A stretch of 64,000 nucleotides of DNA from Apostichopus japonicus (lineage: Eukaryota; Echinodermata; Holothuroidea; Aspidochirotida; Stichopodidae). Numbering within the stretch: the stretch's first letter is position 1; each line of letters begins with the position of its first letter. A program made the position numbers and the translations under genes. Below, piece after piece: positions 1-64,000 of the stretch. The notes under the pieces are model-generated. The model made no database searches. It was not told the DNA's origin and was given only the letters and a program-made list of their open reading frames with translations. The DNA is taken from the NCBI RefSeq assembly GCF_037975245.1, contig NC_092582.1:22840577-22904576 (forward strand). The letters are read 5' to 3'.

Positions 1-3000
1 TCCCCCCCCCACTTCAATAAAGTTATTAAATGGAAACCAAGAGAGTGAAGCAGGAGGCCTCTCTCTTCTTGGTAATGTAAAACTAATTGGTTGAGTTAAT
101 AATTATGTTTTTTGCCAAAAATGAAGTGAAATCTGAGTTCAAAATTTGTCGATAAAGGACGATCTCAGATTTTATGCTTTACACAAAAAACTTGAGAACA
201 GATAATGAACCATCAAGATTTAAAGAGCGAGACATAGAGAGAGAGAGGGAAAATCCTCTTAAAGTTTTAGAGGCTGCATTTTATTTTGAGTATGTCACCA
301 TTTAGTGCCAGCCTCATTCACTATTGTTAAGGGATGTTTTGTTTTAAAGGGGTGTTAAAACTTTGTCTTTAAGCTCTAGACTACTAACATCATATCAGGA
401 ACACTGACATGACGATCTTAGCTCTTAAAAGAAGATTTGTGATTGAATGTTATTACATTAAACTTAATGTGTATAAATGTGATAAAAGTCTTGGTAATGA
501 ATCCCCCCCCCCTCCCCCGATTCTTTTGCTGTTCCTCCTTTCCCTGCCCCTCCCACATTAAAAAGAAATAAGCTACTTATGGTTTGGTGCAAGTTATTAA
601 TATTTAGTATGTGATGATGTGTGGTGTCACAGTGCCTCCAGAAACTGATTATATTAATTTCTTTCTAAATGTTTTCCAATGAAAGGGGAAGTCACTTTGG
701 AACAATAGAGATAAAATTCTTTATTAAACATGAGGTTAACTGAATTGTAGTAAAAAAAAGAAAATCATATTTAAGGGTAGTGTGTATCGTGTTTATATAC
801 AGTTAACTGTACATTATGGTCCTGTAAGTAAAAATCCTTTGTTCCATCTCTTGTTAAGTGTCTTAAGGTAACCCCTCCCCCACACTCCCCTCCCATCCCA
901 CCCCTCCTCCATCCCACTCACCCCCCCATCCCACCCCCTGTGCTGTCAGTATATTGTAAGCCTGCCCTAGCTGCACTAGACCTAACTGATCCCTATTTGT
1001 AAACTTAATAGTGTACCTCGTACCTTCATTCTGCAGAGGGCAGTGTTGTAAAAAATGTTTGATCTCAAACTGGGTAATTTTACTAAATTCCTACACAGTA
1101 CAGTGAATGGTGATCACACAGACAACTTGAAATGGTTTTCGTCAGGTATGTCCTCCCACAAGGCAGTGCAAGGGTTTCTCTTCACACGTGACTCACCTAT
1201 AGATGTTATTTAGTATCAACTGAGCTACAACATCCACTGAATTTAATAGTTGTACCATTAAATATTTATACATTAAATATTTAATTAACATTAAATATAC
1301 ATAAATATACAAAACATAAAAAACATTAAATAAAAAAGACATCCATGTTGCATTACAGATCTTTCGTTTGTGGGTTTCTCTCCTCCTGATTGTGTTGTTC
1401 ATGGGTATATATATACGAGCCCTATGTTTGTTAATTTTCATTAGACTTACTGTAAGCCTCCTACATGACAGCCTGTACACTACATAAACTGTATATATAT
1501 ATATATATATAGTCAGAGTTCACTATGGGGTCAATCATACCTGAACTACTGTATATATCTAATCATAGGAGAGTTGTCTGCACCCCCCCCCACTCCCCCG
1601 TGTTCCACTCTCTCGGTACCTGTTTCGTATCCAGTTTCTCTCTGCTTCCGACCATGCATGCATGCATGCGTGCTTGTCTTTGTATTCTTGTAAGTAATTA
1701 AGAATTACTGGTAACACTATCCTCAATTTCCCTTGGGTCAGGAGTAAATTAAGTATTCATGATATAATGGAATCAAAGATACGTGATAGTTTCAATGAAG
1801 AGAGCTCGCCACGAGGGACAGTTTGATGCTTATAAGCAGTTATTGGAAAATTTGCAAACCGCTCAATTTTTTTTCCTTCTTTCTGTTTTTTCTTTCCTCC
1901 GGTTTTCTCGAGTTGAGCATGCTTTCGAGATTCTTTTGGTGTGTGAGTGGTGTACTACAAGAAATCTCGTATTACACGATGGAGAATCTAGTCTTAAATG
2001 CGAAAGGAGCCTTATTCCCTTCGGAAATTAGAATTGTTCGCAGGCTTTCTTCAACGCACTAATTTTGTACAAAGTGTAATTTTTGGCAGCAGAGAGTGTT
2101 TATGGTCGGTTTGCTCAATGGTGTTTCTGCATGTTTTGAAATTGTCTTAGATCGAAGAGGTATTGCGTGATTTGGGAGTAGTACGTAAGATAAACTGGTG
2201 GATAGGCTTGGAAAGAGTTCCTAACAGAAAAACAGAAATGAGAGAATTTAAATGGTGTCTTAGTTTATTTCACTTACAAATATCTCTTTGGAATATCAAT
2301 TATTATTGTGAATGAGTAGTGGATTTAGTAGTGGATCCAGAACTATTTTAGTTTTAGTTTCTGTTTTCCTGACATACTTCATGAATATTTAGGAGTGTTA
2401 AAAACCCTTCCAAAACTTTGTTGTATTTCATGTCTTCAAAATCAATTAGAAGGTATATCACTTGTGAAATTTTCAAGGCTGGTGGTAGTTTTGGTCAGAT
2501 TTTATAATGCAAAATGTTGCAGAATTATTCATATCCAGTGTATTTTATGGTAAATATTAAAACTCTGGAGCCATGCAGTTATAATTGATGGTACCTTAAA
2601 AGAGTATTACAGCCATCTAACATATTGTCTAGACCATGTATAGGTGGTAGCACATAGATAAAACTAGGGAGCTTCCTGATTAAAACTACATAGGGGGCAG
2701 CATATTGATAAACCCTACACTGTACGTGGTGGTGGTGGTGGTACAGTAATGTGTCAACAATATTCGGTTCTAAAATTTTCTTGTCTCACAGTAGTAGCTT
2801 CTTAAATTCCTTTTTTTTGCTTTTTTGATTAAAAGGTTTTGAGACTTTCAGCTTGAAATTATAATGCATATCATCATCTGCAACTTCTCCACAATTATAT
2901 GTATATCTGATTGAGATTAGGTGGAGTTGGAGAGAGTGGTTGTGACCAGGGGGGGGGGGGGGAAGGGATAGGTGGGATGGGATGGTAAAGAAGAAACTCA

Positions 3001-3081
3001 GAAAGGGAAAGAGATATGGTTGAAGTGCTTTTGAGGATCCTTTGAATAACCTCTAGGATGTCATTTTAATTTACTTCACTT

Positions 3082-3228
3082 CTTGCCTACCTGTCTCCTC
3101 ACAACCTTGGCACCCTCATTCTACCGTGTCTAGAATGTCCTGGTAACCTTTCAACCCTGTGCGCCCTCTATGACCGTATATTGCCACTCTCATTCTACCA
3201 TTCAAATTCTACCATTCAAAGTGTCCGA
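3082..3228 (+). repeat. Dispersed repeat family A, copy 1
   Basis: TTGCCTACCTGTCTCCTCAC, TTCTACCGTGTCTAGAATGT and CTCATTCTACCATTCAAA. The same ~150-bp module recurs at 8091, 12357 and, reversed, 13140. Confidence 0.8.
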
Positions 3229-4184
3229 CTTGTAAATTATTCACTGAGATTTGAGAGAAACAAAGAGGCAGGGGTTGGGGGGGAGGGGAATGGAAGGGGT
3301 GGGGGAGAATGGAAGGGGTGGGAGAGGAGAGAACAAATTAGCGGATCAGTTTGAAAACTCAGTCTAGAGCAAGGCTCATTGAACAGGAATTGTAAAGTAT
3401 AACGGTAAGGAACCGCATCGACTTTATTTGGGGAAACATGACGTCTCAATTCTCGAATCTAAATAATTGATGACTTGATTAGGGTTTTCTGATGCTGGCA
3501 GCACAGAGAGCCTGAGGGAAAACGGGCGAGTTCCCTTATTTTATTAACACCAAAGTGTTCTGGTACTGAATTCTTCATTTCCTTAAAAATTAGTTTTCAC
3601 GCCTTTTTCCAGCTGTCGCTTACATTTTTGAGCATATCGAAGGCAAGCTGCCTCGGCCGGCACGGCAGTAGTTAGTTACAACTTGTTGTGCAGCCGTTAC
3701 AACCGATCGGTTGTTTTAATCAGTCCTCATTCGGGGGGAGCGCAGAGGGGCTTAAATAAGTAATGACACATTGAGGGTATTGTAACGCTGTCGACCGTGT
3801 GGGCTTCATACTTTTCTCATTTTATGACAAGAAAGGATGAAAGGTAGAAGGGTATCAGACACCAAACATTATTACAAGGAAATGAACTTTTGCTAGCGAG
3901 TTCATCTGCGAGGGAGGTGTCATCATGACTCGTCTGGAGATAGACTCGTGAGTATTATGAGTAAACAAAGCGAGGGAGACAGACAGAGCGTAAATATTTG
4001 TGAAATCTGATTGACACAAAACACATTGTGAAAGTCTTAAGAGGATGACATGTTTTATAATTTGCACACAGGGTGTTTAAATAACAAACTGACATAGTTT
4101 TTAAGTGATTGTTTTTGTTTTTCAGACTGAACTGCTTTTAGTACAGTAGTGTTGTTGAATAGTTTCTATTAAAAGTTGAGCTGA

Positions 4185-4440
4185 GTTTGAGATCAATGTA
4201 AGCATACAAGCTAGTCACATGTGGGTATCAGTAATCTAGACTGAATGCATATCGGCATGTCTCTCTGAGTCTGCGTTCAGTCTGGACTGTAAGCATACAA
4301 GAATGTCAGTCTGAGATCAGTCTGGTCTGTAAGCGTACATGTATCTCTGATTCTGAGATCAGTCTAAACTTTAAATACACAGGAATGTCAGTCTGAGGTC
4401 AGTCTGGTCTGTAAACATACAAGCTTGTCGCTCTGAGGTC
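4185..4440 (+). repeat. ~55-bp degenerate tandem repeat
   Basis: GTCAGTCTGAGRTCAGTCTGGTCTGTAARCATACAAG-type units, four to five copies. Confidence 0.75.
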
Positions 4441-4893
4441 TCCATTACCAGTGACAGTCTGTCAGAGGGACCCTCTGCTCTTGACTGTTTGATTGCTAAA
4501 TTTCCAAACCCTTCCTCCAGACTTCTTGCAATTCAGCTGCCATTGTGTTTTCACTTTCATTATTGAATAGAAAGGTTTAAAAGTCAACTACACCATCATG
4601 TTATTCAATGAATGCGTGTTAAGAAAGACATCATTTCCAAGCATGTTTTTAAAGCTTTTCAAAAACACTTGTCTGTTTCTTTTCCCTCCAGTATCTGCCT
4701 TTCCGTAAAAAATTTTCTATTCCGATTCTCTTTCTCTCCTCGGTCGCAAACCGTACCGTACAGCAATATTCACCTAAAGTACAAAAACTCGGTATTAAAG
4801 GAAAGTGATAATTTTCAACGAACTAGTAGAGATTGATTTACAGAATGAGTCAATACTTTAAGGAGTCTGTTCAAGGAGTCTGTTCAAAGCTCT

Positions 4894-4958
4894 TCATGAC
4901 GAAGTCAAAGAACGAGTCCATCTCTCTGTTGAGTTCTCGAGGGTTCTGTCAACTCTGA
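4894..4958 (-). CDS. Possible terminal exon of the unassigned minus-strand gene
   Basis: After a 126-base gap on the minus strand, a strong acceptor TGTGTTTTCGCAG opens a frame in phase with the exon at 5085-5171. It gives 20 residues (VDRTLENSTERWTRSLTSS at the end) and a stop. Another frame across the same DNA also looks peptide-like (REMDSFFDFVMKSFEQTP, stop) but is out of phase with the upstream donor. Weak support. Confidence 0.22.
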
Positions 4959-5084
4959 CTGCGAAAACACAGGAAATGAAGAAACAAGTGTTATCACCAA
5001 ATACACCTTTAATAAGATTTAAACTTTACACAGCACAGTCATGGAGTCTTCCTTTAGTAAACAGTTTGCCATTTCACAACTCAC

Positions 5085-5171
5085 CGTAGAAGCGGCCGAT
5101 GTTCTCCCGCCTCTCCCGACGACGGTCAATTATCTCCAGAGAAATCCCCTCCAAGGCTCGCAATATTTGAT
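5085..5171 (-). CDS. Unassigned coding-like exon
   Basis: On the minus strand a stretch between CTGCAG and the consensus donor GTGAGT has one long open frame. It gives 28 codons between split codons, reading QILRALEGISLEIIDRRRER and then RENIGRFY. Composition, amphipathic pattern and splice sites look like a real exon, and it differs from the surrounding repeat-rich sequence. I do not recognise the family. A phase-compatible continuation lies at 4894-4958. It sits opposite to SIN1, in its first intron or upstream of it. It could also be a pseudogene fragment. Confidence 0.45.
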
Positions 5172-8100
5172 CTGCAGATCACAGACCAGAGTTTAAACCA
5201 GTTCAATCTACAAATTGTTAGCAGAACGAGGCAAGTCTGGCATGAAGATCACATTTTGAGTTTTTATTGAACTTTCATACACTAGTCGTCTGTTAGTGAA
5301 GGTGAGTGTTAGTAGGGTCATAGGTCACACGACAGGCCAGAGGACGTAGAGTGTTTGAAGGGTTACAAAATAAAAATAAAACACAAATCCCCCCCAGAAA
5401 AAAATCAAAAAATGCATACATATACATATACTTCAGTGTTAGGTGATTTACTAAATCTAGCCTATACTTTCTAAAGATGGGGGTACTGTGTAATAATAAC
5501 AGCGTTAAAGAGACCAAACGGTATAAAATGCCCTTGAATATATGATCTCAAGCAAACTACTTGCTGAAGAGAAGAAATTCATTAGTCAAATCTTGTCCAT
5601 TAATATCTTTATGCATCACTGTATGTGATCTGAAAATATTCCTGTTCATGCGCAGTTTGCATTAGTTTAGTGAACCTCAATGATACATTTTTGATGTGAT
5701 GATCTCAGATGAACACTGCATTTCATCAAGTTTGGAAGGGAGAGTCGGGGGGGGAGGAGAGGGGGAGAAGTCAGACCAATTTTCAGTGATGTTGAAACTG
5801 TTCCATGGAAGTGTGAAAAGCTCTGCTATGACCATGTCTCCATCCCTTCTCCCTCATCCCCTGGGTGTCAGGAGCCCTGCGACTTCTCCTGATGAGCATT
5901 CAGAGAGCTACATTCATGGCAGATGGATCCTCTGCTCTCGTTCCCGTACCTGTTCTCGACGGTCAGTAAGGCTCTGCACTTTGTCTCTATAAATTACTAT
6001 GGTCTCTGTGTACAAAAACTGCTGTGCGTACTTGTACTTGTGTACACTATATATAGTAATTTGACCATTTTACATAGCAATACCTGTATGACCATTTTAC
6101 ATAGCAATGTAACCATTTTGCATAGCATTTTGTGATGCGGTACTGGATAAATTATTCCCTGTCAGCCTGTGTCAGGAGCGGAACCAAATCAGCTGTTTCC
6201 ATAGGCATTCTGTACCATTCACAGAAACCTCAGCTGAGCGACCCTGCACCGCGGCAAGTTTAAATACGTATGTCAAGAACTGGGTTTGAGTCAGAAATCT
6301 GATTTGGGGATCGCTTATGGGGAGGGGGGTAGGTTGAAGCACTCCATCCAAAACTGCTTTGACAGGCCATTGCATATGGCATGATTTATTATGGTTATGC
6401 TACATTAAATTGGCTCATTGTCAGCCATCTTGGAAGGTCTTTATGTCTGCAAACTGTGCATGCATGGGTATATACCTATAGTACAGTACAGTACAGTACT
6501 GTACTTCCATTACCAGAACAAGTTCAATGTTCTAGTTTGCCATCTCTGATGATATCTTTAAAAGACTTTTTGAAGTACAAATTTGAATGTTCATCAGCCG
6601 AGATAACAGATTTGACATGATGATGCATTTACTGTCGTTCGTCATGTATCATCGCCTCCAATCGCCAAAGCTGCGAGAGCTCATAGATCTGCATTTCCAT
6701 GTTAAAGTAACAGACACACAAACTTATGTTAACAAAAAGGAACATGAATTTGTGTGCTTGTACAGTAGAAGGATTGAAGGGTATGCAAAGACACAGAAAG
6801 TACACACACATTTGTCGACGTCAGTCTAGTTTGATCCTAGTCGCCTCGCAGTATTTTATAAAGTCTCTTTTGCTCTTATAATATATGCAACTATCCTATC
6901 TTTGCAAGCCCAGGGCAAATCTTGAAGGATAATTTCTGGTTGTCCAAAATAGAAATGAAAGAATGTTGAAAAATCAAAGAATGCTCAATATGTACACTTG
7001 TAGGAGAGATGGGTAAACTTTGGTGAATAGAACACTAGCTTTTTGGGCCGGTAGAACTTCTCCTCTTCGGATGGATCATGGTCCTATGACTACTGTTCCT
7101 TGACTTCAGTATCTCCAAAGTTAGAGAGATTGGTACCAGTTTATTTAAATTAAAAACTACTTTAGGGTATTTAGCAACAATGCAATCTGATTTTTTAAAT
7201 ATAAACTACTGTATCTATGTAAGTTATGTGTGTTGATATGTCTGACGCATAGTTGGCTTATCTCTATGTATTAAGTTTGTACTCTAACTTGTGAGTTGAA
7301 TCTGAACATCCTGTTAGCAACTGTACAGTTTGTGAGTCTTCTTTGGTTTGTTTATATCAATCAGTGATCTTGCACAGAAGGTGACACTCCCCCCTCCCTC
7401 CCCCCACCCCCCCCCGCACACGATGGATGCAGCTCACTATAGGGGTGGTATAATAATCCAGTAGATCTGGTCGGTGCAAAATTCAAAGATGCACATTTAC
7501 AGTAATTATGACTGGGGGTTCTTTGCGACACACTAAATTAGAACATTGTACTACACTCCTCTCTGTTACCCGTCTCGACGCCCTACCATTGCACCTTCCC
7601 ATTCCACCTAGCCTAATGACTGGTAAACAAGTTTTGCACTTTCATTGCCGAGGTTTGCTCTGCGGCAAAGTGTTTCAGCGTCATTCATGAATTATTTATT
7701 GCCAAGTTAGAACTATTTGCATATTATTCATTGCAAGTTATGGAACTATTTGCAACTTTTTCCAACTACATGTGGAAATAACTTGCAGTGTGTATTTTAC
7801 TATCAATGCTACTTTGGCAGTCTTTCGTAGTACAAACAACCATCTCAATGTGCTATCACTCACTCTCATCTGTAGGGTTGTTTTTGAGGGCAAGAGGAGG
7901 GGGGAGGAAAGGGGGAGGGTTTAGCCAGTGACCTGGGATTGGTGAAGGGACAGTCTGATAGGCTGAGTACTGTAGATTGGAAAGTGAGACAACTGACTGG
8001 TACAGTAACTATATAGGTACAGTAACTATTATTGTCTCTAATTACTATACCCCGACCAGTACATTTTATATTTTGTATATTTACTTTGTTCCTCGCTTAC

Positions 8101-8346
8101 CTGTCTCCTCACAACCTTGACACCACATTCTACCGTGTCTAGTATGCCCTGGTAATCTTTTAACACTGTGCACCCTCAGCGACCGGCTCCTCCGGTCGTT
8201 GCCCTCCCTTCTCATTCTACCATCCAAAGTGTTTACACATACGTTTTATATTTTGTATATATTTGTCATTTACTTTTTTGGATTTTTTTTTATTGTTGTA
8301 CCTAAGTTATATTATTTTAGTTTGTTATAAATTTCTTTTGTTGCAG
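5172..8346. other. Intronic/upstream region, no supported gene
   Basis: Simple repeats (GTACA run at 6479-6504), C-runs and a family-A copy. Short frames exist but none has homology plus splice support. One phase-compatible plus-strand candidate at 5874-5953 was rejected. The stretch 1-4893 likewise shows only repeats, poly-C/G runs and AT-rich DNA. Confidence 0.6.
8091..8232 (+). repeat. Dispersed repeat family A, copy 2
   Basis: Same module as at 3082, with the added GC-rich hairpin GACCGGCTCCTCCGGTC. Lies ~115 bases before a SIN1 exon. Confidence 0.8.
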
Positions 8347-8520
8347 GATATGAGGAATTCGATGTCAACCGGGAGTCGTACGAAATCGAATCCAGTTTCG
8401 ACTACGGTTTCCGTCAACGGTCGAACACTGCCATCCGGTTGGAGAAACTGAAGCAGGACCGACAAGCCCAGAAGAAATGTCAGAGAATCCAGTGGAAGGA
8501 AGACTGTAGCTCGTTCCCGG
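8347..8520 (+). CDS. MAPKAP1: SIN1 exon (N-terminal basic helix)
   Basis: First SIN1 coding exon seen in the window. It follows a TTTTGTTGCAG acceptor and ends at donor GTAGGT. It enters with two bases of a split codon and leaves one. It encodes [20 protein letters not shown], matching the human segment around Thr86; the RxRxxT context for Akt/S6K phosphorylation is kept. Confidence 0.93.
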
Positions 8521-11500
8521 GTAGGTTTAAAAAATTATATGCCTTGGAAAACCGAAAATGATTAATTTATTTGAGAGAGAGAGAGAGAGAGGGGTGGAGA
8601 AAGAGGTGGAGAAAATAAATTGAAAATGACAAAATGATGAAATGAATTCAGTATGTTCTTCAAACATCATCAATCTCCCAAATGTGCTAGGAAGTCAAAT
8701 AAATGGTCGGCTTTTGATGGAATATTTGAAATCTTTCTTCATATTTTGAATCAGATTGTCAAATTCAACATTCCTCAAAATTTTGGATTGATATGGAGCG
8801 GAGGGTGTCAGAATTCCAGTAAGTACTGCAAAACTGCATAGTCGTACAGTATGAGCAATTTTGCATTAATGAATATTCATTGATGTCAATTTGTTATTCA
8901 ATAAATTATCATGAAGTAGACTGCTAGCTTGGAGCTTTGCAATGTCACTTAAATCCTACCAAAAAATAAATAAAATAAAAATGTGACAGCATTGATAGGG
9001 TCATTTTGTTCTGCATAGCGCAGTGCTTAATATCAGTATTTAGTATGTATGTATGTGTGTGTATGTACATGTGTATGTGGTAATTGGTTGATTTAGATAA
9101 AAAGAATAGAATGGAATTCGAGAGGGAGGGAGAAATAGACAAAATGGTTGTGATTCCCTGCTATATCTGGGTATACATAGAATTTACCAAGGGGGTTGTA
9201 CCCAAAGGGTGATGTACCAGTTAGGGATGATGCTGTAAGACCGACAGCAGTCATTTGCCCCCCCCCCATCCACCCCATCCCCATCCACATTGAACGACTA
9301 AGTTTGAATCGTGCACAGATTGCACTGGTTGTGACAGTAAGTATTATTCGTATATTTTTTATATTTTTAATGGCAAACTTCCTAATATTTCTGCTTTTGA
9401 CTTTAATCCATCGGCTTCAGAGATTGAAACGATGTACGGTGAGTGTAACTGACAACAGTCCATCCTGAGTTTTTGAGTTCCATCTTATGGGTTCATTTCT
9501 TTCGAGGATTAAATTTTTTGCTGTTATCTGGTGTTCAAATCATATCTTTCTATATTTTCCAACTGTTTTTTTGTTTGTTTTATAATTATAAATCTATCGA
9601 CCAATTTATTCCAACTCTTTTTGCTGTTATCTGTTTCTTTCTTAATTGTTTTCTTCTTCATACAGTTTTGGCCAGTTTTATTGAAGAAGCCTTGTTTTGG
9701 GTGACGGAAGTTACTTTTGAAAAATGTAGCGATCTAAAAAAAACAAAATTTTATATCGGTGCTAGTACTGTATCGTAGTTTGTGAAGACACTATGAAACC
9801 TGTTCATTGAGGTGTCTTCCTGTTAAAATTCACTACTGATTAATTTTAATAAAATAAATTAAAACGTCTTTTGTATTGTGCCATGATTTCGTACAATATT
9901 TTAGAAGGAGAAAAGTACAGCATACTGAATTTATGATTTATTGATGATAGACTTTGACATTAGCACATTCGCTGACCTCGCATGCATACATGAGACGCAA
10001 CATGATTCAAATGTCTTTGACCAATCAGGAGAAAGAACGGTGAAGTGCCATCTTCCGATTGGTTGCTTGCCCGCAGACAGGCAATCGTCGCCGTCAAGTT
10101 GCCATATATTTGTGTGCATTTGTCGAGCATATTTCGGTGTCATTAAGAAAAAAACCCAAAAACATCTCTATCATACTCATTAAAAAGAAAATAGCATCTC
10201 AGCTCGGTTGGCAAATAATTCTCAAGTGTAAAGTAATGCACCATTTCACTCAAATATTTGTTAAATTAGAAAAGGAATTTTTACAGTTCTCTCACCTTCC
10301 ATGCACCCCACAGCTTGTAGACTTACAACATTCGAACAGCGATAGTACATTACCTACATTTCTTGAGGGAACTTGTTTTTGAAATTTTGTTTTGTTGTCA
10401 CTGCTTTGGTTGTGCGCTGTACATTCAACCCTTCCTTGCCTTTCCCACGAATTCATTATGCACGTATTATTTGTGCCGTATACTTTCTTACACGCTGTGC
10501 AGTTTTTACTTCCTTCCGTTTCGTCTCTTCAGGCCCTACAGAACAAAGTAATATCTTCTACTAAATGAAATAAGATATATACTGTGGCAGAGATCCTGCA
10601 AGATTTTTGAATGTTGCCTACCTACATTAATATAATTTTTTTTTCTGTGTGGTAGATTTTTTGGCATATTTTCTATAAGGACTTTGCCACTGTTTCTACA
10701 CCCATATTTAACAAAAACACAAGCATTGTGTGATGGGAAAATTTGTGAAACTAAGACGTTTAAATGAGCACCCCTTGGGATACCAAGCCAGTTTGGAAAA
10801 TTTTCCAGTGCTAATACCACTCTATACTGTCCTCCCATATCATGCTTCAAAGCACTCATATTGACAGTACAAACAGTTCCTAACCTTTATCTGATAAAAA
10901 CATGGTATTTATACTGCTCACATTGACACTAAAAGTGCTCTAAAGCAGGACCAGACAGTACAAGTACAGAAAAAAAGTGTCCCAACTGTGTGGGGATATC
11001 AGCCAGGACTATTTCTGAATGCTAATACCATTCTATACTGTCCTCTGATATCATGCTTCAAAGCACTCATACTGGTAGTATGAACAGTTCCTAACCTTTA
11101 TCTGATAGGAAAACCTTCAAGATATTCATACTGCTCATACTAGTACAAGTGCTTTGGAAGTGTGACATGAAAGTGCAGTAAAAATTGTCCCAGCCATTCT
11201 GGACAATTTCCCAATGCTAATAGCACTGTATACTGTCCTCTCCTCTCATGCTTCACAACACTTGTACTGACAGTATGAACAGTTCCAGACTTTTAGTTTA
11301 AAATAGAAACATGTCATTTATACTGTTGAGGTTACCGTTTTAATTTTCTAGCCCAACAATGATATTTCATATTAATTACACCCAATGCTTTTGTTTTTAT
11401 TCATTTTGATGTCAGTTGCTTTTTGTTCTACATGAAGACAAACCACCCTCTTGGTAAGGCAATTTCACGAATGCATACAAAACAAACATGTTCATCTGAT

Positions 11501-14500
11501 ACACGACTTGTTCTTAGAGAACATGAACTGTACACTGACTGCATGCAGCTTTAATATTTAACTAAATGTGTCACTGTTATTGCATATATGTTATTGCATT
11601 AATAAGCACTCACTTGGGATAATTTTTTGGCTAAGTACTGTTTTTTTTCTTTCATATCCCACTTCAGAGCACTTGCACTTGTCATTATGAGCATTACAAA
11701 TGTCATGTGTTTCTATCAGATCAAGGTTAGGAACTGTTTATACTGTCAGTACGAGTGCTTTGAAGCATGATATGGGTGGACAGTATATAGTGGTATTAGC
11801 ATTAGAATCAGATAAAGGTAGGAACTGTTTAAACTGTCAGTATGAGTGCTTTGAAGCATGATATGGGTGGACAGTATAAAGTGGTATTAGCATTAGGGAA
11901 TCGGCTGGTAATTATTTCAGCCAAAGATGAATATTCATGACTTGTTCATGTATATTAATATCTATTAAAGGCACTCATAATACAGGTTCACACTTTGCAT
12001 TCATTGTTAAGTAAAATAAGTTCAACTTTTTCTTATTTTTATTTTTGTTTGGTTAATCAGATGAAGAAGAGGATGATCTGTTCGGGAGGAAGGAGGTCAA
12101 ACCGGTCCAAAAGACACTCCGGTCGGCTCTGTCCCAGCAACTGGAGCAGTATCCGCAACAGGCTAGCAATCCGTTCTCGGAATTTGCAAAGTTCGATGGA
12201 AAGGTAGGTATCGTCACTAATAGCAGTCAATAGGAACTGTTTATACTGTCAGTATGAGTGCTTTGAAGCATGATATGGGTGGACAGTATATATTGGTATT
12301 AGCATTAATTACAGTAGGAAATTGTCCTAGAATTAACTCATACATATGTTTTTACTTCGCTCCTCGCTTATCTGTCTCCCCACAACCTTGGCACCCTCGT
12401 TCTACCGTGCCTAGAATGTCCTGGTAACCTTTCTTAACACTGTGCGCCCTCTATGACCGACCCCTCCGGTCAATGCCCCTCCTCCTTCTCATTCTACCAT
12501 TCGAATAATGATATCATACTAAAAAAATATTAAATAAATTCAATTTTTTTCTTTCTTCAAAAACATATTTACAGTACCTACATTTTAATACACTTTGTTA
12601 ATTCAAACAGTATAAGTTTGCTTTTTAAATCATTTATATTACACCAGAAAGAAAAAACACCCCAAAAGCAGAAACTCTTTGGTTATTGTCATAGGCGTAC
12701 GGGACCATTTCGGTTTGGGGGGGCAGAAACTTTTGTGCCCGAAATTTCCCGTGACACTATCTAAGCGGAGCGCCACCATCGGTTGGCGCGTAGCATACAA
12801 GAATTTTTTTGGCAAAATATGCCTCTCAGATTGCCGGAAATGGCACTTCTGAGGCCTTGCAAGTTGCATCTAGACATTCTTTATTTTATAATCTCACGTT
12901 TAGAACTTTACACTTCCCCAAAAATTTGGTAAATTAGAAGAAGAAAAAATGGTAACATCACTTTGACGGGGAAAACTAGGACAGTATATTTTTTAACTCC
13001 TATTTAAAAGGATACTTATCAGGCTGGTAAAGATCCTTGGAAGTGCAGAAGTCCTGATAGGAAACTTCTAGAGTATAAATCCAAGGTAATCCGGGCGAAT
13101 TTCGCGAAAATTTTTCTAACTCCGAAAAACACAGTGAGACACTTTGTGGGTAGAAAAATGAAGGAAGGCCATTAGGGCCAGTGAGGGTGTACAGTGTTAA
13201 AAGATTACCAGGGCATTCTAGACACGGTAGAATGCGGTGCATAGGTTGTGGGGAGACAGGTAAGTGGGTCACTCGTAAATATATAAACCAGTAAGTTTTA
13301 TAATATTAGAAGAAGAAAAAATGGTAACATCACTTTGACGGGGAAAACTAGGACAGTATATTTTTTAAGCTCCTATTTAGTTACGGTATGTATTATTTTA
13401 ACACAGTACTCAGCTACCCCCAGAAAAACATACATTTTTCAACGACACGTAGGCGGGAAAATGTCACTGTGTCGGGTGAGACTGCAATTTGTCTCACAAT
13501 AAAAGTATAAAAAATAACAAAGAATATGATAAACCTGTACTTTTAGGCTTGTAGGCACTCCCCCCCCCCCCCACCATCCAAGAAAAAGAAAATGTTTCTT
13601 ATATACACTCATGTCTGGGATGTCCAGGTATACAGTTGACTAGTTAGAAAAAAATGTTTACTACGGTTTTTTCACTTCAGAGACTGCTAATATCCATGCA
13701 TGCTTGTCACCACGATTGTGAGCGGCGTTCCCTGTTAATAATTTTGGGAGATAGTGCAAAAAGCGTGGTAGCCCAGATGAGCTGCGCTTACGGTGGTGTT
13801 ACATGGAAATATTCGGGCATCATGATGCTAAATTAAGAAAATCATTAGGCCTATATTAATATTAATGTCACAAAACAAATAACACAGAACGCTCTCCACG
13901 GAATTTTCGGGCAAAAATATGAAAAAGATTCGGGCAAGCTACTACATATTTATATATATATATTTTTTTCTCCTCTTAGGCTGCCCGAATTTTTCAGGAC
14001 TTTTGCCCGAATTTCTTGTCCTCTGGGAAATTTGGGGGGGCAGTCTGCCCCCCCGCCTCGTACGCCTATGGTTATTGTTGTTGTTGTTCTGTCTTGAAAA
14101 CTGTCTATAGAAAGAGAGTAAAACTTCTTACATCAGCCCCCCCAAGTTCTTCATCAAAAAGCCAATTTATATTTTTAAATATTTGATGCGGCCAATTTTT
14201 TCGTCGACTGGAATCATTCTGAGAAAGAAACTAGGTCTAGGTCATGCTCGATGTCCTCTCCAAATTCAACACACTTTCTGTAAGACTCTGGCTTGGAGCA
14301 GACGGCCGTAAAATATTACACGACGACGTCGGTCTCGGAATGACTGCAGTTATAAGCAGAGATAAAGACTCCTCAGCGCAAAATGTTCTAAAAAATAAAA
14401 AAAAAATAAAAGCGAAATTAGATGGATTGGGGGAGATCCCTTTAATATTTCGTATTTCGTCCTTGTTTCACTTCGACATCTCTACAATTAGAGGTGCGAT

Positions 14501-17500
14501 ATCTTTATGTTTAGCAGAAGCCCTTTAATAACTGTACTACCAAGCTCAAAGTCTGTTTCTTCAGTGCTATTAACAAAAAAAAGCTGCTATTTGGCACTTT
14601 GGTTTCTATATAAAGAAAAAGAAGGAAAATGAAAGAACAACTTGATTGTACCATGGCACAGTAGAGCTTCAGTGGTTAATTTATTTCAGTGTTTACATGT
14701 ACGTTTAAATGGTAATCGATTCATTCCGGCTTCGGTTATTAATTGATCAAATTTGATCGTAAATTTTCAGTTTTTTTTGTTACGTAGGTTCTTTGTGTTG
14801 CATTTAGTCATTGGGTAACTAGGAAAAAAAAAGGAAAAAAAAAGGGAGATGGCTTGGAAGGAGATCATTCATCAATTAAGAGAATTGTCGATGAGATTTA
14901 AACTTGTTAGGAGAAGGGGTGTGGGGGAGGGGTAGGGAGGGATAAGAGATGGGGAAGAGGGGGTAAGATTTTCACCTGGTCATATTCTTTTCTCTATACT
15001 CGGTATATAGTATATAATGAATTCAAGTGATGTCAATATAAATGTGTTTTATATTGGTTGAATGAAGATATGTGCAATGGGGGGGAGGGGAGGGGATGGA
15101 GGAGAGGCTGTGGAGGGAGGTTGAAACCCAGGATGTGCTACTATTTTGTGGTAGTTTAGACCGATAGTCCGGCATTCCCCTCCTCCCACTGCTCTTACAG
15201 TGCCTGCTGCTATAAGGTTTGGTTTTTTGTGTTCTTAACTCCCATTAATTTTAGAGAAGAAATAATATGTTGAGAAGAACAGGTTCTATGCAATCACACT
15301 GTATTAAAGGGAGTAACAGAGGTGAGGGATATTGCATGAGTAGAGTGGGGAATATAGAAAGGGTGGTAGTGGGTGGTACACAGTATGGGTGGCAGTGGGG
15401 GATGTGGTATGGGTGGTAGTGGGGGATGTGGTAAGGAGAGCAGTGGGGATATAGAAAGGGTGGTAATGGGAGATATGGAAAGGTTGATAGTGGGGTATGT
15501 GGTAAGGGTGCCAGTGGGGGATATGGAAAGGATCGCCGAGGGAGGTATGGATGCGATGGTTGTCGGAGATGTGGAAAGGAGTGGTAGTGGAGATGCGGAA
15601 AGGGATTGTAGTGGGGATGTTGAGAGGTAGAGGTGTGTCAAGAGGGGTGGTCGGTGAGAAATGGAAAGGGTGGATAGGGGGTGCCAAAAGGGGTGGTCGG
15701 TGAGAAATGGAAAGGGTGGATAGGGGGTGCCAAAAGGGGTGGTCGGTGAGAAGTGGAAAAGGTGGATGGGGGTGTCAATAGGGGGTGGTCCGTGAGCTCA
15801 GAGGAAAAGGTGGATAGGGAATGTTAAAAGGGACGGTTGAGGGAAGTGGAAAATGGATGGTAGTTCAGGATGTGAAAGGGGTGGTTGTGGAGGATGTGGA
15901 TAGGGATAAAAGTGGAGCTGTAGAAGGGATGATGTTGTGTCTATGCGCCTGAGAATAATATAAAGAACTGCCCCTATGCAAACGTTGTCAGACTGCCAAC
16001 ACTTCATGTTCGTGTGTGTGCGCTTCTGTTCTTCGCAGGCTCACATCGGATCGGGAACCAGCATCAAAAAGATTGGTATCTTCTTGGACATGTGTGAGGG
16101 GGATGCCAGGGAGTTCCCCTTGGAGATACAAGTGGTCGGCACGGCAAAGGTCAGCGAGGTCATTGGCTTGATATGCTGGCACTACAAAAACGAGGGATAC
16201 GAACCACCGTTAAGGTATGACAGAGATTCTCCCGAGGGTAGAGAAAGTAATTGATATAGAAGCAGTCAGTAGTTCCTAACAATACGTGTTGGTGAAGTAA
16301 CATTGTAAGATGCCTTGGATTTGCTAGACTAGGCTAGGTTTTATAGAATAAGCTTTGCCCTCAGGCTTCTTATCGGGCCTGAGCTTTTTCCGGGAATTCG
16401 CGGAATATCCATGTTTTCTTTTCTACCTCGGGGACAAATACTATTATCCTTACACACTGTAACATACGCAAACTGGAGCCTATACCGCAATTTTTGCAAA
16501 GTTCTGTGATTTTTTTTTTACCAAGGCTCATCACTGTCTTATACATCCTTGGTAATCAGAGGAGATCTACATGAATATTGGAAACAGCTACTTCCTGCCC
16601 GGAAAAAAGGTCTAAGTCAAAGTTCAACGAAAAGTTCTTCAATTCTTGAAGACTTTCAAACTTGTACGATATTAATCTAGTATCAAAGACACACGTAATA
16701 TAAATAGGCTACACAATATTTCTCCCCATTCCAGATAGAAAACCTGACTGAGTTTTGAGATCAATAAATTTGAGGAATTTCAATACATCGTACTACACCA
16801 GTGAGGAAGCAGATCGTTAGTCTGTGTGGTGTTATCGTTAATACCCTCCATTTACTATGGTTTATAATATCCTCATCCAATGTACACAAAAGGTCGATGT
16901 CTCTCGTACAGGACAGGCAATCAGTTAATAGGAAGTGGAAAACTCTGCTCCAAATCAGGATAGTAGAGGACAAAATATTTATTGCCACAGAGGGAAGAAG
17001 GCTTAACTCCAGATGTCTGTCAGTCTGTCTGTCTGTCTGAGGACAGTTCGGTCTAATCAAAAGGGTTAAACAACGTGTCTTTATATATATATAAACACTT
17101 GATATAGGGGGAGGGGAGAAGTCGGGGGGTGGGGGTGGGGGTGGGTTGGCCTGCAATTTTTTCAGGTCACTATTGTAACCATTTTTAAGGCAAATTTTAA
17201 GGATAATACTCGTTTCATTTCTCATTGAGATTTTTTTTTTAAATGAGTGCAAACAATATCAATGATAAAATAAAAAGACTTAAAATTTTATTCCCCATCT
17301 TCCCCCCACCCCCCTCCCTCTTTATTTTCTTCTTCTGCTTTTTATGGGTTATCAAGAATTGTCAAGAGCTCACTTCTCTCAGGACCGAAGGCGTCTGAAG
17401 AGGAACCTGTGAAACTCGTCAAATATTCATTGCGACGACTGGCCCAGTCATCTTCATATCTTGTTTCTGTCAATCACTCGACTCGGTCGACATCGTCGCC

Positions 17501-20500
17501 ATTAATATTCAAAACTTTTCACAGACAGGTCTCTGCTCCGATCATTATCACGACTGCACTTATACGGAATCGTGTTTCACCTCATTTTGTCTCTGTGAAA
17601 ATTGATACTTACATAGTCATTGCTATTATTTTCCCCGCTGCTCCAGTCGCCCCCATCTTATGTATCTTGTTGGTTTAGGGATACCTTCAGAAAACACCAT
17701 CTCGCTGGGATGCTTGCCCCCGCTGGAATTGAGGCGATTGGCTCATCTCTAAATGTGTGATAGACTTGTTAAAGTCACATTTAGGCGAGAGATTATCCAG
17801 TGTACAGTAGTCAATGTGCAGGGAGCCAAATATTATAAAGTTTTGAAACTCATGGAAGTTGTATTATCACGAAGGAAATTTTTATTGTTAATAATTTTAC
17901 AATTATATACAAAAGAAAGAACAGAAATTCCAAAAACGAAAAAGAAGAAAATGGTTTCGTAGGTTTTAAGACATAATTTGATGAACCTAAAATTATCAAA
18001 ACAAGTTTCAAAACAACTTGTTTCTATTTTGTATAATTAGGAGAATATTTCATGTACATTCAAAACACATCCAATAAGTTTTTAAAAAGTGTTAGAGTTT
18101 GGATGGAGGGAAAGATGGACGGGCGGGCTGTCAGTCTGGTGGGGGGGGGGGCGGGCGTGCTGGCCAAAACTAGTAATATTTTAAATTCATGCAACATGCT
18201 CGATGCCTTAGATTGTCTGTGTTTACCGTTGATGGTATTTTCTCTTCTGTTTCTTTATTCTCTAGAGACAGCATTGATAACTACTGTCTGATGATAGCCG
18301 AGGAGGAGGGTGAGGTGGACGATGACTTTCCTGCCCTCGATTGCAAAGAAGCCATCTCTAAATTTGGCTTCAGTACCTTGGCTCTCGTCGAGAAGGCATC
18401 GGTCCTCCCCGATAAGGAATCTCAGGAGTCCGGTAAAGATGAAGCAATAATTGTGAACATGTAAGTATAACTCATCTCATGTCAGAAACTATAGAGAGAT
18501 GGCCTTAGGCATTCACATGTGAATAGATTTGTTTAAATCTGTTGGTAACTCACATGTGAAGATATTGGATATAAGTGGGCAGTCTGGTAGAGGGGGAAAA
18601 TGATTGTGAAGATATGAGTATACTCATCTCATATTAGAAGCTATAGATAGATGGCTTAGGCATTCACATGTGAATACACTTTCATAAATCTGTTAGTAAC
18701 TCACATACGAAGATATTGGATATAAGTGGGCAGTCTGGTACAGAGGGGGCGAAAAAAAATGATTGTGAATATTTGAGTATACTCATCTCATGTAAGAAAC
18801 AATAGGGAGGTGGCTTAGGCATTCACATGTGAATAGATTTTTTTAAATCTCTCTGTAACTCACATGTGAAGATATTGGATTTAATTCGGCAGTTTGTTAA
18901 TACAGGAAAGAAATGATAGCGAACATGCGAGTAGAATCGTCTCATCTGAGAAACCGTAAGGAGACCTTTGGAACGTTGACTTCTCAGAATCGGGAGAGAC
19001 ATTATGAGACACTCATATTGTTGTCCTGCTCTGTCTTTCTTTGTCCTCAGAAAGTCCTCAGATGGAGAGTCCAAGCTTGCGATCGATAATACTCAGGTCA
19101 CTCTCCGAGAGTTGATGAACAAAGCGCTGAAACGGAGGAAGGGAATCATCCCAACGGCAGGTAGAGTCAGCTCAGTTCCGAATGTAGTAAAAATGGAAGT
19201 CACTAAACCTCACCATCATTAATGGTCTCTGCGATGAGAGATAACTGTCATGAACAACTCGCCCCACCCACCCGCCCCTCCATCATTCCCCCCAACCACC
19301 CTCCTCTAAAAGTAGATGACTCAAACCCTACCATGACGAATGGACTCTGTGACAAACAATTTAACCCATACAGCTAAGAAAAATATATCTTATTGCATGT
19401 AGCAGAGATGACAGATATTATGATCCTTCATACACACACACACTCACTCACACACAATGCCTGAAGACTTGATTTAGTCTCAATATGACATCATTGAGCC
19501 ACATGTGCTTCAAATGTTTTGATATCTTTTTTTTCTGCATTCTGCTTTTTAGAGAGACAGGTTGTGTAGTAAGAACCTTTCAACAATAGTGACACACATA
19601 TCCAAAAGATTAGTCTCAAAAAGGTCCAACTTCCTTTCCCCCCCCCCCACCCTCCTTGAAATACAGAATTTGTCATGTTGTCTTTGCACTGTGTTCACAG
19701 TGTAATTGTTTTGTGGACACATGAAGAATATTTTTAGATATCACATTGTAATCACTACATATGACCCCTTGAGAACTTTCACTCTGTAACCTTGAGGATA
19801 AAATTAGAATGATGAAAGTAAAACACGTCTGGAAAAAATGAACTGTCCAAATGAGCCATCTGCACATTTATTTATTTTTCATTTTCAAACGGTTTTTTGT
19901 TTTCTCTGTTTCCTTATGTTTTGAAAGATAAAAGTGCTTTGTTACTAACTGATCCTTTCACTTGTTAGGTCCTGATTACCTGATGGAGAAGGTTAACGAC
20001 CCAGGTGTGTCCCTGGATTTGGACGCTAAGTTGAGTTCGATTGGATGCCTGAACTTTGTGATGGTCAGAGAGCACAGTAAGTTATCACATGTGCGAAGGT
20101 TTGACTCTATTGCCATATATTTTTCATCAGGTTGTATTTTTTTGATATTCTGATTAAAATCTGGTAGTATTCATCCATTACTGGTTACCATGCAGGCCTA
20201 GAATGTCACAATTTTCTGCAACATGCTAAAAAATGCCAGTGCCAAAAAAAACCCAGTTATTTCCAATATCTTTCCTTTAGTAGTAATAGTATTCTACTAC
20301 AAGATTGTGGCAAAGTCTCCTCTCAAACTGTCATGGTATAATTCCCCGAGTAATGATAGACAAACCAAACATGGTCACCAAATATTAAATTTGTGGACCA
20401 TTTTCCAGAGCTAATTTATGTTTTTTTTGGGGGGGGAGGGGAAATTGGGACTGTTTCCTTTCATCCCATCCAATTGTGTTGGTCAAAATTCCTGTTAAAT

Positions 20501-23500
20501 TCTTTCAAGAAAGTTTTTACCATCCAAAAGGGGAGGGTAATTTCCCTTATAACTCCCCCCCATCCCCCACCTAATGACGGGCCATATCATCTGTCACTTG
20601 CTCCCCTATCCAACACTCCCTCCCTCTCTCCTCACCCAGTCAGAATGTCTGCAAAATCCCTCGTCCTCGTGGCAGGGTCTGTTGTCCTTAGAAACACGTC
20701 ATTATAGACTTCAGTGTTAGGGTTACCCCCGGTCTTCAATACATCCACTGATTATAACAGGAAGTGTACAACAAGTTGTTGGTGGCAGTTACTAATTACG
20801 CTAGTCTAAACACTGCCAGCAAATCCCCAAACGAACTGGGATACAATTTTTATAGTCTAGCTGTGACTTCCTGCAGTGATTAAACACAGCCGACCCAGTC
20901 ACCCAGAGACATTCTAAAACAATAGCGTAATTTCTCATTAACTTCTGACGGACATATCCACCGCTAAAAATAGTATGCCAGCGAATTGGATCAAGCCGAA
21001 CGGAAATTAACGAAGCTATCTTTGGCTTCAAGTGGCCATGACATGTGTTTTTATTCAGAGTAAAAAAACGCCGCAGCTAGTTTGCATCTCGTTCAGGCTA
21101 CTGAACAAACTCCAAACTTAGATTCAAAGCTGATCAAAGTAAAATTGTCCTTGCATGATCTGTTTTTTTTTCTTTTTTCACAAAGAGAATCTTAATGAGC
21201 AAGAGATTTATTAATTTAATAAATTAAACTCTTGTTTCCAACATTTCCTGACCAAGAAACTTTATCGAATAAGTATTTAATCTCACAAATAAAGAACATT
21301 TTTGCAAATTAAAAAAAAAAAATACTTGAGACTTTGACATTTTTTTTCTTCAAAAATTGTTGTAAATTTAAAATTCTTGAAAAATGGGTAATAAGTCAAG
21401 CTCATGGGTTACATATCGTATTGGGTTTATGGTATTGGAAATCGTCGGAAAAATTTATCAACATCCACTCAAAGCAGATGCATTAAGAGATGCATTAGGT
21501 CTTAGAATGAATTCATGCCAAAAACATATAATTATAATAATAATTAACAGTTATTGAGAAATGTTGTAGTTAAAAATTTATAACCTTTATATTCCGGTGG
21601 CAAAAGTCCAATGGTTAATTAAAACGTTGGGAATTTTATGCATCTTCAGGTTAAAACCACATCTTCGTAGCATTTGGTGTGACGTGAAGATGTGAATTTT
21701 TCAAAATTTGGTGGTAGTTGTGAATAGGCATCTGGCAACAGCAAACTGAATGATGTACAGCAATTCAGCTGTGAATGTTGTTTCTTGCCCCTTTTTTATA
21801 ATATTTAACATCACAGAGGAAAATAAAATTTGTACAAAAAAGTTTAAAAAATAAATCTAAATGTAGAGAATCTTGACAGCTGAGCAAGAATTCGAAATGT
21901 ATCAGGTTTCAAGAATAAATCAACAAGAATATTATAGGAAATAAAAACTTTTGAAGGACACCTGTAATTATGTCATCATAGAACACCCACTGCGATCTAC
22001 TCCAGGAAAGAATGGAGGGATTAGCTAGTCAAAATAGGTTACATTCAATCAACCAATATTCTTGATTTATGAACAACATTTGAGATTGGGGGGGGGGGGG
22101 GTGGGGTTCCAACAGCCTCTGGAATTTTTTTCCTTCTCTATATAGGCCTCATATTGTCTGCCTTTGGGAAATCCCTGGGTAGAGAAGTTCTGCCAAAAAC
22201 TTTGTATTAGTCACCATGTCCAAAAGGTAAAGCTGCAATATGCTGCTTAGCTAGGATGAATCGATACCGAACAATAGAGATTATCTCTGCTGACCTGCAG
22301 TGACTATCATGTGAAACTGAATCACACAAAAGGTTATGTACTTTGCTGCATCCCCCTCACTACCTTACTTTTGACAGGTACCTTCAGTGAATAATATTGC
22401 CCCCCGTGCTAGTATTTGTTAATATCGCATGTCGTGTGTTTTGCTTTCATACTTTTTTCCTTCATTCTCTACGTATGTTTACGATGTGTTTGCACCACGT
22501 TCACAGGTAAGAGGTCGTACGTGAAACCGAGTGAGAGATTCCGTCACGGTTCCGGCCAGGAACTCTCCTACGTCATCAGCACCCAGTATAAGTCGTTCAG
22601 GGTCAACATGTTACACAAACTGCGCCCAACCAACGAAATACAGCTCGGTAAGACTTTTTTAAGTTTATGACTAAAACACGACTTGGGCAAATATGACCAA
22701 AGTTTTTCTTACCATTATCTAGGTAACAAGCTTCCCTACTTAATGATTCCAGTCGGGGTCTTAACATTTAGTGGCCCAGACTGTTTTAATCGTGTTCGTA
22801 TTATTCATATGTTAAAGAGTTAGTTGAATAATTTAGAAACAAGCAATAGAGTTTTGCTTCATCGTACGAAATGAAGGTCGACTTAGTCAAACAAATGAAC
22901 TATATTGTTGTGTTACTTTAGTTTGGAATATCATCGAAAATAGATGTAAAAAGGCTCTTTCTCTCCAAAAGCTGTGTTAACAGAACATCATGTGGTGTGA
23001 TGTGGTATCGTCTTATGTTGTGTATGAAACGATGTATGGAATGATGTGATGTCATATTTTGTAAGGTGTGGTATGTTGTATGATATGGCATCGGATGTGA
23101 TACCATAGCATGTACAATATAATATATGATATGGTATATGATATGAAATATAATGTAATATGTGAAATGGTATGATATCATCTGATACGATATATAATAT
23201 GATAAGTGATATTGTATGATATAAGTGATATGGTATGATATATGTGATATGGTATGATATATGTGATATGATATATGTAGTTGGTATAATATCTGTGATA
23301 TGGTATGATATATGTTGTTGGTATAATATATGTGATATGGTATGATATGATATATGTAGTTGGTATAATATATGTGATATGGTATGATATATGTGATATG
23401 GTATGATATGGTGTTATGTGTGATATTTTGTGACATGGTATGATATATGTGATATGGTATGACATATGTGAGTTGGTATAATATATGTGATATGGTATAT

Positions 23501-25600
23501 TTGTGATATGTTTGATATGGTACTGTGTGATATATGTGATATGGTATGATAATGTGATATGACATGTGGTATTGTATGATATATGTGATGATATATGTTA
23601 TGATATATGTGATATGGTATGATTTGTGTGATATTGTATAATATATGCGATATAATATCTTTTGATATGATGTGGTGTGATATAGCTGGTGTATAATTCA
23701 ATGTGACATGATAAGATATATGATATGATACACAGTTTAATGAAATATCTGCTCTCTGATCTCTCATTTAAAAACAGGCATCTCGGGAGAGAAAGTGGAG
23801 ATTGACCCCGTGCAGCAGAACAAGCACACTCCAGCCAAGTTACTGACAAAACAGAAGGCCATAACCATTGAATCAGACAGAGTAGCTGCCTGCAAGATAC
23901 TGGAAGAGAAACAAGGTAGGACATTGTTAGGAAGAGAATTAGGCAGGGTAGCAGTCAGTATCGTAAGCAGATGGTCTCTGGTCATATACGTACATACAAC
24001 AAAAGCAATACCAAGCACTGTTAAAGGCACTGAAGACTCGCCCCAAACAGCGTGCGGCCATCTGAAAAGTTAACTTTTTGTTGCTTGCAAGTGACGTTTT
24101 GTTTGTGTCGCTACAAAATGCAGACAGTAATGAAACGTGATACCTTGTTATCTTTAGCTGGACCTGAGATGTCCATCGCTGTATCGTTTATACACTGTGC
24201 TGTAGGTATTGACCGTAGCTGCATGTAGTGACTGTACACTAGTGTCTAATTACCGACGGTAGCAAGGTGGGTGTGTATTTTCTGGGATCGATGGTGGTGT
24301 TTAACACTTCTGTAAAACCTCATTCGAAACTAGGTCAAATTACCGGCATTAGACGTTTCTTTTTGCGCGAGTCTTCATACCCTTTAAAGTGTTCGGTTAT
24401 CTTGTAACAGCTGATGTCTCATACCTCAAGATGGTCAGTAATAATTTCCAAACATATTTAGGCTTATTGTAAGAAACTTTGCTAACCCACTGTTAGGTAA
24501 GCCTAGCCTTGTTATCCTTTAACGTATCATCAGCAAAGTTTGTTCAGAAGTTGTTACTGCTGTTTATTTTAGTTTTTATTTTAACTAAATTAAGTAGGGT
24601 TCGGTAAATCCAGAAAGGAACCCCTCCATCCACTTTTAATAGTAATAAAGGATATGCTGCACCATTAATAGGCATTATGCGGTCTCCCAGACTACTGTAT
24701 TAAATGTTAGGTAATTAAATGTTAAATGTATTAAATGTTATTAAATGTTAGGTAATTATTAAATGTTAGGTAATTAAAGCATTGTCACACAACCAACCAC
24801 CTTAATATTATGCCTGATGTCATTATTACCATTATTAGTTTCTGGTATGCAGCCTCACATACCTTCTGTGTGTAGCGTTTGTATGTCCATCAAAAAAGAA
24901 AGCTATAAGGATGTGGTAATTAACCTAAAATGTTTTAGTAATTTTCCAGCAATTTTGTTATACAATGGGACTGCAGTTGGATTCCCAGTTGAACTTTTCC
25001 TTTTTACTGTATTTGAGATCTCGAAGGACTTTAAGAAAATTGATTTGATATCTTAATCCCTGTTGGAGAGAAAGTGAAGGAGCTCAGCTAAAAATCTGTG
25101 AAATTCCTGCTATATTTTGTCATTTTGGTTGCTTCTATGTGTAAGACAATAGTATTATGACAACCCATTCACCATGCTACCCATTCAAGTGAAACAATGA
25201 ATGAAGTGTCCCGGGATGTTTGTTTTTCATTCAGGCGTTAATGTAGCTCTTTAATTTCTTCATTATTTTTATTTTGTTTGTTTGTTATTGTTAACTTTTT
25301 AGCACAAAAGTTGTTTAGAATCAATTTAATCATATGTTGTAAGTTTTTTTTCTGTTTAATGAAACAACTTTTTGATTCATAGTGTGTGTTTTTTTTGTCT
25401 CAGGCAAAACGGTCTTCCGCTTGACGTTCAAGAGTCCTTCTCACGAGTTCAAACAGTATGACTTTGAAGCCAGCCCAGCCAAAGCCAAGGAGATAGTCAG
25501 AAGGATTAACCACATCTTAGAGCTGAGAGCCAGCGCTGTCAAGCATGACTATACACTTTGGAGGAAGAACAAATACAGTAAAAAGGGACCAAAGAGCTGA
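8347..25600 (+). CDS. MAPKAP1: SIN1 / MAPKAP1, mTORC2 subunit (3' nine coding exons)
   Basis: Encodes stress-activated MAP-kinase-interacting protein 1, the mTORC2 subunit that holds the complex together and presents AGC kinases such as Akt. Exons: 8347-8520, 12061-12203, 16039-16214, 18266-18460, 19051-19160, 19969-20076, 22507-22647, 23778-23915, 25404-25600. All junctions are GT-AG and every phase fits, giving 459 residues plus stop. Visible in order: N-terminal basic helix with [17 protein letters not shown] domain with IGLICWHY and the acidic loop [14 protein letters not shown]; Ras-binding-like region with [17 protein letters not shown]-terminal PH domain with [12 protein letters not shown] and [11 protein letters not shown]. 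Human SIN1 is 522 residues, so about 63 N-terminal residues are missing. I searched 1-8346 for them by eye and found nothing, so that exon is probably upstream of the window. No frameshift or in-frame stop was seen. Assignment is close to certain; exact junctions are inferred. Confidence 0.95.
10780..11300 (+). repeat. Dispersed repeat family B, three tandem units
   Basis: Each ~230-bp unit carries CTAATACCACTCTATACTGTCC, CATGCTTCAAAGCACTCATA and CAGTTCCTAACCTTTATCTG. Inverted copies follow at 11700-11900, forming a large foldback. Confidence 0.8.
11700..11900 (-). repeat. Dispersed repeat family B, two inverted units
   Basis: Reverse complements of the 10780-11300 units: AGTGCTTTGAAGCATGATAT and GGTATTAGCATTAG occur twice, 84 bp apart. 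Confidence 0.8.
12061..12203 (+). CDS. MAPKAP1: SIN1 exon (linker to CRIM start)
   Basis: Acceptor TTAATCAG, donor GTAGGT, 47 codons after completing a split Asp codon. It encodes an acidic stretch [11 protein letters not shown] and then [12 protein letters not shown], the conserved block just before the CRIM domain. The family-B repeat copy starts about 25 bases beyond the donor. Confidence 0.92.
12228..12308 (-). repeat. Dispersed repeat family B, partial copy
   Basis: GGAACTGTTTATACTGTCAG through GGTATTAGCATTA, matching the inverted copies at 11700-11900. It starts ~25 bases after a SIN1 donor. Confidence 0.8.
12357..12507 (+). repeat. Dispersed repeat family A, copy 3
   Basis: CGCTCCTCGCTTATCTGTCT through CTCATTCTACCATTCG, with hairpin GACCGACCCCTCCGGTC. 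Confidence 0.8.
12690..14070. mobile_element. Non-autonomous hAT-like DNA transposon
   Basis: A 1381-bp element in a SIN1 intron. It starts CATAGGCGTACG and ends CGTACGCCTATG (12-bp perfect terminal inverted repeats), flanked by an exact 8-bp duplication GTTATTGT at 12682-12689 and 14071-14078. An 8-bp target duplication is typical of hAT transposons. No transposase frame is present. Inside there is a 74-bp direct duplication (12933-13006 and 13305-13379) bracketing a segment that carries a reversed family-A repeat. Confidence 0.85.
13140..13270 (-). repeat. Dispersed repeat family A, partial inverted copy nested in the hAT-like element
   Basis: Reverse complement of the family-A core (CTAGACACGGTAGAATG, GGTTGTGGGGAGACAGGTAAG). 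It lies within the internally duplicated part of the element at 12690-14070. Confidence 0.75.
15310..15940 (+). repeat. Purine-rich minisatellite upstream of a SIN1 exon
   Basis: Variants of GGTAGTGGGGGATGTGGAAA, then three ~47-bp units with GGGGTGGTCGGTGAGAAATG around 15640-15790. It ends about 100 bases before the exon at 16039. Ser/Pro/His-rich minus frames here are artefacts. Confidence 0.92.
16039..16214 (+). CDS. MAPKAP1: SIN1 exon (CRIM domain, first half)
   Basis: Acceptor TTCTTCGCAG, donor GTATGA, 58 codons plus two bases. It encodes the first half of the CRIM domain, ending in [19 protein letters not shown], nearly identical in layout to human DLIGLICWQY. A long purine-rich minisatellite ends about 100 bases before the acceptor. 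Confidence 0.93.
18266..18460 (+). CDS. MAPKAP1: SIN1 exon (CRIM acidic loop)
   Basis: Acceptor TTTATTCTCTAG, donor GTAAGT. It encodes [20 protein letters not shown] and [11 protein letters not shown], the CRIM acidic loop that contacts mTORC2 substrates and the following beta strand. The 3' end of this exon and its donor form the first unit of a ~155-bp tandem repeat that extends into the intron. Confidence 0.94.
18450..18960 (+). repeat. ~155-bp tandem repeat, four copies, starting across a SIN1 exon end
   Basis: Units start at 18450, 18603, 18762 and about 18916 with ATTGTGAAnAT...GTATACTCATCTCAT. They contain GCATTCACATGTGAATA and GAAGATATTGGAT. The first unit includes the last 11 bases of the SIN1 exon and its donor. 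Confidence 0.85.
19051..19160 (+). CDS. MAPKAP1: SIN1 exon (Ras-binding-like region, first half)
   Basis: Acceptor CTTTGTCCTCAG, donor GTAGAG, 36 codons between split codons. It encodes [20 protein letters not shown] followed by RKG, matching human IQVDNTKVTMKEILLKAVKRRKG in the ubiquitin-like Ras-binding region. Confidence 0.93.
19969..20076 (+). CDS. MAPKAP1: SIN1 exon (Ras-binding-like region, second half)
   Basis: Acceptor TTCACTTGTTAG, donor GTAAGT after a split Ser codon. It encodes [20 protein letters not shown] followed by REH, matching human VAVDLDSTLESQSAWEFCLVREN. Confidence 0.92.
22507..22647 (+). CDS. MAPKAP1: SIN1 exon (PH domain start)
   Basis: Acceptor CACGTTCACAG, donor GTAAGA. 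It encodes a divergent linker and then [20 protein letters not shown], the first strands of the SIN1 PH domain, which binds phosphoinositide and restrains mTOR. Confidence 0.93.
22985..23740 (+). repeat. AT-rich minisatellite upstream of a SIN1 exon
   Basis: Variants of GTGATATGGTATGATATAT repeated for ~750 bp. It ends about 40 bases before the acceptor at 23778. The long Tyr/His/Ile-rich minus frames are artefacts of the repeat. Confidence 0.93.
23778..23915 (+). CDS. MAPKAP1: SIN1 exon (PH domain middle)
   Basis: Acceptor AAAAACAG, donor GTAGGA. It encodes [12 protein letters not shown] followed by [20 protein letters not shown], matching human GISGDKVEIDPV and FWIKQKPISIDSD. An AT-rich minisatellite ends only ~40 bases before this acceptor. 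Confidence 0.94.
24021..24387. mobile_element. TTAA-flanked short inverted-repeat element (MITE), full copy
   Basis: Ends are TTAAAGGCACTGAAGACTCG and the inverse CGAGTCTTCATACCCTTTAA, so imperfect terminal repeats sit inside TTAA. TTAA duplications are typical of piggyBac and Kolobok transposons. A second copy in opposite orientation is at 46368-46700. No coding capacity. Confidence 0.75.
25404..25600 (+). CDS. MAPKAP1: SIN1 terminal coding exon
   Basis: Acceptor TTTTTTTGTCTCAG; the exon ends with TGA at 25598-25600. It encodes [20 protein letters not shown] and [14 protein letters not shown], the end of the PH domain including its C-terminal helix, then a basic tail. No AATAAA was found close downstream, so the 3' end is not placed. 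Confidence 0.94.
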
Positions 25601-26166
25601 ACATATCTTTAACCTAACTAACAACCTGAACAACCTAATAACAACCTGATAACCTTAGTGGTGTTCACATCTCTCAATGTGTAGATTAGATGAAGCTCTT
25701 GTGTACTTTGTCATAACAAGAAAAAGAGTCTGGATACATAACCCGTACAAAATGGTCTAACCCAGAAGGCCATAGTGTTGTGTTACTCCGTAATTGTTGT
25801 ATGGAATGGGAGAGTGCAGGAGAATTTCTTTTGAGGGATTTTTGGGAAGATGGGTACATATCACTTACAATCTGGTCTAACGAGGTGGCCAATAGTGATG
25901 ATTTAATTAATTAGTAATTGCTTGTGTCAATTGGGAGAAATTTTCCTTTTCTCCTTATTATGACATATGAAGACTAACATTCTTCCAGAAGTCACCTCAT
26001 AACATGGATTGCCGTGATAACTTTTCCTAGTAGTGAATTACTTTGTCGAAGGAAGAGCTAAAGATGTTGTGCAACACAACGTTGATGATAGCACTGTAAT
26101 CGGATAACAGCGATTTTAGTATTACATGCGCCGTTTGTTCGGCTGACGGTCAATATGTTATTTTAA
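25601..26166. other. SIN1 3' flank
   Basis: Presumed 3' UTR and flank of SIN1. No AATAAA close to the stop and no other gene seen before the G-rich array. Confidence 0.6.
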
Positions 26167-27725
26167 CATAGACCTGGAGGGGTTAGAGGGAAGGGTAAGA
26201 GGGAGGGGTGTGAGGGAGGGGTTAGAGGGTGGAGAGGGGGTTTAGAGGGAGGGGTAAGAGGGAGGGGTTAGAGGGTGGGGTTAGAGGGAGGGGTTTGAGG
26301 GAGGGGTAAGAGTAAGAGGGTTAGAGGGAGGGGTAAGGGGGTGGGGAGTAGGGCTGGAGAGGGTGGGGTTAGAGGGAGGGGTTTGAGGGAGGGGTTTGAG
26401 GGTGGGGTAAGAGGGTGGGGTTAGAGGGAGGGGTAAGAGGGTGGAGAGGAGGGCTGGAGAGGAGGGTGGGGTTAGAGGGAGGGGTAAGAGGGAGGGGTTA
26501 GAGGGTGGGGTTTGAGGGAGTGGTTAGAGGGAGGGTAAGAGGGTGGGGTTAGAGGGAGGGGTTAGAGAGGGAGGGGTTAGAGGGAGGGATAAGAGGGAGG
26601 GGTTAGAGGGAAGGGTTAGAGGGTGGGGTTAGAGGGAGGGGTTTGAGGGAGGGGTTAGAGGGAGGGGTAAGAGAGAAGGGTAAGAGGGAGGGGTTAGAGG
26701 GTGGGGTTTGAGGGAGTGGTTAGAGGGAGGGTAAGAGGGTGGGGTTAGAGGGAGGGGTTAGAGAGGGAGGGGTTAGAGGGAAGGGTAAGAGGGAGGGGTG
26801 TGAGGGAGGGGTTAGAGGGTGGAGAGGGGGTTTAGAGGGAGGGGTAAGAGGGTGGGGTTAGAGGGAGGGGTAAGAGGGTGGGGAGGAGGGCTGGAGAGGG
26901 TGGGGTTAGAGGGAGGGGTTTGAGGGTGGGGTTAGAGGGAGGGGTAAGAGGGAGGGGTGAGAGGGTGGGGTTAGAGGGTGGGGTTAGAGGGAGGGGTAAG
27001 AGGGTGGAGAGGATGGTGGGGTTAGAGGGAGGGTTAGAGGGAGGGGTTAGAGGGAGGGTAAGAGGGTGGGGTTAGAGGGAGGGTAAGAGAGGGAGGGGTT
27101 AGAGGGAGGGGTTTGAGGGAGGGGTTTGAGGGAGGGGTTAGAGGAGGGTATGAGGGTGGGGTTAGAGGGAGGGGTTAGAGAGGGAGGGGTTAGAGGGAGG
27201 GGATTGAGGGTGGGGTTAGAGGGTGGGGTTAGAGGGAGGGGTTAGAGGGAGGGGTTAGAGGGAGGGGTTAGAGGGTGGGGTTAGAGGGTGGGGTTAGAGG
27301 GTGGGGTTAGAGGGAGGGGTTAGAGGGTGGGGTTAGAGGGAGGGGTTAGAGGGTGGGGTTAGAGGGTGGGGTTAGAGGGAGGGGTTAGAGGGTGGGGTTA
27401 GAGGGAGGGGTTAGAGGGTGGGGTTTGAGGGAGGGGTTAGAGGGAGGGGCAAGAGGGTGGGGTTAGAGGGAGGGGTTTGAGGGAGGGTAAAAGGGAGGGG
27501 TTAGAGGGATGGGTGTGAGGGAGGGGTTAGAGGGTGGAGGTTTAGAGGGAGGGGTTACAGGGAGGGGTAAGTGGGATGGGTTAGAGGGAGGGGTTAGAGG
27601 GTGGGGTTAGAGGGTGTGGTAAGAGGAAGGGGTAAGAGGGAGGGGTAAGTGGAAAGGGTTAGAGGGAGGGGTTAGAGGGTGGGGTTTGAGGAAGGGGTTA
27701 GAGGGAGGGGTTAGAGGGAGGGGGT
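26167..27725 (+). repeat. G-rich minisatellite of a 13-bp unit
   Basis: About 1.5 kb built from GAGGG(A/T)GGGGTTA with variants (GTAAG, GTTTG). It has four or more closely spaced G-runs over its whole length and lies between the convergent SIN1 and DSN1 genes. The open frames in it are artefacts. Confidence 0.95.
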
Positions 27726-28738
27726 GGTGGAGGAGGAGAGGGATCTGCTTGATTTGATATCGAGACTGTATTCATATAATCAACTTTGGAAGTACTTTTC
27801 TGCTAAATTTCATGAATGTAGAAAAGGTATTAAGTTAACATTGTATGCAAATATGCAAGTAAAAAATGTTTTTGTCCCTGGTACAATTTCACTTTGCCCT
27901 GGCACACAGTTGGAATGACAAAATGGCTGGTACTGTACCGCACTTACATTATCCTGTCCGATAATTTGACGTCCTTCAGTGCTTGTTGGCGTAAGTTTAA
28001 ATGATACAATCGACTATGAATCAGAAAACAAAGATACGTGCAATACAAAGATATGTGTAAATACAATCTCATGTTTAATTCATTTTTTTGTTCTTTAGTC
28101 TTAAAACTTATATAAATAGTTACCTTCAAGTATGAAGCCATTATTTCTAATGTGAACCTACTACTTTACAGGAAGCATCTTAATTTGCTGAGTGATAATG
28201 CAACTGTAATGCAACTGTGTCCTTCAATAACCTGAACCATTCGACTCTCCCTTGTTTCCTTTTTTGTTCTCTTTTATGCTGTTTCAACTGATAGACCAAA
28301 CTAAATACAGCTGTGATATAATTAAATTGCATCACTGCTGCTTTTCTGGAAATCTTAATAGAAGCTTCATTATGAAATAACAAATAAATTTTGATAAACA
28401 GTTTAAAGAGGGTCTCTATACCCAATAATGACAGTGGTAACACTTCCTTATCCTCCACCTTGCTTCACTTTGCTCCACCTTCCTCGACTTCCCTTTCCTC
28501 CACTCTTTTCATGGGAAAAGTTTTTTCTTGTTTTTGGTTATTGTCACTTATTGTTCACCTCAGATGCATTATTTTTATTTTCATAGTTCATCACACAACT
28601 TTGTCTACATGTTAAAGATGAAGCAAGCAAACAAAAGTGAACATTCACATAAAAATGCAATAGAAATCATATTAAAAAAACACTCCCATGCAAAATTTTA
28701 GAAAGTGCAATGAAAAATTGAATCTCAAATTTTTGCAC

Positions 28739-28744
28739 TTTATT
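28739..28744 (-). terminator. Candidate DSN1 polyadenylation signal
   Basis: AATAAA on the minus strand, about 124 bases beyond the DSN1 stop codon. Distance and sequence fit a poly(A) signal; no transcript end is known. Confidence 0.4.
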
Positions 28745-28867
28745 TCCTGAACATACTTTTTACAGAGCTATTAACTGAGCACAATTCATTGCCTGTCTAG
28801 CAGACAATAATTTTAAATAATTTTCCCCCAAACCATCCTTTCGTGGTATATAATATTTTTTTCCTCA

Positions 28868-28938
28868 TCACTTTCCACTTTTCTCAAGTAGTGTGCGTGG
28901 GTCGTCGATGGCCGTGAATCCTTGAACAGATTCCTTAG
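28868..28938 (-). CDS. DSN1: DSN1 terminal exon
   Basis: Acceptor TTGCTTTCACAG. It encodes AKESVQGFTAIDDPRTLLEK, Ser-Gly-Lys and TGA. The human C-terminus (GKRSMQQLDPSPARKLLK) extends further. Confidence 0.84.
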
Positions 28939-31920
28939 CTGTGAAAGCAAAAGTAGAATTAACCATCGGGCTAAAAATTTCAATGACATATTTAAGTTCA
29001 TAAATTAACAGTTTAGAAATTTGTTGCAATAATTTTTACATTAATTTCAAAAAGATTGATTTTGGACAGGTTAGATCTAACAGTTTCAGAAATGCTAATA
29101 TTCAAATGAAGTTGACCTTGTTCATTGATTCCCCAGTAAAAATTCTGTAAACAGAATTTACACTACAAACTTTTTTATCAGTCTTTATGACTGTATTATA
29201 AGCAGAATTCAACAGTTTTAGAGATTTGATTTGCTGAGAAAATAAGATTTAAATAAAAAAATAAATAAGATTCTCTGGACAAAAAAATCCAAAGTTTTAG
29301 CAATAACCAGTTAACATTTTGGAATGTTTGCAAAGCCATAATGTGTGCCTTATTTAGAAATTCCGTCAAATTTCAACTTTTTATCATAACGTTACTGTTG
29401 CCTCTGTGGATTAATGATGTAAATATTATCAAGGGAAAAAAAAACAATTTTTAGCTCGATTGCACGTAACGACATCACTTCACTCTGCGACTGCCAGATA
29501 CTTTGACAAAATATCCCCAAATCTAGAAAACCATCCCTTTGGCAAACAATCTCGTTGTTTGTCCTACAGATGTAAACAATTTCCAGCAATTTTGTCAAGG
29601 CCAAAGGGATATTCTGCTACCTGTAAGATACATATCTGCAAAATTTAAAAACCTTGATTTGTAACTTACCAAGTCTGTTAGTTTCTTGAGAGAGAAATGC
29701 GTCCATGCTTTCTTGGAATTGTTCGACCTGTTTGCACGAATTTACCAGCTGATTAACCTTAGTCAAGAGAGAAATATAGAAGGAAAGAAATATAAAATGC
29801 TCCATCAATAAAACTGAACCGCTAAAGTACACTTGTATCACATAGATGTTTAATCAGCAAGTGAGGAATTCCCTGAACTTATAGACTTTCCATATTTCAG
29901 TGATGAGGGCTAGTCTCAGTAAAAAAGGAATTGATGATCGTGGAGTTCGATCATCTCCCAGGAATTTATGTCGTGTATCCTCGGGAAAGACGTTCCTCTC
30001 ATCTCGATAAGTAACTGAGGAGATCGAGTCTGTCATGATCTATCCCGCCGGTTTTATATGCCGTTCCTGCCTAGTAAGTGAGACCAACGGCTTTATGTCA
30101 TCTCGCAGTATGATCTGCAAACCTCCCATGAACAAAAAAAAAATCTGAAAACTGGTAGAAAACAAACAATGTGCAGAAACATTACATGGATATCCTTCGA
30201 ATCATAAATGATAAAACCCTTCCTTAATCACTGAACACAAGTGATTTGTTAGAATGTTAGAAGTTTTAGTTGACTGAAGAACACTTTGTAAAACCTATAG
30301 GTATTGGGCACCAAATCTTCAGGGTTGTTTTGGGGTATCTCCCCCCCCCCGCCTCCCCACCGGTCTAACTGTCATGGGCGATAATGATTTCATACCTGTA
30401 GGGCTACGTTTTCTTGAATTTTGCCAGCTGCTGATATCATAACATCCAGGCCTGGTAGCTCTGAGAGCAGCTTTCTCTGTGTCACGCTGAGGGTCTCTGG
30501 CTCATTAACAGGCATACTTTGTGGCTCAGGTCTAGAAAGAAGAAAACAGAAGAACAGTTTGTGTGACTTTTGTGATGCCTTTGATGGATGGAAGGGGAAA
30601 AAAAAAAAATTGGTATAAGGAAAAGTTTGATATATCTGAGATTTGCACCAGCGATCTACCCCTCATCATAACTTTGGGGCCATTCCACAATCCTGATCTT
30701 CTCCCTTATCGTACCCCCTTCGGACCACTCCATGCCCATTACCTCCTCCTGGGGACATGTCATACCCACCATCTCCCCCCCTCATCTTAACCCCGGGACC
30801 ATTCCATATCCGTGAGTTCCCCCTCATTTTACCCATGGGACCATTCCACACTCCTGACCTCCCTCCCCTAGGGGGCATTCCATACCCCTGCGTTTACCCC
30901 TCATCTCACCCCTCGGACTAGTTTACACCCCTGAGTGTCTTACTTGGCTGTTGCTTCTTCTGTCCTCTGAGTATAAGATGTCAGCATCTCATCCCACTGC
31001 TTACTTTCGTCACTCAAGGTCTTAATCCTCTCGTCCAGTTGTGAGATGTGTGTCTCCATCTCCAAATTCAAAGGGTTTTCGTTCCGACTTTAGAACAAAC
31101 CAAAAAAATATATATATATATATTTATATATATAAAAGGAATAACATAAAAACTGAGAGCGTTGTGGTCAAGTGGTTAAGGCAGTGGACTTGTGATCTAA
31201 GGATTGCAGGTTCGAGGCTTGACCAGATCATTGCGTCGTGTTCTTGGGCAAGGCACTTTATCTCCTTTGCCTCTCTTCACCTATAGGTGTATAAATGGGT
31301 ACCTGTGATATAAACTGTCAGCTGGGCGCTGTTTAGCTGCTGCCATGTGGAGGGATTGTCTCTATATGTTTGACAGGTTATCGTTGACCAGGGTAATATT
31401 GTGATGCGCCTTGAGCGCCGAAGTTATCGGTGGATATGTCTGCGCTTTATAAATCTACAATATTATTATTATTATTAAACAACTATGCTGCATTTAGAGA
31501 AAGGCTGGATCTCGAGAGAGATACAATAATTTAATTAAGTTAATGAGGGAAAACAGCCAATGTTTGGTGTTTGCAGAGCTTTCGAGCAAGACTAGCTCTT
31601 CTTCAGTGCATGATCACCAAAAGTGACAAGGAGTAGCAGGAATTGAAACTATTTTATAGAGAAGAGTGTGTCCGCATGGTTGTGAAGTCAAAGCGACTTA
31701 CTGATTTCTGCTGGATTTAGCAGAAGTTTTGGAAAATCGAATAATTTTGATCCGTTCCGGATTATTTTAATCCGATTCCATGGTAATTTCAAAGGATTTG
31801 TTTTGGTTTATCTGGGACGGCAGATCGTTTCTGATGTTTAAACCGAATGGTGTCGTGGTCTTTAGGTTACTTCCCAGAAATTTTCTTTTCTTTCCTAGAT
31901 TTATCTGTCCAAGAATCATT

Positions 31921-31972
<52 letters not shown>

Positions 31973-34900
31973 TAAAGTCACTTACTCAGGGTGAAAGTAG
32001 AAGTGAGAATCACACAGAACTAGTAATAGCTGGTAGCGATTACAATGTACTTTGCCTTGCAAATAGTCCTAAACCAGAAGGTTGGGCATTAAGATTTACT
32101 TATGATTACAGGGAACGATTTATCCAGTATTGCATTGCAAAACTATGTTATGCAAAATGAGCAAACTGCTGTACAAGCCCAAAGATGTACAGTTATTTTT
32201 TTAAGCCCAGAAACCATAGATATTTTATACTGCTACAAAATTATAGCCATCACAAAAATTGCTACCTAAAATTTGAACACTATATAATTAATTCCCGGTA
32301 TTACACTGTAAACCCTAGAGGGGTGCATTTACCTTTCAAAACAACCATTACTCTCCAGGTTGGCCAGGCTGCAACACTTTCACAGTAGATCTGACTAGAC
32401 TATACCTAATTTGCATATAAGAATCAGGGCAGATTTAATTTTAATATAAACAACACAGTCTTAAAGTTTCCATACCTGCTACTGTAACAGGCAGATTTTA
32501 GGGTTCCATCTTCGACTAATTCTTGCAACGATTTGTGAAATTCTTCTTTCCCTGTCGGGTTTGAGAGGAAGATAAGAATTTGAAAATTTGTCATCCTTTC
32601 AAAGAAACGCCATGTTACACCAGATCTCGCACGGAGAACTTTTAGCGACATTTTCTGTATGATCAGTGGTATTAAAAATGTATGGTGTTCCAATGAGAAC
32701 TTAGGGTACAGTAACAAGGAGTATAGCTGCATGGATTCACCCCATCGAAATCGAGGGTTTGGAATGGAAACCAGTTACAGCAGATTGTGATTGAAGACAC
32801 ATTGTTCTTTAATGCATGTTGTCTAGGAGGGCTCTTATTCCATCATGGCGTTCTGTTCAACCGCATAAAGTCAGTTTAATACATACTTGCTAATATTAAT
32901 ATTGTTTGGCATGTTCATATTGTTACGAGGGCCCATTGTAGCCTAACGCTAGTCACTGCTAGTGAGAAACCTAATGTTATCATGTGGAGAGTAATTGAAA
33001 TTGCCTACGTGATAAATCAGTATTTGAGAAATTAGGTCGGGTTACCGTGTCAGAATGTTATAATACACGATTGTTCTGGTATATTCCTTATGATGACACG
33101 CTGGTCTCGGGTTAACGTCGGTTTACGTGGAATCGCGTGTAAGCTGTGCACGGCATCTTCGTGGATTCTCTGGAACGTTCGCGAGAGATGCAAAGGACTT
33201 CCGCGAAATAGAGAAACCGGGTCGCGTTGTTACTCAGGTGTCTCGGGAAAGATCTAGATGATTCTTGACATGGCGAATCGTATAAAAGCCAGCCCAGACC
33301 GGAGAGTTTCTGAGTTTCTGTACGAATACAAGCGACGACACATATTATACCATTCTACTATATATCGTCAGTGCTCAACTGCCAGTAGTTTCTGAAGGAT
33401 TGAGATATCGATACCAAGATTGATTCTACACTTCCATTCAGAAGTTTGAAGAGGACTTTGCTGTGAAAGTACAGTTTTCCAGTGTTTATTTCGGAGAAGG
33501 TGAAGAATTTCTGTCTCCGTTGAGGAAGTTCGTTACGCCAGGAGTTGGTGGCTATAAAGCTGATTTTGGACTGACTCTGGTAATATTTAGTCGGCGAGAA
33601 GTTCGACTTGTGCTTCACTCTATTGTGGCTGGAAGTCCGTCTTCTATTTTGGAGCATTGCCGGAAAGAAGGTGACTACTGTTTCTGGGATCGCGAGAAAC
33701 TTCGTCGAGGACCAGTGAATTTCGCGGTACAACGGACCGAGAATCGTCGTCATCAAGGTCGTGGCCGCTGAGGGATATCGCCGTTGGAAGAGACCAGCGT
33801 GTTTTAAAGTGTATCCTATCTTGTTAAGTTTGTGAGTAATTTTCTTTAATTCATATTTTCAAATAATTTTTCCCTGCAAATGAGGGGGATGAGGGGGAAT
33901 TTTTTAAGGCATTTAAAAAAGTATTGAGTTAGAAAAACAAAATTCTCTAAGCTTTTGTATTTTAAGAGATCTTACAGTTTGATGCAAGGTGACCATTGGG
34001 AACAATACCGATTAATTAAAACCCCCATTACCATGTTTCAAAATTGTCAAAACTTTAAAACTGTTAACAGGACATAGTCAAACCTGTTGAAAGATAAGAA
34101 AGAGGTGGTACTAACCAGTTGGTCTAAAGTTCTCCATCGTTTCCAAAATTGGAAATTCTTCGTGCAGTTTGTTCATAGTGTACTGTACAAAAGAGCAGAA
34201 ATAAGTAAAAAATTTAGAAACAAAATAATATTAGTACTCTATATTTCAAATTTTTATTTCAAACAATCAATATCTGTAAAGGTCGTCAAGAATGGTACAT
34301 CGGAATAAAATCGCAAGGAAACAACAGACCTAATTGGTTATCATTGGCTGCATTTCACTACTTCATTTAGTAACACAACTGTACTCCACTGCCCCCCCCC
34401 CCACCCACTGAAATTTGCACAGAATATTAACGTTAATTTGCAATGTAAGCCATATGCCAGGAGAGTTGGGAGCATCTGCTAGACGATGCAATCAGCTCAT
34501 AATCAACTTTGATAGTTACTCACAAAATGGCAGCTTCCCTAATATCTGTAGTCATAAGCTAGAGGCAGAGAGAGAGAGAATGGAAGCTTATTTTGTTCCC
34601 TTCACCCTGTACGGCAGCCCACTTGGATGGCCTTTATGTTGGTATGTCTTTACGCAGCAACAATAAGTAGGGACCGCGACCCCTACACAGACTTGAGGAG
34701 GGGGAGGGGGTTGACAGACCAATGTTCAGGGGTGTTAAAAGGACACAACAAGTAGAGTCATATTCAACTGTGTCCTGCAGTAAATGACAAATAGATTCAT
34801 CTTCAGCTGTGTCGGCCTACAGTATACCAAAAATAGAGTCACTCTCACCTCAAAGCAAGCTAACTTAAGAAGCCGCAGTCTCTCCTCTGGCGTCTCATCC

Positions 34901-37900
34901 ATTGGAATCTTCATATGAATCTCTGCAAGATTAATACACACCATTAGACCATCTGAATGAACGACTAGAGGATACAAATTTTATAACCGGATTCAAGCAG
35001 GATGGGGGAGGGAGGGTGGGATGAGGTAATGTCGATAAAAATAAAGGCACTCCGCAGAAAGTAGGCTAGGCTTCCGAGAGGTCATAGAGCTTAAGTCTTC
35101 AGATACCACCTACTAACACCCCTGTGGCTGCATACAATAATGGAAAACAAGGCTCCAGTATGTTAGTTAATAGTGAAACAAGTATATTGATCAAATATTA
35201 CAGGATTCTATATGAATGATGAGGAGACATACTAGCAAGAAATCAAAAATTTTTATTCTGCAAAAATTAGCCCAATTATTTCATTCCTCTCAACCATCTC
35301 ACCTCTCTCCCCCCCCCCCCCCCCTCTTCTATAAAAAAAGGTCAATATACTTCCTTGATAAAACTTGTCATTTTTTTAACCAAAACTTTATGGCAAACTT
35401 TAATAGCACTTTGGATGGATAGGGATACAAATCAGGAATTGGGGAGGAATTCAGGTGGTGGGGGGGGGGGGGAAGGAGGGTTGGGGGAGATCATAAGGGA
35501 ATAATATAACAGAGAAACTGATACAGCATTTAGAGCAAGGGGAGGATGAGAACATTTCTGATTCCTTGGCTCATGAGAACTTATCTAGACATCTAGTACT
35601 TTCTAAATTAGAATTCAAAAGATCAATCAATCATGGTAAAACAGAAAATTATCCATTAGGATCATAAGGCAAAAAAAGCTAAAGAAATCGTGCGGTTTCT
35701 TGACCTACCTGTAACCTCTGTGTTAACCACGCCGATGGATTTTCGAGAACGCCCTCTCACGAAACTCGATCTTCTTCGTTTCTTATCTGATTTAGCGTCT
35801 GTGGGTGTGTTCTAAAACAAGAGAGAAAATTATTCAGAGAGAAAATTTTAGTGACCTGACCGGTGTTTATAGTGTAAGGTCTTATTAATATTTCTGCTAT
35901 TTTTGTTGTTGCCCAGACTGTTATTTGTTTTTTCAAATGCTATTTAAACAGTCATGATCTTCTTTACAGCCAGTCTCAGCGCAGGTCTTTTCTCTTACTC
36001 ACCTGGAATATCTGAATCTGTTAGTCACTGACCAATGTGAAATTCTTATTAAAATGCAGATCATCTTAGGAATTTAGAGGGAAGAGGAATTTTAGAATTC
36101 AAAAAGAGATCATCTTAGGATATTGTTGTTCTCATATGAGCTGTAGAGGAACCACTCCAACAGTTCTTTTTTATTTTCTGTACAATAGAGTTCTATAGGG
36201 GGGGGGAGGGGGGAATGTTTGTAAATCAACAGAAAAGAACATATTTCAAATTTGGTATATATATTTCATACAAAAAAATCACAGAGATATCAAAGCATGA
36301 AAGGAACACATCCAAAGGTATACATGTAGTGCTGATAGTCGTAATTGATTATGTAATCGCCAGTAGTCCCAATTACAGTAGTCCAGATTGGAAGTTTGAT
36401 TAATCGCACTCACAACCTAAGTTGCGATATACTCGACTACAAGCTAGCACTACACATAATTTGCTTTTGACAAATAGCCTAACCTAAGTTCAAAAACAAC
36501 ACTAAAGCAGTTTGTCAGCAAATATCGCAAAAGTATACAGGTTCTCACGGTGCTACACTAACACTGTGCTGTGTTAAAAATCAGCAAGCACCTGCTCCGG
36601 TTAGATTCATGCGTTTGCTTGCCAGTAATATGCTTGTTCTGCAGTGCAACATTCAGCCCTAGCAATGTTTAATCATTGCGCAATTCCTAACTTACTAATC
36701 TTTTACGATTGCCAAAGTATTTGTAATTTCTTCAAATATGTTTACAATTACTTCATTTCTGGCCTGGTTCATATTTATCGGATGTCTGATCAAGTGTGTC
36801 GATTGCGGTGTAGTTTAATTTCAATGTGCAAAATATGTGCCTGCTATCCCGCTAGTCTAGAGCCTAGAACGTCCTTCTACAGAAAACTCTTGCATACTAA
36901 TCATCAAACTGCTAAAAGTGTTACATCTATTCATTGTTTGCATGTTTGCTTTTATGAGTGCTAGAAGTTGTCGTAGCCTCGTACATTCATTCAAAAGTTT
37001 TTGATTTACTACATGAAGGGTTTTATGAAACGTTGCAGATTGAAAATTGTTCAGTTTTTGTTTGGTAGGTGTTTAAACATGATTTAGACACCCCACGTTA
37101 AGACACAAAAGAACAAATAAAGACAGTGCACCATGGAGAAAAGATTTGTTTAGACCTTTTCTGCAATGTAAAAATGACAGTGGTGACGTCATAACTGTAA
37201 CCGAGTAATTGCAAGAAGAGCGATGCGATTAATCCACTACAAAAGAAGGAGTTGACTATAAGCACTAGTATGAATATCATGTGTTTTCTTGAAACGAACT
37301 AACGACAGATTACATACTTGTTGTTTCTGTTCTAATCTTTCTCCGTAATTTGGCTCGTACTTGGATGGCATCGTTCTTCTTCTCTTTATCAGCAATGGTG
37401 AACTAGCTTCATTGTTTTCTGATTGAAGCTGCTGCGGATGAGACTTGGCCGCAGATCTGAGAAAATAAAATCCAACCCATTTTAATGGCTTTCCAGGCTC
37501 AGTTGGATGAGTGAATTTAAATAATGGGTTAAGTATGGATTTGCGCTTGCTAGCTAGCTGATCTTCATGTCTTCTTTGATTCAAAGGTCATTGAAGAACT
37601 TCTACAAGTTACAAAGAAGTTTTTTATTTACCTCCCTTCTCCCCTCCCCAAAAATTCTTTACATAATAAAGCTTTATAGCTAACATCTCTCAAGTTCATC
37701 CGCAAGGATAAATATCAATCTAAGCAAATTCTCAGATTAAACTGTATTGCTGGGCCCAGGCTGAAAAATAGAGGATGGAGGGAAGTAGGGAAAGAAGATT
37801 TATTTCAGATAGATTTTCATGTGTAATTCACCTGATAACATATTTTATTGTAAGCTTAACAACAGATGTATGTTTGTCTATGAATATATGTGTGGAAACA

Positions 37901-38366
37901 GATTTCAATACCATAATCCTCTCAACTTGAATAAAATATCTTGTGAAATGTGTTGCTTGCACCATTATGAAAATAACAGAGTAGCCTTTAAATCTTAAGT
38001 CATGGGAATATGAGGTTAGCAAAGATCGATTAGGCCTAACTCAATTATCTGATACTGTGTCCCATAATATTTGATGATAACTAGGGAAAAGTTGCTAGGC
38101 CTAAGTTAGGCGCTACTGTATGTTAGGTAGGCTAGTTTTTGTGCAGAGAACCATAGGCATAGGCTATAGTACTACTAGCCTAGGGGGCCTAGGCCTAGGT
38201 CTATTATTTTTAACACAAGACTCAGAACTGCTTCACAAAATGTGAAGAAATTAATTCCTGGCATTGATTGATATAAGGTTATTACTTCTAGTAGTAGCAC
38301 TAGCAGTAATAGGCTAGTAGCATAAATTAAGGTGACAAACCTTGTTAGTCTTTTGCGTCCTTCCAT
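28868..38366 (-). CDS. DSN1: DSN1, MIS12 kinetochore complex subunit (complete, ten exons)
   Basis: Encodes kinetochore-associated protein DSN1, a subunit of the four-protein MIS12 complex that links CENP-C/CENP-T at the inner kinetochore to NDC80. Exons on the minus strand: 38341-38366, 37318-37456, 35709-35811, 34849-34922, 34116-34182, 32476-32551, 30944-31087, 30396-30531, 29670-29748, 28868-28938. All are GT-AG with consistent phase, giving 304 residues (human 356). Landmarks: N-terminal low-complexity segment; basic patch KKRRRSSFVRGRSRKSIGV; IHMKIPMDETPEERLRLLKL, aligning with human ISVDLAESKRLGCLL; EEFHKSLQELVEDGTLKSAC, aligning with the human ELKHFADGLETDGTLQKC region; coiled-coil WDEMLTSYTQRTEEA; C-terminal CKQVEQFQESMDAFLSQET. 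The start Met was chosen because it opens exon 1 in frame. Identity rests on whole-length pattern matching from memory. Confidence 0.88.
29670..29748 (-). CDS. DSN1: DSN1 exon 9
   Basis: Acceptor GTTAATCAG, donor GTAAGT. It encodes LVNSCKQVEQFQESMDAFLS and QETNRL, matching human SVKQLQAFMDESTQCF in register. Confidence 0.88.
30396..30531 (-). CDS. DSN1: DSN1 exon 8
   Basis: Acceptor TTTCTAG, donor GTATGA. It encodes a Pro/Glu-rich link and then RKLLSELPGLDVMISAAGKI, in the place of the human helix before the DELQGSVKQL segment. Confidence 0.86.
30944..31087 (-). CDS. DSN1: DSN1 exon 7 (coiled coil)
   Basis: Acceptor TGTTCTAAAG, donor GTAAGA, 47 codons between split codons. It encodes a coiled-coil segment with ISQLDERIKTLSDESKQWDE and MLTSYTQRTEEA, aligning with human EYITKFSLERQTWDQLLLHYQQEA. 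Confidence 0.88.
31155..31476 (+). mobile_element. tRNA-derived SINE
   Basis: The head has RNA polymerase III promoter boxes: A box TGGTCAAGTGG (31165-31175) and B box GGTTCGAGGCT (31209-31219), with tRNA-like spacing. A ~200-bp non-tRNA body follows, ending in an (ATT)n tail. It lies in DSN1 intron 6, opposite to the gene. It is not a functional tRNA gene because no cloverleaf acceptor closes. Confidence 0.78.
31918..31974 (+). repeat. TA microsatellite
   Basis: (TA)n with ATACAT interruptions in DSN1 intron 6. Similar short runs occur at 1493-1511, 31107-31135 and 53963-53984. Confidence 0.9.
32476..32551 (-). CDS. DSN1: DSN1 exon 6
   Basis: Acceptor TCAAACCCGACAG, donor GTATGG. It encodes KEEFHKSLQELVEDGTLKSA, matching the human LSEELKHFADGLETDGTLQK block including the DGTL motif. 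Confidence 0.9.
32923..33849. mobile_element. Candidate solo LTR
   Basis: A GC-richer block inside DSN1 intron 5 starts TGTTACGAGGGCCC, holds a TATAAAAGCC promoter-like box at 33281, and is bracketed by TTCATAT (32916-32922 and 33850-33856). The start and TATA box suggest a retrotransposon LTR. The right end (CTTTAA) lacks the usual CA, so the boundaries may be wrong. The open frames inside show no known protein. Confidence 0.35.
34116..34182 (-). CDS. DSN1: DSN1 exon 5
   Basis: Acceptor TTTTGTACAG, donor GTTAGT, 22 codons plus one base. It encodes YTMNKLHEEFPILETMENFR, equivalent to human FSIQKLEPFLRDTKGFSLESF. Confidence 0.82.
34849..34922 (-). CDS. DSN1: DSN1 exon 4
   Basis: Acceptor AATCTTGCAG, donor GTGAGA. 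It encodes EIHMKIPMDETPEERLRLLK and LACFE, which aligns with the start of the human DSN1 structured domain. Confidence 0.88.
35709..35811 (-). CDS. DSN1: DSN1 exon 3 (Aurora B target patch)
   Basis: Acceptor TTTGTTTTAG, donor GTAGGT. It encodes KKRRRSSFVRGRSRKSIGV. Two serines in basic (R/K)(R/K)xS contexts are nine residues apart, as in the human patch RRAS...RRKS that Aurora B phosphorylates to free DSN1 for CENP-C binding. Confidence 0.88.
37318..37456 (-). CDS. DSN1: DSN1 exon 2
   Basis: Acceptor ATTTTCTCAG, donor GTATGT, 46 codons. It encodes a polar disordered N-terminal segment with LLIKRRRTMPSKYEPNYGER and ends in Gln-Gln in phase 0. Confidence 0.8.
38341..38366 (-). CDS. DSN1: DSN1 exon 1
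   Basis: Short first coding exon: Met-Glu-Gly-Arg-Lys-Arg-Leu-Thr plus two bases of a split Arg codon, then donor GTTTGT. Preceded by GAGAAAAA, an acceptable initiation context. Confidence 0.7.
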
Positions 38367-40438
38367 TTTTTCTCGTGGAACTGGTACCAGAAATAACAGG
38401 TTCACAATTTTAAGAGTTTTTCATTCCGTATGTGGAAACACGATAACCTCCTAGTCCTAATCCTAAGTAGACTCTGTCCCATACAAATTGCCAAAATATC
38501 GTTGGTTGACTGAAGCAAGTGTTGACACAAATAAGTACGACACAGGAGGCGAATTGAGTGAGAGAAATTGATAACAATTCAAATTTTCAAATCTTTCCAT
38601 AGCTTTGCAATTTCGCGCCAGTCAAATGAATGACATTCAAAGAGGAGGTGTGATGTAGGTAAAGTAAAAACCCTTTCTTTCAATTCCATTCCTTTTCGTT
38701 GCTGAATATAGCAAGCAGAATGTGTTAAAATATTGCTCTGTATGACACTATGAAATGTGTTTGACCCCCGCCCCCGGCCCCCCACACACTAAAGCGTCGG
38801 AATTAACTTCCAACATTCAATGGTTATTTGAACTATGTTAAAGTTAGTAAAACTGGTGGGCATGAGTGCGGTTTCAATCCTAGCAGAATCTGCTTGTAAT
38901 TATTTTCCCTAGTGTTGTTACACACAAAATTGTTAAAATATCATTGGTTAAACCCTAAAAACATTCTGTTTCGGCCTTTCAAGTTATTTATATGAACTAT
39001 TTTGCTGTTTTCATTCCAGCATGTACTCAAAATTACAGCATACTAACGACACGTATGGACGTATCTGGCATCCGTATGGACATCGTTTTTTGGACAAAAT
39101 TTGATTTCACATCACGTCTTTTTAATAACTTTGGTCATGTAACTTTATAATATCTATTTTTATTAGATCACCTAACTATCACTGAAGAAGATTTCAGCTG
39201 TAATCTTGATCATTATTACGAAAAATAGATGATTGAATTCCTCGTACATTATCACGGTAGGCCCCTCTGTTCAAGGTTTATTGGCATTTATAACATTAGG
39301 TTCACAACGTTGGAATTTCGATCACCGAAGTCCTTATTCAGCGGTGATATGTACACATTACCTTAGTCTCATTTTCTACGGTATCTCATAAGTGCCGTCT
39401 ATATTATTAATAAACTTGAAATGTCTGTTGTTTTTCCCTTTACTAGCCTGGCTACTACATATATCCTGATAAAAGCAATTCAGCGATCCGTAGATAAACG
39501 AACAATCATGAACCAATAACTCAAACCATGAACGTCAATTAGTATTGTTCAGGTGTGTGGATGGGGTGGGGGAGGGTGAGGAAGAAATTAAAGTTTGGTC
39601 GAGTGGGAGGAGGCCGGCTGTGGTTCAATATGGATCATTGACCAATTTTCAAGGGCGTCTTCTGATTTGAGTATAGAGTTAGTAGAAAGGGAGAGGGGAT
39701 TGGTGCCAGAGCCACATCAACTATGTCTGGCAAAAACTTTATATGATGGAAGTGAGGATTATTTTAAATAGGTTTTTTAGCCTACCATATCAATACTCAG
39801 GAGTCTCAGGTAATACGAAAATGATCGGATTAGTACTAGGGAATTGGCGGGGAAAGGACTTATATATTAGAGCAGCCATGCATAGTATACGTGTCATTTG
39901 CTGTTTTGGTTTTCTAACATTTGGATCGACTCCCTCGATAGGTCCCATAGATTCAGTTGTAAAAATTATCCAATATCCTTTGAGAGCCAGGCGCGCTCTA
40001 CGAACAATCGCGAGTCATCTGGCCCAATTGTGACACTCTTGTAAATACCCCATAACTCTTTCCCGCCCTTTACATGCATTCTCCGAGACCCCATATTGAC
40101 CCCTGTCCCAGGGTTGAAATTGAAATCCTACCAACGATCATCTACTCCCCCGCTAGGTATTTTCAGCTAATAACACCTATCAATAAACCATTTACACTAC
40201 TCTTGACCAGCTTGGGGTGTTTTCTGCATTTCAGTTCATTAAGGACGGGAAGGCATTTTGTATGTGTGCGGTCAGTACTTGCCAACAACATCGGTGTATA
40301 CATTAACCTGGACCGACTATGTCAATGAGGAGACGCCCTCAAAAACATACCAACCCATGGAAGGTCATGTGAATTCATGTGTAGCACTCAACTCTCATAA
40401 TACTCCTTCAATGTATTTCCTACAACAACTAGTGTCAT
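38367..40438. other. DSN1 upstream region
   Basis: Presumed DSN1 promoter and intergenic DNA. The frame of 96 codons at 39743-40033 has no recognisable features. No repeat family identified. Confidence 0.5.
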
Positions 40439-40446
40439 ATCATAGC

Positions 40447-42204
40447 CATGGGCGGCGAGCGAAATTATTTTTCCCACTTCGACGCGGCCATATTAGCATA
40501 ATGGGCGTGGACTATCGGTCGTTGTTACGGCTTATTGGTCACGTCACAGACTATGCAGTGATATCTCTCGGGTGTTTGTTTGGGTGCTGAAAGTTCTCAA
40601 TTAAGTTACATGTCAGGGATTCTAGTACACGTACCAGTACAATAAATAGTATAGTACAGAGGGACATTGCTATTTAGGCATAGTTATAGCAGGGAGCTGC
40701 TACTCTAACAGTAACAGCTCCCTGGTTATAGTTAATACAGACGCAAGTGACAACTGTTTAATCAAATGGGTAGAATATTTCAAGTCCGTAACAATACCCA
40801 GTAGCGTACGTAAACTAATGATGAAAGCACGTAGGCTCCTTACTGCCGTTTAAAAGGGGGTTCATTTATAAATGAACAAATAATTTAAAATGATGGATAA
40901 AACAATATGGGGCACAATACAATACATGTATCTTTGTAGGTTTTTAGCATTGAAAGGTCAGTGGGCCTACCTGGTGTAATATGAAGTGTAATCATCAATA
41001 CCACGGGAGGTTCATTTATAACTTTTCCAGACCCTGCTCTCACGGGAGGTTCTTTTCCAAACTTTTCCAGACACGGGAGGTTCATAACACATCTAATAAA
41101 CAAACACAGTTTGATTTTGTGATGGAATTTACCTCAAGAGCTCCATAAGACCCGATTGACTGGGAGGAGCAGTCGCACATCATCATGGATCTCATGAAGT
41201 CATGTCTTAGGCCTGAGTATATTAGGCCTGAGTATATTAGCTGAGTATATTATTAAAGAGCTATATACGTAAGAGCTCGAAGTCGAAGTCACAAACTTGC
41301 CGGCCTGTGACGTATTTCATAAGCCACGCCCATGTGGCCGCGTCGAAGTGGGAAAAATAATTTCGCGGGCGGCGATCCGTACTTTCGAGTGGGGGGGGGG
41401 GGGATATGACCTTGTTGACTTTCTAAGCGTATCGCCACCATGGGTTGGCGCGAAGCGTACAAGAAAATTTTGGGATTTACAAACCCTCTAGATGGCCGGA
41501 AACGGCACTTCCCGAGGTTTCCAAGCGGCATATACCGAACTTTAAAATAGGGATATCATGTCCGAAATATCTTATAATCAGGATCCAAAATACTCTTTTT
41601 TAAAATTTCGGGTGTTATTTTGGGAAAATTGCCCCTGTCAATCTTGTTTCAGGCGATAAGTTAGAATGTTCGAGAGCTCTTTTTTATTATTCGATGAAGA
41701 AAATGGCCTCATTCAGGCTATTATAGGCCTATACACATGCAATACACAATTACACATAGTTACATTCCTAGGTACCGATTGCTAGGGCACCCAGGTGAAA
41801 CGTGTATTAAGCATTACCCTGGTAACATGAGATTCTCAGCTATTCGAGGGAACATGTACGTGTGTAGGCCTACTATAGGGCCTATATGAATACTATTAGT
41901 GTGCATATATGTACTATATCAATACCGTGGGCGCAATAATACATTTTGTTATAGGGCCAATGAAGCCTACAGTCAACTATTCTTGCTTTATAAAGACGGT
42001 TTATTTGAAAAGATCGCACTGCGTTTATGGTAGGCGAGATATGAAGCTAAAAAAGAGCTGTACATTCACGATGATGCATAAATGTAGGCATGAAAATATT
42101 CTTATCCCTGGCATTTGGTGGGGGGATATGGTGTATTACATCCCCTCCACCCATTTTCATGGGGGGGATATATCCCCCCTCCCCCCCCAGGATCGCCGCC
42201 CATG
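40447..42204. mobile_element. Composite hAT-like DNA transposon
   Basis: A 1758-bp element starting CATGGGCGGCGA and ending TCGCCGCCCATG, flanked by an exact 8-bp duplication ATCATAGC (40439-40446 and 42205-42212). About 46 bases of the left end reappear inverted at 41323-41368, directly followed by a new GGGCGGCGATCC end. It therefore looks like two related elements joined head to tail. The stretch 41427-41530 resembles 12765-12868 of the element in SIN1. No transposase frame was recognised. Confidence 0.82.
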
Positions 42205-42212
42205 ATCATAGC

Positions 42213-44989
42213 TACCACATTCCTTGTTAGGCTACACGAACAGTGAAATCTAAAAAAGTGGTACATTTTCACTATGTAAACTGCAGTTTTTCAATTCCAA
42301 TATCGCCATTTTGAGTATTATTTTTCCCAAGAATTGAACTGCAGCTAACACGCATGCAGCATATCAGGGCAGTACACAAATGAACATAGGCATGAGAAGC
42401 AGACGACCAGGTTTGTTGTTACTTTGCAACACAAGGATCCTCAGTGCCAACAACGTGAATGAACAAGTCTTTATCATCCAAGGACTACTGACTTGACATG
42501 ATGATGATAATCCATATATGCATGATTGAATCAAAAATAAAAACACAAAAACAGAAGCAAGAAACACAGGCAGAAATATATTATTTGCTAAAATTTTTAA
42601 TACCTGTTTTGTTTGCAATGTATCGTCTCCTTGTGAGAAATCAATTTTTGTCTCGAATTTACATAAGAAAAGAAAAATCTATACTAGACCTCAATGATAC
42701 CATCCGTGTATATTCAATTACGTCATAACATTTCATAACAAAAAATTACTGCTCATGAAACCTGAGTGAAGACCTCTCCTCTCAGTGGTTACTTGCCTTG
42801 ACAGTATATGCAGAACAAGCTTTCAAATAGTTTAGATATTCTAGTATATTCTATACATATATGTATTGCAGATTGTTATATTAGGGAACTGCTACGTAGG
42901 AACTAAGTCTTTCAAAAATTCTTCCAAATCATCTTTAGGTGAAAGATTATAAACACAAAAATTGTCAAGAAGATCATTCTAAGCGACCTAATTCCTCAAA
43001 AGGAACCAGTTTACTCCCTATAGATCATATCAGTCAGAATTGGCTAACACATGAAGCCTGCCACCAGATTGGACATCCCATTTCTACCAGTGAGAAAATA
43101 TTGTGACAATTTCTGTAGATGATCAATGATGATATTGGTTGAACTGTGGTGAAAATCGATATACTGAATCCAGCTTACTGCCTGTATTATTTAATGGTCA
43201 GAAGGAAATCACCTTTTTAAAGGTTCTTTGCAGATAACCTTTGACCTCTTGGTTAGCTGAAATCAGCAATGACATCTTACAGCTAGCTCTGTTAAGTACA
43301 GTGATGTGGTATGGCCAGATGGAAATACTACTGAAAGTTTGGTTTTGGTTTGTATACTACTGATAAGTAGATGTTTGTAAGTACAGTTAAGTGTGAATTT
43401 CATATGCATGTTATTTACTATACAACTTGACTGTATAGGATACCTGCCTAGATATAACAAGTAACCATTAATGACTGAGGTCACACAGGTCTTTTAAATT
43501 GACCAAAGGCAATTAAAAACATTATGAGGTGTGGTGGTGGGGGACTGAATTAGAGGTGGCAACACAACAATTTAACGAAAGACACCAACAATTTAAGGAG
43601 GGCAAACAAATTGTGTCCTGCTAATTGTGATTTTTTTCTGCCTTTTTTACACATATAATGGCAAAGAATTATTAGCACAGCAGTCTGCACATGAATGGTG
43701 TGTCCATTATCTGTCCTTGGGTAAATATGTATAGCCCCACCATGACAGACACCAGCTCGACCAATCAGCGCAAAGTTTCATTAGCATTTCACCTTACTGT
43801 GTTGATCAATGCAAGCATTTTACTCTTCATGTCCACCTGTGTATGACCTGCGTCAGTAAGGATAATTTTTGTGATTTCCCCAGCAGCCATTATTCACAGT
43901 ACTGCCCTTCAATGAAGTATCTGGTACATCTGATAAGCATTGACTCTACCTCCATCAAACCTCACTCCAACCCTCCCCACCCCGCCCCACCATGATCCTC
44001 CCCTCTCCTCAGAATTTGTTTCATGATTGTGTCATTTTAATGACCCGTATAACATTGCCTTGTATTTATTTTTCTTGTAAAATGAAGACCAAAAAAAAAA
44101 AACAGACATTAGACTGTTTCTAAAATCTAAACCCAGCAAGTTTAATAGTTGAGTAGTAAATGAGAAGATGCACAGAGCAGCATGGTCTCTTAATGTATGT
44201 CAGTGCTTGGAACTGAACAAATGATAATTAAAGACTAGTTAGCACACAGACCATCTATTGTCATGCAAAGATCAACTCTTATATTCAGCTAAAGAGATCC
44301 CACTAATTACTCTAATGAGCCGAGATGAAATGCATCAAAGTTTAAAAAAAATAAAAAATGGACAAAAATATGAATTTAAAAGTGAGTTGCCGGGGAGACA
44401 AACAATTTGGTTTTTCTCATGAAAGACATCTCTTGAGGCAAAACAAAATTCAAGCAATTGGAAAAAGGAAGTTGGTGGTGGATGAGGAGAAAAATTCTAA
44501 AGATTTAATTACAGGAAAGTCTGTACTCAACAAGCTATGGATGGTATCAAGGGTAGGACAGTTGTATGGCTTCACGAATCAGAAACTTAATGTGAAAATG
44601 ATGCTTTTTTTTTTATTAATTCGTATTCACGGTACCAAACCATCCCAAACTGTTATTGCAGTGTTTTCCAATCTTTGATACCTTTCAAAGAAGCTACTTT
44701 TTTTCTAAATCTAGCATGCAACTTCAGCATGCGACCAGTGTACAGAGCTGTCCGTTGTAGCAAGTTACAGCATGTGGTACCTGTTATCATGATTGTCACA
44801 AGTAAACTGTAGCGTAACGAGTGATTATCGACTGAAGAATATGTCACTAAACTCGATATTAAGTATATCACAACTTAGACAACACCTAATATCTCTCTCT
44901 GTTCTCAATACATTGTTTTTTTTTGTCAAACTATGTTACAAAACCTTTCCTATAAAAAAAAACAGTGCTATATGGAGTGACTATTTGTT
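42213..44989. other. Intergenic region and ARPC5 3' flank
   Basis: AT-rich. An AATAAA on the minus strand at 44622-44627 could serve ARPC5 but is ~365 bases from its stop. The 106-codon plus frame at 44358-44678 has no recognisable homology. Confidence 0.5.
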
Positions 44990-45052
44990 TCAGATAGACA
45001 TTCTGTCCGTTAGCACACGAAGAATTGAACCGACACCTCCAACAGCATAAGC
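44990..45052 (-). CDS. ARPC5: ARPC5 terminal exon
   Basis: Acceptor CCTTTCGCAG. It encodes [20 protein letters not shown] and TGA, matching human [20 protein letters not shown]. Confidence 0.93.
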   Translation of the reverse strand, partial: AYAVGGVGSILRVLTDRMSI

Positions 45053-48000
45053 CTGCGAAAGGAAAACAAAATCAAAGATGATAAGAAAGAATAAAGAGGT
45101 TGATTTATATCACACATTTATCTCATCAATTATGCATTAAATTATTTCAAAAGTTTGTCAACATTTTTTTTGGTCTTCAAGGTCATCACTGTTGCCCTTA
45201 AATATGCTAGAAAAGTCATATTTAATGGTCACCCAATCCTCAAACTTAAACAAGCAAGTGGTACACTACACATGATAATTATCAGTTTGTATCTTTTACT
45301 ACTCCTCAATGGCCGAGAATAATTCCGGGGATCGCAACCTCGAGACAAGTGGTTTTGAAAATTTGATGCAATTTTTTACTGCGCTGAAATTTGGGAGCAA
45401 ATGATGACTTTTAAGTAGTCCCATTTGAGACATGAATAATCATTTCCTACAGCCAGATAAATCAAATATAAATACATTTGGGTATTTTTTTTTATATTCA
45501 TATCTTCTTTCTATTGTCATTTTTCAAATATTTCAGGAATACTAAATTGCTGATTAAGCTATATCCTGTGCTGTAAAATATAATGTTTACGCTGCAATGA
45601 ATGTGGAACTTCAAAAATATGACACGAATCGGAAGAACGAAAAACCAATAAATGAACCGAAAAACGGATTAACCAATGAACAAAATGCATGGACGGGTTG
45701 AACCGTCAAACTAAGTAAGTAATGAGTATTTGCTATCCACCACAACAGAAAATTGTTCTTTTTTCAAATAAATTGGCTTGTACTGTTCTTTGATAAAGTT
45801 ACCTTTTCATGCCAGGTTAAAAGTATTCCGCAAGTATTATCCTGTGGTGTTTCAAATCCTTTGTAAATAAATTTCATTAATGTGTCCACTTCATCCTTAC
45901 TCAGAGACTGAACGCCCTTCTCAACTTCGCTGGCTTTGAAGGAGGACATGGCTCGTAATGCCAACTCAGTGACCTGTTGATGCAATCAAATCTTTAAAAT
46001 GTCAGGACATTGATGTAAAAATTCATACTTTCTGCTGGGAACTGATTGAATAAGTTGAATGTTTACATTAGTTGAAGATGGAACACGCCACTATGGTAAC
46101 TTACATCATGCTACTAAACTACTAAACTAGTTACATTTCCTTTATAACAGGACATAATTGTGTGCTTGTAGCCTTGTATTGCATGGTGTGGTATTGGGGA
46201 GGGGGCACATTAAGTATAGAGGGTAGAAATTAAACAGAGGACTATCTCATAATTTCCCAGGCAAACTACTGTATGGATCACAGCCTGTGAATATCTACTT
46301 CCCTTGCTGACTCTTGTCATTACTTATACAGTTTGTAACAAAACTTAGTGTACCCCCATCCTGAATAAGAAACGTCTAATGTCGGTAATCTGACCTAGTT
46401 TCAATTGAGGTGTTAGAGAAGTGTTAGACACCACCATCGATCCCAGAAAATACACACACAACTTGCTACTGTCGGTAATTAGACACTAGTGTACAGTCAG
46501 TAATACAGCTGCGGTCAATACCCAAGGCACAGTGTACAAATAATACAGCGATGGACAACTCAGGTCCAGCTAAAGATAACAAGGTATCACGTTTCATTAC
46601 TGTCTGCATTTTGTAGCGAAACAAACAAAATGCAAGCAACAGAAAGTTAACTTTTTCAGATGGCTGCACACGGTTTGGGGCGAGTCTTCAGTGCCTTTAA
46701 ATGATGACACAACAGGTATTTATGTATGTACAAAAAACTGGCCTGTTCTTTCAAAATGGCCAAATTCTAAAATCTCACTCGAACATTTAATTACTAAAAG
46801 TATATACTATAACTGTTGATATCACCCTTTTTCTTTTGTTATTTCTGAACATTGTTCTTTATTCCATTACCCTTTGAAAGATCTCTACCTCTCTTGTTTT
46901 CCTCCAAACCTTCCCGCCCAACCCCCCTCCCCCCTTCCCTTGGTATTTGGCTAATATTGTGGAAATTAACCCAGACTCACATCACTGTTTTAGTTGCTTG
47001 TTCAGGATAGTACTGATTCCACTATCTTAAATAAAACCAAAAGGCAAATTAATTACTTACTTTAACAGCTTTCTGTTTACTGGCTGGTGGGTTAGCAAGA
47101 ATTAGTTTCAAAGCTTCAATATTCTTTTTTGTGAAGCTTCTGTCAAGGTTTCATAATAATCATTAAAACAAAAATAGTGCAAGAAAGAAGTACAAAGGGG
47201 AAAAAATAATATCATTATAGGGAACTTACATGGTATCACTGGTTTGAAAGCTCATTGCGATCTTACTCATGTGAAGACATACTAAGACCCCACTAATAGA
47301 AATATAAATACTTAGGTGACCACAATTTTTCTAGGACACCACTCATATTGACATCATGGGTTGGAAACAACGCTGCATGTTTAAAACGAGGGGTTGTAAC
47401 TTTGGGAGCCTTAAGCTCAGAATAGTGGTGGTTCTGTGTTTCACTGGGCAACTGCCCCATTTTACTAGAATTACCTCATTGAGGAAAAAAGTATTTTGTC
47501 CAAGGCAAATATTAGAAGAAATTTAGAGAAAAACCAATGCCAAAATGCCAGGTGGTAACTTACAGTTTCATTGTTCATTTATGTTTGTTGTTCAATAACT
47601 GCTTATGTTCAAACTAACAGTAACACCATGTAAAGAATGCCAAACAGGTTAACTTGAAATTATTCTGGGCCTTTCTACAAGTACAAGTTTGGGGATATTC
47701 CCATGGGCTAGGCGAACTTTCTTTATTATCAACATGCATACTGTCAATATTGAAGGCATTTAATTTGTTGAATTCTTACGGAATATTTTACTGTAGACAA
47801 AATCATGGGCTCACATGGACCACCGAACAGTTCAAACTTATGACTCAATTTCTGACTATGAGTAAGCCTAACGTTAGGCTTAGGCTAATGCTGCACACAA
47901 TCACAATGTTAGGAAAGGATATGAGTTGATCAAGTTAGCCACCTCCCCTTCGTCTGGACCGCCTTGTGTTTCTTCAACAACGTCGTCTTGAAAATTATTT

Positions 48001-48059
48001 TCGTCAAATTCGTCTACATTTACTTTCCTAAACTTGCTTTCGCCCGTATTTTTTGCCAT
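44990..48059 (-). CDS. ARPC5: ARPC5, Arp2/3 complex 16-kDa subunit (complete, four exons)
   Basis: Encodes the smallest Arp2/3 subunit, which tethers ARPC4/ARPC1/Arp2 in the actin-branching complex. Minus-strand exons: 47923-48059, 47061-47130, 45803-45973, 44990-45052, giving 146 residues (human 151). Exon 1 starts [20 protein letters not shown] and carries GGPDEGEV. Exon 2 gives [20 protein letters not shown]. Exon 3 gives [20 protein letters not shown] and [11 protein letters not shown]. Exon 4 gives [20 protein letters not shown] and stop. The first intron (47131-47922) has AT-AC termini and U12-type signals; introns 2 and 3 are GT-AG. With the AT-AC splice the EGEV...NPP region aligns with human without gaps. 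Divergent from RPL35 163 bases away. Confidence 0.93.
45803..45973 (-). CDS. ARPC5: ARPC5 exon 3
   Basis: Acceptor CATCAACAG, donor GTAACT, 57 codons. It encodes the family core: [20 protein letters not shown] and [15 protein letters not shown], then ILLTWHEK. It is two residues shorter than human at the N-terminal side of this exon. Confidence 0.93.
46368..46700 (-). mobile_element. Truncated inverted copy of the TTAA-flanked MITE
   Basis: Reverse complement of 24021-24387 over most of its length, ending CGAGTCTTCAGTGCCTTTAA. The opposite terminus is missing just outside AAACGTCTAATG. It lies in ARPC5 intron 2. The spurious 67-codon minus frame within it is not a gene. Confidence 0.75.
47061..47130 (-). 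CDS. ARPC5: ARPC5 exon 2
   Basis: Follows CTTCAC (AC acceptor) and ends at GTAAGT. It encodes [20 protein letters not shown] and AVK, aligning with human [24 protein letters not shown]. Confidence 0.88.
47131..47922 (-). other. U12-type AT-AC intron of ARPC5
   Basis: Read on the minus strand, the intron starts ATATCCTTT (47922 downward), identical to the U12 AT-AC donor consensus. It ends CTTCAC (AC at 47132-47131). A branch-point-like CCTTGAC lies at 47148-47142 with its A 12 bases before the intron end, the spacing preferred by minor introns. No GT-AG alternative that I tested keeps both frame and homology. Confidence 0.82.
47923..48059 (-). CDS. ARPC5: ARPC5 exon 1
   Basis: 45 codons plus two bases from ATG (48057-48059). 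It encodes [14 protein letters not shown] and an acidic [13 protein letters not shown], matching the human N-terminus. It ends ...AACTC, directly followed by ATATCCTTT, the U12-type donor consensus. Confidence 0.9.
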
Positions 48060-48222
48060 GTTTTCTTCTGTCAAAGGTAGAGAAATATCAGTTTATTAAC
48101 TTCGTAACAGGTAGGCCAGTCTTCCTAGAAGTATAAAGTGCACTTCCTTATTCGAAGTTGCAAAGCAAAGTTTCCCGTCGAGCGCCATCTCTCTATCTTT
48201 TGGCCGTCTTCTCATAATCAAA
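48060..48222. promoter_or_regulatory. Shared ARPC5-RPL35 divergent promoter region
   Basis: Only 163 bases separate the two start codons, so 5' UTRs and promoters of both genes must fit here. A pyrimidine-rich run at 48188-48201 (TCTCTCTATCTTTT), 22 bases before the RPL35 ATG, is a candidate 5' TOP start as expected for a ribosomal protein mRNA. No TATA box is evident. Confidence 0.6.
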
Positions 48223-48225
48223 ATG
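48223..48225 (+). CDS. RPL35: RPL35 exon 1 (initiator codon only)
   Basis: AAAATG followed at once by GTAGGC. Exon 2 enters in phase 0 with ThrArgLeuLysAla, which corresponds to human AlaLysIleLysAla, so the Met must come from here or from an equivalent upstream exon. Confidence 0.75.
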
Positions 48226-50520
48226 GTAGGCATAACATTGACGTTCGATTTCAATCCTTCTTAATCGTATTTAATTCCGAAAACCATGTGCCTAAAAAGC
48301 GTTTTAATAATGCCTAATTACCATTCGTTTATTTAAGGTTCATTTTGTTATATATTTGGTTGTATTAGAATGAAAAATGAGTTACGATTTGAAATCGCAA
48401 TACATCACTCGCTGTCCATGTCAGCTAGTATTATTGTGTGTAAGCTAGTTCGGAAATACTAGCCTATACTTCAACTAAGTCACATAGGCTCTTCGTCTTC
48501 GTCTTCGATACGGTGACACATCCGCAAAAAGGGACAATATCTCACCACACACACGTCAAGAGAGTAATTAATTAGATCTGACCCGAGTACTGATATAAGT
48601 GACAGGATTCACAGAACCACTGGAACTACTAATGAGGTCTGAAGGCAGACTATTCCAATCCCTAATTGTATTTGGAAAAAAACTATACTTATAGCAATTG
48701 GTACTGGCATACAGCTGGCAGAAATGCATATCATGCATGTTCCGACTCCTACGCAGAGGCTTTCTTAGGCAGTCAATAGGGATCTGAGCCTGACCATAGA
48801 TGCCCTTAGGCGTACCAAATTCAGACGGTCCTTGTTTTACAAAGTTAAAAATAGCCCCCCCCCCCCTCAAATGGAAATAGGCAGCATTTATGTTTTCGTG
48901 GCTCCCATTTCCCATGTCATTAAGGGAAATTCTATTCTACACTAGGCCTAGGAAACCTAGGCCAAGGCTACAACAATACAAGTTTACAACTAAGTTTGGC
49001 TAGCACTAAGTAGTAAGTAACAGGTCTAGTAGTATTACTAGTTTCATGTGTGTGCTTATTTTCCAGTGTCGAAGGGTTATATGAGAAAGCCAGGGGTATG
49101 CTAGTCTTCCAGAGTGGCATTTCTCACAAAATGTTCAGTTCTGAAAAAATGAAAGTAAACCTAGCACAACACATTTACCAGTTCACATGTCGGCTATAGG
49201 CTAGGGCCTAGTCTATGCTGCCAGTGGGACGACTGGGCATGTGCCTGCAAAGTGATCCTTGGATCTAGTTCGGATTATTGTTAATGATACATAGGATATT
49301 GTCATTTCATACAAATGCAAAACATAAGCTATATATCTAGGATGTGCTATTGCAAATTATTATAAAAGAACTGCTGCCAGATATTTTGAAGCCATCGTTT
49401 CGTTGCATTTCAGACTCGCCTGAAGGCTCATGAGTTGCGAGGGAAGAAGAAGGAGGAGTTGGAGGATCAGCTCACACAGCTGAAACAGGAACTGGCACAA
49501 CTTCGTGTTGCCAAGGTAACTGGTGGCCAGGCATCCAAGCTCTCTAAGATGTAAGTTGTTTTTCCAATTTTTACCTTGATGTTAGATAGGCCTAGATTAA
49601 GTTAGGTAGAGGTAGGGTATGGAGAATCTTATTGTACACAAATTCACACTAATCTATAAATTAGTATCAGTATATTAATGATTAAATTAAATTATTGCCT
49701 GCTTTATCTTCATCCTTGGATGCAAAGCATATATGCAACTTGAATTGACATTGTTCGGTTGTTTCATGCCTAGATCTACACACACTCTGTGCACAACTTT
49801 GCAATAGCATGATTTATAACAGTGGTGTGTGAGTCAGCATGTTTCCTCTGATTATGGCAATTTTCAAAACAGCTCTTCCGATTAATTTTTTGAAATTTTT
49901 GGTTTTGAAGACCCTGCATTGTTTCCTCTTAATTAAGAAACACCTAGCTTGCCATATTTTGTGTATATCGATACCTTGTGTATTTCGGGTGTGAAGAAAC
50001 TTCCCAAAAAGGTCCCATGCATACGAAACAGGAAATACCGATTTAAGGTTCAAGAATTATAAAACGTTATTAATAAATAGTTTAAAAAAAAATTGAGTGT
50101 TTTAGCATTTTTGTCTTTAGTTGTGTTTTCTATGTCTTGTTTTCATGTCTCTCTATATTTGTATGTAGATATATTTGTCTGCCTGAAGTAAATTTTGTAT
50201 GTGGTTTAACTTCTTGTTTCTGTGTACAGTGGACTCAAGATTTACCGTCTGAATTCCTTAAATTTCTATTCCTTTCACCCTTCCACAGACGTGTGATCCG
50301 TAAGAGTATTGCCAGGGTGTACACCGTCATGAACCAGAACCGGAAAATGAATCTGAGGAAGTTCTACAAGGACCATAAATACAAGCCTAAAGATCTCCGG
50401 CCCAAAAAGACCAGATGTTGGCGCCGTCAGCTCACCAAGAAAGAGCTCAACATGAAGACACGCAAAGAGACGAGAAGGTTGGCCAGATTTCCACCAAGGA
50501 AATATGCTGTCAGGGCATAA
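48223..50520 (+). CDS. RPL35: RPL35, large ribosomal subunit protein uL29 (complete, three exons)
   Basis: Encodes eukaryotic uL29, which sits at the exit tunnel of the 60S subunit. Exons: 48223-48225 (ATG only), 49414-49550, 50289-50520. The protein is 123 residues, the same as human. Visible: [77 protein letters not shown], and a C-terminus [11 protein letters not shown] ending in TAA. The first coding exon carries only the initiator Met, a common layout in ribosomal protein genes. Intron 1 contains a minus-strand LINE remnant. Divergent from ARPC5. Confidence 0.96.
48566..48915 (-). mobile_element. 5'-truncated LINE remnant (C-terminal end of reverse-transcriptase ORF)
   Basis: A minus-strand frame of 115 codons in RPL35 intron 1 ends with the signature found at the C-terminus of CR1/Jockey-like ORF2 proteins: [14 protein letters not shown] and then [20 protein letters not shown]. 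The reverse-transcriptase core is absent, as expected for 5' truncation. The frame is intact, so the copy may be fairly young. The exact clade cannot be given. Confidence 0.75.
49414..49550 (+). CDS. RPL35: RPL35 exon 2
   Basis: Acceptor GTTGCATTTCAG, donor GTAAGT. It encodes [20 protein letters not shown] and [16 protein letters not shown], diagnostic for uL29. Confidence 0.96.
50289..50520 (+). CDS. RPL35: RPL35 exon 3
   Basis: Acceptor TCACCCTTCCACAG. It encodes [20 protein letters not shown] and [19 protein letters not shown], ending KYAVRA and TAA. Confidence 0.96.
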
Positions 50521-52567
50521 ACACAAACTCTTGATGAGCTAGAATTATCATGTACTTTCTTCATGATGTGATTGCTTTTCATTTGCTCTTTGTGAAATGG
50601 ATGGAAAAGAGAAAGTAAACATGAAAATTGTTTAGAAAAGAGAAAAGAAAATGAAAAACAATTTTTTGTCCTTATTTCAGTTTAAAGTTGAGTTTAAGTA
50701 ACTTTCCTGCTAGCACATTTTGTCTTGTTTTTTTTTTTATGGTTGTTCCTCTGTGGTGAACAGAACATCTTCCTGGATATGAAGTGAACATATATAATCA
50801 CTTAGACAACCAATGCAGCTATTTATGAAGTAAGGTATAATGGCAAACTGACTATTTAGCCCAGCACCATCACTATGGCAGCAAATCATCTTATACAGCC
50901 AGATTGTTTGGTCAGTGGAATGTTTTGTTCTATCAATTGCTGTAAAGACTTGCACAGTTCATGCACCTTCCCACACCCCTCTCTCACTCCCTTTCCCCTC
51001 TCTTACTCATACCTAGCCCTACATGTGCCCCTGCTCTTCCATCACACAGACTAGCTGGATAAGTAGGAGTACATATTGGTATCTTCACATTGTATTGTAC
51101 CTTCAGAACCTATGTAGGGAAACGAGATTGTAAATAACAACTGCCATTACTTCTGGAAAGTTGTGAAGTAAGGGGTACAATATCTCTATTAATCCTGCCA
51201 TTCTGGTCTAGTTGGATCAATATTGCCCCTTCAGGAGAGAGTTGGGGGGGGGGGGGGGATGTGGGCATTGGGAGCAGTAGCTGCAGGGAGAAGAAGAGGG
51301 ACCTACAGAGAAGGTAGGGCTGGGGAGCGGTTGCTTGTATCTTACCCAGCCCCTGTGATATATGCTATTGATCAGTTATCCCACCATGTACACTGCTTGC
51401 ACGACCTATAAGACTTTATTCAGCTAATATTCCGCATCATGTTCATATCACCGAAGTACCATGAATAGCACAAATTCCCCCCCTCGAATACTAAATAGAA
51501 GAGCCGTCTTTTGTGTACAGTACGGCTCTGGTACAATTCAGCTGTGGTAGATGTCGCTAGACGTAAATAGGATTCAGTCACGTTGATTGTGTGTGTTACA
51601 ATCTTGCATGGAGCTTGGTTGGTCTATTTGAGTTGAAAACAGAAGAAGCTTTTATGATACATGTCATCAGACTTTTTATCCCATCCGATATCTGGTAAAA
51701 TTTTCGATTAAATTTCTTTGGACGCGATTTAACTGTAACGTTTTCTATCTTTCATTAAGAAACCACACAGAGATAACTGATGCATAAGGATGTCCCGTAG
51801 GCAAGCCACATGGACGTATTTTGCGAAATAGGCCTAAGTTTAGGTCTAACGTTAGGCTCCTAGTTAGTATTTCAAACCTTAACGTACCCCAGCTGTGTTC
51901 CACAACATTTATTCTTTATTTATAAAAGCTATGTGACATAGGTCTGGAACGCATGTGTTCACAATGCAGTCAAAGAACGGTTGTTTTCAAGTCGTGTTAC
52001 AAAATGTCTATAGGCTAGATACGGTACATAAAACCATCTAGCCAAATGCATAGCCAAAGTTAGGCTAGGAGTATGACAGACTGTATTTTGTGTAAAGGAT
52101 ACTTGCTCACTTGGTTTTCTTGGTCAAAGTATTACAAGAGTCCTACAGGTTGGGATGTTTAATTTATTCTCCTAGGTTTGAAAATAGCAGAACAGTTAAA
52201 AAGAAGCCTTTCTATGCTCATGAATAAAGATTTATTTATCAAACAAACCAATTTATACTCCTAGTCTGCAGTTCACAGAAATCTACTTAAAACTACAAAA
52301 AAAAAAGTGCTACACCTAGTGTATGCCTGCATGATTCTTGCAAAGTTACAGATTCTATAAAACTGTAAAGCCTACTTTAATTCCTTGAGGTATAAATGTT
52401 GGCCTTAATTAGGTTTTACTTTGAAAACTAATGTTTGACATGGAAGCAAATCCCCCGACCCCCACCATCCCTCCCTCTCCCCCAAATCAAATTATTGTGC
52501 TACATATTCATACTGACCAAAAGTTTTCCTTTCGAAAAGAGTACCTGTGCACATGTGAAGTCAAGAA
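50521..52567. other. RPL35 3' flank and MED22 upstream region
   Basis: No gene or known repeat recognised. Contains a poly-G run at 51243-51259 and the presumed MED22 5' UTR. Confidence 0.5.
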
Positions 52568-52702
52568 ATGGCTCAATCGCAGCAACAACAAAGGGCATTA
52601 CCCCAGAGCAAGGAAACACTTTTGAAGAACTACCAGAGAAGACTCAAACAGGATACTCGATGCATGTTAGACAACTTCCTGGAGATACTTAAAATAGCAA
52701 AG
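52568..52702 (+). CDS. MED22: MED22 exon 1
   Basis: 45 codons from [23 protein letters not shown] matches human [16 protein letters not shown] with a slightly longer Gln run. Donor GTTGGG is weak but fits the phase. Confidence 0.93.
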
Positions 52703-54352
52703 GTTGGGATTTAATATTCAATTTTGAAGTACTCATGTCTTTTCCTTCTTTTAAAAAAGGAGGAATTATGATATCATATAAGTATTGCTTTAACACAGAA
52801 ATTTCAAAATTTGTCTATATACATAGTAAAAACATTATTTAAAGAAGAATGAGAAATTTCTAAAACTTAGTTATTTTTACAGCTCAATTGCCATGACAAC
52901 ACCACAAAATCTAATGTTGCCAGATGCATTCATCAAAGTGTTTTCATATATTAAAATGTTGTTTTTTCCAAGGGTATACAAAATTCTTTTAGGATGTAGT
53001 ATTGACCTAATGGTACAGAAAATTGATTGCACAGGTCTGTAAAACATCAAGTAATCTTGAATTTTTCCAGTTGCTTCCAATAGATTGGTTTGTAACTTCG
53101 TACACATATTTACACATACATTTATAATTGTATATATATATTTTCTGTATTGAATTCTGTTGCTAAGGTCAATCCAGATGGAAAGATACTAACCAGACAA
53201 CTGCAAGCAGAAGAAGATCAGTATGAAATGAATGTGAGGGCAGCAAACATTGTAAGTACCAACATTCAGATGTGTTAAAACCCAATACCATTCACTACAC
53301 ACAGTCCATAATCTTCTTTCCAAAAATATCTTTGCCACAAACTTCGGTCCTAAGTTTCCTTCAAAATGACATCCTCGCAGCAATTGAAGGATTACACACA
53401 AGGAAAGTGAAATACCACTTTCCATGTAAGAACTGCTTTAACACATCACACAGAGACCCTACAAACACATCACACAGAGACCCTACAAACACATCACACA
53501 GAGACCCTATTAACACATCAAACAGAGACCCTATAAACCATGATGCCTTCAGACTTGGTGATTCCGTACCATGGTTTACGTGAGAACATTCTAATTATCA
53601 AACATGCACACAAGATGATTGTACTCGATAAGCTGTTATTGAAATATTGCACCATGTTATGTGCAACAAGAGATTTCTGGACTGTGACCTCTATTTGACC
53701 TCTCATGTTGACAAAACCACCCCATGAGGGTTCTGATACCAAACAAGGGTGGATCCACACACCACATATGAAGTTCATCCAAGCTTCATTAATGTTGTAA
53801 CAAGATTTTTAGATGTTTCCCTCTGTTGACCTCAATGAAAATTGGCTGGCCTCCACAGAAAACAATAGGGTTCTTGTACTTAATAAGATGTATTTACTTA
53901 CAAAATTTGAATTTCATCTGTTATGTATTTGTGGTGTTAACAAGCCAATGTGTCACATACACCTATATATATATATATATATATACCCATACATGCTATT
54001 ACCATCATCTAGATTCATTTTCCTTTGCCAAAAATCTATAAAAACCAGATGAGAGAGCTATGCAATGAATGACCAACGTTAAATACCTTGTTTTGATATT
54101 TCCTTTCACTTTATATCATTTATCTTCCGAAAGGTTCGGGCCGGCGAATCCCTACAGAAGCTTGTATCGGACATTAAGCAGTTCCTAATCCTCAACGATT
54201 TTCCAGCTGCAAACGAATACATCGACGATAGGACAAGGTTCCTGCAGTCGCATCAGAAAGAGGTCGACAACCGGCTTGCAAACCTTCGCGACGAAGTCTC
54301 CGTCGACCTCTACGAAATAGAAGAGGAATATTATGCGTCCAAATATAAATGA
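52568..54352 (+). CDS. MED22: MED22, Mediator head module subunit (complete, three exons)
   Basis: Encodes Mediator subunit 22 (SURF5), part of the head module that contacts RNA polymerase II. Exons: 52568-52702, 53168-53251, 54134-54352, all joined in phase 0, giving 145 residues. Visible: [72 protein letters not shown] and [18 protein letters not shown] with TGA. The start is AAGAAATGG, a good initiation context. The length matches the short human isoform, without the variable C-terminal extension. It lies downstream of RPL35, same strand, and converges on XPR1. Confidence 0.96.
53168..53251 (+). CDS. MED22: MED22 exon 2
   Basis: Acceptor TTGCTAAG, donor GTAAGT, 28 codons. It encodes [20 protein letters not shown] and Ile. 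Confidence 0.93.
53435..53535 (+). repeat. 24-bp tandem repeat in MED22 intron 2
   Basis: ACACATCACACAGAGACCCT followed by ACAA, four copies, the last ones diverged. Confidence 0.9.
54134..54352 (+). CDS. MED22: MED22 exon 3
   Basis: Acceptor ATCTTCCGAAAG. It encodes [20 protein letters not shown] through [20 protein letters not shown] and stop TGA at 54350-54352. Confidence 0.95.
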   Translation, partial: VRAGESLQKLVSDIKQFLILNDFPAANEYIDDRTRFLQSHQKEVDNRLANLRDEVSVDLYEIEEEYYASKYK

Positions 54353-57300
54353 ATATTTATGAATGGCTATGGATGTTGAGGTCAAGCCTTCCAGATGGTG
54401 GGTTGATAGTCCTGGACCGAGGAGAGGTCAACTTGGGTGAATCAGATTAGCTGATATTCTACTTGTGATGATCGAAAGTCATTTTAGTCACAGAAAATGG
54501 CTCAATAACTCCACCGACTTTCCGTAGAATCCGTATGCCACCGGCAGAACAAATCACGAAGATGGTTGATTTAATGCTAACCGAACAAGACTGAGAAGAG
54601 TGCTTGCAAGCATGTTAATATAACATTGATGGAGAAGTCCTTCTTCAAGAAACTTGACAGAAAGTTTGTTACAAGAACTCTGGCTCAAATCCAACCAGAG
54701 AAGATCATTTAGTCTTCATGTAAGTAGATTTCCCTTTTGACATAAGTGAAGACGTTCCCTATTACTATGGCGACCCACGGTTGCGGAACTTGAGGCTACA
54801 GTGTGCGTCCCCAGATGGATGTGTCCGCTACTCTAACCTGCCGACTACCACCAATGACGGCTCAAGTTGGAACCTTCAACCTACCACCAGGCTCTGGAAC
54901 CTGCCAACAGGTTGTTGCAAAAGTGGTCAATGACTTTGTAGCTCCCTCCAGTTTCGTTTGAATCTTTAATATTTCATCCTGAAATGCTTTTGACCGTGGG
55001 GCACAGCTGGGTGTGGGTTTCCTACCCACTGCAGAGGATTTGTGACAATTTTACCTCCTCCACCGCAGATTAGGCATCCACTTTGTTTCCGAACCACCAC
55101 TTGAATCTTCCTAGTAACACATGGATGAGTAGTGAAACCAATAAGATGGGGTGCTATTTTGTTCTCTTAACACATTATGTCAAATTTGTACGGATTATGA
55201 AAAACAAGAGCAATTGGTGATTCCTGGTTACAGGGTTCTACTGTAATCGAACAATCATTTCTTGCATCAGGGAATGTTGAATGTGTGTTTAGGTTTGGCA
55301 GTGAATGGTGTAATGAAAGCATGTTCAAATTACTGTCATCCTATCAGACCTTCAATTTCTGAGCCGTGCATGTTGCATTTGTACGAACGTCAAAATTTTG
55401 ATTATAATGAAATTATGTTTGTTCGTTTCCTCTCTTTGTGGAGTAAACGTTGTTATTATATTTACAATATTTTCAAATCAAGCATGAGAATATATCAGCG
55501 ATTGATCATATCAAAAAGGTGTAAAAGGATGGACTTACCTCTGAATAATTCTTAGTTATTATGCTGTATTCACCTCCCCTCCTCACTCTGATAATTATCG
55601 ATAGCAGTTACAAGCAGACTTGGTCCTATATATGAGGAGAATTGAAAAGGGAGGTTGGGGCAGGGGGTGAGGGAGAGGATTGGCCCACCACCAAGAGGAG
55701 GAAAGGTTTGGGAACTTTGGGGTACTTTGACCTCATCCACAGGAGGAAAAAGTAAAGAGACTTGGTTAGTGGTTACCTGAGACAACTTTGGAATGGAAAA
55801 TACAGACTACATATTGGGGGGGGGGGGAAGAATTCACCATGTTCCATCCCTCCCCTCCCCCCTCCCCCTGTCCTTCCTTCTTCTTACCTCCTGTAATTGG
55901 GTTAGAAAAACACTCCACAAAGTTCTCAGCAAAAAGCAGACTACCAAAAATTAACTCTTAAAACCTGTATCTCTAAAAAACCGAGTGTATTTATGACTGA
56001 TTACTTAGCTTCCACAAGCTCTGAGAAGAAAAAATACATTAACACATTTACAAATCATAAACACTATTTCTGTGGAAATTCCTTGCCAGAGCTTTCAATA
56101 ACACTTCTCAACGGTACCGTCTATATAGCTAAGTTATGTAGAAGAAAAAAAAGGAAACCTTATTTAATACATTACAAATCCTAATGCGAAGACATGCAGA
56201 GTAATACCTTGTAATGTTTACACATTCTCAAAGTTCATGCAAAGTACACAATACCAGTATTAACTTGACTCTCTCATCTAAATTGACAAGTTTTGGTATT
56301 TTCTTTGTTTTTTGTGTGTTCTGTAGCAGACTTAATTCTAATTAAACATGTGTTTGTAAGAAATTTAGAATAACACCGTTTTTTTTCTACTTGCTCGTAC
56401 TCGAGCGTAGCATCTCTAATCTACTTTTTTCTTTGAGAGAGGGCATGACAAGAAACATTCTGTTATGTTTTGATACTGAATAGTAATAAAAAACTTTAAA
56501 AAAAGATCAAACCACAGGGCTGACCAATAATACACCAGCAGATATTTCCTCCAAAAATATGCTAGAAAGTAAAATACTAGGTTATGTTCAAACTCCACAT
56601 ATTATACGTAAGTCTTCTTATTTTAACAATTTTTCTCCATTCAGGAAATAACATGGTGGGGAAAAGGGAGTATCTGAGAGCAATTTTTTAGGATTCTTAA
56701 AGATGTGGAAGCAATGTTGTAACATTAATAAAATTAAGGGGTTAGGGCAGGGGAGAGGTTCATATTATAATGAAAAAAACAACAAAATATACCATGCAAA
56801 TGGTAAACAAAAATGTGTTAAATAACATATATACATGATGCAGTTTGTACATGCCTACTCTGTCACAAAAACCCGATTTTACTTCTCCAAAACTGTACGT
56901 GGGTCTAGCATACATAAAGGGTCCTGAATATTAACCATTTGTTCCCTCTGTTTTACTGTGCATCAGCTCAAAAAAGATAAAAATAATAAAAATAATACTA
57001 TATAAGTTACAGTATATACCTCTTATCAACAAGTCAAAGCCAACTACAGAGTTAGACCATCATACCAGATAATTAAATATAGATTCATTGTAACCTGAAC
57101 TTCTTGCTAACTATTTCAAACCGTAAGGTTGTCTCCTTTTAATTCTGGTACATGGAGGATGGCACCCAAGTTTGATCATTTAACTGAATCAAATTATCCA
57201 TATCTATGTATTTGTTAAAAAATAAGAAAGAAAAATACAAACACACCTGCCAGTTTCAGCATGACCTTCATATGGTCATACAGTCATGTCTTTACTGAAA

Positions 57301-57432
57301 GTAAGTTTATAAAAGAAATCTTGATATTAAAATGCAAAATATTGAAGTGAATTAAAATGCAGCAAAGAAAATAATAATTTCAACGTTTTGGCCCTCTCCT
57401 GTTCTCTTCCCTCCAAATTTTCTTCTTTCAGC

Positions 57433-57577
57433 CAGTTGGGACAGTTTCCTAATGCTAATACCTCTCAAAACTGTCCATCCATATCATGCTTCAAAGCACT
57501 TACACTGACAGCATGAACAGTTCCTAACCTTTTATCTGATATTGATACTGCTCGTACTGACACTACGAGTGCTCTGA
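57433..57577 (+). repeat. Dispersed repeat family B, distant copy
   Basis: CAGCCAGTTGGGACAGTTTC, CATGCTTCAAAGCACTTACA and CAGTTCCTAACCTTTTATCT match the units near 11 kb, so the family is dispersed rather than local. Confidence 0.78.
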
Positions 57578-58371
57578 AGAAGAAGAAAAAACCTCACTTA
57601 GCAGCATACAAAGAGAGTAGCAAAATGGTCATATGATCTATGTTGACCTATGACCTGCATAAATTAGCATCAATACCTTCTGAAAAGAAATTGCACATCA
57701 AGGCTTCAGCTGTTTTGGAAATTGTAGAACATCTGTTTGTTGCTGGTATTGTCAAAATGATCAAATCCCAACCTTTTGAATACCAAGCTAATATATCTCG
57801 GTATGTTGCGGGAAAGGGAACAACATGCAGAAATCTCAGTATGTTGCTTGTAACATGATCTTGACTAGTTTTACTGTTATTCTACACAGCTGATACATAA
57901 GTGCTTGAAAAACAGAAAGAAAATAAATTGCTAAAAATGGTTTAAAAAAAAAGTTGAATGATATTGGAAGGCATTGCTATCATATCACACAATACTTCTA
58001 TGATGATCAATTATTCTACAAAGTTGCTGACCAATTCCTGAAACAAAAAGTTGTTACAATTTATTTTGCAGTATTTGATCCCCTTGAAACACTGCATTCT
58101 GTTTTGAACCTAATTTACCACTAAGCCACAGGAGTACTCACATTTTGTTGCATTCTTCACTCTGCTTGGCACAAATCTTATGTTAGAAATATTATGTAAT
58201 GGTTTCTTTGGCAAAATTACGAAAGCTATTTCTTCCAAACCAAACTTGGTTTTCTTGATAACAGGTACAAATTGTTCACTGAGACCATTAATGATTGCAG
58301 AAAAAAACAAAAAACATTAAGATCATTTTTCATATGCATCCATGCTTGGAACTAAAATTAGACTGCAATAG

Positions 58372-58660
58372 GATCACCCATATTGATCCCCTCCAAATGG
58401 ATCACCTTAAGTTATCCTCTCCAATAGGATCATACGTATTTATCCCCCCCAAAAGACCACCTTATTCATCATCTAGAAAAGGATCGTCCATATTTATCCC
58501 CTCCAATAGGATCACCGGTATTTATCCCCTCCAGAAGGATCACCCTTATTTAATCCCTCCAATAGGATCACTCTATGTTAACCTGTCTAATAGGATCATC
58601 CATGTTTATCCCCTCCAATAGGATCACCGGTACTTATCCCCTCCAAAGGATCACCCGTAT
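58372..58660 (+). repeat. ~29-bp tandem repeat, about ten copies
   Basis: Units like TTATCCCCTCCAATAGGATC with ACC(G/C)TAT between. Lies between the MED22 and XPR1 3' ends. Confidence 0.9.
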
Positions 58661-59895
58661 CCAAGCAAACAAATTCTATACTACAAACTCTTGATTTCGA
58701 TTCTGAGAATTTCATTAGAAGAATGGGATGCTTGTATAAACTCTGAAGTACAAAAAGACAAAAAAAAATAAAAAAATATCCCAGAAATGATAGCCTAACA
58801 GGGAAATAATTAACTAAGGCCACACAAATTACACAATAACTTAGGCTAACGTTACTGCAAATTTAGAAAGCTCTTTAACCACTCAACCTAGCAGGGAAAT
58901 ATTTCATTTTAATTTCATAACCGACAGGTTGGTTAAATATTGGAGATACAGGCAACCCCACCCCCCCCCCCCCCAACAAATCACCTTTGGGCAACTGGTC
59001 CTGTTCCAAAATGGAGAGATTTCTGTATATATGCGAGTGTTCACAATAACACCACTTCTAGCTAACAGGCTTAGTGTTTATTTCATAAAAAATAAAAAAT
59101 TCTAACTTATTCAGTACTACTTTGCAGCAACCAAAAATGTATTTCATAGTAAAGTATTTATTTCAAAGGGAATGTTACGATCCATCGGACATGAAACCAT
59201 CTTCATGTGACGTCTGCTTTTTAACCCTATTTAAAGTGAAAGATATACAGTTACTTTGAGCATCAAAGAAAAATTGACAAAGGCCCAAAAAAAATTTACT
59301 TTTTTAATTTAATTAAAAAAAAAAAAAAAAATCATGCACCAAAAGATAGAAAGCACATCCAGATAGCATGCTTTATTACGAAGACATGAACAAGTGAACT
59401 TTTGCATCTGGCAACAGCTGAGAGCAATTTGATTAATGTACCTGGCAACAGGGTGGAGCTGCTCTCCTTCAGTGTGTTATGTGATTGACTGAAGGAAACT
59501 TATATATGTGAGACTAAGATAACTCACTTAGACCTTCAGTGCCATGAGTAAGACTGAATCTCTTGTATAAAATTAACAAAAATAAGGATAAAGTGAAACC
59601 CCAACAGAGCACATCCTCTTTGTGATTTTAAGACGCTACAGGATTCTCTAGCACGTGACTTGATGATGCGTTACTGTGTTTCATACCCGACCCAGAACTA
59701 CTAGACAACAGAACACTAAATGGTTCACTGATATCATAAAGGTGACCAATGCTCACCAATCACTTCTTAAACAAAAACCAAGAAAATAATGAATTCGGAC
59801 AGAAAGCTTTAAGAAAATACCGGTAATTTTCTTTTGTTATTTGATTATTTTGTTATTTGATTATGTGATTATTTTGTTATTTGTTTCTTTTGTTA

Positions 59896-60169
59896 TTATA
59901 CACTATCTTCTTCCTCCTCATCCTCATCTTCTTCTGATCCTGGCTCTCTCCTCTCGGAAGAACTTCTCTCCAATCGGTGGTAGTTTGCACATCGATCGCC
60001 TACCCCAATCCTACGATGGCGGGAGTCAGAGGAGCTCCGTGGGGGCTCCTCGTCACCCAGGAGGAAGTAGACGCGGGACGTACGGTTTTCCCTAAGGCCT
60101 GACGGTGCTTCTTCGATGGTGGGGTTTTGCATAGTTAAACAGTTATTTGGAATGTGCATAGTGTCGTCA
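59896..60169 (-). CDS. XPR1: XPR1 terminal coding exon (acidic tail)
   Basis: Acceptor CTTTCTGCAG; 91 codons including stop. It encodes a polar tail with RVYFLLGDEEPPRSSSDSRH and ends in a long Glu/Asp run and TAA. Phase fits the preceding exon. Sequence conservation with human is limited to the acidic end, so the start of this exon is less certain. Confidence 0.8.
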
Positions 60170-63100
60170 CTGCAGAAAGTAGGGGAAAAAACAGAAGGTA
60201 ATTCAAAATATCCTTCCCGTTTTTATCTTCTTCGCTCTCAAGACTTTTCATGTATGCATTCAAGTTAATGGAATTTGACTTGATACAGCTTTGTCTATGA
60301 AAACCACAGCACAACGCTGATTCCTGTGAAATTTTAACCTAAAAGACCCGTCTAAATATTGCGATGTCTTTATCTGTCGTGGTTAAAATATTGACATATA
60401 TCAACATTTGAGATAATTCAGATCAAAATATGAAAGCTGCAAAGGCTTTTAACGTCAATCTATATCGAACTCAGAAGAAGAGTGATTATTATTACTTAAC
60501 ATTTTTTATTCTCAGTGTTTAGTTCATCCTCTGGTTTTTTTTTAAGGATTGCGATGAATAAGTCGTAGGGGGAGGGTGGGGTTGCAGGGGGGGGGAAGGG
60601 AAGCTCCCCTGTTCCTTAATATGAGAGAGAACTCACCATGAATTAGGAGGGGGAGGGGGTGGGGTAGGGTTGCAGGTGGGGGAAGGGAAGCTCCCCTGTT
60701 CCTTAATATGAGAGAGAACTCACCATGAATTAGGAGGGGTAGGGTGGGGTAGGGTTGCAGGTGGGGGAAGGGAAGCTTCCCTGTTCCTTTAATATGGGAG
60801 AGAACTCACCATAAATTAGGAGGGGGATGGGGTGGGGTGGGGTAGGGTTGCAGGTGGGGTAAGGGATGCTCCCCTGTTCCTTAATATGAGAGAGAACTCA
60901 CCATAAATTAGGTATCCTCTTCCTTCTTTCCCAGCTCATCTTATTTTTGGAGAGCGGTATACTGCCCTCGTCGTCCATCATGCCCTCTACCTTGACAGGA
61001 TTGTTCTCATTGCTCTTGGCTGGTTTAATCGAGATGTCCCGGACGGCTCGGAATTGGCCGCAGTTGTTCAGGTGCTCATTTTCAAGTCGAAGGAAGTTCC
61101 ACACGAACCGTCTGGCGGGAAGAAGAGGGTGGGGTGGGGTGAGGGGGGGAGGAAGAAGGAGGAAACTGATTTGAGATTGGTTATAAAGGACACTTTAATA
61201 GCTAGAAGATATCAAGGAGTAGGACAGTTGTCCATGGATATAAAAGGACACTAAAGGGAAATGAGGGACACTTAAATAAGGATATGGAGGACATTAAGGA
61301 ATATGGAGGACACTAACAAAAGGATAAGGAGGACATTAACACAAGGATATGAATGCACTAACAAACAACACGGAGGGCACAGAAACAGATATTAACAAGA
61401 AAACCAAGAGGTTTTGAGATTCCTTGGCATCTACAGTAAATATTACTGTAGGTTCATTGTGTACACTTGGTTCCGACCTTTTATGAATATTAATGTAGCA
61501 TCAACACAAATGTTGTTCCTTGCTATCAGCTCAAGTTTGATGAACAAATTGATATTTTAAAGAATTTGCTTTAAGCTCTACCACTCATTAATATTCATGC
61601 CCCCTCATTAATAGTATTGGGGTAGAATTCCGACTTGCAGCTGGAAGGTTAGGGGGTTCGACTCCTGGCCGGGTCATACTGAAGATTTGTTGAAAATCAC
61701 TCTAAGCCCCGCCCTCTCATTAATATTCATGATATTAGCACCAAAATAAATAGGGATCGTCTACTCATGATGGGTAACCTATGTACCAAGAATGAGATCA
61801 ATCCACCTTGGGATTGCTGAGAAAACCTAATTTCAAGCTTTTTTGCGAAAAACAACACTTAGCCCCGCCCCTCATGAATAATAATGAGATTGGACAAACT
61901 GTCACCATATTCATATAGAGGACTTTCCTCTTGTACCACCAAACCAAGTTCCATGAAAATTTAACTTACGGTTGCGAAGATATTGACATTTGTTGAAAAT
62001 CACTCTAAGCCCCGCCCACTCATTAATATTCATGATATTAGCACCAAAATAAATAGGGATCGTCTACTCATGATGGGTAACCTATGTACCAAGAATGAGA
62101 TCAATCCACCTTGGGATTGCTGAGAAAACCTAATTTCAAGCTTTTTTGCGAAAAACAACACTTAGCCCCGCCCCTCATGAATAATAATGAGATTGGACAA
62201 ACTGTCACCATATTCATATAGAGGACTTTCCTCTTGTACCACCAAACCAAGTTCCATGAAAATTTAACTTACGGTTGCGAAGATAATTGACATTTGTTGA
62301 AAATCACTCTAAGCCCCGCCCACTCATTAATATTCATGATATTAGCACCAAAATAAATAGGGATCGTCTACTCATGATGGGTAACCTATGTACCAAGAAT
62401 GAGATCAATCCACCTTGGGATTGCTGAGAAAACCTAATTTCAAGCTTTTTTGCGAAAAACAACACTTAGCCCCGCCCCTCATGAATAATAATGAGATTGG
62501 ACAAACTGTCACCATATTCATATAGAGGACTTTCCTCTTGTACCACCAAACCAAGTTCCATGAAAATTTAACTTACGGTTGCGAAGATATTGACATTTGT
62601 TGAAAATCACTCTAAGCCCCGCCCACTCATTAATATTCATGATATTAGCACCAAAATAAATAGGGATCGTCTACTCATGATGGGTAACCTATGTACCAAG
62701 AATGAGATCAATCTACCTTGGGATTGCTGAGAAAACCTAATTTCAAGCTTGGCGTCACACACACACAGACACACACACACACATACGCACACACACACAC
62801 ACATACACACGCAGTCATGACCGCATAGATTCCTACGGCTACCGCCAAGGAATCAAAAAGGACACAAGAAAAAGGGATATGAAGGACAGGGAAAGGCTAC
62901 TACAAAGGATATGGAGGCCACTATAACAAGGATATGGAGGACACTAAAAAAGAACTTGAAGGACAGACACAAAAGGATATGGAGGACACTAAAACAAGGA
63001 TATGGAGGACACTAAAACAAGGATATGGAGGACACTAAAAAAGAATATGGAGGACACTTACACAAGGATGTGAGGGATACACACAAGAACAGGATTGGCA

Positions 63101-63578
63101 GGCCACAGAAAAGAACACAAAGGACACAAACAAAGTATATAAAGAACAAAAACAAAGGATTTTGGAGGACACATACATAAAGACATGAGGCACACAAAAG
63201 AAAAAGAACAAGAGGACAGGAGCAAAAAGATATGGAGGGCACTAAAATGGATATAGAGGACATATTCATGTGGCTTTTCAAACTAAAGAGAGTGGCTTTG
63301 AAGTAAAACAAAAAGCAGGCAGGGGCAGGGTTTGAGCATTGGGATAAAGCAGCTCGAGGAAATAATTTCGTCCATGATGTGCATACAACTTTTAAGATGA
63401 ATTCCAAAATGGTGACCTATCTTATTAATAGATTAATACTCACTAACCTGAAAACTTCCAACACTGCAAAGATGGTAACGATCACATCAGTTTCCAAGAG
63501 ACCACTCAAATTGAAAGACAAAGCGATGGTCCAGGCAAACCGTAGAATAAAATCCTCTACCACAGCAAAGTAGTAAAC
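59896..63578 (-). CDS. XPR1: XPR1, phosphate exporter (last three coding exons; continues off the right edge)
   Basis: XPR1 is the SPX-EXS family multi-pass membrane protein that exports inorganic phosphate. Minus-strand exons seen: 63448-63578, 60902-61111, 59896-60169, encoding 205 residues in matched phase. They cover the end of the EXS domain: YFAVVEDFILRFAWTIALSF, VIVTIFAVLEVFRRFVWNFL and RLENEHLNNCGQFRAVRDIS, all near-identical to human. The cytosolic tail is divergent and ends in an acidic run EEDEDEEEEDSV, longer than but similar in character to the acidic human C-terminus. The N-terminal SPX domain and most membrane segments lie beyond position 64000. Introns carry splice-donor-containing tandem repeats and a 303-bp array. 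Confidence 0.94.
60560..60905 (-). repeat. 86-92-bp tandem repeat containing the XPR1 splice donor
   Basis: CTCACCATRAATTAGG (plus strand) recurs with its last exon-equivalent base at 60637, 60724, 60810 and 60902. The last is the true XPR1 exon end. The body is G-rich and includes AAGCTCCCCTGTTCCTTAAT. Confidence 0.88.
60902..61111 (-). CDS. XPR1: XPR1 exon (EXS domain end)
   Basis: Acceptor TTCCCGCCAG, donor GTGAGT. It encodes RFVWNFLRLENEHLNNCGQF and RAVRDISI, then a variable tail with MMDDEGSIPL. Its last bases and donor are repeated in tandem three more times in the downstream intron. Confidence 0.95.
61686..62750 (+). repeat. Tandem array of a 303-bp unit, about 3.5 copies
   Basis: Units begin at 61686, 61989, 62293 and 62596 with TTTGTTGAAAATCACTCTAA and are almost identical. 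The last breaks off at CAAGCTT before a CA-rich run. Near-identity indicates recent amplification. Confidence 0.92.
62753..62816 (+). repeat. CA-rich microsatellite
   Basis: Interrupted (AC)n run directly after the 303-bp array. Confidence 0.9.
62860..63260 (+). repeat. Degenerate ~24-bp purine-rich repeat
   Basis: AAGGATATGGAGGACACTAA-type units; a related stretch is at 61250-61380 on the other side of the 303-bp array. Confidence 0.8.
63448..63578 (-). CDS. XPR1: XPR1 exon (EXS domain membrane segment)
   Basis: Acceptor TGTTCTGCAG, donor GTTAGT. It encodes VYYFAVVEDFILRFAWTIAL and then a hydrophobic stretch ending VTIFAVLEVF with a split Arg codon. Confidence 0.94.
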
Positions 63579-64000
63579 CTGCAGAACAAAGGGAGAAAAT
63601 GAAGAATAAATTAAACATTATCTTCAGTGAGATTGAGGGTGTGGGAAAGGGTGCAGAGGGGGGGTAGAAGGGCCGGGGGGGGAGGGTAATAGTTCTACAT
63701 GATCCTTGTACCACAGAACTTGACATAACTTGTGACTGTGCATTATTACACCAATGTTTCAATTTGATGCGATACGGATTACAGAAGGTAAGATATTTCG
63801 TGAAAAGCACAGCAAGGTTCTTTGGCCGATATAGGCCGTATTTGTTAGAGGGTGGGACTTTCTATGTTATGGACAGTGATTGAAATCACATTTCATTGAC
63901 AGAAAACTATTTTTTTTTGCTTTTCACAGTTGGTTCCTACACAACTCTTTTTTTATACACCCTATTCAGGTCAAAGCATCGCTTGAAAATTTGCTATCAG

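Follow-up and report, generated by a model that had tools for sequence, protein, structure and literature searches.

The 64-kb stretch of DNA analyzed here (hereafter the window) carries a four-exon ARPC5 gene on its minus strand and, head to head with it on the plus strand, RPL35 (Table 1). The initial annotation had placed its intron in the actin-branching gene ARPC5, and this identification of the host is well founded. Once intron 1 and two GT-AG introns are removed, a complete protein of 146 residues results, which covers the Pfam P16-Arc domain (PF04699) at full length (138.8 bits, residues 9-144 of 146). The same product matches solved ARPC5 chains at 147 bits (1k8k_G) and 145.6 bits (6uhc_G), which we take to be the bovine and human chains, respectively, and ARPC5-like at 134.4 bits.

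Searching the whole genome at the protein level gave three ARPC5 matches, every one of them an exon of the window, and thus no second ARPC5 locus was seen; exon 4 had no separate entry in this search. In the viral_contigs and genome_contigs collections, 10 and 46 pattern matches to ARPC5 relatives, respectively, were found and none was confirmed by tblastn, as expected of virus and prokaryote collections. At the exon 2/3 junction (47061/45973, minus strand), the modelled protein has two residues fewer than the solved ARPC5 chains, and an alignment gap falls there.

Table 1. Coordinates of the ARPC5 and RPL35 features in the window
Feature	Position	Strand	Remarks
ARPC5 coding exon 1	47923..48059	-	ATG at 48059; matches N-terminus of solved ARPC5 chains
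ARPC5 intron 1	47131..47922	-	792 nt, AT-AC, U12-type, phase 2; assigned from sequence motifs and frame
U12-type 5' splice site ATATCCTTT	47914..47922	-	equals published consensus ATATCCTT (PMC2831892)
U12-type branch site core CCTTGAC	47142..47148	-	branch A at 47143, 12 nt to 3' end
3' splice site CAC	47131..47133	-	read from sequence
ARPC5 exon 2	47061..47130	-	joined reading frame; protein search of genome
ARPC5 intron 2	45974..47060	-	GT-AG; modelled intron
ARPC5 exon 3	45803..45973	-	joined reading frame; protein search of genome
ARPC5 intron 3	45053..45802	-	GT-AG; modelled intron
ARPC5 exon 4 with stop	44990..45052	-	stop ends at 44990
RPL35 coding exons (48223-48225, 49414-49550, 50289-50520)	48223..50520	+	two GT-AG introns; 123 aa; stop end taken from open reading frame
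Stretch between ATGs of ARPC5 (-) and RPL35 (+)	48060..48222	.	163 bp; would hold both 5' UTRs and a putative bidirectional promoter

Splice-site and branch-site motifs of ARPC5 intron 1

U12-type introns are rare and are removed by the minor spliceosome, a second splicing machinery of the cell; their donor also allows G as its first base, and their branch site allows G in place of the first A of the pair. The published consensus sequences are ATATCCTT for the 5' splice site and TCCTTAAC for the branch site (PMC2831892). For the distance from branch site to acceptor, 11-13 nt is given as the optimum; termini that mix the two types (AT-AG or GT-AC) are described as disfavoured (PMC3584512).

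The start claimed for intron 1, its end in CTTCAC, and a CCTTGAC element with its A 12 bases from the end can all be read on the minus strand at 47922..47131. The intron begins with ATATCCTTTCC and ends with CCTTGACAGAAGCTTCAC (its tail also written AACCTTGACAGAAGCTTCAC), and exon 2 opens with AAAAAAGAATATTG at 47130. Exon 1 ends in AAC TC and exon 2 starts with A AAA AAG, which gives a phase-2 junction. The donor agrees with the U12-type 5' splice site at 8/8 positions, the branch core fits CCTTRAC at 7/7, and the AT...AC termini are one of the two pairs (AT-AC or GT-AG) typical of the class. Because CCTTGAC starts at 47148, the branch A lies at 47143 and the last base of the intron follows 12 nt later, within the published range; the base preceding the core is A here, versus T in the published site.

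The five modelled GT-AG introns of the window (ARPC5 introns 2 and 3, RPL35 introns 1 and 2, and MED22 intron 1) served as a comparison set. Their donors agree with the U12-type consensus at only 3-5 of 8 positions and their branch cores at 3-5 of 7, compared to 8/8 and 7/7 in ARPC5 intron 1. Introns of the U12 class typically lack a clear polypyrimidine tract. Over the 17 bases that precede the final three, the pyrimidine fraction is 0.47 in intron 1 and 0.47-0.88 in the five GT-AG introns; as ARPC5 intron 2 shares the value of 0.47, this measure does not tell the two classes apart here.

AT-AC introns removed by the major (U2) spliceosome are on record (PMC2831892; PMC8280824), and intron 1 could in principle be one of them. 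However, its donor is the full U12 consensus and its branch core is a 7/7 match at the optimal distance, so that we regard removal of this AT-AC intron by the U2 machinery as exceedingly unlikely.

At the protein level, the join proposed by the initial annotation is free of gaps, as it had claimed: the alignment to solved ARPC5 chains runs without interruption through the exon 1/2 junction, across EGEVDSCLRQGNMTAAL. Residue identity to these chains near the junction is low except in EGEV and AL.

Alternative junctions and chance occurrence of the motifs

To place the proposed junction among its competitors, we enumerated direct in-frame junctions, in which exon 1 is joined straight to exon 2, with donors at 48020..47701, acceptors at 47650..47076, and GT-AG, GC-AG, AT-AC, AT-AG or GT-AC ends. 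Among the 61 in-frame junctions found, no GT-AG junction passed a loose filter (donor ≥6/9, acceptor score ≥9 of 14), which was applied to all 61 and uses crude consensus scores rather than a trained model. The proposed junction attained the joint best alignment score, 365, against the ARPC5 chain taken as human. A GT-AC junction at 47942..47148 ties at 365 without recognisable sites; thus the motifs, and not the alignment alone, decide between them.

If the major spliceosome instead handled this junction, using GT-AG or different sites or including a further small exon, the U12-type motifs would be coincidental. In-frame GT-AG pairs are indeed available (47904..47137 and 47942..47124, for example), and ATATCCTTT occurs five times on the two strands of the window. 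Yet such pairs gain or lose residues relative to ARPC5 and have weak sites: the three best score 344-347 and add 8 or 9 residues or remove 9. The initial statement that GT-AG choices shift the frame or add residues therefore stands in part, since in-frame pairs exist and one of the three best deletes nine residues. Among the AT-AG pairs that use the same donor as intron 1, two add 2 or 3 residues and place the acceptor 6 or 3 nt past the branch A, and a third, with its acceptor at 47080, loses 17 residues.

Chance expectations were obtained from a 2-Mb order-3 Markov sequence. It contained ATATCCTTT 27 times, and at 70 of its 57,339 YAC sites the A of a CCTTRAC lay 10-20 nt upstream. Anchored at the junction, with 30 donor and 30 acceptor places, the joint chance of the motifs is about 4e-7, a figure for which the number of places is the analyst's choice and independence is assumed. 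This low anchored chance argues further against coincidental motifs, and on this basis and that of the direct junctions enumerated we consider splicing of the junction by the major spliceosome very unlikely.

When the junction does not serve as an anchor, such a motif set is not unusual: 40 simulated single strands of 64 kb contained 10 of them by chance. A looser scan of the window gave a second U12-like set at 39973-42813 (plus strand), consisting of ATATCCTTT, CCTTGAC and CAG with mixed AT-AG ends; the simulated rate refers to a stricter motif set than the scan that produced it. In addition, five ATATCCTT sites lie at 62912-63026 (minus strand) with spacings of 23, 23, 45 and 23 bases, apparently as a tandem repeat.

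Minor spliceosomal snRNAs and predicted splicing

The U11 and U12 snRNAs, named by the initial annotation as a check on its reading, were sought in the assembly of 671,581,487 bases (35 contigs) using Rfam cut-offs. Both are present above these cut-offs, U11 at 88.7 bits (cut-off 39) and U12 at 115.9 bits (cut-off 53), and U6atac is found as well, at 104.2 bits (cut-off 33). Each has at least one copy, a lower bound on copy number because scoring covered 40-46 first-look candidates in each search. None of the three gave a match in 14 control genomes, and an Rfam scan of the 64-kb window at gathering scores returned no matches. These results indicate that, of the four snRNAs specific to minor splicing, the genome has retained three or more.

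Predicted pairing was compared between introns. The 5' end of U11, UAAAAGGGCC, pairs with the intron 1 donor at -4.9 kcal/mol, compared to 0 to -4.2 for the five other donors; the RPL35 intron 1 donor, at -4.2 kcal/mol, is nearly equal. The U6atac stretch GAAAAGGAGAG pairs with the intron 1 donor at -6.1 kcal/mol, versus +1.9 to -1.9 for the other five. For U12, computed for intron 1 only, GAGUAAGGAAAA pairs with CCUUG-C at -7.0 kcal/mol with the branch A omitted and at -4.6 kcal/mol with it included.

Together, donor, branch site, distance, frame, whole-protein match and pairing-capable U11, U12 and U6atac uphold the U12-type AT-AC reading. Judged from these features, intron 1, the first in the coding sequence of the single ARPC5 locus detected, is almost certainly a real minor AT-AC intron in phase 2; its human orthologues are most likely the U12-type introns that ARPC5 and ARPC5L carry. 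It would most likely be removed by the minor spliceosome in the usual way: U11 would pair with the donor AUAUCCUUU, U12 would pair with CCUUGAC and leave the branch A bulged, U6atac would then take over the donor from U11, and the minor spliceosome would ligate ...AACTC to AAAAAA.... Gene finders restricted to GT-AG would miss this exon 1/2 junction.

If the intron is retained, the reading frame gives the first 46 residues of ARPC5 followed by YPFLTL and a stop, and the message would thus be shut off. Since retention ends the protein early, poor minor splicing would lower ARPC5, which could amount to a regulatory effect. Minor introns with AT-AN termini are reported to depend on CENATAC and to be retained more (PMC8280824).

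Relation to human ARPC5 introns and gene order

The initial annotation had also proposed a comparison with U12 intron catalogues for ARPC5/ARPC5L orthologues, and U12-type introns have been reported in both human genes. The minor intron of human ARPC5 is described as extremely sensitive to a decrease in U6atac in human cells (PMC3728624). In patients carrying mutated RNPC3, the U12-type intron of human ARPC5L is reported to be misspliced and cryptic U2-type sites to be activated (PMC3958305). Each is likened to the present intron by gene family and intron class; the literature searched gave neither a position nor termini for the two human introns. Because both human genes are reported to carry a U12-type intron, descent of all three from the same ancestral intron is very likely, and we take shared ancestry as the most likely explanation for intron 1. 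Human has ARPC5L as a second paralogue beside ARPC5, whereas a single ARPC5 locus was found here, and a minor intron in that locus is consistent with the intron having arisen before the duplication that gave ARPC5 and ARPC5L. The intron is thus not of a new kind: the evidence for it is good, and it is an unremarkable example of an established class, in genes where such introns have been described before.

PMC10639083 cites conservation of 94% of human minor introns in chicken and of 91% in zebrafish, finds 127 common to human and an acorn worm in its alignments, and gives the AT-AC share of human minor introns as ~26%. The same source describes a bias of minor introns away from phase 0, which the phase 2 of ARPC5 intron 1 fits. 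Conservation is given as only ~20% in invertebrate comparisons (PMC2831892), so keeping a minor intron is not automatic.

The RPL35 product scores 74.8 bits against Pfam Ribosomal_L29, and the head-to-head spacing of 163 bp makes it plausible that RPL35 and ARPC5 share a promoter. Presumably human ARPC5L likewise has RPL35 as its neighbor, also head to head. No paper combining RPL35, ARPC5L and a bidirectional promoter was among the matches listed in a search by term counts.

Elsewhere on the plus strand, open frames at 15964-16254 and 18177-18464 encode parts of the CRIM domain of Sin1/MAPKAP1 (38.7 and 47.8 bits in Pfam), and the start of MED22 lies at 52568-53250, downstream of RPL35 on the same strand (Pfam Med22, 37.8 bits). 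We take the human counterparts of RPL35, ARPC5, Sin1/MAPKAP1 and MED22 all to lie on 9q33-34, and this gene content, with the assumed human head-to-head pair, suggests that the four genes may represent an old linkage. A more speculative and improbable extension is that RPL35 and ARPC5, head to head, make up an ancient unit with the AT-AC intron that has been preserved from before the vertebrate ARPC5/ARPC5L split. In this unit the shared promoter would co-activate a ribosomal protein and an actin-branching subunit while minor splicing would throttle the actin partner only.

RPL35 intron 1 itself contains an open frame at 48568-48936 (minus strand), which has no Pfam match at E 0.1 and whose product looks similar to the C terminus of reverse transcriptases from non-LTR retrotransposons.
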